Assembly: GCF_001625215.2 (NCBI RefSeq)
Contig: NC_030381.2
Location: forward strand, 43,708,689 to 43,772,688
Reading direction: 5' to 3'
DNA from: Daucus carota subsp. sativus
Lineage: Eukaryota > Streptophyta > Magnoliopsida > Apiales > Apiaceae
DNA length: 64,000 nucleotides
A program made the translations under genes and the position numbers. Below, piece after piece: positions 1 through 64,000 of the stretch (its first letter is position 1; every line of letters begins with the position of its first letter). Below the pieces are notes generated by a model that had not been told where the DNA came from, did not search any database, and saw only the letters and a program-made list of their open reading frames with translations.

Positions 1-123
1 ACGGAGAAGAAGAACCGACGGTGAAAAAGACTTCGGCGAGAAGAAACAACCAACAAAGCACTCCAAAGCAGTTGTGAAGAAAAAATGGCAAGAATGAAAA
101 ATGAAGGAGTTAAAAGGGAGGAC

Positions 124-156
124 TGTATTTATAACCGTACTGCTAGGCCACGTGGC
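124..156 (-). promoter_or_regulatory. G-box plus TATA box of a gene beyond the left edge
   Basis: The perfect 10-bp palindrome GCCACGTGGC (147-156) contains a CACGTG G-box of the type bound by bZIP and bHLH factors. About 15 bp away, reading on the minus strand, lies TTATAAATAC (124-133), a good TATA box. This order suggests a promoter transcribing leftward out of the window. No minus-strand ATG occurs between it and position 1, so the coding part would lie outside. This is an inference from spacing only. Confidence 0.4.
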
Positions 157-417
157 AATCTCCTATTGGCTGTATAACAATTATTACAGCCGTTTACAAT
201 TTACTTCTCCTCAAAAGACGTGTCGGTGCAACTCCCGAGACACGCCACCCGTCTGAATTCCACACATCTCGACCGTTTCGCCATCCCTCGACCCGGACTA
301 CTGCCTTACCCGGATCCGCAAAAACGGAGGAATAGCTGGCCGATGAGAACCACTCAACCCGGGCAGGATGGCGAAAGCGTAAAACCTCCGCCCCCACCCG
401 GGTCTACTCAGAATGAG

Positions 418-540
418 GGAGCAAACAACTCATATATCCACCCGGACTGGTGGGCAACAGCAAACAACTCACATATCTACCCGGACCGGGGGGCAACAAC
501 AAACCTCTATGTCTACCCGGATCCACTCGGCCAAAGCAAC
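418..540. repeat. Minisatellite, about three degenerate units
   Basis: Imperfect units of roughly 45 bp repeat the pattern CAACAACAAACAACTCATAT followed by a CTACCCGGAC-like word and a GGGGGGCAAC-like word. Three copies are readable, the last diverged. It lies inside the putative LTR upstream region. Confidence 0.6.
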
Positions 541-865
541 AAAAGCAGGAATCCCACTCTACTCCCTCACATAGAAGATCTATATAAGGGAGTGGGGGGC
601 AAATGATATGGAGTAACCCGGTTAACCATGGTCCTCGGAGAGAGCGCAGTATCCCAGACCCTACTCGAGTACATTCACCCGGGTTAGGAATAGGACCCGG
701 GTACCCCCTAAACACACCCCTCGACCGGGGTCCAATCTTGTACCAGCCGACACTTGCTGCACAAGGCACAGACTGACACAATAAAGACAAATGTAACGGT
801 CAACTACTGGCGATAGAGACAAGCCAGGGAACATTCCAAAATACTACTCCTACGCTGACACCTGG

Positions 866-897
866 ACACGTGTAGGGGATCGAACCCCTACACGTGT
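866..897. repeat. Perfect inverted repeat with two G-boxes
   Basis: The arm ACACGTGTAGGGG (866-878) is followed by a 6-base spacer and its exact reverse complement (885-897). Each arm holds CACGTG (867-872, 891-896). A TATAAATA box lies 46 bp downstream, so it may be the enhancer portion of the LTR promoter. Confidence 0.75.
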
Positions 898-1511
898 AGG
901 ACCAGGATCCAGGTACGCACCCTTAAACCCTAATCCTTGGCCTATAAATAGACCAGGGATCAAGAGTCTAAGGGTAATTCTCTCTACACTCATTTTGCAC
1001 ACACTTACACTCAGCATATACTCAAACACTCTCAGCCACCAGCAACCACCAGCCACACACCTTCACCCACCACACATAGATAACACTTTCTCTAGTCTTT
1101 ATCCTTCCGAAACCTACGCTTACTCTCACGCCGGAGGCGCTTTGGGGCAAAACCCCCCCGCCGGCGTTGTTTTGTAGGCTCCCATCCAGCAGCTACACCG
1201 CAGAACCGTCATCCACGGCGGAGGAAGGACCGGGATCGGAGATTGGCGTTATCACCTAACTGTATATATACCACAATAAGGGTAAAGACTTTTTCCTAAT
1301 TGCTGTTAAACTCCTCTTCACGGCAGGAACGCTCCAATCAAATTTACGGGTTCAGTTTTTTATCATCAAGAACATTACTTATCATTTGTACATTTAACAG
1401 AAATTCATCAGCAAACAACGAATACATCAATAAATAATTAAACAATCACAAAGCTAAACCCTAGCTGATCAATCGAACCTAAAAAGATAAAAATTATAAA
1501 TAAATACAGTA

Positions 1512-1545
1512 CCTTTTGTTGATTTGAGTCGTTAATTTGGGCCAT
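1512..1545 (-). other. Possible first coding exon of an unknown or truncated gene
   Basis: On the minus strand an ATG at 1545-1543 in the context GATTATGGCC opens a short frame (MAQINDSNQQK) that ends at a GTACTG splice-donor-like site. It is preceded by an untranslated-leader-like stretch. No downstream exon is recognisable before the LTR-like block at about 1255, so the gene may have been cut by that insertion, or this may be chance. No function can be assigned. Confidence 0.2.
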
Positions 1546-1988
1546 AATCGCAAATCTTCAACGAAATAATCTCTGAATCGAAAACTAAAAAATTGAATTG
1601 CGTGGAGTGCTCGAGGTTTAACGAAAATAATACAGAAAGATGCGAAAACGATGAGTTGTATGTATAGATTAAAATAGAAAATACCGTATATATAGGCAGG
1701 CGTTGTAGATGTAGATAACCGGCACGGAAGTCGAGAAATGGGGTGAAAGCGTGTAGATGAACGTTGACGTCGGTTAAGCTTTGGTAGTTGAATACTTCGT
1801 CACTAAGAATATAGAAGTTTCTAGGAGGCGCGTGAGGGAGGCATGGATGGATTGCGACATAAATTGGGTTTTGCAAGGTGGCATAACGGTATTGGATGGA
1901 CGCCCAACAAATCTAATTAGATAATTTTCCATTTTAGATTTATGGACAGCCTGCTCTTCATTCAATTTACTTTACTAAGTATAATTAC

Positions 1989-2632
1989 TAGAGATGGGCA
2001 TTCACCCGCCCCGCTCGACCCCGATCCGATCCCCGCCCCGTTCGGGTTGGGGATTCGGGGAATTTTTCAAGGGCGGGGCGGGGATCGGGGAAAGTTCTAT
2101 AAAAAATTCGGGGATCGGGGCGGGGTCGGGGATTGGTGTCTCCCCACCCCGATCCCCGACCCCGATTATATATATATATATATATAATGCTAAATATATT
2201 ATTTAGAATAGATAAGCTTTATAATATAATTAAAATTAAAATATAATCTTTATTTTTATTGATTGATTATAAATATATTATAATATAATATATTTAATAA
2301 TATTAAAATGTCGTTTAATTATATTATAAATCAATTGTAATATGATTTGATGTTCAAATATAAGATAATATTATTTTATTAGTATATTAGGAGTTAGTAG
2401 TTTGTTTTTTTATTAAAAAATATATTATATATTATAAATTATTATGTTTTTATTAAAAATAAAATTTCCCCGACTCCCCGCGGGGATCCCCGTTCCCCAT
2501 TCGGGGCGGGGATCGGGGAGAAAAATAATCCCCGTTCGGGGTTCGGGGCGGGGTCGGGGAGGGGTCATGAATTCGGGGATCGGGTTCGGGGATAGCACTC
2601 CCCGCCCCGAAGTGCCCCCGTGCCCATCCCTA
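1989..2632. mobile_element. Non-autonomous hAT element with GC-rich ends
   Basis: The ends TAGAGATGGGCA (left) and TAGGGATGGGCA (right, reverse complement) match at 11 of 12 bases. They are flanked by a perfect 8-bp duplication ATAATTAC (1981-1988 and 2633-2640), the size expected for hAT transposases. Both subterminal regions, of about 180 bp each, are dense in CGGGGATCGGGG-like words, while the core (about 2165-2460) is almost pure A/T and starts with a TA microsatellite. There is no transposase frame. Confidence 0.85.
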
Positions 2633-2639
2633 ATAATTA

Positions 2640-2951
2640 CTCCCTCCGTCCCAGTCATTTCTATACAGTTTCGTTTTTGGGATTTCTCATCATTTCTATA
2701 CATTCCTAAAATAGCAACTTTTAATAATATAAAAAACTATTACACCCACTATTTTCTCCCACTATCTCCATTCTATAATAATAAAAACACTATTACACCC
2801 ACTACTTTCCTCCACTATCTCAAATCTATTATTGAAAATAAATAGGTCCCACCACTTTACCCACTTTTCATCCAATTTTACTCATTTCTTACACTTTTTC
2901 TTGGTCTCCGTGTCCAATCCCAATGTATATTATTCATTGGGACGGAGGGAG
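2640..2951. mobile_element. Stowaway (Tc1/mariner) MITE
   Basis: The termini CTCCCTCCGTCCC and its exact complement GGGACGGAGGGAG are flanked by TA dinucleotides (2638-2639, 2952-2953). This is the hallmark of plant Stowaway elements. It has no coding capacity. The first base of this element is part of the 8-bp target duplication of the neighbouring hAT element. Confidence 0.92.
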
Positions 2952-2953
2952 TA

Positions 2954-5411
2954 TGTTTTATTTAGATTCAAACAAATATAATTTAAAATGTATAAATGAT
3001 CTATGTCAACTATAATTAATACTAAAATTTGTGAAAATAATTAATTTGATGATTGGGTCAAAATATTAAAATAAGTGATTGAAAAATCAAGGAGTATAAG
3101 ATATAAGAAGTATTGTATAAAAATTAAATTAATATTTATTAGATAATATTAAATAAATTTATATGTATAATCAATGTTAAGAAATAAGGAGATAGAATTA
3201 GTTGAACAATAGAATCAAAGATGAGAAAAATTAGTGGAGGAAAATAAAAATATATAATATAATACTTAATAACGAGATTTAATTAGAAATGACGTATAAG
3301 AATATTGATGTCATCCATTTAGTGAGAGGTTGATAATTTAAAAATAACATTGAAATCATGAAGTTAAGTCTGGTTCAATACAATAAAAATTTGTTGAAAT
3401 TTTTTCTTGATTGTATTCACAAATAATAGACAAAGATATAAAGATATTTTAAAGTGAACATAAGATAATTATACAAGAGCTTTCAAAATTTCAAGTGGAT
3501 TTATCCACCAAGTAGATTTTATAACTTTTTTGTGTTTGAATAACACAACTACCTATAAGAAAACCAAGAAAAGGTTTTTACAAGATATTTCTCTAACAGT
3601 TCTAAGTTCGATGTTTCTTTTCGTATAAAATAGATACTACTGTAAAATGAATTACAATACTTGCTTATATATCCTGAGTTTATATTTTTTTTCTTTACAG
3701 AAATAATTAACTTCTTATTAATAATAAAAACCACAACCCTACTCAAATATTTGCTTACATATTCTTGAAAATATTTTTCTTGTTGACAAATTTATTTTTC
3801 GAATACTCTCGTGTAGATACAAATAGCAAACTCCATTTAATAAACTAAGTCTACATTAAGCTTGACTTTCAAAATAGATCATATTGTTCTGATCGATCAA
3901 CGATGTGATTGTTGTCTTTTTTTCTCTTATGTACATGTCAACCGATGTCAATTAGACATAGATAAATCAATCATCAGTCGTTGATAGCTTACTTGACTAG
4001 CCGTTGTAGATTCTTTTATTATCAATTGATAGTTTGTCTTTATTAGTTGTTGAAGGGTTAAAAAATTAATTGATAAAACTTTATTTATATTTCATTGATA
4101 ACTTAGATTTAGTTGTTGATATTCACTTTACTTAAGTAATTATCATGACTTAAAAAATTTTATAATTTGACATGTCAACTACACATCTATTGATAAATCA
4201 AAAAAGTATATTAGTTGATCAACTTATTCAGTTAATTACTAACTTGTAAAGTACCTATTTTGTTATAATACCACATCAGTTGATGATAATTGATCAATGA
4301 ATACTACATATAATATGCGATCAATTGATTGGCTGGATTTACTTAAGCAAAATTACGTTAATTATATTGACTAATAATCAAGACCAACATATTTCCAACA
4401 ACTATATTTGTAAGTTCATTACTTATTCCTGGACCTTCGTCTTTCCTATAAATAACTCGTATTCGAAGGTATTTTTTCCACCCCTTAGAGGCCTTACATA
4501 TAATCTTTAAATTACTCCCTTAATGTTCTCGTATTTCGAGAGTTTGTAGAATTTTTAATTTTTTTTATATTTTGTGATTTTATGAAAAGTACATTTTTTT
4601 CCTAGAAAATCAAATGTTCGATCTTGAAAACCAAACTCACTGGTCGTAGCAAGTTTGGCTCAGTTGGAGTCCTACAATAGCTTCGTTCGACGAATCGATC
4701 AATGGAGGGATAACTTATACCACCTTATTCGGGTGATTTTAAATGTTGGGGTTGCTCCTGGAATCTGGGGCCTGGTCGACAAGTTTGCTTGATCTAAGAC
4801 ATCAATTGATTCTTTACTCGGTTGGCGAGCTTCGCTAGGTTAATGAGCGACTTGATTCTTGGCCATCATGTTAATCGGGAGGCAGGGTGTTTTGGTGACC
4901 TGGTCAGCTATTTTGATTTATGATTGGCAAACTCTTGTGTGTACAAATTATTTTTTATCCAAAATTTCGACGATTATGTATATTTTTCAAGTTGAACAAT
5001 GTGAAATATATTATTATGTAGAAGATGTTCTGTTTATGGTACATATACAGTTTCAAGATCTCCCATAAAATAGTGATCCATATATAATTTTTCTTTGTAT
5101 ATATATATATATATATAATTTAATAATAAATATTCAAATAAAACTTATTGTTATATAACTCTATTAAAATATGTTATTCTATTAAAATTTGGTTGTGAAA
5201 AAATAAATAATAAATTTAAAAAGAACATTAAAAACAATCTCGTCCGTTTATAAACTACTGTCCGTTTAGTCATGGGATGGCAAAAAAAAAATCACACAAT
5301 ATGAAAATTTTAGTAAGCCATTTAGGAAAATAAAAAAAGAGACAAGAAATTTGAACAAGTCTCTGTGACATGTATTGAGATTGGGGTAAATTTGGGATCC
5401 AACAGACAAAA
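2954..5411. other. AT-rich intergenic region
   Basis: I see no gene. The stretch is very AT-rich. It has many degenerate CAATTGAT/ATCAATTG words between 3880 and 4330 and a TA microsatellite at about 5098-5118. The last few dozen bases form the leader of the capping-protein gene. Confidence 0.6.
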
Positions 5412-8400
5412 ATGGCGGACGAAGAAGAAAACGAGATCAGTGATGAACAGAAAATAGAAATCGCCAAATGGTTTCTTCTCAATTCTCCTCCCGGTGAAAT
5501 TCAATACGTCGCTAAAGGTGCTTTCTTTATTTCTCTTGCATTTATATTTCTTTATGATTTTGTGTGTCTATGCATTTTCTTGATCTGCTATGTATTGCAG
5601 ATGTTAAAGCTATATTGGGGGATGATACTGTGTATGAAAGTGCAGCTTCAGAGGCTTTTCCTCTTTATAATAAGGCCCATCTCATTTCCCTTCAGTTTCC
5701 TAATAGAAGTGGTGATGTATGATTTTTGCTCTCCTTTTTTCGGAATTTGTTTCGTAAAGTTTGAATCTTTTTCTGATATATAAGTTAGTGTGTGCTTCAT
5801 TGCGGAAGAAAGTTTCATTTTTGTTTATGTTTGAACTTTAAATATAAGTAATTTGATATAATGAATTGGGGTTTGATTCTGATGTGCTGTTTAAGACTTC
5901 AAGTATTCGGGGTACGGCTGAAATGACGAGTTCAATTTGAATTAATTGGGGTTTAACGAAAAATAGATTTGTTTTGGGGCTTGTAGAGAAATGGCTGTAA
6001 AAATGTTTAATGCGTTTTCTCCATTGAATTATGTCCTTTTATTGGATAACTTACATTTGTACTTGTTTGCATCATGCCTTTAGGTGCTGATTACTTCGTA
6101 TAGTGAAATTAATGCGAATGAGTATCTTGATCCTCGGACTGCACAAGTTGCAAAAGTTGACCATATAAAGCAAGTAAGTTATGTTCTTTTACAAATATAT
6201 CACGAAATTTATTTGGATTATGAATTAGGCTGTTAAGTATAGCTCTGTGTAAGAGTGTTTATAGTATTTTTCATTCAGAGCTTTTGCATTATTTTCTTTT
6301 TTTCTTGCTAAGAAATATGTTTCGTCGAGGTACAAATGACAATTTTAAAAAAAGTTTACCTTGAACATTATATTCCCTTTCGGGGTATATTGTTTCTCCA
6401 TCTTTGTTGCAGTCCACTTCCTCTATAATATAGGCTCAAAGACCTTTAAATCTTAATGAAAATTGATATAAAGTAGGGCAGTGTACATTAATTGAAGGTA
6501 ATAATAAGAATGTAAATATCATTTACTTGAGGCTTCTTCTTAACTTTGTGGTTAAATATGTACTTTTGTAATACTATGTAACTACTTGTTCAATTTTATA
6601 GTTTATTTGTTTGATTGCCATTAATGGTAAGACTAAAAGTAAGTGGTGATCTACCTACTTTCTTCGTTGCATTTAATCTATTTAATGGCTATGTGAAATT
6701 TATTCAGGTATGTAAGGAAGTGAGACCTGCTACTGATGAAGAACTTCCATCCTCATACGTTGAAGAATATCGGTACACATTGATAACTTTTCTTTTTCTG
6801 AATAGGAGCCTTACAAATGTGTCAGATTTCTTTGCATCACTTGTAAGTGTTGTCCTGTTTAACTAGGACCCAGTGTCTATTTCAACTTGATGTCTGCATA
6901 AAATTGTAGAGAATAAATATATAAAAGATTATATTTTTTCAGTTTCGATATTTTATACCTGTAGTTGGTGTGATAATTCACTGACCTAGAGAATGTGCAA
7001 ACAACGATGCATTCTATGTTTACCCATTACAACCGAAGTGTAGTCTGTTTGATTAACAGTCATGTTTCCTGTGCTTGGTTGATAAAAAATTAGTCTACTT
7101 GTGATGCTTCTAGAGTTCTAGCGTCAGTGAGTTTGATTTATTCTGGAGAACTAACAGTTTGCTACTGTACAAAACTTTTACTGGAGAAATAATCTTATAA
7201 TTCTCTGATCACAGATGTGCAGTAGAGGCAGAACTAAGTAAATATGTTGGTGAAGCTTATCCCAAAGGTGTTTGTTCAGTTTTCTGTACTAGGGGAAAGG
7301 ATGTAGAAGAACCTGGATCCGATTTTGAACTTGTTGTGGTTATTTCAGCTGCTCGACACAGCCCACAAAATTTTTGGTGAGCCTTAAATTCTGTATTTGA
7401 TTGTTCTTATTTACTTTTTTTTGGGCAATTGTATGTGACTCGTGGTGGTCTATGATTGTAATAATTAAACTTTGTAAGTTTAGATAACACACCCCTTCTT
7501 GCCAGCTAAACATTGATAATTTGTTTCTGCTTATGTGGAACCTATGTGCTTCATCTTTTTACTGGATGCCTGAGCCGAGTTGACTGCACCATTCACTAAT
7601 ACCTGATTGCCTTATTAACATACTAGTTTAAATAAGTTGTCAGATTGCTCGATGATTGGTAGTAGGCTAGTAGCTTCGTTTAATCATTTTACAGAGAAGA
7701 TGGTAGTTCTCTTACCATTTTAATATTGTGATTTATGTTTCAGTAATGGAAGTTGGCGTTCAATATGGACTATTGAGTTTAAGGACGACTTGCAAGTTGT
7801 GGAAGTAACAGGCAGAGTGCAGGTTAATAATCTCTTAATTGTATTAGCAATAATTTCTATGCACAAATTGTACTCTGTTATTTATGTATATGTGATTGTT
7901 GAATTAACACTGCATACTATCTTGAACTTATTCAGGTGGGCGCTCACTACTTTGAAGAAGGAAATGTCCAATTAGATGCAAAACATGAGTGCAAGGACTC
8001 AACGATCATTCAGGTAAATCTGTATAGATCTATGCCTCTCGGCTCTTTATTGTTTTGTGGTTTTGTTAGTCTAGCAGTTGCTTTTTAATTATTCTCAGTG
8101 AACATTTTGATTAGTTTCCTACCCCTCTAATAATTTGAAAGAATACAACATTTGTTATTAGAGGAATATGTAATAGAGGAGTATTTGAATTGAAAATTAG
8201 AGAAGAATGAATTTGATAACTATTTATTGTAATAAAGCACAGTCTATTAGTAACTATGGCCGTCTACGTGGCCCCTGTAAAGTAATCCATGTTAATGATA
8301 GAACTGTTTCATATCCACCTATGTTTTAAATATGTATTCTAGACCATTTGTTGAGCTTTCAAGTTTGGGCTCCTTTGTTCTAAAACCTTGTTAAAGTAAG

Positions 8401-10140
8401 ATATATAAGCAAGCTTAGCTCGATTCGTTTATGGAAGCTGGAGGTTGAACTTACTTTTTGAAAACTTGGCTCAGATCTATCTTGTTCATCCTACCTTGTT
8501 AATACTGGAGGGTCTTAAGCCCCCAACTATACTCAAAATCAAGAAATTTCCTGTGGCTCTAACCTTTATCGGTGCAGATACCCTATATGCTATTATGCCA
8601 CTATGTCTGTATCACGGGAAAATTCCTTGTAAAGTATAGTTGTCCCCACAGACTGAATTTATGTGGGGTGGAAACCACACAACAAAATGTCGGATACATT
8701 ACCCCTAAAGTACCATATTTAAAAAGAAATGAAATGTTAACATCTGTGGTCTCTGCATATATTTCGGACCCTGGTAAAGTTCCTTGCTTTGCCTCTTAAA
8801 TTGACATGTAGGAAGTTCAGGTTCGACTGCATATGCTCCTTGGTGTTTTATTGATCTTGAGCCACAGATTTGACAAGGAAATGGCTAATCGCCTACAGTT
8901 GTTGGAGCTGGCACTTTTAAAATGTTCAGCTTCTTGATGGCAAGTTCTATCATTCTTTTTTAGCTGGAAGTTTCCCCTCCAAATGTGATGGATAAATAAT
9001 CTGGATCTCCTATAAAGCACCTGTTATAATCAATTCTACATATATATCAAGATCATAAAAAAACCCTTACTTTTGATAACTATAATTATGGCAAGTTCTT
9101 CTGTTACAGTTTCTATAATAAACACCCTTACTAAAAGGGCAAGCTTGTTTGTTGGCTGTATTTCATGTTTTTTGGTTACTTCTTGATTGTGGGCTAATGT
9201 ATTTTATTTTCGTGTCAGGCTGCTGATGATTGTGCAATTTCCTTGACTAACATCATTCGCCATCATGAGACAGAGTACCTTACTTCTCTGCAGGTTGAGT
9301 CCTGTTACATTTTTTAGTATCCAAGTGTATTCTTTCAATAACTTGATACTGACAATTACACTATACAGGCATCCTATTCAAACTTACCCGATACTACTTT
9401 TAAGGTTTGTCTTCGAAATCTCTCAAACACATGCATCTCCATGCCAATAGATTTAGTACTTATTATTATTTTTATGTTTTCATTTTATCTTCTAGTGTAA
9501 TTAATAGAAAGTTATTGTATGAGCATGGCCACATACTTCTGCTTCTGTGAGCTGCACGTCTCAAGCATTAAAGCAATAACTTTTAGATAACAACCTTGCC
9601 TTAATCCATGAAAGTTAAAATTATAAATATTATAGGTCGACTTTGCCTCCTTTGTATAAGCATTATATTCTAGAGCCTATATAGACTTGCCTTCATCTTA
9701 ATCTATTCGCTTCACTAGTAAAAAGATTACATATCACATGAGTTTATTCAATATCAAGATCAAGCCATATAGCTGTATGATTGCGGATAATAAATATATA
9801 TACAAGGAGGGGCATCAAAATTTTCAAGCCTTTTAAGTTTTACTGTACACCGGTTTGATATCAGTCAGTACTATACCTAGCCTTGTAGTCTAAATAATGT
9901 TAATATTTTTCAGTGTCATCAATAGATATACAGTCAAGAATTAGTAAATACTTGTATTTCTAGTTCCTCTCATATAAAGAAGTTTCAGTAAGAATGTACC
10001 AACACCTTTAATCTTTTGCATCCAAAATGCAGGATCTTCGGAGGAAACTACCAGTGACGCGTACATTATTTCCATGGCATAACACTATGCAGTTTGCCCT
10101 GACTAAAGATATCACAAAAGAGCTTGGAATTGGAAAGTAG
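5412..10140 (+). CDS. CPA: F-actin-capping protein subunit alpha
   Basis: This subunit forms a heterodimer with the beta subunit that caps actin filament barbed ends and so limits filament growth in the cytoplasm. Ten exons join in frame: 5412-5517, 5601-5716, 6084-6173, 6708-6772, 7215-7376, 7744-7822, 7936-8013, 9219-9293, 9369-9404 and 10033-10140. All introns are GT-AG and the total is 915 nt (304 aa), the usual length of plant CPA. The product starts MADEEENEISDEQKIEIAKW. It carries family landmarks such as LITSYSEINANEYLDPRT, CSVFCTRGKD, GSWRSIWTIEF and VGAHYFEEGNVQL, and the C-terminal HNTMQFALTKDITKELGIGK corresponds to the actin-binding tentacle. The ATG opens the only acidic N-terminus matching the family. 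No damage is seen. Confidence 0.95.
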
Positions 10141-12556
10141 ATCAATGAGCAAATGCCAATTTTTTCGACGTTAAATAGGAAGCACCTTGGACTCTGGATG
10201 GTTATCTTCATATCTTTCTTCTTTGTGAATGGCTTAGTTTAGTTTCCATATGTCAGTCTCCTATATTGTATATGACTCTGGATGCTTGATGTATTTTTGT
10301 AATATACTTGCTATCTTTTTGTTTCTTAATGGTGACAATTCAAAAGTCAATGGTATTGTGGCTATCTCAAGTTCTCAGTAGTGCTTTCAGGCAATAAATA
10401 TGATGGGGTGAAAAATAAAAATTGGTTACAGAGTTGATGAAATCAAATAATCTTAACATCTGGATTTTTTGTGTATCCGTTCTACACTCAAACATAATCT
10501 TTGTTCGGGCAAAAAAACAAAAACAAATATACTCTTTATTTTTTATTTTGTGTATTCTGAAGTGATGTAATCTTTTTCCCAATGGTTTTAAATTGACAAA
10601 TGTTCTAGAAATAAGGTGACAATCTGAAGGGCACTTTTAAAAAAATATTCGAACATATTTAAAGAAACCAAGAGGTCATTGGTGAAAAAACAAATATATT
10701 TCTTCTAATAATTACTTAATTAAACTCGAAAAAAAATAAAAATAAATTACAAACCGTAGTACTTCATTAACTTTCCCTCAATTTGAGGTCAAATATATAA
10801 TATAACACAAGTTGAGGGACACAATTGCAAATTCACAAGTTATGACAAACCCTTGAAAGACCTAATCCTATATTTCACACTCCACTTCCTGCCGACTCCA
10901 TTTATTTTTCTTAAGCTTCATGCTTTACTTTGTTAATGTCTTTTTGATATTTTTCCCAATTTATGGTTTTTCATACTAGCACACGCATTTAGTTGGTGGT
11001 GCTTTGATAAAAGTTTGTTTATTGTGCTAATTTGTGTTTACAAAAGTAAATAGAACAAGGGACTCTGGAATGATGATTCTTAGCCAAATCAGACATTGAT
11101 GTGCTCCAGAGGAATGTCATGAGACACCCTTCTGTAGAAGCGCATCTATGTGATGATAAAACAGAGAAATGGTAGCTAGCTGACCAGAGCTCTGGCTTTC
11201 TAGAAACAAAATAAAATTAATATATAAATCTTGTAATAGCTAATGAATCAAGTTATGGTTTTTGGTTCAGGGGTTACAAACTTACAATCTAACAGTTTGG
11301 ATTCAAATGATGGCATATCTCATTTTCTTTTGTTATTTCAGCTGAATGCACAGGTTATGGACTTGAAAGATTGTTCAAATAGCTGAAACAGTAGAGTTGG
11401 ATGATATAAAAGCTATGCCATAAATTTCTGCTGCTTAAGGCATCGTTGCCCCTGTAATACACTGAGATCTTTTTTCTAGCATTATCAAGCTCTACTCTGA
11501 GAAACAGTGAGACTGGTATACTTGCAGGGTGCTGCACCCTGCTTATTCAATTTTTTTTTTACAGATTGTAAGACTTACGGGGCGTTTGGACTGAGAATCA
11601 GGTGTTACAACCAAGTAATTGTAAGCAATATCTATGACTGATTTGCCAAATGCTCAGCAGTTGTCCCTTGGAAACATCCGTGCCTCAGAATATCCGCACT
11701 CAACCAAGTTCTGGCGCTCGCAGATTCAGGCAGCAGCTGTTCTTACTTATAGGCTTTTAGCACCTATACAAACTTCAGGTTGTGAAAGTTCCATAAACCA
11801 AAAGATTAGGGTCCTTGTGCAAATTGCAATGCAAGTCTGGAGTACATTACTCACTTGTTCATTGATGTTTAAAGTTATCATAGTGGCATTGCTGAATAAC
11901 ATCTCAACACTTGTATTATATACACTAGTAAATGAATTTGCTGACTATGAAAAAACTGAAAAATAGCAAATTCCACATCTCATCCAACAGAAACTCTCAA
12001 AACAACGCAACATGTGAACAGATACGGTTCCAAATTCCAATAATCCTAAAACAGAATTGTCACGTAACCCTTGTCCAGGCAAAAAAGATTAGCTTAGTCC
12101 GACCTGAGCAATGCATAAAACCCAAAAGTAAGGGGAAAAATTGTTTATTCACCGTCCGTTGACATGATGAACAATGTGAGATCAAATTATCTATGTGTTT
12201 TTTTTTTGAGCCAAGACCCAAAATTGTCATAAGAAAACTGTCAGACCTGTCTTCCTTTATCGAACTTGTCCAAATAATCTTACACAATTTGCTCCACATC
12301 AAACATCATCATCGAGACTAATTAGTAATCCGCCATCAAATTTCGTCACACTCATATATATATTTATATGCACAAAATTAAGGATAATTCTACTTTAATC
12401 TTCCTTGACAAATAAAACTATTAGGTTTCAACAATAAGCAACAAAAACTATATATATATATTTCACCAGTCGTCATTGCATACAATCATTAAACCAACAT
12501 ATGAAGTTACAAATTCACGTTCAAAATTTATAAGAACATAAATTGCAGTAAAAATT
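10141..12556. other. Intergenic region, no supported gene
   Basis: The first 200-300 bp are probably the 3' UTR of the capping-protein gene. The rest is AT-rich with short open frames, the longest at 11634-11966, which match no family I recognise and have no splice context. The last part is the likely 3' UTR of the small minus-strand gene. Confidence 0.5.
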
Positions 12557-12736
12557 TTACGGATCCACGGCTACAAGCGAGGGAGATTCTTGGGAAGGAA
12601 CTGGAGCGGGGCGGGGCTTCTGCTTGTCTTGATTAGCTTTGTGCTTCTCGTACTTATCGATCGCCTCCCTGCAAATAAGCCCAAGTAGAACTGCGCTGCC
12701 GTACAACACATAAGTGCCTACTTTGCCTTCCACCAT
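12557..12736 (-). CDS. Small single-pass membrane protein, function unknown
   Basis: An intronless frame of 59 aa starts at the first true ATG (12736), in the context AATATGGTGGAAGG, preceded by a CT-rich leader. The product begins MVEGKVGTYVLYGSAVLLGL. Residues about 6-23 form one hydrophobic helix; then come a charged stretch (REAIDKYEKHKANQDKQK) and a Pro-rich tail (PRPAPVPSQESPSLVAVDP). The pattern of a short lumenal or matrix N-terminus, one helix and a basic cytosolic tail fits small organelle or ER membrane proteins of plants, but I do not recognise the family. The in-frame codon further upstream at 12760 is GTG, so the ATG was chosen. Confidence 0.55.
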   Translation of the reverse strand: MVEGKVGTYVLYGSAVLLGLICREAIDKYEKHKANQDKQKPRPAPVPSQESPSLVAVDP

Positions 12737-13784
12737 ATTTATGTTCGTACCAACACACACAATCCTCTTGTTGTCCTAAGAGAGAGTTGATAAAGCCAAA
12801 GGTGCTAAGTGTTTTATTTTGTTATTTTCAAACGTTATTTAGGCGTATTATATTTTAAGGTAAAATGGCCTAATAGTAGCAATTAGCAATGACCCAACTA
12901 CCACATCCACATGTCTCAAACGTTAGTTCATTTTGTGTTTCTGATTTCACTACAAAATATTAGATAATATAATATTTTGAACCGAAAATCTTATTTTAAA
13001 TTATGTTTTTAATTTTCTTTAACATAATAGTATTTCATATTATGCTTTAATATGATATTTGGGACTATTGTTTTAGAATCATTAGGTGGTATTTGAGATC
13101 TTATTTCTCATATTTGTGTGAGGAAAGACTGACATCCAATTTTTAAATATGGTTTATGCTAGGTGAGTTTCTTGTTAAAGAAGACTACATAAAAGGAAAA
13201 ATAGAGTTGGGGGAAGCAAGTAGCACTACCCGAATTCGGAACCAGGACGCCTATATTTTGCCTTCATGCATTTTACACCGAAGAAAAATCATAATACATA
13301 TTTCTATAATTTTTTTAAGTAAAATTGACATTTGAATGAAACAAATATTATTTTTAAATAAATTATTTTTTGTTTGAAATATATTGCTTCAGTTTTAGTA
13401 TAATAGCTCAAGATTTTAATATAGTTCACATATATGCGGCAAAAAAAGAAAAGACAATATTATATTCTCATTCAAACCAAAGTTTTTTTTTACGGATCAT
13501 TCGAACCAACGTTACTTAATATACTGTAATTTGTTCCAAATTTTTCAAAAAACAAAGGGAAAAAACAGGCACAAGTCTGGGCCTGACGAAAGACTTTGGG
13601 CCTCTCCAATGATGAAACTGAAATTCAATTGGGCCCTTGATCATCTAAACTCAAAACAAAACTATACATACAGCAGATACAACACACATATATGAATTGC
13701 TGAACAAGACACCTTAAAACCTTCTCTCTCATTTCTCTAATCTCTCTCTCTCTGCAATTCAATCCGGGTTGAAAATACACAAAA
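12737..13784. other. Shared upstream region of two divergent genes
   Basis: This AT-rich spacer of about 1 kb lies between the minus-strand small-protein gene and the plus-strand proteasome gene. A CT-rich leader (TCTCTCTCTC words near 13725-13755) precedes the RPT5 start codon. I see no other gene. Confidence 0.5.
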
Positions 13785-16700
13785 ATGGCGGCGACAGCAG
13801 TACCTATGGTAGAAGACACCAACTTCGAGGACGATCAACTCGCATCTATGTCCACCGATGACATTGCTAGGTCTTCTCGTCTCCTCGATAACGAAATTCG
13901 AGTCCTCAAGGTATGTTTAAATATCTAATTGAGTATCGATTCGGTTTAATTGGATGCGTTATTGTATAAATTTAGTGATGGTTTCATTGGTATAGGATGA
14001 GCTACAAAGGACAAATCTGGAAGTGGATTCGATAAAGGAAAAAATTAAGGAGAATCAGGAGAAGATTAAACTCAATAAGCAACTTCCTTACTTAGTCGGA
14101 AACATCGTTGAGGTAGTTATTCAGTTGCTCTTTTGTGTTGTTTTGTAGTGTTTGCGGTTAGTTTACGGCTTTTGATTTGTTGTTGTTTTGTTTTAGGGTT
14201 TATGATTTGTCATTCCTGGTTGCGTAGTTTAGTTGTTTTGTTTAATAGAAGTGTAATTTGATCAAGTATTCATGTCATAGCGGTCGTAAGCTGTTGGTGT
14301 TCGTGTATTAGATCTGATTGCTTTCGGATTTACTCTTTTCATGGCTGCTTTGTGGGTGACTGATTGCTGGATACTGAGTCTTGTGGCGGTGGGGGAGATT
14401 TAGAAATGCTTTGATGATTTCAATGTTGATTAGCAGGATGTAGTGAAATTGAATTATGTGTGGGTGTGTGGCTGTTGCTTTTTATAGTTCTTAAATAGGG
14501 TTTTCATGTAGGGAATACAATCTTCGGGACCAATACTTAATATAAGGGAAAGCAGGGAAGTTAAATGCCAAAGAGAGTAATAGCACGTAGCAAGAGGAGA
14601 TTGATAATAACATTGTTAGGCAGTTGCAGTCATGGTCAGGGTGTCTCGGTATTCCCTTTAAGTGTAGCTTTATAAACTTAATTTTAAAACCATAGATTAA
14701 CATAGAAAATCTAGTGACTCAGGAGAATCTAGAGTATCAATTGGTTATGTCGGATTAAGATGATATCTTGTTTCAATTATACCTGTGGGAAATGGAATAA
14801 AATGTTTCCTTTTTGGTTCTAGCTATGTTGCTTCTTACTTAATTGAAATTTTATTTTTTTTGTTATAGATTTTAGAGATGAACCCAGAGGACGAAGCTGA
14901 GGAAGATGGTGCAAATATCGACCTTGACTCACAGAGGAAGGGTAAATGTGTGGTACTGAAAACATCTACACGCCAGGTAACCATAATGCTCTCATGCGTT
15001 CGTAGTTATAATTGCTTTCTTACTTGCATCTTTGAAAATTGTTTTGTTCTATAGTGGCATGAGCATCATGTAGGAAATAAAATAGTAACAGACATGCAGT
15101 CAAGCCTGTGATGTTGTTCTTAGCATAAGTTTCGTATTGTCAGCCTAGATCAGACATCTATTTATGAACAGTAAAGTATTTTTATTGCAAATTTACATTC
15201 CTTTATCTCCTGTTGCAATCATTTAATTAAATCTTCTTGAAGGTTTCTTAGAGTTATGAAAATTTTGTTGAAATGATTATTGTTTGAAAGCAAACATTTA
15301 AATCTCAAATATCCCTTGTCCCAGATTTCTTTTAATCACACAATGACTTAACTAAGCCACTCTTTCTAGTACCAGTTGAAACTTGATTTTCTTATTTTTT
15401 AAGCTTTTAGCAGATTATTGCTTACCTTCTTGTTATACAGAGTCACTTTGCTAAAAAATGACTATATATTCCTGTTCTTAAAATTAACCATTATGGTTTT
15501 CATTTCAATTTGAATGTAGACAATTTTCCTTCCCGTGGTTGGTCTTGTTGATCCCGATAAGCTGAAGCCTGGGGATTTGGTCGGGGTGAATAAGGATAGT
15601 TACTTGATCCTGGATACCTTGCCCTCAGAGTACGACTCTCGTGTCAAGGCAATGGAGGTTGATGAAAAACCAACTGAAGACTACAATGACATTGGAGGGT
15701 TAGAGAAACAGGCAAGTTTAAATCGATATATGTGAATTAGTTGGTTATTGTTTGCTTTCTTCATTATCTTTTAACTTTTTTTATTGGTGGCAGATTCAAG
15801 AATTAGTTGAAGCTATTGTTTTGCCAATGACACACAAGGAGCGGTTTCAGAAGTTAGGAGTTCGACCTCCCAAAGGTGTGCTCTTATATGGTCCTCCGGG
15901 AACTGGAAAGACTTTGATGGCTCGTGCATGTGCTGCCCAAACAAATGCTACATTTCTGAAGCTAGCAGGCCCACAACTTGTTCAGGTATTTATTGGATAC
16001 TTATGTTCTTGTTTGTGCAAGTAAATTAACTTTATTTCTGTGCCGATACTGATCAACAATTGCATATGTGCACGAGACTATTACCGTCCATTGTATAAGT
16101 TTTTAACTTGTAATATTTGTGAATGTATATAGAAAGAGAACGTCTGGCAATCCTTAGCCAAGCTTTTGGCTATAGATTCCACCTTAATAACTCCACTCTT
16201 GTAATTTGTGTGATGAGCTGACAATAACTTGTTGTGAATAAATTTGAATTGATTATTATATTACTTAACTTAATGTTACATAGTAGTACAGTACATATCA
16301 TTTGAATTTCTTGACTTGATGGGTTATGTACATTATATCTACAGTTGGATACTTGGATGGCTATCAAAATTTACGGAAACAAAGTTAATGAAGTGATTTA
16401 TAGCTAAACTTATCTAATAGTTGCCACATATATCATTTTTCGACATGTTCTTGTTATCATAGTAGCCATTGGCTTAATTCGTAATGCTCTTGATGTAACA
16501 AGTATTGGTGCTATTATTCTTATAAATACCTGCATAATTATTTTTAAGTCATATGTTTGTGTATATACTTCAGATATTGTTCAACAGTATGAATAGGTTT
16601 GGAGAAGTATAAAGCTAATGTAATATTCTTAATTTTGAAAGCAATAAGGTCCTATAAATATCGGGGGTGTATATGCCACATTGCTGCTAATGAGGCAGTG

Positions 16701-18369
16701 CATAGTTTGGGGTTTTGTATTCTCTCTCTTGTTAATTTACTTATTAATTATTAGTACTTCTAAGTGAAGGTTGCTTGTTAAATGTTAGGTTCTTATTCAA
16801 TTCGAGCCTAAATCATCTAGTTCAGTTAATTCTCTCAGCAGATATAGCCTACATCAAAATTTTCTCCAAACAACCAGAGCTATTGCATTATTAAGATAAT
16901 ACTAAATTTTTTATAATTTGTACAACAGGTCTTCATAATTTCAAATTTCAGTTGGAATGAATTGTTGCTTATAGTCATATCAAGACCTGTATAAAGTTAT
17001 GCGTGTCTATAATATTTGTCATGGCCATTGCAGTGGCTGGTTCTGTACTAACTACATTTTAACATATTGTATACAGATGTTCATTGGAGATGGAGCAAAA
17101 CTTGTTCGTGATGCATTTCAACTTGCTAAGGAAAAATCTCCTTGCATCATATTTATTGATGAAATTGATGCTATTGGCACAAAACGATTCGACAGGTATA
17201 GCATGTGTTGCTCTTTAAAAAGTCTATGTAATTCTAGTATGCAAGTTATTTTTTATGTACTGTCATTTACTGGTATGTAAGTGTTGATGTTTACTTTTGG
17301 TCTATGAATACAGTGAAGTTAGTGGGGATAGAGAGGTGCAGCGCACCATGCTTGAGCTTCTAAATCAGCTCGATGGTTTTAGCAGTGATGATAGGATCAA
17401 GGTATGTCCTTTTAGTTATGACATTCAGTTGGTGAAATTCCCTGCTATCTTTAATTCTTTTTAGAAAAGCTGATTGTTTTGTAGTTCCATATAATTGAGT
17501 TTTATGTAAGATCGATGATCTAATTGATTATGAGCAACTAGTATAAGATGGAACGTTGGGAGGTTCTTGATACATCATTTAGTAAAGTGTATGTCTAACT
17601 TAATATATATTGCAAGTCTTATTGAAATTTACACACTGGAAAAGAATTGAGACTCTCAAGTAAAATGGGTTAAAGAGCATTATGTAGTTGAGTGGTTATC
17701 CTTTATGGCCTTGTCTGTTAGACATTGGCTGCATAGGAAAGTTTAAGAGGACTCTTCGTCTCATATTTTTAATCTTCTATTATCTGCTTGCAGGTGATAG
17801 CAGCAACAAATCGAGCCGATATCTTGGATCCTGCTCTCATGCGTTCTGGGCGGTTAGATCGTAAAATTGAGTTTCCCCACCCCACAGAAGAAGCCAGAGC
17901 TCGTATCCTGCAGGTTTAGTTTTAACAACTAATTTAATATGAAATTTGCTGTTCTATTCTATCTGGCTGATAATATAATCTGCTTTTACATGGATTGGGG
18001 TTGTGTAGATCCATTCACGAAAGATGAATGTCCACCCAGACGTGAATTTTGAGGAGCTGGCTAGGTCGACGGATGATTTCAATGGGGCACAATTGAAAGC
18101 TGTATGTGTGGAGGCAGGCATGCTAGCTCTTCGTCGTGATGCCACTGAGGTCTCTCTCTCTCTGACACCCACCCACTACACAGACACACACACGCACACA
18201 CACTTTATTAACAATGTTTAAATTTCTGTTCATCTTTGTGCATTGAACACTTCTGAATTCTGATACATGTTTAAATTTGTTGTTTGTCTAGGTGAACCAT
18301 GAAGATTTCAATGAAGGTATCATCCAGGTCCAGGCAAAGAAGAAATCAAGCTTGAATTACTATGCATAG
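13785..18369 (+). CDS. RPT5: 26S proteasome regulatory AAA-ATPase subunit RPT5 (subunit 6A)
   Basis: RPT5 is one of six ATPases of the 19S base that unfold ubiquitylated substrates and open the 20S gate. Ten exons (13785-13910, 13996-14112, 14869-14976, 15520-15711, 15794-15985, 17077-17195, 17314-17401, 17794-17913, 18009-18149, 18292-18369) total 1281 nt, giving 426 aa, the normal length. The N-terminal coiled coil spans about residues 26-75 and is followed by an OB-type domain. Walker A is GPPGTGKT (214-221), Walker B is IIFIDEID with the D273-E274 pair, and the [12 protein letters not shown] arginine-finger region is present. The C-terminus LNYYA ends in the HbYX-type motif that docks into the 20S alpha ring. 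Intron 4 (15712-15793) starts with GC instead of GT. All catalytic residues are intact. Confidence 0.97.
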
Positions 18370-18793
18370 GTTGTCTTTGGATAGTGATTGTATTAGTTCA
18401 GGCAGAAGAGAGAAATGAGAATGTATGTCTCACTTGCCACTTACTGCTCTCTTTTCATGTACAATGGAACAAGGGTTTATCAAATATCAACAATGTATTC
18501 GTTTCTACTTGTTACTCCACAGATGCTTTTGAATTAAGTCGATATATCCAGAGTGAAAATTAATGAGGCGTGTTCTAGAATAAAATCTCCAAGGGTGTTC
18601 ATCTTTTTTTCTCTCTGTAATTACAAATAGATACTATCTCACAAGTCTTAGAGCTTGTTCGGGTTGATTTAAAATTATGATTTATTATAATAATAATAAT
18701 AATAAATCTGATAGTTTAATATCAACATCACTCTGTCAGAAGGGCAACAAAAATGTCACGACACTTTGCTACTCTTTTTGGGGGACCATGGAG
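18370..18793. other. 3' flank of RPT5
   Basis: This is the likely 3' UTR followed by AT-rich spacer with a short TAA microsatellite near 18690-18705. No gene is seen. Confidence 0.5.
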
Positions 18794-18803
18794 ACGCTGA
18801 ACT

Positions 18804-19214
18804 AGGGTACATGTCACGGCAGTTCTGTACATGTCACGGCAGTTCTCACTGGCGTGCCTATAGGCATGTATTTTATAAAATGGCATGCCCAAATGGCATG
18901 CCATTTTCCATTAAATATAGTAAAAACTGCTGCATCATTATAGGATTGATACTAAAGTGCACTTACAAATATAACAAAAGTTAGTAAATATTAAGAACAG
19001 AACTTAGTACGATACTAACTTATATTAGTAGTTTATCTAATATTTAACTATGAAGTTGGACTATATTTAAAATTTTCAATATTTATAAGATATAATATTT
19101 ATATAAATTTTATTATTTATATAAAAAATTAGTAAAAAAGCATGCCAAATGGACAAAAGGCATGCCTAGGGCATGCCCAGTCTGGCATGCCCGTGCCGTT
19201 GTGACATGAACCCT
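18804..19214. mobile_element. MULE-like MITE with 10-bp target duplication
   Basis: The ends AGGGTACATGTCAC and AGGGTTCATGTCAC (right end, reverse complement) match at 13 of 14 bases. They are flanked by the perfect duplication ACGCTGAACT (18794-18803, 19215-19224). A 9-11-bp duplication points to the Mutator superfamily. Near the left end a 20-bp unit is tandemly doubled (about 18807-18846), and several GGCATGCC palindromes lie near both ends, possible transposase-binding sites. There is no coding capacity. Confidence 0.8.
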
Positions 19215-19224
19215 ACGCTGAACT

Positions 19225-19734
19225 ATCAAATTCTTGAAAACTTCTGAAATTGCAAAGTTTCGATGAAGAGGCAACAAAAATGGCATAGCATATTTTATTT
19301 TATTTTTTGTCAAATCTTGAAGACGCTTTGTCAGATTTTAGAAACTTTCTGAAATTGGAAACCGCAATCTCAACTACTTAAGTTGTCTTTAAAACTTTTG
19401 TTGTTATGCATAATTGACAAATAGTCTTGTACAAGTGGTAGGCTCATATGCTCTTAAAGTAGTTTTTTTTTTTCAAGCAAGAAGTTCACATTCTATTTTC
19501 ATTCATTCATATCCGAATCAAGTATTGTATTGTGGGCATTTATAATTAAGCACATTGTTTTGTGGGGAATTTACTCTGAAATTTCATAAGATTTGTAGTT
19601 GTGATGTTAATTTATGTGATGATGAAGTGTTGCAGGCAAGGAAACTGTAAACTAAAGATACAAATAGACAGAGTATGATTAAGGGAGCTAGTTGATATTC
19701 TTGCAGTATCTGTTTCTGTGTGACATAAAATGGT
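19225..19734. other. Spacer and likely 3' UTR of the HIPP gene
   Basis: AT-rich sequence with no gene. The part next to 19735 is the probable 3' UTR of the minus-strand gene. Confidence 0.45.
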
Positions 19735-20794
19735 TTACATAATGGAGCAAGCATTAGGATTTTCATCACTGAAAATCTGAGGGGCATAAACAAGGTGTGA
19801 GGGATAATTTGCGTAAATGGAAGACGACTCCTTTTCCCTTCTCCCCCCTTTCTGATACTCTCCTCCCGTCGTCTGATTCTTTTTCCGATCATCCTTCTTT
19901 CCACTGCCTCCTTTCTTCTCCTGTTTCACAATCACTGCCTGCTTTCCTTCCCTTTTCTTCACCAAGTCCACTATCTTCTCCGGTTCCATGCTTCCTGTCA
20001 CCTTCACTATCGAGTCTTTCAGATACGTTTCCACTGTCACCACTCCTGCACCAGGGGATTACATATTTGTAATTACATTATAAACATCAGCATTCTGTAT
20101 AATTGCAATTATGAAACCTAAGATAGAATTGATTCATAATATACCTTATTTTAAGTTAGTAGCTGAGAACTATACAAGAAGTAAGGTCTGTCAGTCTTTA
20201 CCTTGTAATTTGTGGATGGTTTGCTTCACATCCGTGGCGCAGCCAGGGCAGTGCAGATTCACTTTCAGAGTTATTTCAACCAATCTTGGCTTTATACAAC
20301 CGAAGAAATATCAGAAACATATGAAAATCATAGCTAGTTCAACTACATCTAAGTATTGCCAGTAACTAATATGACAGCTCCTGACACTAACCTCCTGTTT
20401 TTGCTCTTCCTTAATCTCTTCTTTCTTCTCTTCTGACAACACTGGAGTCATAAGCTCCACATGCTTACCACACTTCTTCCGAACCCTCTCTACAACTTTG
20501 ATCGGATCAGCTCTCGCCCCCTTCACCGTCACCTGATGATTTTTCGAGTCTATTTCAATTTCTTCCACACCTGACAAATATATTGTCCCAGTTAAACTCT
20601 AGATATCAACACAGGGCTAGAATAAATTCCAGACACACTGCATTATAAATAAAAGCTAAATTTTTTTCGCTACCTTCAAATCCACGCAAGGAGCTGCAGA
20701 TTGAACGTGCGCATCCTTGGCAGTGTATGAGAACTCCCAACACAATATCACTCTTAGGGACGCTATCTTTGCCTTCTATATTTTTCTCCGTCAT
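19735..20794 (-). CDS. Heavy metal-associated isoprenylated plant protein (HIPP), two HMA domains
   Basis: HIPPs bind transition metals through HMA folds and attach to membranes by a C-terminal lipid; they act in metal homeostasis and stress responses. Minus-strand exons, in order, are 20674-20794, 20392-20570, 20202-20289 and 19735-20045, totalling 699 nt (232 aa). HMA 1 has the metal-binding loop IHCQGCARSI (Cys25 and Cys28) and HMA 2 has LHCPGCATDV (Cys114 and Cys117). A Lys/Glu-rich linker separates them, and a basic Gly/Lys-rich region follows. The protein ends NPNACSIM: a CaaX box with Met last, which predicts farnesylation. Each exon junction keeps frame. The acceptor of exon 3 (TATAAAG) lacks a pyrimidine tract and is the least certain boundary. 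Confidence 0.92.
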
Positions 20795-22940
20795 TTCTTC
20801 GTCTTTCTTATTTCATTCGGGACCAAATTCTCTAGACAAGATGATACGTTTCCTTACAAACGTTGCATATAAATGCAAATGCAGACTAACACGTATGCTA
20901 CCTTTGCTATGATGGTTCTTGATTCGAAATTCGAAAACAAGTGCTAACAACAGAGGAGATCCTGGAGTTCAAGAACGCTATAAAAAATCTGTGAATATAT
21001 AGATAGTTTCTGAGTTAGACAACATAAATGAGAGGGATTGCATACTAAACGAGGAAGAGAGTAAAACATGCAGATATAGTAATATGTGCTGCAAATTGCA
21101 TAAAATCAAAGGAGATTAAATTTTACTTCGTATTCTCTGTATAGCAAACTTTTCCTTTTCATTGTCTTCAGGTTAATAACATGCTAATAACAGAAGCGAA
21201 GCACAGGCTAAATTAAAAAATATGAAAAAATATAACTGTATCAAATATATTAAAATATAAATACTTCTTAAACTGTAACATTACAACAAATTGAAATAAA
21301 CAAATTTTTAAAATTTTTGTAATTGTTTAATGTCTTTGCAAAAGAATAGAGTTGTACAAACCACAGAGTATAATCTAGCGTGTACCAGTGTAGTATATAA
21401 GAAATACTACTGAGTTCACTTAAAAAAATTGTGAAGTAAATTTTTTAAAAGCACACTATACTGAAAATTAGTTACATGTAAATTGTTTACACAGATTTTA
21501 TAAGATAGTTGTAAAATTACTTAAGTGGCGAAACAAGCCACATTAAATTTTTTATGCTGTATTGTTGAAGGTTTTTTCTAAAAAAAATATTTTAAGTTAT
21601 ATTTAGTTCTTCTTTATTTCTGGTTAAAGCTTGAGTAGTAAATATTTTCTTTTACCTTTTTTTGAAATATTCAAACCGCACAAATTATTTTCAAAAACAT
21701 GATATAAATCTCATTTGCGACTTTAATTGCAACTGTTTCTCATTTGCAATTTGACGGTATTTTTATAAATACTTTAAAAACATAAATATTCTTACGATTT
21801 CTTTTTAGAAATTCACCAAAACTATCACTTTTTCTAAGTTTTTTGCGATTTTACTATATTTTGAAAATATTTGCAAAAATACGATCTGCAACTAGATGCA
21901 ACCAGACACAACTTCAGTTAATTGGCATTGCAGGGGTTGCAAGTATGGCTGCATCTAGTTGGAACTTGCAAGTATAGTTGCATGTGATTGCAACGGGTTG
22001 CATACAATATTTTTGCAAATATATCAAAATTTTGGTATTTTTGCAAAATATTTGAAAAAGATGTGATATTTTTGTAAAAAAAATTTTGGATTTGGGTATT
22101 TATGAGAAAACGTCTATTTTTTTTATATAAATTGTGTTGATCCCCCCGACAGTCTCATTCTTAATAAGCGAGAAATAATAGTGGCTATCACTAGAACAAT
22201 CATTAGGAAACTAGTAGAGATGCTCTTATGCTCGATTTTCGCTTATTCTCACAAAATTTCGATTGAATTATATATCGAAGACATTTGATCTAATATAAGT
22301 TTTAATAAATAGAAATAAAACTGATTTATAATAAATGTTAACATGATTTGCATACACCTAAATAGTTTCATTGATAAAACATTATATATGTGAGTTGTTG
22401 ATCCTTGTTCCATTTCTCATGGTAACAACTGTTTTGTGAGTTTCATATTTGATTAATTTAATCGGTCTGGCTATTATGCTGATAAAATAAAATGAATTTG
22501 TAAGATTTCATAATAATTTCATAGTGATGTTTGGTACCTTACTAAGGACTCCACAAGGATTTTTTTATATCATATTTCATTTTTAAAACTGAAGAAATCT
22601 GTACTTTCCGTTAATCAAAACTCAAAAACATAAATATATGTATTTTAAAAAATAAAAATAATAATTAATTGGCTATTATAGATATGGGAGATAATTGAGT
22701 TATAATATTTAACAAGATATTGATACTGATATTTTTTATATATAATAATAAAGATTTATTGGTGTTTTTATATCATATAAAAAAAAGATAATAATCAACA
22801 CTTCTAATCGACCGAAGACATAAACAAATGCATTTTAAAAAGTCAAAAATCATAATGATTAATACGAAACCAAAGTTTATATGATATTAAACATCTAATA
22901 AATGCAAATTCTCTGATAATATATGTTATCATTGTGCATG
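20795..22940. other. AT-rich intergenic region with a foldback repeat
   Basis: No gene is seen. The region next to 20794 is the promoter of the HIPP gene. A diverged inverted repeat lies at about 21850-22080 and is listed separately. Confidence 0.5.
21850..22080. repeat. Degenerate foldback repeat rich in TTGCAAC words
   Basis: The left half (about 21860-21905, with ATTTGCAAAAATAC then TGCAACTAGATGCAAC) and the reverse complement of the right half (about 21985-22060, with ATTTGCAAAAATA then TGCAACCCGTTGCAA) share the same word order. The centre repeats TTGCAAGTAT and TTGCAAC in both orientations. This suggests an old MITE or hairpin. No target duplication was found. Confidence 0.4.
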
Positions 22941-26064
<3,124 letters not shown>

Positions 26065-28624
26065 TTTTCAAGTTATGAAGCTGACATTATTATGTATATA
26101 TATTCATCTATCAAAATAAAACAAAAGAGTTAGATTTTAGTTGAGAAAGAGATATTTGTGCAACTTGATTTCTGTGATATGGTAGGTAGTAGGTAGGAAA
26201 ATCTAGTAATTAAGAAATATTTAATTTCAATTCAATTATTACAAAATCTAATATGCATACAAATTTATTACATAATTTGAAAAAAAGATACAAATAACAG
26301 ATAATTAATCCTCGAAGATCTTTACATTTATGGGGATTTAATTTCATAATTGAGCATAATTATTTTTGTAAGGTACTTGTGACCTTGTTCCACAATCAGG
26401 TTGTAAATATTTAATAGCCATCAAATCTTAGTCATTAGTAGAATCATCAACGGTTGAAGAGCACCTTTACCATAATTTTATAAATGAGTATCCTTTATGT
26501 GTTGGTTAAACCACCCTTTATGACTAAGGATGGTTGAAAAAGGGGCCCCTATACATATCAATATGAAGATTTTGTAATACATGTTTTAGATTCTATGCAT
26601 AATTCATCTATGAACCAAAGTCACAAGGATAATCAGTCAGATGAATTGTTATTTGCAATTTATTTATTTTATTACATATATATAATTATATATCTACATA
26701 CACACATAATTGCATTCTATATTAAAGATACACACACACACATATGTGTGTGTAGATTACGTTCTACAACATAAACATTGTAATTAAAAGATAAAATAAT
26801 TATTTTAATAAATCGTAGGACACTATATTCTATAATATAACTAATAAGCTAAACAATAATCTTTTTTTTTGACAAACAATAATCTTAATGCTTGTTAAAG
26901 TTGAATAATATTAATGATTAATTGATAATTATGTTTAAAACTACTTACTAATGAGAAATTATATATAAATTTATATAATCAAAGATTTTATGTATGATTA
27001 AAATAAAAAATTGTAATTGGTACTTCAATACTCTGATGTACAAACCCGAAATTTTATTCATACCCAAACTCGATCTTAACCCTGAAAAATATCCCAAAAT
27101 GAATACCCGAACCCGATCCAATAGATTTCAGATCGGATTTGGGTATACCCGAACCCGAAATTTTTTAAATTGGATATCCTAAATCCGAAAATATTTATAA
27201 TTATAAATATTGCAAACACTTGAAATCAAACACGCGACATGGAGTCCTAGGAGAGATGAAATCATATTAGGTTTCGGATCGGTGTACCTGATATCCAAAT
27301 TCAACTCCAAAAATTTCAAGTAAATGCATATTCAAATCCAAAAAACCGGTTCAGTAAATCCAATTGCGATCACCAATCACTAACATAAGTAGATTTTCTT
27401 AATTATAATGGATAAAAATTGTTGATTTTATCGTATAAAACAGTGATTAACGCGGTATAAACGAGTAATTGATGTAGTTAAAATAGTGGGTTTGAAACTT
27501 GTTTTTAGTTTGGAGTTAAGAATTAGTTTGTATATGATCCGCTTCATAATTCCCCGATTTTCATATTAAATATAATATTTATATATATATTAATATTATA
27601 AAAATAGTAATGATAAAATAATTCCCATCATTTTATTGATTAAATTGTTTCATATTATAATGAATGAAAATGAATAATTATAAATCTAGTTTTATATTTA
27701 AAGTTTATTTAGTGTTAATTTAAAGAGGTGTTTAAAATATTATGTAAAATTAAAAGAATATTATATATATATATATATTATATTAATATAATTTAATTTA
27801 AAATTATATTATTAAATATATTATATAATTTTTTTTAGAAAATGATGATTTTTCCAAATTCTTAAGAAGATGTATTTAACTCTTTTTGATTGACTACTAT
27901 CTGTTACCTATTAATAATGATTAATAATGATGGATCTTCTCAGTTCTCTGTATGCAGAAGCTACACCAATCAAAACGAGCTAAATAAATCAAATTTAGTG
28001 CTTAACATATATTTTTTATATACAAAAACTGCACCAATTAAAACGAAATAAATATATGTATCTATACGTAGAACAGCCAAACTCATTGGAAAATATAATT
28101 CGGTGATAACTGGATAAGACCAGGAATAATACTTCTACACCCGAAACGACCCAATCCATGGCTGCTGCCGGCTGCAAAGATTGGAACGGGGGAGTTTCCT
28201 TTCAAAGCACGTCAACAATATCCCGAACCCGAAATGAATTAAGTAAACAAATATAATCCCAAAATCTGAACCGTACGTATGAATCATGATTTATTACCAA
28301 ATTAGTAAGACCCCGTTCCAATCTGACGGCCACAAATAGGCCGAAACAGAAAAAGAAAAGAAAAGAAAAGCAGCTGAAAAACAACAATAATAAAATGAAA
28401 ATAAAAGGCTACTAGCTAGGCTGCCTCTACAGTTTTCCTTGTTATTCTCATCTTCCTCATCCACCGATACACACACACTTTGTATCTATATATTTTCTTA
28501 CACCTCCCCTAGATTTCAGACCCCTTGCTTCGCTCTATCTCCCCTTAATTTATGCTCTAATTTAATTATTATAATTTCGGAGAATTTCATCTATAATTAT
28601 ATAATTTAATTTAATTATATAATT
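26065..28624. other. Intergenic region between two divergent genes
   Basis: AT-rich, with no supported gene. It holds a CACACA/TGTGTG palindromic microsatellite near 26728-26754. A patch at about 27040-27360 repeats ACCCGAACCCGAA and GATATCC words, probably a decayed transposon. The stretch 28450-28624 is a pyrimidine-rich likely leader of the RFI2-like gene. Confidence 0.5.
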
Positions 28625-31600
28625 ATGGGAATTGGAGATCTGGATCTTATTGATGATGGTGATGGAGGTGGAAAAGCTTCGTCCGCGGTTTCTTGTTCGA
28701 TTTGCCTCGAAATTGTCGCCGACAATGGGGATCGATCCTGGGCCAAGCTTCATTGCGGCCATCACTTCCATCTCGGTATCTCTCGAGATCTCATTTTGAA
28801 TTTAATTATGACAATTTTATTATATTATTTTAATTCTGTATTTGATTTTATTTGATTTGATGCGATTTTGATTTTTTGTTTTGATTGGATTGTGTTAATT
28901 TTGTGTTACTTGATCAAGTGTTGTGGTGCTTTTTGTATGTTGTGAAATGAAATTACATGTGTAGAAGTGGGAATTCTGTAACTAGTAAATGTTGATTATT
29001 CGGTTAGCAGTAATTTCTAGGTTGGAGTTTTTGTCAATTTAAAGGGATGGTCAGAGATGTGATTCGTTCTAGAGGAGATTTTAGTTGAGACTCGAGAAAT
29101 AGATAATAGTGCCTTAATCTCAAGGATCATTCAATCGATGGAAACAGAGTAAATAGGTGTAATCGTTAAAAATTTGTAGTGTTAACACTTAAACAACCCT
29201 ACTTTGTGTATATTATTTTATTTTACTACCAATCAGATGAAATTGTGCCGCATAGGGGCGTATGTAAACTTAGTGTTGCCTGCAACCTGGAAATTTCTAT
29301 TTTATTCCTAGAAAACCATCTGCCTTTAATATTGTGGTTGGATACATTGTTCTAGATTAAAAACTCATGTCTTGATCTTTTAAAATTTACATACTAGATA
29401 CTTCCTTGCTTGTTAATTGTGGTGCTGAAAAGATTGTGTTCATTGTTTCTTGCAGATTGTATTGGCTCTGCATTCAACGTGAAGGGGGCTATGCAATGTC
29501 CCAACTGTCGAAAAATTGAAAAGGGTCAATGGCTTTACTCAAATGGTTCTCGTCCTTATGCTGAATTTAACATGGAAGACTGGGTTCATGATGAGGATCT
29601 GTATGATATCAGCTACTCTGAAATGGTGAGAATATCCACAGGCACTTGCCTCCATTAGACCTGATGTATTTGTAATATTCTTTTGGGGTTATATTTGAAG
29701 CACTTTTTTTTGATGTACTATTGATGCAGGTAGAATTTTAGCCCTTTTGCTGTTCTCCCATCCCCTTCCCTTTTTAGATTCAGTGTGTTGGATTTCTGTT
29801 TCGTACATTAATAATATTTGTCGTTCTGGAAATATAAATTAATAAAGATCATTAGTTCCAAAATAATAATAATGCCTTGCACTTTGATTAACAATCTGTT
29901 TCATTTGTTTCAAATTGGTTAATTATGTTCATACTTCATACCAAACAATTTTTCTCTGATTGCATCAGAATATTGTGTGATTTACTTGGTGGATTCAGGA
30001 AACCCTAATTAGCAGTTAAGCTAATTGGTGGTTATGTTTTAAATTTCTTCCTATTTGTTTGCTATTCATGATCTGTATCTTATGTATTGACATGTTCTTT
30101 GATTTGATGATTCTGTTAAGGCTTTTGCGAACCTTTTATATGTTGCACTCAGCCCTGCAGCAATGCTCTTAAATTTTCAAGTGATGGGCAATTATTGTCA
30201 CCTGTTGCATCTTGTACTATAATATTAATGAAGCTACAAAATCTTGTTAACCACAACATCTTTCTGTTGATCATTTTATGCAGTCGTTTGGAGTTCACTG
30301 GTGTCCTTTTAGCGGGTTAACGCGGTTTCCGTCATCCTTTGAGTAAGAACATCTTAATATTGTGGACTGTTCTGCTTTACTTTGTCGCGATCTCATTTCC
30401 ATTTTCAAGTTGTTTAGGCCCCAGTTGTTCATCCCCCCGCCGCACCTTAACCCTCTATACTTGCAATATTAACAAATAACTTGGTTTCTGCCCATTCCAC
30501 TAACGGGCTATATAGCTCAATGATTTTACATGGGGTTTGGTATCAATTTTTGCCTGACAGAGTTCAACGACTTACAGATATAATTATCATCCAGCATATA
30601 TGCCAGTTGAGTTGTTTACTGTCAACATTTATAGGATAAGGATTCTAGCTCATATAAGTAGAAATTAGCAGCGATCATCTATCCCCTTCCTCGATATGTG
30701 GGTTTAAGCTCTAGTTTATATTTGCGACTTTATTTTTCTGAACTCTGGAATGGTTTGTGCTCTCACATCACCCTTGTACTCTTTGTGTACCATGCATTAG
30801 CTCCATTGGTTTTAAATATATAGACATGTTCTTCTCCCATGTGATGGAATAAAAACCTCATTTGGCTTTTATTGGAACACATGTGAAATATCAAGTGCGA
30901 TATGTCTGAATTTAACAAAATTTTCGTCATCCAAATCAACTAAACTCACATCAAATATGTATCAGTATATACTATAAGTCTATAACAATTAAACTACATC
31001 TGGCTGCTAGTCTGGTTTGCAATAGGTAATCAGTTATGGAAGTTGTTAATTTAGGTACTTGTAAAAAAGTATTTGTTTGGCATATAACCCCCCCACCCCA
31101 CCCCACCCCCCACAAAAAAAAAATGAAAAAAGAAAAAAAAGGGTGGTGAGCAAATGACTTACCAACTCCCATGTCGTGAGGGTATTGGAACTTCCACTTC
31201 CCTTATTCTTCTTAACCAAACACGACTTAGTAAAAATGTATTTCCTAGGTATTTGAACTTCCTGAGTATAAGAATTTGCAACCAAACAATCTCTGAGTTT
31301 GCTAAAACAACCTGACTACTGATGCTGTCTTGTATAATTCTTGATTAAGGTTCCATGTTTAAATTTATATATAGAATGTCAAATGCTGCCATCATGGTGA
31401 CGACATTTTGGTATATCAGTATATCTTAATCACACCTTTATTCTATGCTTAAAGAAAAAACCATGCATTTATATCCCGGACAAAGTTGAAAGTCGCATCT
31501 ATTTCAGATAAAGTAACAGAGGGAAGATTGAAGAGGTTCAGTTATGTCCTCAGAAAGACAAATGACAACGGTGGTACAGTCTAGGGAGTCAGACCATGGA

Positions 31601-33323
31601 GGATGTGAGATGAGCTGCTGATGCTCGACAGGGAGGCCTTAAATATCTCAGAGGACATGAACTCTGAATTCTGATAAGAGATGGAATTTCCGGGGATATC
31701 AAATTATGGTAGCAGTTTCATGTAGGGATTGAGAGTCTCCATGTTTAGGGGTGTGCGATTGGGGATTGAGAGCGGGTTAGGACAAGAGAGAGGAAGAGGG
31801 GGGGGGGGGGGGGGGTTGGTAATTGTTCCCTTAACCACAACATTGCGACGGTTATTACGCCACACCTACCTTCTGTTTGTATCATAGTTGCACGGAAACG
31901 GGTACGCTGCCACGTATCCCGAACCGGTTCGTCCGACTCGGAACACGGGTCGTTTCCGTCCCAGATCGCCCTAATTCGTGTTTGGTTCGTCAATTTCGGC
32001 GATCTACACAAACTCCGGCGAGACGACATCTAATTCCGACGAAACAAAAAATCCACGGTGTTACTTCATGTTGTACTGTACAACATACTGATTAAAGAAA
32101 GAAGAAGAAAGAGATGATTAAAGGAGGAAGAAGAAAGAGATGAAGAGGAGGACTGTATATATCTGTTGTGTATACGCACGCGGCTGCTGAATTTTTAAGT
32201 TGTTAGAATGATTAGGGTTATGCGTGGAATTCACTTAAATGTGGGCTTGCAGGCCCAAAATCTCTTTTTCTCAAAGCCCGTTAACATGAATGTATGTATG
32301 TCATATTTAATGGTTTTTTAAACACAAAAACCAAATTATGTATATAATCTGCCACTAAAATATTTAGAAAAATCAACAATATTAAAGTCAATAACTTTTA
32401 ATACATTATTATATTAAAATTTAATATATGTTTATATATATTTTACTTCTGTGATATAATATAACATGTTGATAATACAATATAATATGAATTTAAAATC
32501 ATGATAAGACCGTTCCTATTTACTTCAATTGACTCTAATTTCAATTACTGGTTAACGCAATCATTAAAGTTTAAGTGCCAAGTTGTCTTCTAATTTCAGT
32601 TACTAGTTATTAATGTCAAATTATATCAAAAATTTATATTCGTATGTGATATCTCGTACCCATACGTTCCTTCGTACCCAAACGTTCCCTCGTACCGGAA
32701 ACAATCAAAGCAATGTTCCACGTATCCGAATTCGTACCTCGTTTCGTATCGAACCGCGTCCTATGTAACTATGGTTTGTATTATACTTTAGGATAGATTA
32801 TGTATATGCATGTTTAAATATGGAGCTGAGGTTTCCACAGAACATCACCTGTGCTCACTGGAGTAGTGGTAAGGTCAGCAGACACCTTACCCTCAGACAA
32901 TACTTGTGGTTTGGATTTATAATGGAAATCGAATCTCCCAACTTCTCATCGTATATCTTCTTTCTTTCTGTCGTTATCTTATCATATGAATACTTGCAAA
33001 TTAATTAACTAATTATATATAGGCAGGTGCTCAAATGAGAACCCCATATCTCTGTGAGAAATGAGAACTAATTTAAGCCATTAGATTAATCTAATCTAAT
33101 GGCCCCCCTAGTACTCACCACACACAATGAACCTGTACCCTCCCACACATGATCCACAGATTCCCTTCCGTTTTTAATTTGATTTTTCCCCGTCAATCAG
33201 TAAACATTTTTCAAAATCCGACTTCACTGAATTTTTATTCATCTCCCAACGATCAATATCCATATCATATGTGCTATGTTTCGACATGGTTCTCATTTTA
33301 AGGGTTCTCACTGGAGTAACACA

Positions 33324-33416
<93 letters not shown>

Positions 33417-35132
33417 TAATTGTCCTTTGAAATAAATTAGTAGGGCACAGTGTGTGCGAGGAGAATAGTTTCCTGAAATCACATATATCTTGTTTGAAGT
33501 TAAAAGAGTTGGTTGATTGAGCTAGCATTTGTAAATTGTTTTTTTTTTTCAAATGGTAATTTACCTGTTTCTAAAAATACTTTATCTGTTTTTCAAATCA
33601 TTAAATGTTACTAACATGTTATGTTTTCTCTTTTTGCAGAGATAGTGAACTCTCGTCTGCTGCCTGTAAGTTAGTTTACTCCTTTGTAACTTGTAATATT
33701 CTCTGCGGCCTTTTTTAATTGCAATCCTGTTTCTTGTTAGATCATGATCTTCTCGGACAACATGCTTTATTTGCTGAACATACAGCTGTATCATCTGCTT
33801 CTCATCCCTGCCCATATGTTGCTTACTTTGGACCATTTCCTCCCTCATCTTCCAATTCCAGCGGAAGTGTTTCTGATGCTTCTAGTTTCAGCAGTCACTG
33901 GAACAGCCAATCAGCTACAAGTGAAGTACCCACCTCTTATGCTTTTCCATCTATGGATGGCCATTATCATAGTTGGGAGCAGCACTCATCCCTCTTCCCA
34001 ACAGTAAGCAGTCGTGTTACTGGTCCTCCGGAGCAGTCCTCGTTACCATCAATGACTCAAAGGGCAGCAAGGAACAGTTCTGATATTTCAAGATCAGGAT
34101 CTTTTGTCCATCCATTTGCTGTTGGCCATGGGTAAGCTTAACCACCTTATAGAGTTGCATCACGCATGTGGTGCTAGATTTAGATTTCTAATGTTTCCAT
34201 TTCCTCTATTCAATAATTGGAAAACAAATGCTGCTGTTAATGTTTTCTGATGATAGGCAACAAAATAACCACCTATTTTGGAAGCAATTCTGATCTGTGG
34301 ATTCTATTAATTAAAGACAGGTTCTATTGTATCTAAAGGCTAAAGAATTCTTTAGGAGTTTCATTTTTCAATTCACTGAAGTCTACATTCTAAGTTGAAA
34401 GGAGAAACAATAGAAGAACCTGATTGGAAGATTATGAGTTTTTTTTGGCTAGACACACCCACCCACACACACACATTATATTGCGCACAGATGAATATGG
34501 TTATAAAGTTAATATCTTATCAAGCTGCCTGTTTGTGCGTAAATTGTTAGACATATTTGAAGAACTGTGTTAGCTACTTTAAACATGTTGCTTAGTATTG
34601 TTCTATTTCTTTAGCTGCACATTTAGAATGTTAACTTTTCTCATGATTGTGTAGTTCTAATGCTAGGGCCGGGAGCTCAGTTGCCCCCTCAATGCTTCCT
34701 CCATACCCTGGCAGTGCTGCTCGGGCCCGGGAACGTGCACAAGCTCTCCAGGCATATTTTCAGCATCCTCCTGCCCATTCACAAGGTGTACGCACTCCAG
34801 TCATGCCTGCCACTCGAAGATCCAGTGGTCGCAGGAACATGGCACAAGGTGGTCCAGTTGCTTCATCATCTGAGCAGGCCAGCGGCTTCTACTTCTTTCC
34901 CTCAAGTTCATCAGCAGGAAGAAGTTATACAGAAGCAGAAAATTCTATGTCCAGTCGGTTCCATGCATGGGAAAGAGAACAGTATCCCTCCTTCCTGTCG
35001 AGTCAAGCTGAGAGGGATCCTATTTGGGGGCCTATCCATCAGGTTCCAGGAGGTCCTGATGCTAGCATCAGGCCCACCAGTTTTCGGCAGAGGCATGGAT
35101 CTGAGAGGCTGCCATCTCAACACCGATCATAG
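28625..35132 (+). CDS. RFI2: RING-H2 E3 ubiquitin ligase, RFI2-like
   Basis: Arabidopsis RFI2 is a nuclear RING protein that acts in red/far-red signalling and photoperiodic flowering. Exons 28625-28775, 29456-29625, 30284-30342, 33640-33665, 33741-34131 and 34655-35132 total 1275 nt (424 aa). The RING uses C24, C27, C44, H46, H49, C52, C65 and C68, a complete C3H2C3 set. It is followed by the family-specific GQWLYSNGSRPY, SFGVHWCPF and SAAYHDLLGQ blocks, then a long low-complexity Ser/Pro/His region. Exon 4 is only 26 nt and is anchored by frame and by the YHDLLGQ continuation. Intron 3 (30343-33639) is 3.3 kb and holds a hAT insertion plus simple repeats. No frame damage is seen. The symbol is by similarity; a close paralogue cannot be excluded. 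Confidence 0.9.
31883..32773. mobile_element. Non-autonomous hAT element in RFI2-like intron 3
   Basis: The ends CATAGTTGCACGGAAACGG and CATAGTTACATAGGACGCGG (right, reverse complement) are related inverted repeats. They are flanked by a perfect 8-bp duplication GTTTGTAT (31875-31882, 32774-32781). Both subterminal regions repeat CCACGTATCC, CGTACC and GTTCC words. There is no transposase. A purine-rich patch ending in GGACTGTATATAT (about 32100-32165) looks like a leader or promoter fragment and may be captured host sequence. Confidence 0.85.
33022..33318. mobile_element. Possible MITE in RFI2-like intron 3
   Basis: The left side GTGCTCAAATGAGAACC and the reverse complement of the right side TTACTCCAGTGAGAACC are similar. 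AATGAGAACC recurs internally in opposite orientation. No clear target duplication is visible because the right flank is a CT microsatellite. Confidence 0.35.
33321..33412. repeat. CT/TA/GTAT compound microsatellite
   Basis: Successive CT, TA and GTAT tracts lie just upstream of RFI2-like exon 4. The TA-to-GTAT order is the same as in the array in the endoglucanase intron. Confidence 0.95.
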
Positions 35133-35967
35133 ACTTGTTCTAATCTGTTTGGTTCAGTTGATTAAAAGTATCATTGCTATGACTTTAAACTCAACAATCT
35201 GTGTCTTGAGCAATGATATGTCTTGAAGTTTGTTGTCTGTTATATTCTGCAGACACTGTGACTTAGTGGCCCTAGAAACGATCCATCTTGGCTGCCACAT
35301 GTGGTCTGCGGAATATGGCTTTTGCTGGTTTCTGTTTGAGATAAAGAGAATAAGGTCATTTGTTTGGTAAAACAAATTTACAAATTTTGACCTTAGATCT
35401 TCATAAGCACTTGGTGCTCCCAAGTCCCAAGTATATATTACATTTACCTAAAACTTTAGACTTTGCAGTTTGCACCTTGATTGTCAGCTTAATGATGAAA
35501 TTGTTCTGAGACATTTTTTTTTCTAAGCCGGTAACTTCTTTATTTAATTGGGAAAATAGCTTTTGGAGCTTTGTTGATATCGGATTAGTGAGGAAGTTCG
35601 CAATTTTCTCGCACCATTTGAGTCAATGGGCTATAGGATGAGCATAAAGTCAGGACAACTTGTGTTTGCATTTGGTGATGCATATATTTTGGTTGATGGA
35701 ACTTGGTACATATCACTGTGTTGCATGTTTTACTTGAAGAAAGGCCTGGATATTCTGGTATAGGTGTCGTAACTGGTAACAACTGAGAGGTTAATATATA
35801 TTCTGAAGGCATAATTAGGTTTAGGTTAAAATTTAATGGAATATAAATGGGAATGATATTGAGTGGCAAAACTTATTTTACAAAAGTAAAGATTTGTTTT
35901 GACAAAATAGGACATATTTATGTAATTTTTTAAGAAATGAGTATGCAACTTTTCTAAGAAATAATGT
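35133..35967. other. 3' flank of the RFI2-like gene
   Basis: Likely 3' UTR followed by AT-rich spacer. I see no gene before the transposon cluster. Confidence 0.5.
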
Positions 35968-36087
35968 TTAGAGCAACTCCAAGGGAACACCTAAAATTCT
36001 TCACTCCAACCATCCTCTCCTTACCTAAAATTTAAAATTTTTAGGTGAGAGAAAACAAAACCCCTTCTTTTGGGATAGAAAAGTGAG

Positions 36088-36952
36088 GAGTTTGGATCCT
36101 CTGTCCCCTCTTTGTGTCTCCCTACGTGTCCCCTCTTTTTTATTGGCCAGTTGTTTTACTTATCACGTGATCTATAATTCTATAATTCTTATTTATTTTC
36201 TCACGGAGCTTATTATATAAACTTTTTCAAATCTATAGAAATATATCTCAATTATTTAAATATCTTTTTCATATAGTACATAATCAACTAAAAATATTTT
36301 TTACATGATATAAATATAATATTATATAGTAACTTTATTTTTATGTTTTCTACATGAAATAATTAATTAAAATTTTGAAAATTTTAATATTATTAAATTT
36401 AAAAGCAAAAATATACTTTATTTACATTATCTTTTCCATATAGTACATAATCAACTAAAAATATTTTTTACATGATATAAATATAATACTATGCAGTAAT
36501 TTTATGTTTAGGTTTTTCTATATTAAATAATTAATTAAAATTTTGTAAACTTTAATATTATTAAATTTGAAAGCAAAAGAAAAACTTTCTTTATGACTTA
36601 AATTATATTAAAAAATTGAGATGTTATTTATATAATATTTAATCTAATAAAATTAAATTGGTATATGAAGGAAATTCACTGGTACATTTTTTTTGATAAA
36701 CCAAACTATACATCATGGAGTTAATATTTAATGCAACAAAAAAAGATGATTGAGAATATATGAAATTGAGGTCTACATTGAGAAGAAATAAATTAAGCCT
36801 GCAGTTACAAAAGATTTTATCTCAGAGTTCACAGAAAATAACTCAGTTGAATACTTGTAATTTATTTGTATTCTGCAATAACAAGAGAGATAACCAATAA
36901 GAAAGAGGGGACACATAGGGAGACACAAAGAGGGGACAGAGGATCCCGACTC
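36088..36952. mobile_element. MULE-type non-autonomous element nested in the Harbinger MITE
   Basis: Terminal inverted repeats of about 60 bp start GAGTTTGGATCCTCTGTCCC and GAGTCGGGATCCTCTGTCCC and continue nearly identical through the TGTGTCTCCCTA and GTGTCCCCTCTTT blocks. The flanking 9-bp duplication AAAAGTGAG (36079-36087, 36953-36961) is perfect. The interior holds two tandem AT-rich copies of about 160 bp. No transposase is visible. Confidence 0.85.
36262..36585. repeat. Tandem duplication of about 160 bp inside the MULE
   Basis: The words CATATAGTACATAATCAACT, TTTTTTACATGATATAAATA and TAATTAATTAAAATTTTG occur in the same order twice (about 36265-36420 and 36430-36585) with a few substitutions. 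Confidence 0.8.
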
Positions 36953-37296
36953 AAAAGTGAGCCCCTATTTCTTCCAACTCATCTCTTTCTCTCTCATTTT
37001 CTTTCATTTTTTATTTTCCCTCCTTTTTTTATCTACCCCACCATAGTAAAAGTTTTAATAAAATATTTTTTTTTTCAAATATAGGGATGATTATAGAGAA
37101 TACCATTGGAGTAAAACAAGTTTTTGCTTACTTATATTTTAGGTAATCATTATTTTGTTATATTTTAGGGGTCGAAGATAAGTAACACCATTGGGGTTGC
37201 TCTTAGAGGATGTTTAGTTTTTTATCTTACAATAATAAGTATGTAATTTTTAGAAAAGATAAAGAATTATGTAATGTTTTCTTTTTAAGTAAGTAC

Positions 37297-37909
37297 CAGT
37301 GTTCTAAAAGTCGATTAATCGCCGATTAATCGCTGTTCGGTCGGCCACCGTCTCGATTAAGCGTTAATCGGTGAAAAAATCATTTTTTCTGAAAATCGGG
37401 ATTAATCGGTCAAAAGTCGGGATTAATCGGAAAAAGTCGGTCAAAAATCGGTGAATTTAAAAAAATTAAAAATAAAAGTAAAAAAATCTTAAAATTCTAA
37501 AATTTAATTTTAAATAAAACAAAAGGCACGGAAATGACAAAACACATAAATTAAAGTTGTTTTATTACCTTTCACTCTTTCAATATTAACTTTAAACTCT
37601 AATTACATAAATTTGCAATATCTTCCTTCGCAGATTCAATCAAATTCAAGTTTATACATGAGATGACTGGACTTGTATATACATATAAAGGCATGTTCTG
37701 TGTTATAAAAAATCATTAATCTTTTGATTTTATATGACTATAAATTTATACTATATATAATTATATTAATATATATTATTTAAAAAATAATATTAAATTG
37801 ATTACGATTAATGATCCGATTAATCACTCCGATTAATCTCCGATTATCCGATTAATCGCTAGACGGTGCCTTCACCGACTAAGTCCGATTCCCGCTTTTT
37901 ACAACACTG
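37297..37909. mobile_element. Non-autonomous hAT element
   Basis: The ends CAGTGTTCTAAAAG and CAGTGTTGTAAAAA (right, reverse complement) are classic hAT termini. They are flanked by a perfect 8-bp duplication GTAAGTAC (37289-37296, 37910-37917). Subterminal regions repeat GATTAATCGG and AAAGTCGG words many times in both orientations. There is no transposase frame. Confidence 0.88.
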
Positions 37910-37993
37910 GTAAGTACTGGTAATTGAAATGGCACAATTAATTTTGTCAAAAAAGAAAATATGGCACAATTATAAATTACGTGAACAAAACTT

Positions 37994-38452
37994 TTTTTTT
38001 TTGAAAAAAGGAGAAAATTGAATAATGAAAAACCATACAGCATCTACACATATAATCGAAATTGAACAAATGCACAATCATATCGCCGTTGAATCCTTCC
38101 TTCCAAGATAGACAACCAAGCGATTTTTTGAAAAGATATGCACATGTTGTAATACTCCTAATATTGTTTTGAGCAATCGATCATAAATGCATCACCATAC
38201 GAACAAACCTTTATCACTGAATCAACATCATGAAAATCCCGCAGATCTGTAATCCAAACAAAACCTCACAGACATGATGAACACACAAAACCCAAACAAA
38301 AATCAAACTCTCACAGATGGAGAGACCAAACAAAACCTAAATAAATTGAATACTTATTGAACAAAACAAGAGATTAACTAATAGTAATAAAAGAAGACAA
38401 AATTGGGGCTTTCCACCGATGAAAGCCTCTCAGATAAAAGAGACGGCGGCTA
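37994..38452 (-). mobile_element. Non-LTR retroposon (SINE or 5'-truncated LINE)
   Basis: The sequence is flanked by a perfect 16-bp direct repeat TACGTGAACAAAACTT (37978-37993, 38453-38468). Read on the minus strand it ends in an A-run directly against the repeat, which is the signature of target-primed reverse transcription. Its 5' end reads GCCGCCGTCTCTTTTATC followed by a GGTGGAAAGCCCC word. There is no open frame and I recognise no Pol III boxes, so SINE versus truncated LINE is undecided. Confidence 0.75.
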
Positions 38453-38541
38453 TACGTGAACAAAACTTAATTAATTTAATAGTTACACTCAAGCTTTGAT
38501 AGTAATTATATTGTACTCTAATGTAGTTCTGATATTAATTA

Positions 38542-38791
38542 CTCCCTTTGTCCCATTTAATTTTATACGTTTTTTTTCACTGCTCGATATGCACTTCAAT
38601 ATTTTTGTAAAATATAGTTCTATAACTTTTTTTTAAAATTTTTTTTTTCTGAACAAAAATATAACATTCAAACTTTTATTCAGAAAAAAAAAATCTTGAA
38701 AATATGTTATTGAACTATAAAATTATAGGAGCATTAAAGTCCGTGCCGCGTTCCCGTCACCCAATGTATATAACTCTGGGAGACGGAGGAG
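38542..38791. mobile_element. Stowaway-like MITE, diverged
   Basis: The ends CTCCCTTTGTCCCA and CTCCTCCGTCTCCCAG (right, reverse complement) are flanked by TA (38540-38541, 38792-38793). It is more diverged than the copy at 2640. Confidence 0.7.
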
Positions 38792-39101
38792 TATATTATA
38801 TTCTAACATTCTCTGTTTTTTAATTTTGTGAATATACGGTGTGCGTGGGCATGTTACTGGTTTTTTTGAATGATTTATTTTGGAACAAACTTTTTTCTTC
38901 TAAAACTTCCTGTTTAACGGGGCAAAGGAGTTACTTAACAAACTGCTACAGCTTGAATTGACTTATAAGGACTCATTAAAAGTTAAGAGGATAATTCAGT
39001 TAGATATCCTATATTCGAGGCTTTCAGTTAACTTACTGATGCATGATATTTGGACTATATCTGACATATCATCTGCAGTGAACAGAATCATACTGAGAAA
39101 T

Positions 39102-40598
39102 ATGGCTAAAGCATTTTTCTTCGTCTTGATGATGACTCTAACTTCATTTTCTGTAGCTTGTCATGCACAAGTGAGTGATGCCTCGGTGAATCTCTTGAAG
39201 AATTGCAGATTTAATAAGATATTTCAGTTCGGAGATTCTCTTTCGGACACGGGAAATATAGCCATTGAGGTTCCCAACATCATTTCGGCCAAGCTGCCTT
39301 ATGGTTTCATGTCTAATTTCTCCAAGCCCACCGGCCGGTGCTCAAACGGTCTCCTTATGATCGACTACATTGGTATAAACTTAATGTTTATATGTATTTT
39401 TTTCGATTTTAAGTTAATTTGATATATTTGAGATGTAACATAATGTTTTGTTTGTTGAGCTGACAGCAAAGGCAGCAGGACTTCCGTATCTGCATCCGTA
39501 TATGAATCGAAATGCACATTTTAAACATGGAATAAATTTTGCTGTGGCCAGCTCTACTGCAATGTCAGTGGAAGATCTGGCCAAGAGAAATATTACTGTA
39601 AATGATAAGACTAGTAATAGTTCTCTCCAAGTGCAGATCGATTGGATGTCTGATTTTCTCGCGACTTATTGCATGCCTGGACGAGGTTTTCATTTTATTT
39701 TCTTGAAAATGTTACTTATCCTTGATAAAGAAATTGATTTGCAGTAATAAATGTTTGTTATATTTGGATTTGGTGTACAGATTGTGAATCCAAGCTCAAA
39801 ATGGCCTTGTTTATGATGGGAGAGACCGGAGGAAATGACGTGAATGCTGCTCTGTTGAATAGAAAGTCGGATAAAGAAATTAAGGCCCTCTTTCCAGCCG
39901 TTGTGGAAACCATAATGAACGCGACCAGGGTAAATTTTGAACAATATATATGTTCACAGGTTCTTGTTAAGGTTAGTGGCTGATGGAATTTTGGTTTCAT
40001 TGGCTGCATTATCAGCAAATTATCAAGTTTGGGGCACGGACGATTGTGATTCCAGGAAACCTTCCAATTGGTTGTTTGCCGGTTTATCTAGCAATGTATG
40101 GAACCAAAGGCGCTGCACATGACAAAAATCATTGCCTGAGGAGGCTAAACCACCTAGCCATTCATTACAACAGGCATTTGCAAAATGGAATTAGTCGGTT
40201 GAGAGCTGAGCGCCCAGGCGTCAAAATAATATATGGGGACCTTTATAATGCATTTGAATGGCTTATTGATCATGCTCCAGCTCTAGGTTTGCCTACCAAT
40301 AATTTGAACTATAATTATTTTCTTATCATTGAGTAATACGAGTCTACATTACTAGTTTGAATTGTCAATAACAGGTTTTGATGAAGATTCATTGCTGATA
40401 GCTTGTTGCGGAGCTGGGGGGAAATACCATGTCGGAGGATTTGCAAAATTTTGTGGATCACGAGGAGTTTCAGTGTGTTCGAATCCAGATGGACACTTAA
40501 ACTGGGATGGAGTTCATCCAACACAAAAAGCAAACAAGTATTTGTCATCATGGCTTATTAAAGACATGTTACCAAAGCTGGATTGCCCTTCATCTTGA
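39102..40598 (+). CDS. GDSL esterase/lipase (first of a tandem pair)
   Basis: GDSL (SGNH) hydrolases are secreted serine esterases acting on varied acyl esters. Exons 39102-39372, 39467-39685, 39781-39929, 40016-40286 and 40375-40598 total 1134 nt (377 aa), normal for plant members. Residues 1-22 form a signal peptide ending at ACHA. Block I is FGDSLSDTG with nucleophile Ser46; block III is GETGGND with Asn182; block V is DGVHPT with Asp348 and His351. Block II reads NFAVASSTA, so the expected oxyanion-hole Gly is Ser119. The open frame extends 48 codons upstream of the chosen ATG, but only this ATG gives a secretion signal. The acetylajmalan-esterase-like subfamily is the nearest I can suggest. 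All five exons have the same phases as the paralogue at 43470. Confidence 0.9.
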
Positions 40599-41417
40599 TT
40601 AATTACCCACCTCTTGTAGTTTTGATTAGGATTAATTAGTAGTTGGATTATTTTAATTTGATTAGGATGGAGAGCTGGGGAGTAGATTGTAGGTTCCTAG
40701 GCTCATGAATAAATAGTTGTTGCTTCTAGGAGTTTGCAGAGAAGGCCAGGAGAATTTGTTTTTTGTTTCTTCTGGACAATGAAAAATGTTTCCTCTGAAT
40801 TTGTGTAAATAAGCTTTCGCTTCCATGTGTTATGTGTGATTAAATTCATGCAATTGTTTGTTAGCAGGCCTTATTCTGTGCTTTCTTGCTGGACATATGT
40901 GCTGCCTAGGGTCCCTAGACTTTAATATTAGAGAATCATTTAGTTTTGATTGCAGTAGACAAGGATGCAAATCCCAGATAACATCGAAAACCTCAAACAC
41001 CTTTAAGTATACTTGCTAGTGACGTGGTGTGACTTTGATTCAAACCTTGATTGAGCAGACAAATGTTGAAACACAAGAAGCTCTAACATTCATAATGCAT
41101 CTGCTCTGTTTGTCAGTTTGTGGTGAGCAACTCGGGGGCTTATTCATCACTTCTCATAACTTATGAACTTGAGTCTGCAGAATTTAAGTCTGACATTAAG
41201 TCTGACATGTTATTACTTCCAAATTCTCTTTCTGTTTAATCTCGACACATCGCAGTGCAATTTCTGCAAAAGAAAGGGCCTCTTTCACTGGCCAATTTCT
41301 GCAATTTCTGTACCTGACATTATTGTGAGAGAACTTCTAATGCTCTGTATTTTGCTTCAGAATCCCTCTTAGCCTTCAATTCTGCATGCCTTCTTCTCTC
41401 TGCTTCCAGTTTTATAG
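40599..41417. other. 3' flank of the first GDSL gene
   Basis: The first 240 bp or so form a 3' UTR that recurs almost unchanged next to the orphan GDSL fragment at 42121. The remainder shows no recognisable gene; diverged upstream exons of the ILR1-like pseudogene may lie here. Confidence 0.5.
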
Positions 41418-42027
41418 GAGGCTGTTGAATGGGAGCAGAAGAGCAAAGTTGCTGGAAAAATGCATGCTCACAATGGTCCTGGGGGCAGCTAAAATTTTAA
41501 AAACCCGGGAGAAGCATTTGAAGGTTTATAATACGCGCAACAACACTTAATGTGTGTTTATGTTATCTCGTTTATTAGATGAAGTTAACTAATTTCGGTA
41601 GTCATATTTTGTGCGTGTTAGACATATAATAATCAAAGTTTATGGTGATTCTTCTTATAAATACTTGCCCCTATAAAATTAATCGACAAATAGTTTATAC
41701 TATTCTATACAGGAACGCCATTAATTATATAGCACATCTATTATTTACTGAATATTGTGGGTACTTGTATGATAAATTTGTAGGGGATAGTAGTTGTGAT
41801 ATTTCAGCCAGCAGGGGAGGCAGGGAACGGTGAGAAAAATATGATTGAAGATGAGGCTCTTAATGATGTGGAGACTATATCTGCAGTTCATGTATTTGAC
41901 GGGTGTGATCGTTTCAAAACCGGGTCCTTTGCTTGCTGTCTGTGGAATTTTCAGAGCGGTCACTACTGGAAAACAAGACCCTGCAGGGAATCCACACCAC
42001 TCTGTTGATCTTATACATTTTATATGA
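41418..42027 (+). pseudogene. IAA-amino acid hydrolase (ILR1-like) fragment
   Basis: Two exon remnants of an M20-type amidohydrolase that normally frees auxin from amino-acid conjugates. The first (41418-41523, after an AG) reads EAVEWEQKSKVAGKMHA and, after a frameshift, GAAKILKTREKHLK, then a GT. The second (about 41785-42027) reads VVVIFQPAGEAGNGEKNMIE and, after another frameshift, SKPGPLLAVCGIFRA and AGNPHHSVD. The stretch between KMHA and GAAK, where family members carry the metal-ligand CGHDAH motif, is shortened and loses Cys, Gly and Asp. The remaining exons are absent. Confidence 0.85.
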
Positions 42028-42117
42028 TGGACCTTAGTTTCTCCCCATGCGAGCTAGAAATGTGTATTGTTTAAAATCCACCAACACCAGCTATGCTATG
42101 TTAGAGGTACACTAAGA

Positions 42118-42490
42118 AAATTTCAGTGTGTTCGAATCCAGATGCACACTTAAACTGGGATGGAGTTCATCCAACACAAGAAGCTAACAAGTATTTGTCT
42201 TCATGGCTCATTAGAGACTTGTTACCAATGCTGGATTGCCCGATTAATTATCCACCTCTTGTAGTTTTGATTAGGATTAATTAGTAGTTGGCTTATTTTA
42301 ATACGATTAGGATGGAGAGCTGGGAGGAGATTGTAGGTTCCCAGGCTCCTGAATAAATAGTTGTTGCTTCTAGGAGTTTGCAGAGAAGGCCAGGAGAATT
42401 TGTTTTTCGTTTCTTCTGGACAATGAAAAATGTTTCTTCTGAATTTGTGTAATTAAGCTTTGGCTTCCATGTGTTATGTAAATTCATGCA
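42118..42490 (+). pseudogene. Orphan 3' end of a GDSL esterase gene
   Basis: This block is a near copy of 40466-40840, the last part of exon 5 and the 3' UTR of the first GDSL gene. It keeps VCSNPDAHLNWDGVHPTQ and WLIRDLLPMLDCP, but the old stop codon is changed and the frame runs on for a dozen codons into former UTR. No upstream exon is present. It documents an earlier tandem GDSL copy that was mostly deleted. Confidence 0.9.
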
Positions 42491-43469
42491 ATTGTTTGGT
42501 ATCAGGACTTATGACAGTAATAAGATAAAGAGTAAATTGCATAGTCATTGCGATTTTCAAAGTAGTGGTCAGGATTTCAAATTTACATTTTAATGTCTAG
42601 TTTTTAAAGACTGACTTGGGTTAACATAATTAGATTTTAAATTGCATAATTGACTTTGATATATTGTATTGTATTGATCATGTAGTCCAAAAACTAGCTT
42701 AAATCCGCAATCACTCGTTTGAAACTTCGTTTGAAACCTGATTATGTTAACGGAAGCCACATTTTTAAAAAGCAAAATCAAAATCTGGCCACTAAAATAC
42801 GAATTTGAAAGTCCCACCACTATATTAAAAATGAATATGAAGTACGGTGATAATTTATTGTAAATTATATTTTCAAGCTATGTTAGAATTTTGTACTCTT
42901 ATACAATATAATATTTTCATATTTAAAATAAAAAATTGTGCATAAATATTAATAATTTATTTTATTATTATTGTTGTTGTTATTTTTTCATAATTTTTCA
43001 ACACAATTTATGAGAAATTTCTCTATAATTATATTAGCTAAGCTAAACATAATTTATAATGATAAATATTCTCTGATCTTTGAGCAGGTCAAATACCGTT
43101 ACAATATGTAAAAAGAAAGAAAAATGTATATTAAATTTTAAGATTCTATGCATAGATCATCGTAACCAGTTAACAGGATCAATAACAAGCTTTTTATGTT
43201 TAAACCGGAAATTCGTTTGTTCAGTGATATCATCCCACACGGTTTTATATAACTAATTAAGTTGCTTCCCAAAAGGTTTGATCACTATTCTGCCATGAAA
43301 ACAGGAGATCAGTTATATGTGCTCACATTTCAAGATAATCCTATATCTTACTAAATTCTATCTCGTTAACTATATTTCAGCTCTCCCAAATTTCCCTTTG
43401 CTATTAATCTTGTAACTACAAATATAGTAAGATACAGATTTAAGTGCCTGTTCTTTATAATTATCAAGA
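42491..43469. other. Intergenic region with a weak foldback element
   Basis: No gene is seen. About 42560-42830 the two ends form a diverged inverted repeat (GTGGTCAGGATTTCAAATT left, GTGGTGGGACTTTCAAATT right in reverse complement). It may be an old MITE; no target duplication was found. The final part is the upstream region of the second GDSL gene. Confidence 0.4.
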
Positions 43470-45041
43470 ATGGCTTCCACAAAGAAATTGTCGATTTTTT
43501 ACTTGCTTATGCTTGTTTCTTCATTATCTTTATCGAATGCAACATTCATAAGCCAGCAAGCCCGGAGAATGTACGTGGATGCCTCATTGTTCATGTTCCG
43601 AAATTGTCAGTTCGAAAAGATTTATCAGTTCGGAGATTCCATGTCTGATACTGGAAATATCGTTATTGAGAATCACAAAAAGGAAGCTTCAAATAGACTG
43701 CCCTATGGTGAAACTTTCTTTGGGAGACCTACTGGTCGCAACTCAAATGGTTTACTCATGATCGACTACATTGGTAATTAAAAAAAATACAAATCACTAT
43801 ATTGTTGTGTAATTTGAGATAGGTATGATGTTTAGTTTTCTGATTTTGCAGCATGGGCGGCTGGTCTTTCGTTGTTGAATCCGTTCAATGACAAAAAGGC
43901 CAATTTTGACTCTGGAGTCAATTTCGCGGTAGCTGGTTCAACTGCAACTTCAGTTGAGAAATTGGAAGCCCAACACATTCCTGGGAATATCACGACTACT
44001 CATTCTCTCGATGTCCAAGTTAGATGGATGGACGAATATCTTGCCAAATTTTGCAAAGGCGATGCAGGTTTTGTCACTTTGGTTCGATGAATATTGTCTG
44101 ATTGATTAATTGTGTTCTGGTATATATTTGATTGTCACGTTGTGCAGATTGCGGTGATAAGCTTAAGAATTCTTTGTTCATGGTGGGAGAGACGGGGGGA
44201 AATGACTACAATTATGCTCTGATGGCGAGGAAAACTATCAAAGAAATTAAAGCCACTGTGTCACAGGAGGTGGTAGACACCATAATAAATGGTACAAGGG
44301 TGAGTTCATTAAGAAAACATAAGAGCTTCTTTTGTTTTGGTTTGTAATTATTCTGTTAAATTTTGTGCTTGTGTTGTGTCAGAGACTAATTAGTCGTGGG
44401 GCACGGAAGTTGATTGTACCTGGGAATTTCCCAGTAGGCTGTTTACCGATTTACCTAACTCTTTTCCAAACCAAAAACTCGACGTTTGATGAGCATGGTT
44501 GCTTGAAGGAGTACAATGAACTTTCCATGTACCACAATACGAAGCTAAAAGATGCACTAGATCAGTTGCAAGAAGAAGCCCCGTACACGACTATAGTATA
44601 TGGAGATTACTACAATGCCTATCTGTGGGTTTACACACATGCGAAAGATCTAGGTAAGTTTATAGCTTTCTGATGTTAAGAGAATTTTCTGTATTTTTAT
44701 AACATGTCCTCTGTTTTTAATCAAAAATTCTTCAAACTGTGGAAACTACTTGAGGGTGACCTGAGGTCCATTTTTCGGTTAAATATCTGTATGTGATTCT
44801 ATTCTGAGGTTTAAATTTTGTTTTGTTGGTAGGTTTTAAATCATTGCAAAAGGCTTGTTGTGGAATTGGCGGTAAATATAATGTGGGGTTTGGAAAAATG
44901 TGTGGTGACCCGGGTGTTCCGGTGTGCCCTGATCCAAATAATCACCTGAACTGGGATGGTGTTCATCCGACACAACAAACAAATATGTTTCTGGCGACTT
45001 GGCTCATCACTAACATGTTACCTTCTTTAGATTGTTATTAA
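43470..45041 (+). CDS. GDSL esterase/lipase (second of a tandem pair)
   Basis: A secreted SGNH-fold serine esterase. Exons 43470-43773, 43852-44067, 44148-44299, 44383-44653 and 44833-45041 total 1152 nt (383 aa). The N-terminus MASTKKLSIFYLLMLVSSLS is a signal peptide ending near NAT. Block I is FGDSMSDTG with Ser57; block II NFAVAGSTA keeps the oxyanion-hole Gly; block III is GETGGND with Asn192; block V is DGVHPT with Asp356 and His359. All catalytic elements are therefore intact, unlike block II of the upstream copy. Intron positions and phases match the first gene exactly, so the pair arose by tandem duplication, but the proteins have diverged widely. Substrate unknown. Confidence 0.93.
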
Positions 45042-45500
45042 TTTGCAACTTTTCTTGTTATGCACTAATAAATTTAGATGTTAGGAGGTTAGTGGTTCTG
45101 ATTTTCCAGCTCTTGTATTCTATCTAGTATATCGATGGAGATTTTTAGTTGTTACTTGTTAGCTCAATCCCACTGCTAGATGTGGTTGGTTTGTTTTATC
45201 TTCCAGGAGTTGAACATTTTGTTTCTGAATCTTTATCTATCAATCAGGAGGAGTTGAACATTTTGTTTCTGAATTTGAGATTAGAAAATGTTCTTGAGTT
45301 AGCATTTTACTCTTTGTTATTCCAGCTTCATATTTGATCTCAGTTGCAGACCTTCTGCACCACAAATCCTCATACTTCAGGTGATGAGCTATTTTATCTT
45401 CCTTGTTAGCTTTTAATAAAACAGCAGGGGTTTACAAATTAGAACCAGTGGTTCATACTGTTTGATTCTCGTTAATACCATTAACGGAAGGAGGTGAGAA
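45042..45500. other. 3' flank of the second GDSL gene, with a short tandem repeat
   Basis: A likely 3' UTR. The phrase GAGTTGAACATTTTGTTTCT occurs twice within 60 bp (about 45207 and 45251). No gene is seen before the large duplication. Confidence 0.5.
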
Positions 45501-45556
45501 AAATGTCTTGAAAAAAATCAATAAATCTTATTCAAGAAATCCAAATTGATACCATC

Positions 45557-45608
45557 ATGGCATTTTCCCCCGTCGTCGCTCAAGAGATGGCTCGGATGAT
45601 GTCCAACC
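45557..45608 (+). pseudogene. Exon-like fragment, unit A copy
   Basis: ATG opens a frame of 17 codons (MAFSPVVAQEMARMMSN) that stops at a GTGAGT donor. The 52 bases are identical in unit B (47524-47575). It looks like the first exon of a gene whose remainder is missing. I do not recognise the protein. Confidence 0.4.
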
Positions 45609-45910
45609 GTGAGTTAAATTGGTCAATTACATTGGATCTGTAACCAATATATTGTCCTCAACTGGGATTAATTATATTGATTAGCTATTTTTTAAAATTG
45701 ATATTTTATTATTGTTACAAAATTATATTGAACAAATAAATCATTTATTTATAATAGATGATGTGAAATTTTATTAGAGGTTTCAAGAGATTACTATACT
45801 TATTGCTAATGGTTTTCTTGGGGATGTTCTCATACATGTAACAAGATTTCAAATTATCTATTGTTATAGCCAATCTCAATGGAGAACAAAAATTTATACA
45901 TTGAGCGATA

Positions 45911-46144
45911 CTCCCTCCATTCCAAAATAATAGTCGCATTGACTTTGTGCACGTATTTTTAGGTTTAAAAAAACCATATTTTTACATATTATTTTTGAAA
46001 TTTTCTTTTTCTGAATAAAAGTTTAACATCTCTATTTTTATTCAGACAAAAAAAATTTCAAAAATAATATGTAAAAGTATGTTTTTTTGCATCTCAAAAT
46101 ACGTGCACAAAATCAAAGCGACTATTATTTTAAAATGGTGGGAG
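45911..46144. mobile_element. Stowaway MITE specific to unit A
   Basis: The termini CTCCCTCCATTCCAAAATAA and CTCCCACCATTTTAAAATAA (right, reverse complement) are flanked by TA (45909-45910, 46145-46146). The inverted repeat continues through TAGTCGC and GTGCACGTATTTT. Unit B lacks it and has a different MITE a few bases away. Confidence 0.85.
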
Positions 46145-46864
46145 TATTTTATATCATCCTAACAAACACTTTTGAAGAGTTATAGATTGAGCAATATTTT
46201 AGGTGCAAAGATCCGGGCTGCGGGGCATACAAAAGCAAACATAAAGCAGCTGGAAAGACTTCTTTCGCCAACTCTTTTCCCCCATCTCTCTGACTCTCTC
46301 TAGAGTCTAGATGACGTGATTGATTAGATAATTGAAACTATAAATTATTTTTATAATTAAATATTACTTCATCTGTCCCCTCACTTATTTATCGTTTTTA
46401 TTTTGAACCGTCCTTTTCATTTTTTTCATTACCTAAAATAACAGCATTTTAACATTATAAAAATATGTGTGGTCCCACAAATTCTGACATTGCAAGGTTT
46501 TATCACCCTCCTTCATGTGCTTTCCGTATAATTACTCTATTGTGTTGCTATTAAGTGGATTATTAAATAAACTGTATTGGTCTTCGTGTTTCTTTCATGT
46601 GTCAACAACTAAGAGTACACAAGGAGTATATATATTATGAATAAAATTATTTATTGAATAATAAGATTTAACGATTCGTATTTATACGTTGACATGTTAA
46701 ACATATAAAAAATAAAAATCATATTCAGATTACAAAACTTACTCCTATTTGAATTTGATAAAACATACTTCTATTCTGATTTTTACAAAATTTACCTCTA
46801 ATTTGTTTAGTTAATAAAAAAATAAGGAACATATTCTGTTTATAAAATGTACTCGTATTTGGTA

Positions 46865-47123
46865 TTCCCTCTGTCTCTTAATACTTTTCATGTTTTTTTT
46901 TGTCACGCTTGTCAACACACACTTTTGATCATTAATATCTTTAATTTCGTATTAGTATCAAATATAAAAATTTCACCGTATTAAAGTACTCACAAATACG
47001 AATCCAACAAGATCACTCATGACTATATTTAGTCTTATTGATCAGATGTAAATTAGTAATTTGTCTCATGTTATGAACAGTCCCGACATTTCAAATGAGA
47101 AAAGTTTTTAGAGACGGAAGAAG
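46865..47123. mobile_element. Stowaway MITE shared by both units (unit A copy)
   Basis: It starts TTCCCTCTGTCTCTTAATAC and ends GACGGAAGAAG between TA dinucleotides. The same element sits at 49028-49286 in unit B, so it predates the duplication. Confidence 0.75.
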
Positions 47124-47340
47124 TATTAGTGTATAAATTTTATTTTACATTTAAATATTATATATCAATATCTTTTATGTGATGTAATTTTAACAGTTTA
47201 TCAGACAATAATATATAAAGATTCGTATTTTTTTATGATAGTATTCAAATAACTAAATTATTATTTTTACGCTTATTATATATAAATATATAATAGCAGT
47301 GCAATATAAAAAATTAAAACTTAAAATAAAATAGATAATA

Positions 47341-47467
47341 CTCCCTCCGTCTCTAAATACTTTTCCTGTTTGTGTTTTGCACGTTTGCCAACACACATTT
47401 TTGATCGTTAATATATCTTTCATTTCGTATTAGTATTAAATATAAAAACTTCACCGTATTAAATCAA
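47341..47467. mobile_element. Truncated Stowaway MITE at the duplication junction
   Basis: It begins CTCCCTCCGTCTCTAAATAC after TA (47339-47340) and follows the left half of the 46865 element as far as TTCACCGTATTAAA, then stops abruptly where unit B begins. The right terminus is absent. Confidence 0.75.
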
Positions 47468-47523
47468 TAAATGTCTTCAAGAAATCAATAAATCTTATTC
47501 AAGAAATCCAAATTGATACCATC

Positions 47524-47575
47524 ATGGCATTTTCCCCCGTCGTCGCTCAAGAGATGGCTCGGATGATGTCCAACC
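47524..47575 (+). pseudogene. Exon-like fragment, unit B copy
   Basis: Identical over all 52 bases to 45557-45608, including the GTGAGT donor after MAFSPVVAQEMARMMSN. No further exon is visible downstream. Confidence 0.4.
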
Positions 47576-47884
47576 GTGAGTTAAATTGGTCAATTACATT
47601 GGATCTGTAACCAATATATTGTACTCAACTGGGATTAATTATATTGATTAGTTATTTTTTAAAATTGATATTTTATTATTGTTACAAAATTATATTGAAA
47701 ATATAAATTATTTATTTATAATAGATGATGTAAAATTTTATTAGAGGTTTCAAGAGATTAGTATACTTATTGCTAATGGTTTTCTTGAGGATGTTCTCAG
47801 ACATGTAACAAGATTTCAAATTATCTATTGTTATAGCCAATCTCAATGGAGCACAAAAACTTATACATCGAACGATATTTTGTA

Positions 47885-48115
47885 CTCCCGCTGTTTTGAA
47901 ATATAAGTCGTTTGACTTTTTTGCACGCGTTTCTAAGTTCTTTGACCGCATGCTAAAAATTATAATTCCTCAAAAAAAAATTTGAATAAAAATATATGAT
48001 TGATATTATTATTTAAAAAAGAAAATTTCAAAAATAATAATTTTAACCATGCGGTCAAAAAATTTTAAAATATCTGTAAAAAAGTCAAGCGACTTATATT
48101 TTAAAACGGTAGGAG
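47885..48115. mobile_element. Stowaway MITE specific to unit B
   Basis: The termini CTCCCGCTGTTTTGAAATAT and CTCCTACCGTTTTAAAATAT (right, reverse complement) are flanked by TA (47883-47884, 48116-48117). Its inner repeat AAGTCG..TTGACTTTTTT differs from the unit A element, so it is another subfamily. Confidence 0.85.
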
Positions 48116-48428
48116 TATTCATCTTAACCAACACTTTTAAAGAGTTATATTGAGCAATATTTTAGTTGCAAAGATCCGGGCTGCGGGGTGTACAAAAGCA
48201 AACATAAAGCAGCTGGAAAGACTTCTTTCGCCAACTCTTTTTCCCCATCTCTCTGACTCTCTCTAGAGTCTAGATGACGTGATTAATTAGATAATTGAAA
48301 CTATAAATTATTTTCATAATTAAATATTACCTCATCTGTCCCCCTCATTTATTTACTGTTTCTATTTTGAACCATGCCTTACATTTCTTTGCATTACCTA
48401 AAATAACAACATTTTAACATTATAAAAA

Positions 48429-48615
48429 GGGTTTGTCTAATGTGTGCCATGAACACATGCTAAGCGCGGAATTTGATATGTTTGGGAGGTTGGTGTGGTT
48501 GTTGTATTTGCAGGGGAGTCCACCATTATTAAGATATGAGATCCAATTAAAATCTCCAAAATTTGTAAAATTCTGCGCTTAGCATGTGTGCATGAGCGCA
48601 CACTAGAGAAAAACT
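48429..48615. mobile_element. MULE-like MITE present only in unit B
   Basis: The ends GGGTTTGTCTAATGTGTGCC and AGTTTTTCTCTAGTGTGCGC (right, reverse complement), with an inner CATGCTAAGCGC repeat, form a foldback. The target duplication ATTATAAAAA flanks it (48419-48428, 48616-48625). Unit A has the uninterrupted site at about 46454. Confidence 0.88.
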
Positions 48616-49027
48616 ATTATAAAAAATATGTGTGGTCGCACAAATTTTGACATCGCGGGTTTTATCACCCTCCTTCCTGTGCTTTCCGTATGATTACTCT
48701 ATTGTGTTGCTGTTAAGTGGATTATTAAATAGACTATATTGATCTCCGTGTCTTTTTCATGTGTAAACGACTAAGAGGGACACAAGGAGTATATATATTA
48801 TGAATAAAATTGTTTATTGAATAATAAAATTTAACGATTCGTATTTATACGTTGACATGTTAAACATATAAAAAAATAAAAGTCATATTCAGATTACAAA
48901 ACTTACTCCTATTTGAATTTGATAAAACATACTTCTATTCTGATTTTTACAAATTTACCTCTAATTTGTTTAGTTAATAAAAAAATAAGGAACATATTTT
49001 ATTTACAAAATGTACTCCTATTTGGTA

Positions 49028-49286
49028 CTCCCTCCGTTTCTTAATACTTTTCATATTTCTTTTTGTCACGCTTGTTAACACACACTTTTGATCATTAATA
49101 TATTTAATTTTGTATTAGTATCAAATATAAAAATTTCACCGTATTAAGATACTCACAAATACGAATCCAATAAGGTCACTCATGACTATATTTAGTCTTA
49201 TAGATAATATGTAAATTAGTAATTTGTCTCATGTTATGAACAGTCCCGACATTTCAAATGGGAAAAGTTTTTAGAGACGGAAGGAG
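49028..49286. mobile_element. Stowaway MITE shared by both units (unit B copy)
   Basis: It starts CTCCCTCCGTTTCTTAATAC and ends GACGGAAGGAG between TA dinucleotides. It is the counterpart of 46865-47123 and has the better-preserved termini. Confidence 0.8.
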
Positions 49287-49441
49287 TATTAGCGTATAAA
49301 TTTTATTTATTTTACATTTAAATATTATGCATCAATATCTTTTATTGTGATGTAATTTTAACAGTTTATCAGACAATAATATATAAAGATTCGTATTTTT
49401 TTATGATAGTATTCAAATAACTAAATTATTATTTTTACGCT

Positions 49442-49491
<50 letters not shown>

Positions 49492-49544
49492 GCAGTGCAA
49501 TTTAAAAAATCAAAACTTAAAATAAAATAGATAATAAACAATTA

Positions 49545-49958
49545 GAGAAAAGTTCTATGGAGACCACGTTTTCATCGGAGACCTTGGAGACCACTTATAT
49601 TCTGCGATTAAAACACTACCAAATCTATTGTTTTGCGAAGTACATTTATCACTATTTCATTGAAAATGTTGAAAATTATTTATGCTAAACAAGCGGAACA
49701 TATATGTTCAGCAAGATCAACAAATGTTCTGCACACTAAACATGGTTTTGTAAAATAATATTGTTTTTATGTTTTATTTGCCAAATGTATAAAATTTGCA
49801 AGATTGTCAATAAAATAATGATCTTTATAGAACATGATTCGAAAAATAATACGTTTTGCAATGTTTTTATGCAGTATTTTAGTTGCAGTATTTTAGTTGC
49901 AGTACATAAGTGGTCTCCAAGTCTCCAATGAAAACATGGTCTCAATAGAACTTATCCC
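49545..49958. mobile_element. MULE-like MITE with long inverted ends
   Basis: Inverted ends of about 55 bp carry AAGTTCTATGGAGACCA on the left and AAGTTCTATTGAGACCA on the right (reverse complement), both followed by TTTTCAT and GGAGACCACTTAT. The flanks TAAACAATTA (49535-49544) and TAAAGAATTA (49959-49968) differ at one base, fitting an aged 10-bp duplication. There is no coding frame. Confidence 0.75.
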
Positions 49959-49968
49959 TAAAGAATTA

Positions 49969-51400
49969 TGAAATAAAGACATGGAATTGACGTCATTGTG
50001 TGCCTGTCATTGCTCATAACAGCTTACAATTAGTTATCTGACAGACTACGACTCTGTTAAATTGATTAGACCGACATTTAATTATAATCATGCATTGCAG
50101 GAAGGATCAAAACTGTGATTATTAAAAATTGATTAGACTGTTGTACTAGCTCCTACCATACTAATCTCAACAAAGTCTGCACAAAAAACCCACTTAGCAA
50201 TATAAAACGACAAAATCAATCAAATTAAGACCTGTCATTAGATATATACAAGGTTAATCAGGTTATCATAATCTTTCCACTTGTAGTTTCGTACTGCATT
50301 CGACGGAATTGAATAATCTTCGGTCAAACTCACAAATATTTCACCTCAAAGTTTTCGTTGCGACTCATGTAACGCATTAACGACTGTTTGTCTCTTTTAA
50401 TTTTCAAACTTAGGATTACGTCCTCTAGTGTAATCCTACAGCAGACGTGTAAATCAAAACGATTTTTGTCTGAATTGAATTGAGCTAGACTAGTTTAAAT
50501 TTTAAAATGATGTTCAAGATTTTATTGTTAATAAACAAGCTGAATGAACATGTGTTTGTATTTTGGAAAAAATTATTCAACTAAAGTCGAGTTGAGTTTA
50601 ACAAAATTGAGTTGCTCATAAATAATTCTATTTAGTCTACCAATCCTCATTTTTAAAAATTAATATAAAATTTTACAAATTACATCCCAATCCGTCAAAC
50701 TATCATAATGACCTAACATACACACTCGACTCCTAAACAATTCTAACATATTTTTTATTCAACCAATCCGATTCATGAAATATAATTTATAAAATTACAA
50801 ATTACATCGAAACTAGTGTCTAATAATCATATATTTACACTTGAGAGTTGCACTCTCTCAAGTAAGATTTACTCTTCTTATCATCTAATGTCTCTCATTT
50901 AATCTTTCATGTCAACTATAATGGTTTGAAATTGGTAAAATGTATCAAATTTTGAAATAAATACAAATTTGCGTCCAGGGCGAGTTAAACGAGTCTAAGC
51001 TCGAGAAGATTTCGAACCAAACGAGTTGTGCTCGAGACAAGTAGATAAAAAGCTGCTTGGATTCGTTTACTAGCTATATGAAGTTTCATGTCTTGGACCA
51101 GTTTTTTTAGTAAACACACAGAACCGGGCTTATTTAACGAGATGAGTTCGAATTTTGTTCACGAACGGCTCAGCTTGGGCATTTTAGAAAATGATTAGTG
51201 AAATTAGGTCAAATGACTAAAAAACGAGGATGAGCGGTGCAGTACTTCGAGATTGCTCAAGTACTGTACATATTGTACCTTCATTATATTGCATTCAAGA
51301 ATTATATAAAGAGCACACTTGTAGTTGTATGGGTTAACTAAGAGATCCTGCAACTGAGGATCTGTCTTTCACAAAATTACGTACGTAGATAATAAAGCTG
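49969..51400. other. Intergenic region
   Basis: AT-rich, with no supported gene. GAGTTGAG, CTCGAG and AAACGAGT words recur between 50470 and 51180, which hints at a decayed transposon. The far end probably contains the tail of the MIR164 transcript. Confidence 0.45.
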
Positions 51401-51669
51401 AAGCACACTCATGGTCATGGATGCTGCTGCTGAAAGTATTAATATTAGACAAAAATTAGAGTAATCAAGTAGAAAACATACCAAGAGACACACTGTACCC
51501 CTTGTGTAAATCTTCTTCCTTCTGTCTTTCGTTCTCTCCGCACACAAACCTATGGATAATCATTTATGTAATACTTAAAAAAACGTACTGCTTGTAGAGT
51601 AATTTACAGACTGACCTAGATATATGACCATAACTGAGAAGAAGCAAGTATCAAGACTCAAGTGTAGAA

Positions 51670-51765
51670 AGCCATGTTGGGGAAGGGGAGCACGTGCAAA
51701 GACAGTGTTGCTCTCAACTTCAACCTTGCACGTGCCCTGCTTCTCCATCAAGGCCTCCTCACTCT
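51670..51765 (-). ncRNA. MIR164: miR164 precursor hairpin
   Basis: The minus strand holds the exact 21-nt miR164 sequence at 51747-51727 (on the plus strand TGCACGTGCC then CTGCTTCTCCA). Thirty nucleotides downstream the 3' arm carries a miR164*-like segment (51696-51676). Aligning the arms gives a near-continuous duplex with three mismatches and one G-U pair, matching the usual miR164 foldback. miR164 directs cleavage of NAC transcripts of the CUC2, NAC1 and ORE1 type, setting organ boundaries, lateral root number and leaf ageing. The reading frame on the opposite strand is a shadow. Confidence 0.93.
51727..51747 (-). ncRNA. miR164: Mature miR164
   Basis: The 21 bases, read on the minus strand, begin TGGAGAAGCAGGG and end CACGTGCA: the canonical plant miR164a/b sequence with the 5' U preferred by AGO1. 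It sits on the 5' arm of the hairpin. Confidence 0.93.
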
Positions 51766-51821
51766 GTAGGCTCTATGTGTATTTCATCTTCTTTCTCCTG
51801 TCTGAAAATGTTGAGAGGAGG

Positions 51822-51829
51822 TATTTATA
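51822..51829 (-). promoter_or_regulatory. TATA box of the MIR164 transcript
   Basis: TATAAATA on the minus strand lies about 75 nt upstream of the mature miRNA and is followed by a CT/GA-rich stretch. A start site about 30 nt downstream (near 51795) would leave a short leader before the hairpin, typical of plant MIR genes. Confidence 0.65.
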
Positions 51830-51839
51830 GAGAGACAGA

Positions 51840-52879
51840 GACAGTGAAGAGGGTGGAGTCTTGGAGTGGGCATTCTTTAAAGACAAAACCCGATTGGAGG
51901 ATAAAAGCAAAGCAATCAAGTGGCTATAGCCATAGATTGTGGTTTACATATGATCCTATGGGAGTGGCACTGTTGAAAAGCTATGATGATAGGGGAGATA
52001 GATATATCTTTATTTTCTTACTTATATTGCCGTGTGTTTGCCAATTACTCTAACCTCTTCATGCCAAAAAGTCTACCACCACTGCTTTGGACTTTGATAT
52101 TTGATATGAAGTTTTTCCCGGACATGACAGTAATTACCTGCACAAGAGTACTAAGATATACATGGCAGTGTTCAAGTCCTACTAGTTTCGAAGTTAAAAA
52201 ATAATTATTTTTTTAAATTTACACTTAATATTATAAACTCAAGATTTTGGCCGAGACTAGATAGAGAGAAATTGGAACCATTTCAGTTGAAATTCAGTAA
52301 CTAGTTTTTCAGAAATTGCTTTTTGATTTTCAGAGTGCTCAAGAAATAAAGTTAGTTAACCTGAATTTTTAATTTTACAACCTTGGTTATAAGTTAGCAC
52401 AATTTTATAAGCCACCCCATAAAAGTAGTTATTTAAATTTATCATCATATTTTTTAATCAAATTGGAATTAAACTGTTTTTGAGATTGTCCTATTTACTG
52501 AACATAACTCTATAAGAAACAAAAGTGCAATTTTTTTTTAAAAAAAATCATTTAAGCACCTTATAATTAAGGAAAAAAATTTAATGCATCACACAAAGTC
52601 TATCCGTACCACAAATACTTGATAGTAGTGAAATTATGAATTTGTTTGACATTCAGGAGGGTAAGAAAACTTAATGGTTTCCTTCGACAAAAAAGATCGC
52701 CAAAATAGTGCAAATATTGCACGTTTGGGTTTGGATATGGGCATAAGTTATTTATTTTCTACCATCTACTATCATGGAGACGAAGAAAAAAATGTGCTAG
52801 AAAGTGAATCACAAATCATTCATAGAAAAACCTAAAAAAAAGGACAATTGGAAAAGTGGAAAATGACCGGTGGACACGG
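51840..52879. other. MIR164 upstream region and spacer
   Basis: The first few hundred bases should hold the MIR164 promoter. The rest is AT-rich with no gene seen. Confidence 0.45.
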
Positions 52880-52888
52880 GTAGAAAAT

Positions 52889-53066
52889 GGAAATGCTTGG
52901 TGCACATAATTGTGTACAAAAACATGTACATAATGTTATGTGGTGGATTTTAATTGGATGGCCCCCTGCATTTACACCAACCACCCCAATTAAAACCCAC
53001 CACATCACTTGCCACATCATTATGTACAAATTTTATGTACACAATTATGTGCACCTAGCACTACTC
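52889..53066. mobile_element. MULE-like foldback MITE
   Basis: Most of the 178 bp folds on itself: GGTGCACATAATTGTGTACA recurs as an inverted copy at the right end, as do GTACATAATG and GGTTTTAATTGG-like words. The perfect 9-bp duplication GTAGAAAAT flanks it (52880-52888, 53067-53075). Confidence 0.82.
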
Positions 53067-53111
53067 GTAGAAAATTGTTGGTAAAAAAAGATAAATACCA
53101 GATTTTTATCA

Positions 53112-53683
53112 GAGAAATGCTACGGACACAGAAAGCGGTACAGAAAATAATTACAGAATGATGTGGCAGCTTGAGGTGGACCGAGTATTTAATATGTTGT
53201 CTGCCACTAACCTAGTTACCAGCTTTTTCTCACATCTGTAATATGTTCCTTATGTTATCCTTTGTTTGTACTATCTTCTAATTAATATTTTGATATTTTA
53301 AATAATTGTTAATTCTAAAATATTTCATATTAATATATATTATTTTAAATTTCTTATTTGAATAACCCATATTTATGTAAACATATGTATTTGTATACTA
53401 TAATTAATGAAAATTAAGTGTTTAATTGAAATTCTGATTTTTCCAAAAAACTAAAATAATTTCAAAACAAAATACTTTAAATACATTGAAAAATAGAGTA
53501 ATAAAAAACTAAAAAAGTGATTACATATAAAAAGCAAGAGAATAACTATAAAACCCTCACATATTATATATATTACGAGTCTAATATAGTAAATTTATCA
53601 ATTTACATCAAAATATTACGAAAATAAAATTAGTGACATAAATAATTTAAAAGGAAAATATAATGAGAATTAAAAGGTGAAAT

Positions 53684-53727
<44 letters not shown>

Positions 53728-54472
53728 CATATAAAATATATATTTTTGAAATTATTTTAGTTATTTAAAAAATCGCATGTGAAATATTTAAATTAGACTT
53801 TTCATTTTCATTGATTATATTATACAAATAGCCGACATAAATATATTGAAAAATAAAGTAATAAAAACTAGAAAGTTTGATTACATATAAAAAAGTATAA
53901 GAATAATTTTAAAAAAAATCCTCACATATTATATATTTCACGAATATAATGTAGTAAAGTTATTAATTTAGTTCAAAATATTATACAGTTAAAATAAGTG
54001 ACAAATAACTAAGAAAAGACAATAAAAATTAAAAAGTGAATCACATAAAGAAGAAGATAAAATAAACAATGAAAATGTAATTCATATAAAGTATTTTTTT
54101 CTGAAATTATTTTAGTTTTTTGGAAAAATCACAAGTGAAATATTTGAATTAAACACCTCATCTTCATTAATTATAGTATACAAATACGTATGTTTATGTA
54201 AATATGAGTTATTCAAATAAGAAATTTAAAATAATATATATTAGTTTGATATATGTTAAAATTAATAATTATTTAAAATATAAAAATGTTAAAAGATAGT
54301 ACAAAGTACAAACAAAGGATAACATAAGTTAAAAAAAATAAAAAGTAACAGTGATAAAGGACCTGTAACTAGATCAGTGGCGGACAACATATTAAATGCT
54401 CCGTCCAACTCAAGCTGCCATATCATTCTGTAACTGTTTTCTGTAGCGTGTTCCGTGCATGTAGCATTTCTC
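53112..54472. mobile_element. Large MULE-type foldback element
   Basis: Inverted ends begin GAGAAATGCTAC and stay alignable for roughly 400 bp, through blocks such as TTACAGAATGAT, GGCAGCTTGAG, TTTAATATGTTGTC and ATTTTAAATTTCTTATTTGA. The flanks TTTTTATCA (53103-53111) and TTTTTATTA (54473-54481) are a 9-bp duplication with one change. The core repeats an AT-rich unit of about 330 bp twice in direct orientation (around 53490 and 53840) and has a TA tract at about 53689-53723. No transposase. Confidence 0.85.
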
Positions 54473-54481
54473 TTTTTATTA

Positions 54482-55400
54482 TATGGCCCATTGTTGTTCA
54501 GTGTTTCAGTTCAAATCAGTATATTAGCCTCCAGAAATGTTGGGGCGTCCCAGGGCACGGCAGGTTGCGCTCCGGCCCATATATGATAGCTTTCATCAGA
54601 TATTTCTTATGGGTTGTGTGCATATGGACTATATATGGTTGAATAAATTTTGGACCGAGAGACCACGGTTCCATTGTTAAGAGTCTCTCGGAAGACAAAA
54701 ATGTGTGTTTCTTCATTCTTGCAGTGCATTTTAAAGAAAACAAATGGCTCTTTTCTGGATCAATTTCGGACATTACACCGGTTACATGCGAACAACACCT
54801 GGTTTAGTTCTTGAGATTTTGGGTTCTGAAATTTTGAAATCTTCTATCTATATCTGTGTAGAATGTAAAAAAACATATCTAAATTAGGGTCGATTTTTCT
54901 ATGATGTGCCCTCAGCAAATACACCAACCACATCAATTAAAATGATCTGAATACAAAAATTCTCACTCTTAGCAAGTGCCCATGAGTGCACACATTTTTC
55001 ATGGTGTGCCCGTGGCACACAAGAGTCATTAACTCCCATGAGAATACTAACTTTTGATTGGTGAATGAATATTATTAAATGATGATGGCTCTCTGCATTC
55101 ACATCAATTCCACCAATCAAATTAAATGATTTTTATAAAAATTGATATTTAGCATGTGTCTATAAACACCCACTAGAAAAACTAATATAAAATAGGAGTA
55201 TCATTTAAACATCTCTCCGACTTGCTCCCTCGTCAAATTTTTTCTCCTTGCGCTCGACCAAAGCACCTCCTAATTGTTGTTCCAACTTATACGCAAAAAA
55301 TGAAAAAACGCTCCAACAAAGTACCTCCTAATTGTTGTTCCACACTTATATGCAAAAAATAGCTGTTGCATATATTCGTGTACATTCCAGACAATTCTTA
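54482..55400. other. Spacer with two linked MITE-like units
   Basis: No gene is seen. Between about 54885 and 55185 the ends GATTTTTCTATGATGTGCCC and AGTTTTTCTAGTGGGTGTT (right, reverse complement) and a central TGCACACATTTTTC/ATGGTGTGCCC junction suggest two head-to-tail MITEs of the same family as 48429-48615. Target duplications are unclear. Confidence 0.45.
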
Positions 55401-55477
55401 CCGAAGTGAATTATTAGAAGGGGCCTATGCAGGCCACAGCTCCCTCGTTTTTTATAATTGCCACATGGCTAGTTTTC

Positions 55478-55599
55478 CACGTGGCGAACCCTCAGCCATA
55501 CACTAAATCACAGATCCATCAGATTAAATCGACGGCCAATATTAAAACTACTCCCAAAATGTATGTTGACTAAAGTCATGCATTTCGACCATAAATACA
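55478..55599 (+). promoter_or_regulatory. G-box and TATA-like element of the dormancy-associated gene
   Basis: CCACGTGG at 55478-55485 is a G-box. ATAAATAC near 55591, about 75 bp before the ATG, may be the TATA box. G-boxes would fit light, sugar or ABA control, which is known for this gene family; here it is inference. Confidence 0.5.
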
Positions 55600-55669
55600 T
55601 GACTCGACTCTGCGATATGACCTCCCAATAATTCGGCGTTGAGGCTCTAAGGTACACAACAACTCCACT

Positions 55670-58015
55670 ATGAGCTTACTTGATCAGCTCTGGGACGACA
55701 CTGTCGCCGGTCCTCGCCCGGATTCCGGCCTCGGAAAGCTTCGTAAACAGTCCAGCTTAGGCTTTTTATCCGTCAACTCTGCCGACGTTAACAAGGGTAC
55801 GCACCCACCCTATCAATATCTATATCTGAAAATAATCATCAATCAACCTGAACACGGTTGGATAACTCAGTGGTTAAAAATTTATTCTTTGTCGTTCAGG
55901 TCTTGAGTTCGACCTGACTATCCCGAAAATTAATCACATGTTACATGGAACAAAGCATCGACAAGATTATCGGTTTCCATAATTGTTGTAATTTATCAGA
56001 TGTTTATAAATGTTTGGTTTTCTGACGGATAATTGTTATAAATTATTAGATATTTATAGATGCTCGATGTGGTACTGAGATGTTATAAAAGCTTGATATA
56101 GTGTGTATGTAGCTAGGTTAATAAAGCTATGGTAGTATAAATCTGATTGAACGTTGATCTGTGGCAGTATCGGACGGTGGGAATATGAGATCAGGCGGGG
56201 ATACTCCGGCGAGAGTTACGCGAAGCATAACGATTCTGAAGCCGCCTGTAGTCGGAGATCAGAGTGAGACGCCGCCAGCTTCGCCGGCAGGATCTACAAC
56301 TCCGAATTCTCCGTTTTCGAGTAAGTATTATTGGTGCTTTTTCAGTATTCTTGTGTTTGCCCCTGGGCTGGGGCGGATCTAGGAAGAGGCACGGGGGGAC
56401 ACGTGCCCCCCCTAAATTTTTTTTTTTACAGTTTTTCACCATTCTAAATTTTACAAAATTATAGAAGTGCCCCCCAAGATTTGAAAATATATAGGTGTTT
56501 TCCGAAAATTTGCTTGGTGCCCCCAAGATTTTGGGTCTAGATCCGCCCCTGCCCCTGGGTCGGTATATACGTAGGGGTGTTTAAAGGGGATTGATTATGG
56601 GAGCAAGGGTAATGTGGTCAAATAGAGTGTTGTCGCTGGGTAAGATGGATATGTATCCTGTTAGATAAACAATAAGATAAAGTTAGGAGGATGCAATTAT
56701 TATGTTGGGCACTATTAGAAAACGACGTGCATCTTTGGCTAATATACTGATCCAGTAAACTTCCTTTTTCTTTTTGAGGGCATATCAATTTAAAATAAAA
56801 AATAGAGTATAACTTTATGAAAGTAAATAAAACTCGATAATCAATCACAAGCTTATTAATTTTTCTTATTCATGTAAGACATGATCGCAGATTTCGGGAA
56901 TCGGAACTAATCGGTTGAGCCAACGATTCAGAAATTATGATTTATCAGATTTTTTATTAATAGTCTGGCCCGACCAAAGACTGATAGCCGGAACTTTTAA
57001 TCAAATCAGAATATAAACGATAAATTAATCAAATATTTTTTTTTAAATTTAACTAGAGATTTTCAGAACACTGACAAAAAATCCGAAAGATTCACAAATA
57101 ATGAGGGGAGAATTGAATCCAGCACTTACTCTATTACTTATTGTATCGGGGACCTCACAGTCCCTTGGCCACTATGTCCATCTGTTAAGTATTTAAGCTG
57201 ATCCAACGGCTACAAGTGTTATAGTATAAACTACAACATATTAAGTATAAAATTGAATGAATCATGTCATTCTCAGTGACTTGGTAGATTCAAATGTTTG
57301 GACTTTTCTTTTCGTATATATGTTTATGTTGATTATATTAATAATATATGTCATTTTACATCGCATCATGCGGGGCGGGCTGATCATTCTTAATATGTAG
57401 CTTGACACATTCAAGGAACATCTAATCTTATAAATAAGATTTAATTATGTGACAATCTTACATTAATAAACCTCATTTGTCCCGGAGTGGATTATTGTTG
57501 CTTTCAAGGTGTAGCTATATAATTGACATATCCCAAACGAAGCTAAGTATCTTGATAACATGATCAGACTAATCTTGATGTCAAGATCAGTTGCATGAAA
57601 TTATTGGCGGATCCTGGAATTGATAGATCGAGGCTTGATTGATATTAAGAAAAAAACCAAATTTTCACAGTTCTCGATGTCAGATATAAAGTCATACATA
57701 TTAAATATGAAGAAGCATGATTGCTTAATTGGATAATCATGATCAGTAGATCCATCAGTTATACAGTCTTGTGTGTAGGCATGGTTAATTATTATTTGGT
57801 CATCTGTATGTGCAAGCTTGTTTCCTCTTGATATGTTTACTCTTATTTCCCTTGACCAATATTGTACTCCAAAACAATCTATATCACTAACCTGAGGTTT
57901 TCCTTTTAATCTAGGAGGAGGGTCCTTCCAATTCCGTAGAAGGTCCGTGTTGGAAACCTATGAGAAAGCAAGCGGAATCGGATTCAAGAGCCCTCGTCCT
58001 CCTTATGACATATGA
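55670..58015 (+). CDS. Dormancy/auxin-associated family protein (DRM1/ARP-like)
   Basis: Members of this small plant family rise in dormant buds and under sugar or auxin depletion; their biochemical role is unknown and much of the chain is predicted disordered. Exons 55670-55796, 56168-56320 and 57915-58015 total 381 nt (126 aa). The N-terminus MSLLDQLWDDTVAGPRPDSG and GLGKLRK are the family signature. RVTRSITILKP, the Ser/Thr/Pro-rich PPASPAGSTTPNSPF and RRRSVLETYEKA follow in the expected order, and the C-terminus is SPRPPYDI rather than the more common SPTVYDW. Intron 2 carries a small MULE-like insertion, and a CACTA element starts 92 bp after the stop codon, within or next to the 3' UTR. 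Confidence 0.92.
56368..56549. mobile_element. Small MULE-like MITE in intron 2 of the dormancy gene
   Basis: The ends CTGGGGCGGATCTAG and GGGGCGGATCTAGACC (right, reverse complement) are inverted. They are flanked by a perfect 10-bp direct repeat TGCCCCTGGG (56358-56367, 56550-56559). The interior has CACGTGCCCCCC and GTGCCCCC words and a T-run. Confidence 0.75.
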
Positions 58016-58610
58016 GATTTCCTTAGCGGAAATAGTCACTAGCTGTTACATATGTACTTTGCTTCCCTGTTCAAGAAATGAGGAGTGCATTGGAATGTTA
58101 TTACTATCACTACACCATAAGTGGCCTATTGTAACAAATAATTTTGGTGTTACAAGATAAAATGTTACCATAGGTGCCTTAAAATGAATTTTATCTACAT
58201 ATGCCTACACCTTTTTTTAGTGTAACCATAGGTAAAGTACAGTGTAATCGTAGATGTAATGAGACATCTATGCTAACATTTTATTTGGTGTTACCGTTGG
58301 TTTTAAAATAAGTGTAACTAATTGCTGAATTGTTTTGGGCGGCTGAAATGAAACATGCGCGGGATAACTTCAAAATAATTAAAAACAGAAAGGGGGAAAA
58401 TAAAGTCTTGCCCTAAAATTAAAACTAAAACAAAAACACTACAGTTGCGTTGTCCTAAAACTAAAAAAGCTCCCTCTCTCTCGAACACTCTCCTCAGCTC
58501 ACCTCTCACCTCTCTCAAAATCAATCGCGATCACTCACTCACTGAACCCTAAACCACCCACCCACCCACCCAGTCACCCACTCAACACTCACTAACCAGT
58601 CACTCACTCA

Positions 58611-58760
58611 GTCGGGTCTGCAATCGGGCTACAATCGGGTTTACAATCGGGTCTACGCTCTTCAACTGGGTTTTTACTCTCAATCGGGTAGCAATTTGGT
58701 GTTCAATTGAGTCTTAAGTTGGGGTTTTCAATTGGGTTTTCATTCGGGACTTGAACTAGG
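58611..58760. repeat. Repeats of CAATCGGGT in the leader-like segment
   Basis: CAATCGGGT or close variants (CAACTGGGT, CAATTGGGT) occur about eight times in 150 bp. Just upstream are CACTCA and CACCCAC runs. The segment looks like a 5' leader with a promoter and may drive a chimeric transcript. Confidence 0.6.
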
Positions 58761-59284
58761 GTTTTTTGTATAATATTGGATTAGATACTGCATCCTTTTG
58801 TATGAACAGGTATATTTTCTCACCTACTACTATTATTCTTTAGCCCTGTTGACAAACAACTGCTGCCCAGACTTTCAGTTCCTCGTTTAAGGTACTAATT
58901 TTGATTTATCACTCCATTTTTTTAGAATTTTATCTTTATGTGATTTTTGATTTGTGAGTACTTATGTTATTTTTTTTTTGTAAGGAGTACTTATGTTATT
59001 TTGATTGCTTGATATTTGCTGTTTTTATATGTTTGTTTGATGGGGTTGTTAAAGTTTGAATCTTGAAGATTTTCCCAGCTTTGTGTACTGTGATCTTGAT
59101 TCTTGTTGACTTGGTGGACTCAGTCAGCTAATTGAACTGATGGGTGTTTTTTATATTGATTTGTTATGATTTTTTGGGTACTTTTGATTGCTCTGCACTG
59201 CAAAATAAGATAGCTATTGCAATCTATTGGAAGTTCAGTATTATTCATAAATTAAATAGAAATGGCGCTGCATCTGCTTGACAG

Positions 59285-59675
59285 TGTGTTTAGACGCGGA
59301 GAACTTTAAAAACTTCAAGCTGGTTGAGCGCAAACAGCTTAGTCACAATGTCGCTGAATTCAAGTTTGCACTTCCCACACCTACTTCAGTGCTTGGCCTT
59401 CCAATCGGACAACACATTAGTTGCAGGTTTGGCTGATTGATTTGTCTTTTAATTAGTTTTCTTTAACCTTTGCCTATTACAAGGCATATATAGTTTCTTT
59501 AATCATACGATCATATGTGGCTTGTTATACAGATATATAATTGTATTATTATTCAAAAATATACTAAAAATAAGTGTCAAACAGAGGTAAAGACAGCCAA
59601 GGTGAAGAAGTTATTAAACCATAGACATCTACTACTCTGGACTCAGATGTTGGACATTTTAAATTAGTTATTAAG
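59285..59675 (+). pseudogene. Captured NADH-cytochrome b5 reductase exons
   Basis: Two exons with the parental intron between them. The first, 59285-59426, encodes [20 protein letters not shown] followed by a stretch ending [10 protein letters not shown]. The second, 59585-59675, encodes RGKDSQGEEVIKP, then an in-frame TAG where the Tyr of the PYTP flavin-binding motif belongs, then TSTTLDSDVGHFKLVIK. Splice sites are intact. The parent is the microsomal CBR1 type. As carried here it cannot make a working reductase; the membrane anchor, the rest of the FAD domain and the NADH domain are absent. Confidence 0.9.
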
Positions 59676-59810
59676 GTATATACTCAAGTTCCTTAAGCAG
59701 GATTATTGGCCGAGGCTCCATTCACATAGTTCTTTGTTTCTGTGATATAATGCATATATGAGAAAATTTGTGATTCTCCTAGTCTTTTCTTTTGTTCTGT
59801 GCATTGGTAG

Positions 59811-60130
59811 ACAGATAATATTTTTGAGGACTCCTTGCAAGAGATTCAACTTTCATATGACAATGTCAAGAAGTTAACCATTTATAGGTTACCAGGCCAA
59901 TTGGGAGTGGTAAGACTTCATTGCTAAGAGCTATCGCTGGTCTCTGGAGTACTGGTCAGGGAAGCATCAGATTCTATGGGAAGACTGCTGAGGATTCTAG
60001 CATACCCCCTTCTTCAGATTCAACTCCTTAAAAACCAAGCGCTCCAACCAATTCCACTGGAAATCTAAAAAGACCTAATTCTAGAGGTGTATTTTTCCTT
60101 CCACAAGTGCTCTAGATGAAGCTAATGAGG
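59811..60130 (+). pseudogene. Captured ABCD-type half-transporter fragment with internal deletion
   Basis: The nucleotide-binding domain of an ABC subfamily D protein is recognisable as RPIGSGKTSLLRAIAGLW, where the first Gly of Walker A has become Arg (near 59893). After a divergent linker, RGVFFLPQ (the block after Walker A) runs directly into out-of-frame STSALDEANE, which normally follows Walker B. The roughly 60-100 residues between them, including the ABC signature, are deleted. The fragment ends at a GT. The parent is probably the plastid/peroxisomal ABCD2-like type. Non-functional. Confidence 0.85.
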
Positions 60131-61052
60131 TACTCTCTCTTTACTTTTTTGTCGTTCTGTCTTGAACTGTACAGTATTGCGGAAGCCTTAAAATATAAAA
60201 CTAATATTGCAAAAATACTGAAAAAGGTCAGAAACCAGAGCTGGATTCTTTAGAAATGGGATTGTAGATTAGATTATTATTCCATTTCTGTTGGTCGCTA
60301 CTGTAGTTACACCTAGAGAATATTAGTTTTGACTAAAGAAATTGAAAATGTGTAATGACAACGTTATTTCTATGACTTGTTTTTCAGTTATCAGGTCAAT
60401 CAGTGAGTTTGCATCACTCTCTTGTTCTCTTTATTGGTTGGTATAGTTTACCAGGCAGAGTGATTTGTTGGTTTGCCAGCAGTTGTCAAGCTATAGATAA
60501 GCTGTGGCCTTTATATTTAACACATGTTATTCATTTATTTTATTACACTTAATTTTAATGTTTTCCAACAAACTAAATTATTTATTTGTCTGCCTAACCG
60601 AGAGGGAGGTTGAGAGGGTGGAATGCTGTATCGGTTTTATGTATGGATCTTTCGCAGCACATAGCAACATACTTTTTGCTCTGATATAGGATTATGACCA
60701 CTTATTTACTTTTGTATATATGAAACATTTCTTGATTGTGTTTAGTATCTAGACCTGATGTAATTATGCTTCTTCAAAACAAAATTAAAGAGGCTTTTAA
60801 ACCTAAGCCTGCAACTCGTAAGAACAATTAATTTGTCTAATTTTCATCCGGATCTTATATATACTTTGAATTGGATAGATCATAGAAGTAATAAAAGAAG
60901 AAGAAAAAATTTCTTGTCACGTCAATTGATCAAAGATATATAATTTAAAACCATTAACTATATAATAATAGGTGGCATTGCCACTTTTATCTTCTTGATG
61001 CTGTAGTAGTAGACTATTACTTTTTTTTTTAAACCTTTGTTTTATATTGTAG

Positions 61053-61113
61053 ATTCACCACTACACCCAGCCACACATCCAAATGAATGAATATCGAGAC
61101 CGTGTAATATTGG
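61053..61113 (+). pseudogene. Exon-like fragment of an unidentified gene in the CACTA body
   Basis: Between TTGTAG and GTAAGC a clean short exon reads IHHYTQPHIQMNEYRDRVIL. The splice signals are good. I do not recognise the parent gene. Confidence 0.45.
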
Positions 61114-61429
61114 TAAGCATGTAGCCTTTGTGATCTTCCTGACCAATCACCTAATTAGTAGATATTCTTGTAATATGATCCTGTAATTACAGATATTAGA
61201 TATCTGAAAAAAAAAGTAAGAACATAAGGATGTTACTAGAGCCAGAACTTATATTACGTAATTATTACAGAAATTAGTTACTCTTCCATATCTGATACAT
61301 CATAATATCTATACTTATGTAGTGTTTACATTTTTCTAATATTTGTTCTTGAAGAAGAGTAAAGAAGATTTGATTCGTATATTTTCTATCCAACATTATA
61401 CATTTGTGATGAAAGATTTCAATAACAGG

Positions 61430-61615
61430 TTTACGTAGAAAGTCAAGCAGCAGATTAGTAAAGGACAATATGAAGCTGCAACTAATTCATGGAGTGAACT
61501 TGAGAATGTTATATATTCTTCGGATTTGGCATACCAGAATCCAGATTTGAAGATCAATCTCGATGAGTCCGACAAGTATACAGAAGCAGAAGCAGAGTCA
61601 TTTGAGTCTGATTAG
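61430..61615 (+). pseudogene. Captured fragment resembling a serine carboxypeptidase-like protein
   Basis: After an acceptor-like AACAG the frame reads VKQQISKGQYEAATNSWSEL followed by ENVI, then a divergent acidic tail ending in TAG at 61613. The first part resembles the linker of SCPL50/51-type serine carboxypeptidases, which precedes the VDFYNFLLD motif; that motif is absent here. The identification is tentative. Confidence 0.4.
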
Positions 61616-62320
61616 TAGTAATACTTGTCGCAATTTAACTCTGTTTTGGTTTTTAATTGTACCTCATGATTATGATGTATTTTAATTGTTGCTGGTTGGT
61701 ATAGCCAGGCTTGGAGCTCTGTTTTTGGTAATTATTGGAATTGTGTTTGTTGTTGGATATTGATTGGTAAATTTGAAATGGAGAAGTGCTATTTTCAGAT
61801 GTAATATTGCCTTTTTTTTCCCGATAAAGTGTTGGCTAAGAGTCTTGTAAAGTGTAGCTTGTAAAGTGTAGCTAGCTATTGTTGTAAATGGTTCATAATT
61901 CTCTGTTGCTAAATATCAAAAAATGTTGGTAAAGATATAAAAAATGTAGGTAAAGGTAGAAAGGTTTATATAAAAATGTAACCATAACTAACAAGATGTT
62001 GCCATTGATAACTTAGTTTTTTAAAGTTCAGTGTTACAGTAGCACAAATGGTGTTACCATAGGCCTATAGTTACAGCTCATTTAGTGTTACCAAAGCAAA
62101 TCAAAGTGTAGGCATAGAGGTGTATGGTTACACTTTTTGAGGTGTAACCAAAAAATGAAAATATGTTACCCTAGACCCCTATGGTAGCACCGATTTTAGT
62201 TACGATCCTGTTTTGTGAAAAAGTGTTACCATAGCCCTTTTTTGCACTTTCAGCAACACTTTCTGGCCTTTATTCACACTTTTTTGGTTGTTACAATAGG
62301 CCACTTATGGTGTAGTGTAT

Positions 62321-63872
62321 GTGAGTGTGTGCTTTTCGTATGTAACGAACTGTCTGAACCTGTGAGATGTTTTGCACTTGTTTTCCGTGTCAGTAGCGAA
62401 CAAGTTCATGGAGGCTTCTATCCGTACCTGTAATATAAGTGGTTTGCAAAATGTTCTAACGACTACTTATCTACTACATTTATGTGGTGTTTGTATTATG
62501 TTTGCTTCGGGATATCTTGTCATACTTTCCTATCCCTCTATTTCTTTTCTTTGTGCAGTGCCAAATTCACCTGACTATACACACACCTAATATATGAATT
62601 AAGAATATATAGAATAGTAAAGTTTGAGCTTTGTAATTTTTATTGCAATAACGTTGTCCGTGGACAGTGGTGAAACCGGAATCTTGAAACATATGGGGCC
62701 AAAATTTATAATTTTTTTTAGGGAAAATCAATTTTTTTATCACTAAATTATTATATCTTTTAGAAACTTACCACCCAACACAATTTATATTTAATACAAC
62801 CATTAACGTTTCAATTTATATTTAATACAATCATTAACGTTTCCAACGTTTATGATTATAATCAGTCCGTTAGGTTTTATATAGAAACAGTGAAAATGGT
62901 TGCCAGCGTGGATTTGCTTATTTCTTTCTTTTCTAGTGATTCTTCTACTTTGTAACTCCTCCACGTCAACCAAATTGCACACATGACCCCATTCACTTCA
63001 TCACTTCACTATATAATAATTTATTATTTAAATATTTTAGTGCAGATACTATGCAAACTCTATGCAATGCTTACTGCTTTTTCTATGCATTGGCAGTTTT
63101 CTGAGGACTTTGTAGTGTTCTGCATTCCCTCTGATCGTTACTATATCAGCATATTGTTTTTCTAATTAAGGTTTTAGATGTATATTTTAAATATTCAGAC
63201 TGTCTTCTTAATAATCTAAATCTCTCAGTACTTGCAGATACTAGCATTCAGGAATAGAGAGCTAACAGATTCAATAAACCTGAACAAAGGAACATCCAAC
63301 AAACAACAGGAGTATTGAAAACAGCTATAAAATAAAACCAAATTTCTTAAAAACACCTCCAGCAAGTGACAATTATCAGCATACCCTTCTTCCTTCCTCG
63401 TAACTCAAATTTTATCACGTTGCAGCAACCTACACTTCACATGTCAAGACCATCTGATCATCAGCACCACCAGTCAGTTAAAGAAGAGGATTTCTGCAAC
63501 ATGTTCGACGAGATCAAACCGTGTTTTGGCCGTGGCTTGAAAAACAAAAAACCTTCAACTAAATTCTGAAAAAACTTTATCCAATCAAGTGATCGAAATA
63601 TATATGTTTCTAAATTATCGAAACAAGTGAAACAAGTATCAAATCAAATATCAGTAATAAGTTGCAATAATCATTTCATCGAGCGAGCAATATGGTTAAC
63701 ACATAAGTATATTTCCATTCAATCTGGTAAAATAAAGCATGGTTGATGACCATTCTATTCATCTGACCATTCCAAATACAAGTTTCATTTTAGTAGTTCA
63801 TACTAAATTCAAAAAACAAGTTCATGACCATATCAGATACTTCCTACTAACATAAACAAAAGCTATAGAGAT
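62321..63872. other. Spacer after the CACTA element
   Basis: The first 150 bp or so may be the displaced remainder of the dormancy gene's 3' UTR. Beyond that the sequence is AT-rich. A short frame at 63441-63569 (start MSRPSDHQHHQSVKEEDFCN, 42 codons) has no recognised relatives. About 63600-63872 is the likely 3' UTR of the minus-strand gene at the edge. Confidence 0.45.
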
Positions 63873-64000
63873 TTAATTGTTCTCCTGCTCATTTCTTGGC
63901 ACAACCTTCCTGCCTTTCTTCATCAGTGGAGATCTAATAGGTTGACTATAACTAGTGTGGTTGATTACATCTCCTAAACCATGAGTTGGTATAGTAGGCT
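63873..64000 (-). CDS. 3' end of an unidentified gene, cut by the window edge
   Basis: On the minus strand an uninterrupted frame enters from the right edge and ends at TAA (63873-63875). The last residues include LGDVINHTSYSQPIRSPLMK and KGRKVVPRNEQENN, a basic, hydrophilic tail that could be nuclear. I cannot assign a family from 41 residues; it could also be a chance frame. Confidence 0.35.
   Translation of the reverse strand, partial: PTIPTHGLGDVINHTSYSQPIRSPLMKKGRKVVPRNEQENN

Follow-up and report, generated by a model that had tools for sequence, protein, structure and literature searches.

The stretch of Daucus carota subsp. sativus DNA analyzed here (64,000 nucleotides, referred to as the window) contains a CACTA element of 4210 bp with exact coordinates 58108-62317. 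It is a non-autonomous, gene-carrying Pack-CACTA, a kind of element that is already known; what is new is the resolution of its cargo to individual donors and the sense-only pattern of the captured fragments. Its ends tie the element to a CACTA lineage of this genome that encodes a transposase. Downstream of its 5' leader and up to the final exon of the transposon's second gene, the original interior has given way to fragments of five host loci, and probably of a sixth. The interior was probably patched from these loci by break repair with template jumps, and the product then moved in trans.

The 30-nt ends (58108-58137 on the forward strand and 62288-62317 on the reverse strand) are 100% complementary and are flanked on both sides by a TAT target site duplication (58105-58107 and 62318-62320), in agreement with the first-pass annotation, which had described a 4.2-kb element with perfect CACTA ends and this duplication. 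Subterminal repeats are present in both orientations, and their motif is restricted, within the element, to 58125-58300 and 62051-62300. CACTA-starting perfect ends, a 3-bp duplication and two-way subterminal repeats fit the CACTA (En/Spm) superfamily. Pack-TYPE elements are defined, in the excerpted text of PMC8903248, by ends, duplications and coding fragments with no transposase, and the window element carries host coding fragments and lacks a transposase domain. A Pfam search of cargo frames of at least 42 aa on both strands returned no transposase family. The earlier description of the element as having no transposase therefore holds for the domain. The transposon nevertheless retains, from about 61526, part of its own second gene, which we take from its position to be TNPA-like. 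The element's own 5' end (58108-58765, forward strand) consists of subterminal repeats and a 5' leader common to two relatives, L010 and L011, and its own 3' end (61526-62317, forward strand) consists of the C-terminus of the second gene's last exon, the 3' UTR and subterminal repeats. What had been called a leader-like segment with its own repeats is the transposon's 5' end to about 58765, whereas 58767-59260 is the 5' region and intron of a captured gene.

A search of the 441-Mb genome for donors and relatives yielded donor pieces that tile nearly the whole cargo, leaving approximately 30 nt and a few bases. The five main donors are separate loci on C4, C5 and C6, with a weak sixth. The first piece (58767-59741, forward strand) derives from a CBR1-type NADH-cytochrome b5 reductase gene (C4:45119404-45119776 and 45120102-45120672) and holds a TATA-like start, the 5' exon, part of intron 1 and two coding exons; as read by eye, the donor's ATG exon is skipped. 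The frame at 59260-59436 matches Pfam FAD_binding_6 (1.1e-9; 2.7e-16 when joined to the next exon with an X at its stop) and PDB cytochrome b5 reductase 1 (2.8e-13), which bears out the CBR1 exons proposed from the first reading. A short piece from the probable sixth donor follows (59741-59821; C5:6983258-6983336, 78%, E 8.5e-8). The ABCD-type ABC transporter piece (59822-60618, forward strand; donor C5:8336115-8338180) comprises three ordered parts, 59822-59879, 59878-60105 and 60100-60618. Its Walker-A exon (59888-60031) matches ABC_tran at 7.7e-5, its 23.8 bits falling just short of the 25-bit cut-off, and the donor gene matches strongly (ABC_tran 8.1e-17; PDB 'ABC transporter D family member 1' 1.2e-42), so the ABCD exon claimed earlier is also upheld.

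Downstream lie a SEC14-like (CRAL_TRIO) piece (60621-61179, forward strand; donor C4:47071500-47072056), which includes one exon (61053-61112) with splice sites at both ends, and a piece from the flank of a TFIIB-related gene (61172-61346; C5:13586503-13586682) whose gene orientation is not firm. At the flank donor, a same-strand TFIIB-related frame ends about 260 nt upstream and an opposite-strand frame starts about 300 nt beyond. After 30 nt that match no donor found (61347-61376), a serine carboxypeptidase-like piece (61377-61519, forward strand; C6:10629983-10630126) supplies a splice acceptor along with a partial exon. In the ORF at 61439-61615, this piece (to about 61519) is joined to C-terminal coding sequence of the transposon's second gene (from about 61526). 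The first-pass annotation's additional gene is thus the carboxypeptidase-like piece, but the end of the same ORF belongs to the transposon's last exon. Likewise, its CBR1, ABCD and carboxypeptidase donors are recovered, but the SEC14-like gene, the TFIIB-related flank and the probable sixth donor had gone unnamed.

The captured pieces keep their introns, and splice sites are present. As had been argued from the first reading, this fits capture at the DNA level, although unspliced pre-mRNA as a template is not strictly excluded. By chi-square, divergence shows no difference among the five main donors (p = 0.49) or among eight pieces (p = 0.38), as expected for a single assembly episode. In a search of the same genome, the pieces were not seen adjoining each other without the transposon.

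The family end pattern occurs 73 times in the genome at no more than 2 mismatches, as compared to 0 occurrences of a reversed-pattern control, and therefore represents at most about 35 two-ended elements. One relative on C6, L009, carries the same cargo, is 97.7% identical over the element and has its own ATG duplication, which indicates that the chimera itself transposed and exists in more than one copy. With donors apart on C4, C5 and C6 and a second chimera on C6, the earlier claim that a CACTA element captured several unrelated genes is well supported. A further 16 two-ended relatives were fetched, with interiors that differ from that of the window element; a matching 3-bp duplication flanks 15 of the 17 relatives retrieved with both ends. 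A search for the joined flanks, as an empty site, matched the window locus only. The proposed search for sister and autonomous elements found sisters as well as L011, one of these 16, which shares both ends with the window element and encodes Transposase_21 (2.5e-95), Transpos_assoc, DUF4218 and DUF4216. However, in L011, the sole transposase-bearing copy read, the ends are altered and a matching duplication is missing, which counts against the proposed break-repair origin.

Multi-donor patchworks were found in five of the six other cargo types searched. Two relatives show nested A-B-A arrangements (C6/C2/C6 in L017 and C2/C7/C2 in L019), with donor pieces down to about 50-90 nt. L022 and L025 have downstream cargo in common while their upstream parts match different loci, so capture recurs. 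A SEC14-like donor appears in both the window element and L021, with an overlap of only ~85 bp; the two could share one capture, or the shared differences could instead sit on the donor branch.

Under the proposed break-repair origin, DNA breaks or excision gaps would arise inside the element and be filled by interrupted synthesis that jumps, with little or no homology, among unlinked and mostly genic templates. Transposase supplied in trans would then move the finished chimera, giving at least two copies, and the chimera, if transcribed, would yield a spliced non-coding RNA with in-sense exons. Read by eye, junctions in the window element show 0-3 nt of homology (4 allowing one later mutation) or 1-2 filler nt. 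Overlap was compared with that at 1156 simulated blunt joins (27% with at least 2 nt), a null that assumes 9% divergence and default blastn; of the 26 junctions, 21 lie outside the window, and the genome search behind these may have used settings other than the blastn defaults. Gaps of more than 10 nt and junctions with the element's own ends were left out of the count, as were two long overlaps, one of 38 nt between tandem C2 pieces in L012 and one of 16 nt in L021, where the left-hand partner has no assigned donor. By tests chosen after the data were seen, overlap of at least 2 nt is in excess overall (16/26, p = 2.8e-4; rank test p = 0.02), and this excess is due to skips within one donor (10/13, p = 2.9e-4), and such skips may have arisen afterwards by deletion. 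Between different donors the overlap is not above chance (6/13, p = 0.12; rank test p = 0.36). Microhomology was therefore dropped as a signature of between-donor jumps, and end-joining of DNA fragments fits these joints as well as template switching does.

All nine fragments with firm orientation are sense to the element (two-sided p = 0.004, although several fragments of one element may be non-independent); in the Pfam-only subset the count is 5/5 (p = 0.06). Four lie in the window element (CBR1, ABCD, SEC14-like and carboxypeptidase) and the others in sisters (thiolase in L019, SEC14-like in L021, OPT in L022, GATA in L023 and carboxypeptidase in L025). The L025 carboxypeptidase peptide has no Pfam match, and its sense orientation was deduced from hits on the same C2 strand as those of the window exon. 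The count excludes the TFIIB-flank piece, whose donor site is bounded by convergent frames, and also two calls made by eye, both sense: L012 has a CSC1-like fragment with no Pfam match, and L025 a reductase exon at E 0.099. Five strong Pfam families were found in 104 sense frames versus none in 99 antisense frames, and four more sense families at E 0.003-0.0073 were treated as chance or as parts of ABC/OPT frames. A model of random DNA filler gives no reason to expect such a pattern, which counts against the proposed break-repair origin. A tentative and rather doubtful extension is that this CACTA family captures or keeps host fragments solely in sense to its own transcription and assembles multi-donor patchworks, drawn from as many as about nine loci, through serial template switching. 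Nascent transcription of both element and donors would then take part in capture. If true, the sense-only reading would point to transcription-coupled or pre-mRNA-templated repair as opposed to orientation-blind DNA filling. Claims of a sense bias exist for Pack-MULEs and Helitrons; no title on such a bias of captured fragments was among the literature matches listed.

Fusion of neighboring insertions, the model put forward for Arabidopsis Pack-CACTAs, has been published with supporting examples (PMC8903248, PMC13317346) and can explain the exchange of cargo between sisters, for example L022 and L025. Two family elements would land close together, their inner ends would be lost and their outer ends would move with the intervening DNA, and this would have to happen five or six times, each time at another locus. 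Apart from one 18-nt match (E 0.057), though, the cargo of the window element has no family end or subterminal remnant between its pieces, the ~1.5-kb flanks of the five main donors contain no end-like sequence, and the donor divergences do not differ. A-B-A nesting of such short pieces needs another route. The multi-donor patchworks and nested donors therefore favor break repair with template switching, and fusion is an unlikely source of this element.

Capture from RNA, by break filling or through a reverse-transcribed element transcript that switched between unspliced pre-mRNAs, would account for the kept introns, the uniform sense orientation and the lack of antisense families. Against it, the CBR1 piece starts at the TATA-like TGTATAAATA, probably upstream of the transcript start, the TFIIB-flank piece may lie outside any transcript, and no spliced junction was seen. 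Selection against antisense fragments could also yield the same bias, and an RNA template is quite improbable. It is more improbable still that the window element is a functional chimeric gene under selection. The two copies agree exactly in eight of ten marker strings around splice sites, and the carboxypeptidase piece is in frame with the transposon's last exon, but the longest ATG-started frame in 16 modeled splice forms is 66 aa and lies outside the donor frame, the window copy has a stop in CBR1 exon 4, and both copies have a stop at the start of the last exon; on these models the element is unlikely to encode a product. An old gene cluster or an assembly error between CACTA-like ends has almost nothing to recommend it, given the second copy on another chromosome, the donors on C4, C5 and C6 and flanks unique to the locus.

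The window element and its relatives bear on the open question of how CACTA elements pick up unlinked genes. The family is suited to settling the capture route, since it is compact, with findable donors, nested donors, sister turnover and a possible sense-only rule. For the host, exons of four genes are duplicated in sense and could conceivably feed small-RNA silencing or chimeric transcripts.

The element's end sequence had no match in the published literature searched, and no title on its family was among the matches listed for captured CACTA fragments in carrot. Soybean Tgm-Express1 (PMC1947982) is a CACTA element whose fragments of five unrelated genes retain exons and introns and offer usable splice sites; the window element resembles it in its several unrelated fragments, introns and splice sites. 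Tgm-Express1 lies within an intron, and its exons have been shown to be spliced into the RNA of the host gene. For the window element a spliced RNA is a prediction, its donors are located in the genome and it retains at its 3' end a part-exon of the transposon's own gene. Members of the Tpn1 family of Ipomoea nil, as excerpted from PMC5105172, have conserved termini, 3-bp duplications and interiors replaced by host genic sequence, some of it transcribed, and few encode TnpA/TnpD. The likeness in ends, captured interiors and duplications is one of description, and that family numbers 339 as compared to at most about 35 two-ended elements here. Helitrons, which transpose by a rolling-circle mechanism with a different enzyme from that of CACTA elements, lack inverted ends and target duplications. 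Maize multi-fragment Helitrons resemble the window element in carrying several gene fragments each, gained by stepwise capture according to the excerpts of PMC3288121. Multi-locus cargo has been reported in Pack-CACTAs of Arabidopsis, rice and, most often, maize, and the excerpted study (PMC8903248) explains capture by neighboring insertions; the window element is instead a patchwork without clear inner-end remnants, and its relatives contain nested donors.

The genome search was performed in the assembly G000 (441 Mb, 11 contigs), where the window is C1:43708689-43772688. As the first-pass annotation had claimed, a CACTA element occupies window positions 58108-62317; its ends form a perfect 30-nt inverted repeat (58108-58137 and 62288-62317), with TAT on either side. 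Sequences like GTGTTACCATAGG (up to 2 mismatches) are confined within the element to the neighbourhood of both ends, and the rest of the window holds one copy, at 43702. Several other features of the window were recorded: a 365-bp AT-rich unit present as a tandem pair (53478-54186, 77% matches), a 39-bp tandem repeat (420-504), and local G+C of 45% over 1-2000, compared to 25-39% in other 2-kb steps. Putative exons were recognized by eye for a glycosyl hydrolase family 9 (cellulase-like) gene (22941-24861, minus strand) and two GDSL esterase-like genes (38904-40336 and 44323-45041, plus strand).

The first 501 nt of the window element gave at least 34 matches in the genome, with some elements matched twice. 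An end-sequence pattern (up to 2 mismatches) identified 73 ends and its reversed form, used as a control in the same genome, gave 0 matches; 73 ends therefore allow at most about 35 two-ended elements, and a neighbouring family may account for part of the two-mismatch ends. Both ends were present in 17 of the 20 related regions read, and the 3-bp duplications are identical in 15 of them. The exceptions are L011 and L014, and the duplication of L014 would match with its end placed three bases earlier. L014 (C9:45.70 Mb) is a short member of 537 bp whose right end is three bases short (GGTGTA) and is followed by TGA, the triplet preceding its left end. One relative on C6, L009, has the same cargo across the whole element (97.7% identity) and an ATG duplication. 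The remaining relatives have only the ends in common with the window element, save for a short piece in L021.

L011 (8.8 kb, C6:15685105-15693930) is the sole transposase-bearing copy among those read; three of its five scanned frames match Transposase_21 (2.5e-95) with Transpos_assoc, DUF4218 and DUF4216. L010 (5.6 kb) has a Transpos_assoc match in one of two scanned frames. The first base of L011 is changed (AACTA), its right end is altered and its duplications do not match, and therefore no working source was recognized among the copies read. Another copy, near C2:27.24 Mb, is similar to the 3' end of L011.

Alignment with L010 and L011 identifies 58108-58765 and 61526-62317 as the element's own parts. 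The second gene of these relatives, which we take from its position to be TNPA-like, matched no Pfam family in the profile scan. C-terminal codons of this gene lie within the element's own right part; the ORF earlier read as a third captured gene is therefore a fusion, in one frame, of a carboxypeptidase piece to the transposon's last exon.

Donors were found by one genome search with the element's interior, followed by local refinement, with gene names taken from what the captured frames or those of the donors matched in Pfam or PDB. As anticipated, the body aligned to a CBR1-type gene on C4 (two pieces, 87 and 91%), an ABCD-type gene on C5 at 8.34 Mb (three ordered pieces, 93, 95 and 91%) and a serine carboxypeptidase-like gene on C6 at 10.63 Mb (92%). 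Two more donors are a SEC14-like gene (C4 at 47.07 Mb, 90%) and a stretch on C5 at 13.59 Mb (87%) that starts about 260 nt past a frame with a TFIIB repeat, with an opposite-strand frame about 300 nt beyond its end. The 80 nt separating the CBR1 and ABCD pieces match C5:6983258-6983336 end to end (78%), and the interior search of the genome found no donor for 30 nt of cargo at 61347-61376. By eye, the CBR1 piece has a TATA-like sequence at its start and skips the donor's start-codon exon. Frames sharing an unusual run (GHFYNFxKFRM), hence from an unnamed dispersed repeat, occur near the element (56191-56580) and at the carboxypeptidase donor locus (L042:1991-2384).

Splice acceptors and donors are still there in the captured exons. 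L009 is identical at eight of ten marker strings spanning these sites and differs somewhere in the string at the other two. The longest ATG frame in 16 modelled splice forms is 66 aa and lies outside the donor frames; CBR1 exon 4 of the window copy contains a stop, and another lies at the beginning of the last exon in both copies. Any product would thus probably be non-coding.

The least expected result concerned orientation. Both strands of nine cargo types (window, L012, L017, L018, L019, L021, L022, L023 and L025, leaving out second copies of a cargo and all other relatives) were surveyed for stop-to-stop frames of 42 aa or longer. The 104 sense frames matched GATA, FAD_binding_6, Thiolase_C, OPT and ABC_tran (E 3e-14 to 8e-5), with four further weak matches, and the 99 antisense frames matched no Pfam family. 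All nine fragments with a firm donor gene strand are sense (p = 0.004, in a post hoc test). Two explanations offer themselves: loss or silencing of antisense pieces, or a coupling of capture to transcription.

The interiors of six sisters were also searched in the genome, with donors taken as best-matching loci, for which the true donor could be a paralogue. L012 draws on at least four loci, L022 on five, and L025 on about nine, its smallest pieces being some 50-90 nt. L017 combines C6, C2, C6 again and a short second C2 locus; a long TA-type microsatellite (frames of repeated IYIY) lies within its cargo at L017:8283-8682. L019, whose cargo is present in two copies (L019 and L020), draws on five loci; one C2 locus, which overlaps the L019 thiolase frame, contributes the pieces on both sides of a nested C7 piece. 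L021 also contains part of the SEC14-like donor, in sense but with borders unlike those in the window element (L021:1553-1860, C6:15.487 Mb); two other loci match the initial 719 nt of L021 (81%). A nested high-copy repeat of about 460 bp (L021:2070-2540; the whole query gave 578 first-look candidates) looks like a MITE. L022 and L025 have common downstream cargo (88%) and upstream parts matching different loci, and cargo therefore turns over. These comparisons indicate that the patchwork habit is general in the family.

Interrupted gap repair, in which the element's interior would be filled with host pieces, is the most likely mechanism judging from structure. It expects short pieces, skips within donors and returns to the first donor, and all three are present. 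A study of CACTA elements in Chenopodium also cites it for capture (PMC8978399). Homology at the joints does not exceed chance between donors and does so only within donors, and the joints therefore fit template switching and end-joining of fragments alike. Fusion of neighbouring insertions, as described in PMC8903248 and PMC13317346, would leave remnants of inner ends and place family elements beside the donors, but the window element's cargo showed no clear inner end remnant, and no family element was found in roughly 1.5 kb of sequence surrounding each of the five main donors.

Between the window element and L009, 25 of 2758 cargo positions differ; at 171 of 2573 the two share a difference from the donors. 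Divergence shows no difference among donors (p = 0.49) or among pieces (p = 0.38). Plant substitution rates of 0.7-1.3e-8 per site per year would roughly place the split of the copies about 0.35-0.65 My ago and capture about 2.7-5.3 My ago.

The window element is by definition a Pack-CACTA. It resembles soybean Tgm-Express1 (PMC1947982) and the Ipomoea Tpn1 family (PMC5105172), and multi-locus Pack-CACTAs were already on record in maize (PMC8903248). The element itself therefore belongs to a known kind and is of moderate interest, since its family offers a way to test how capture works.
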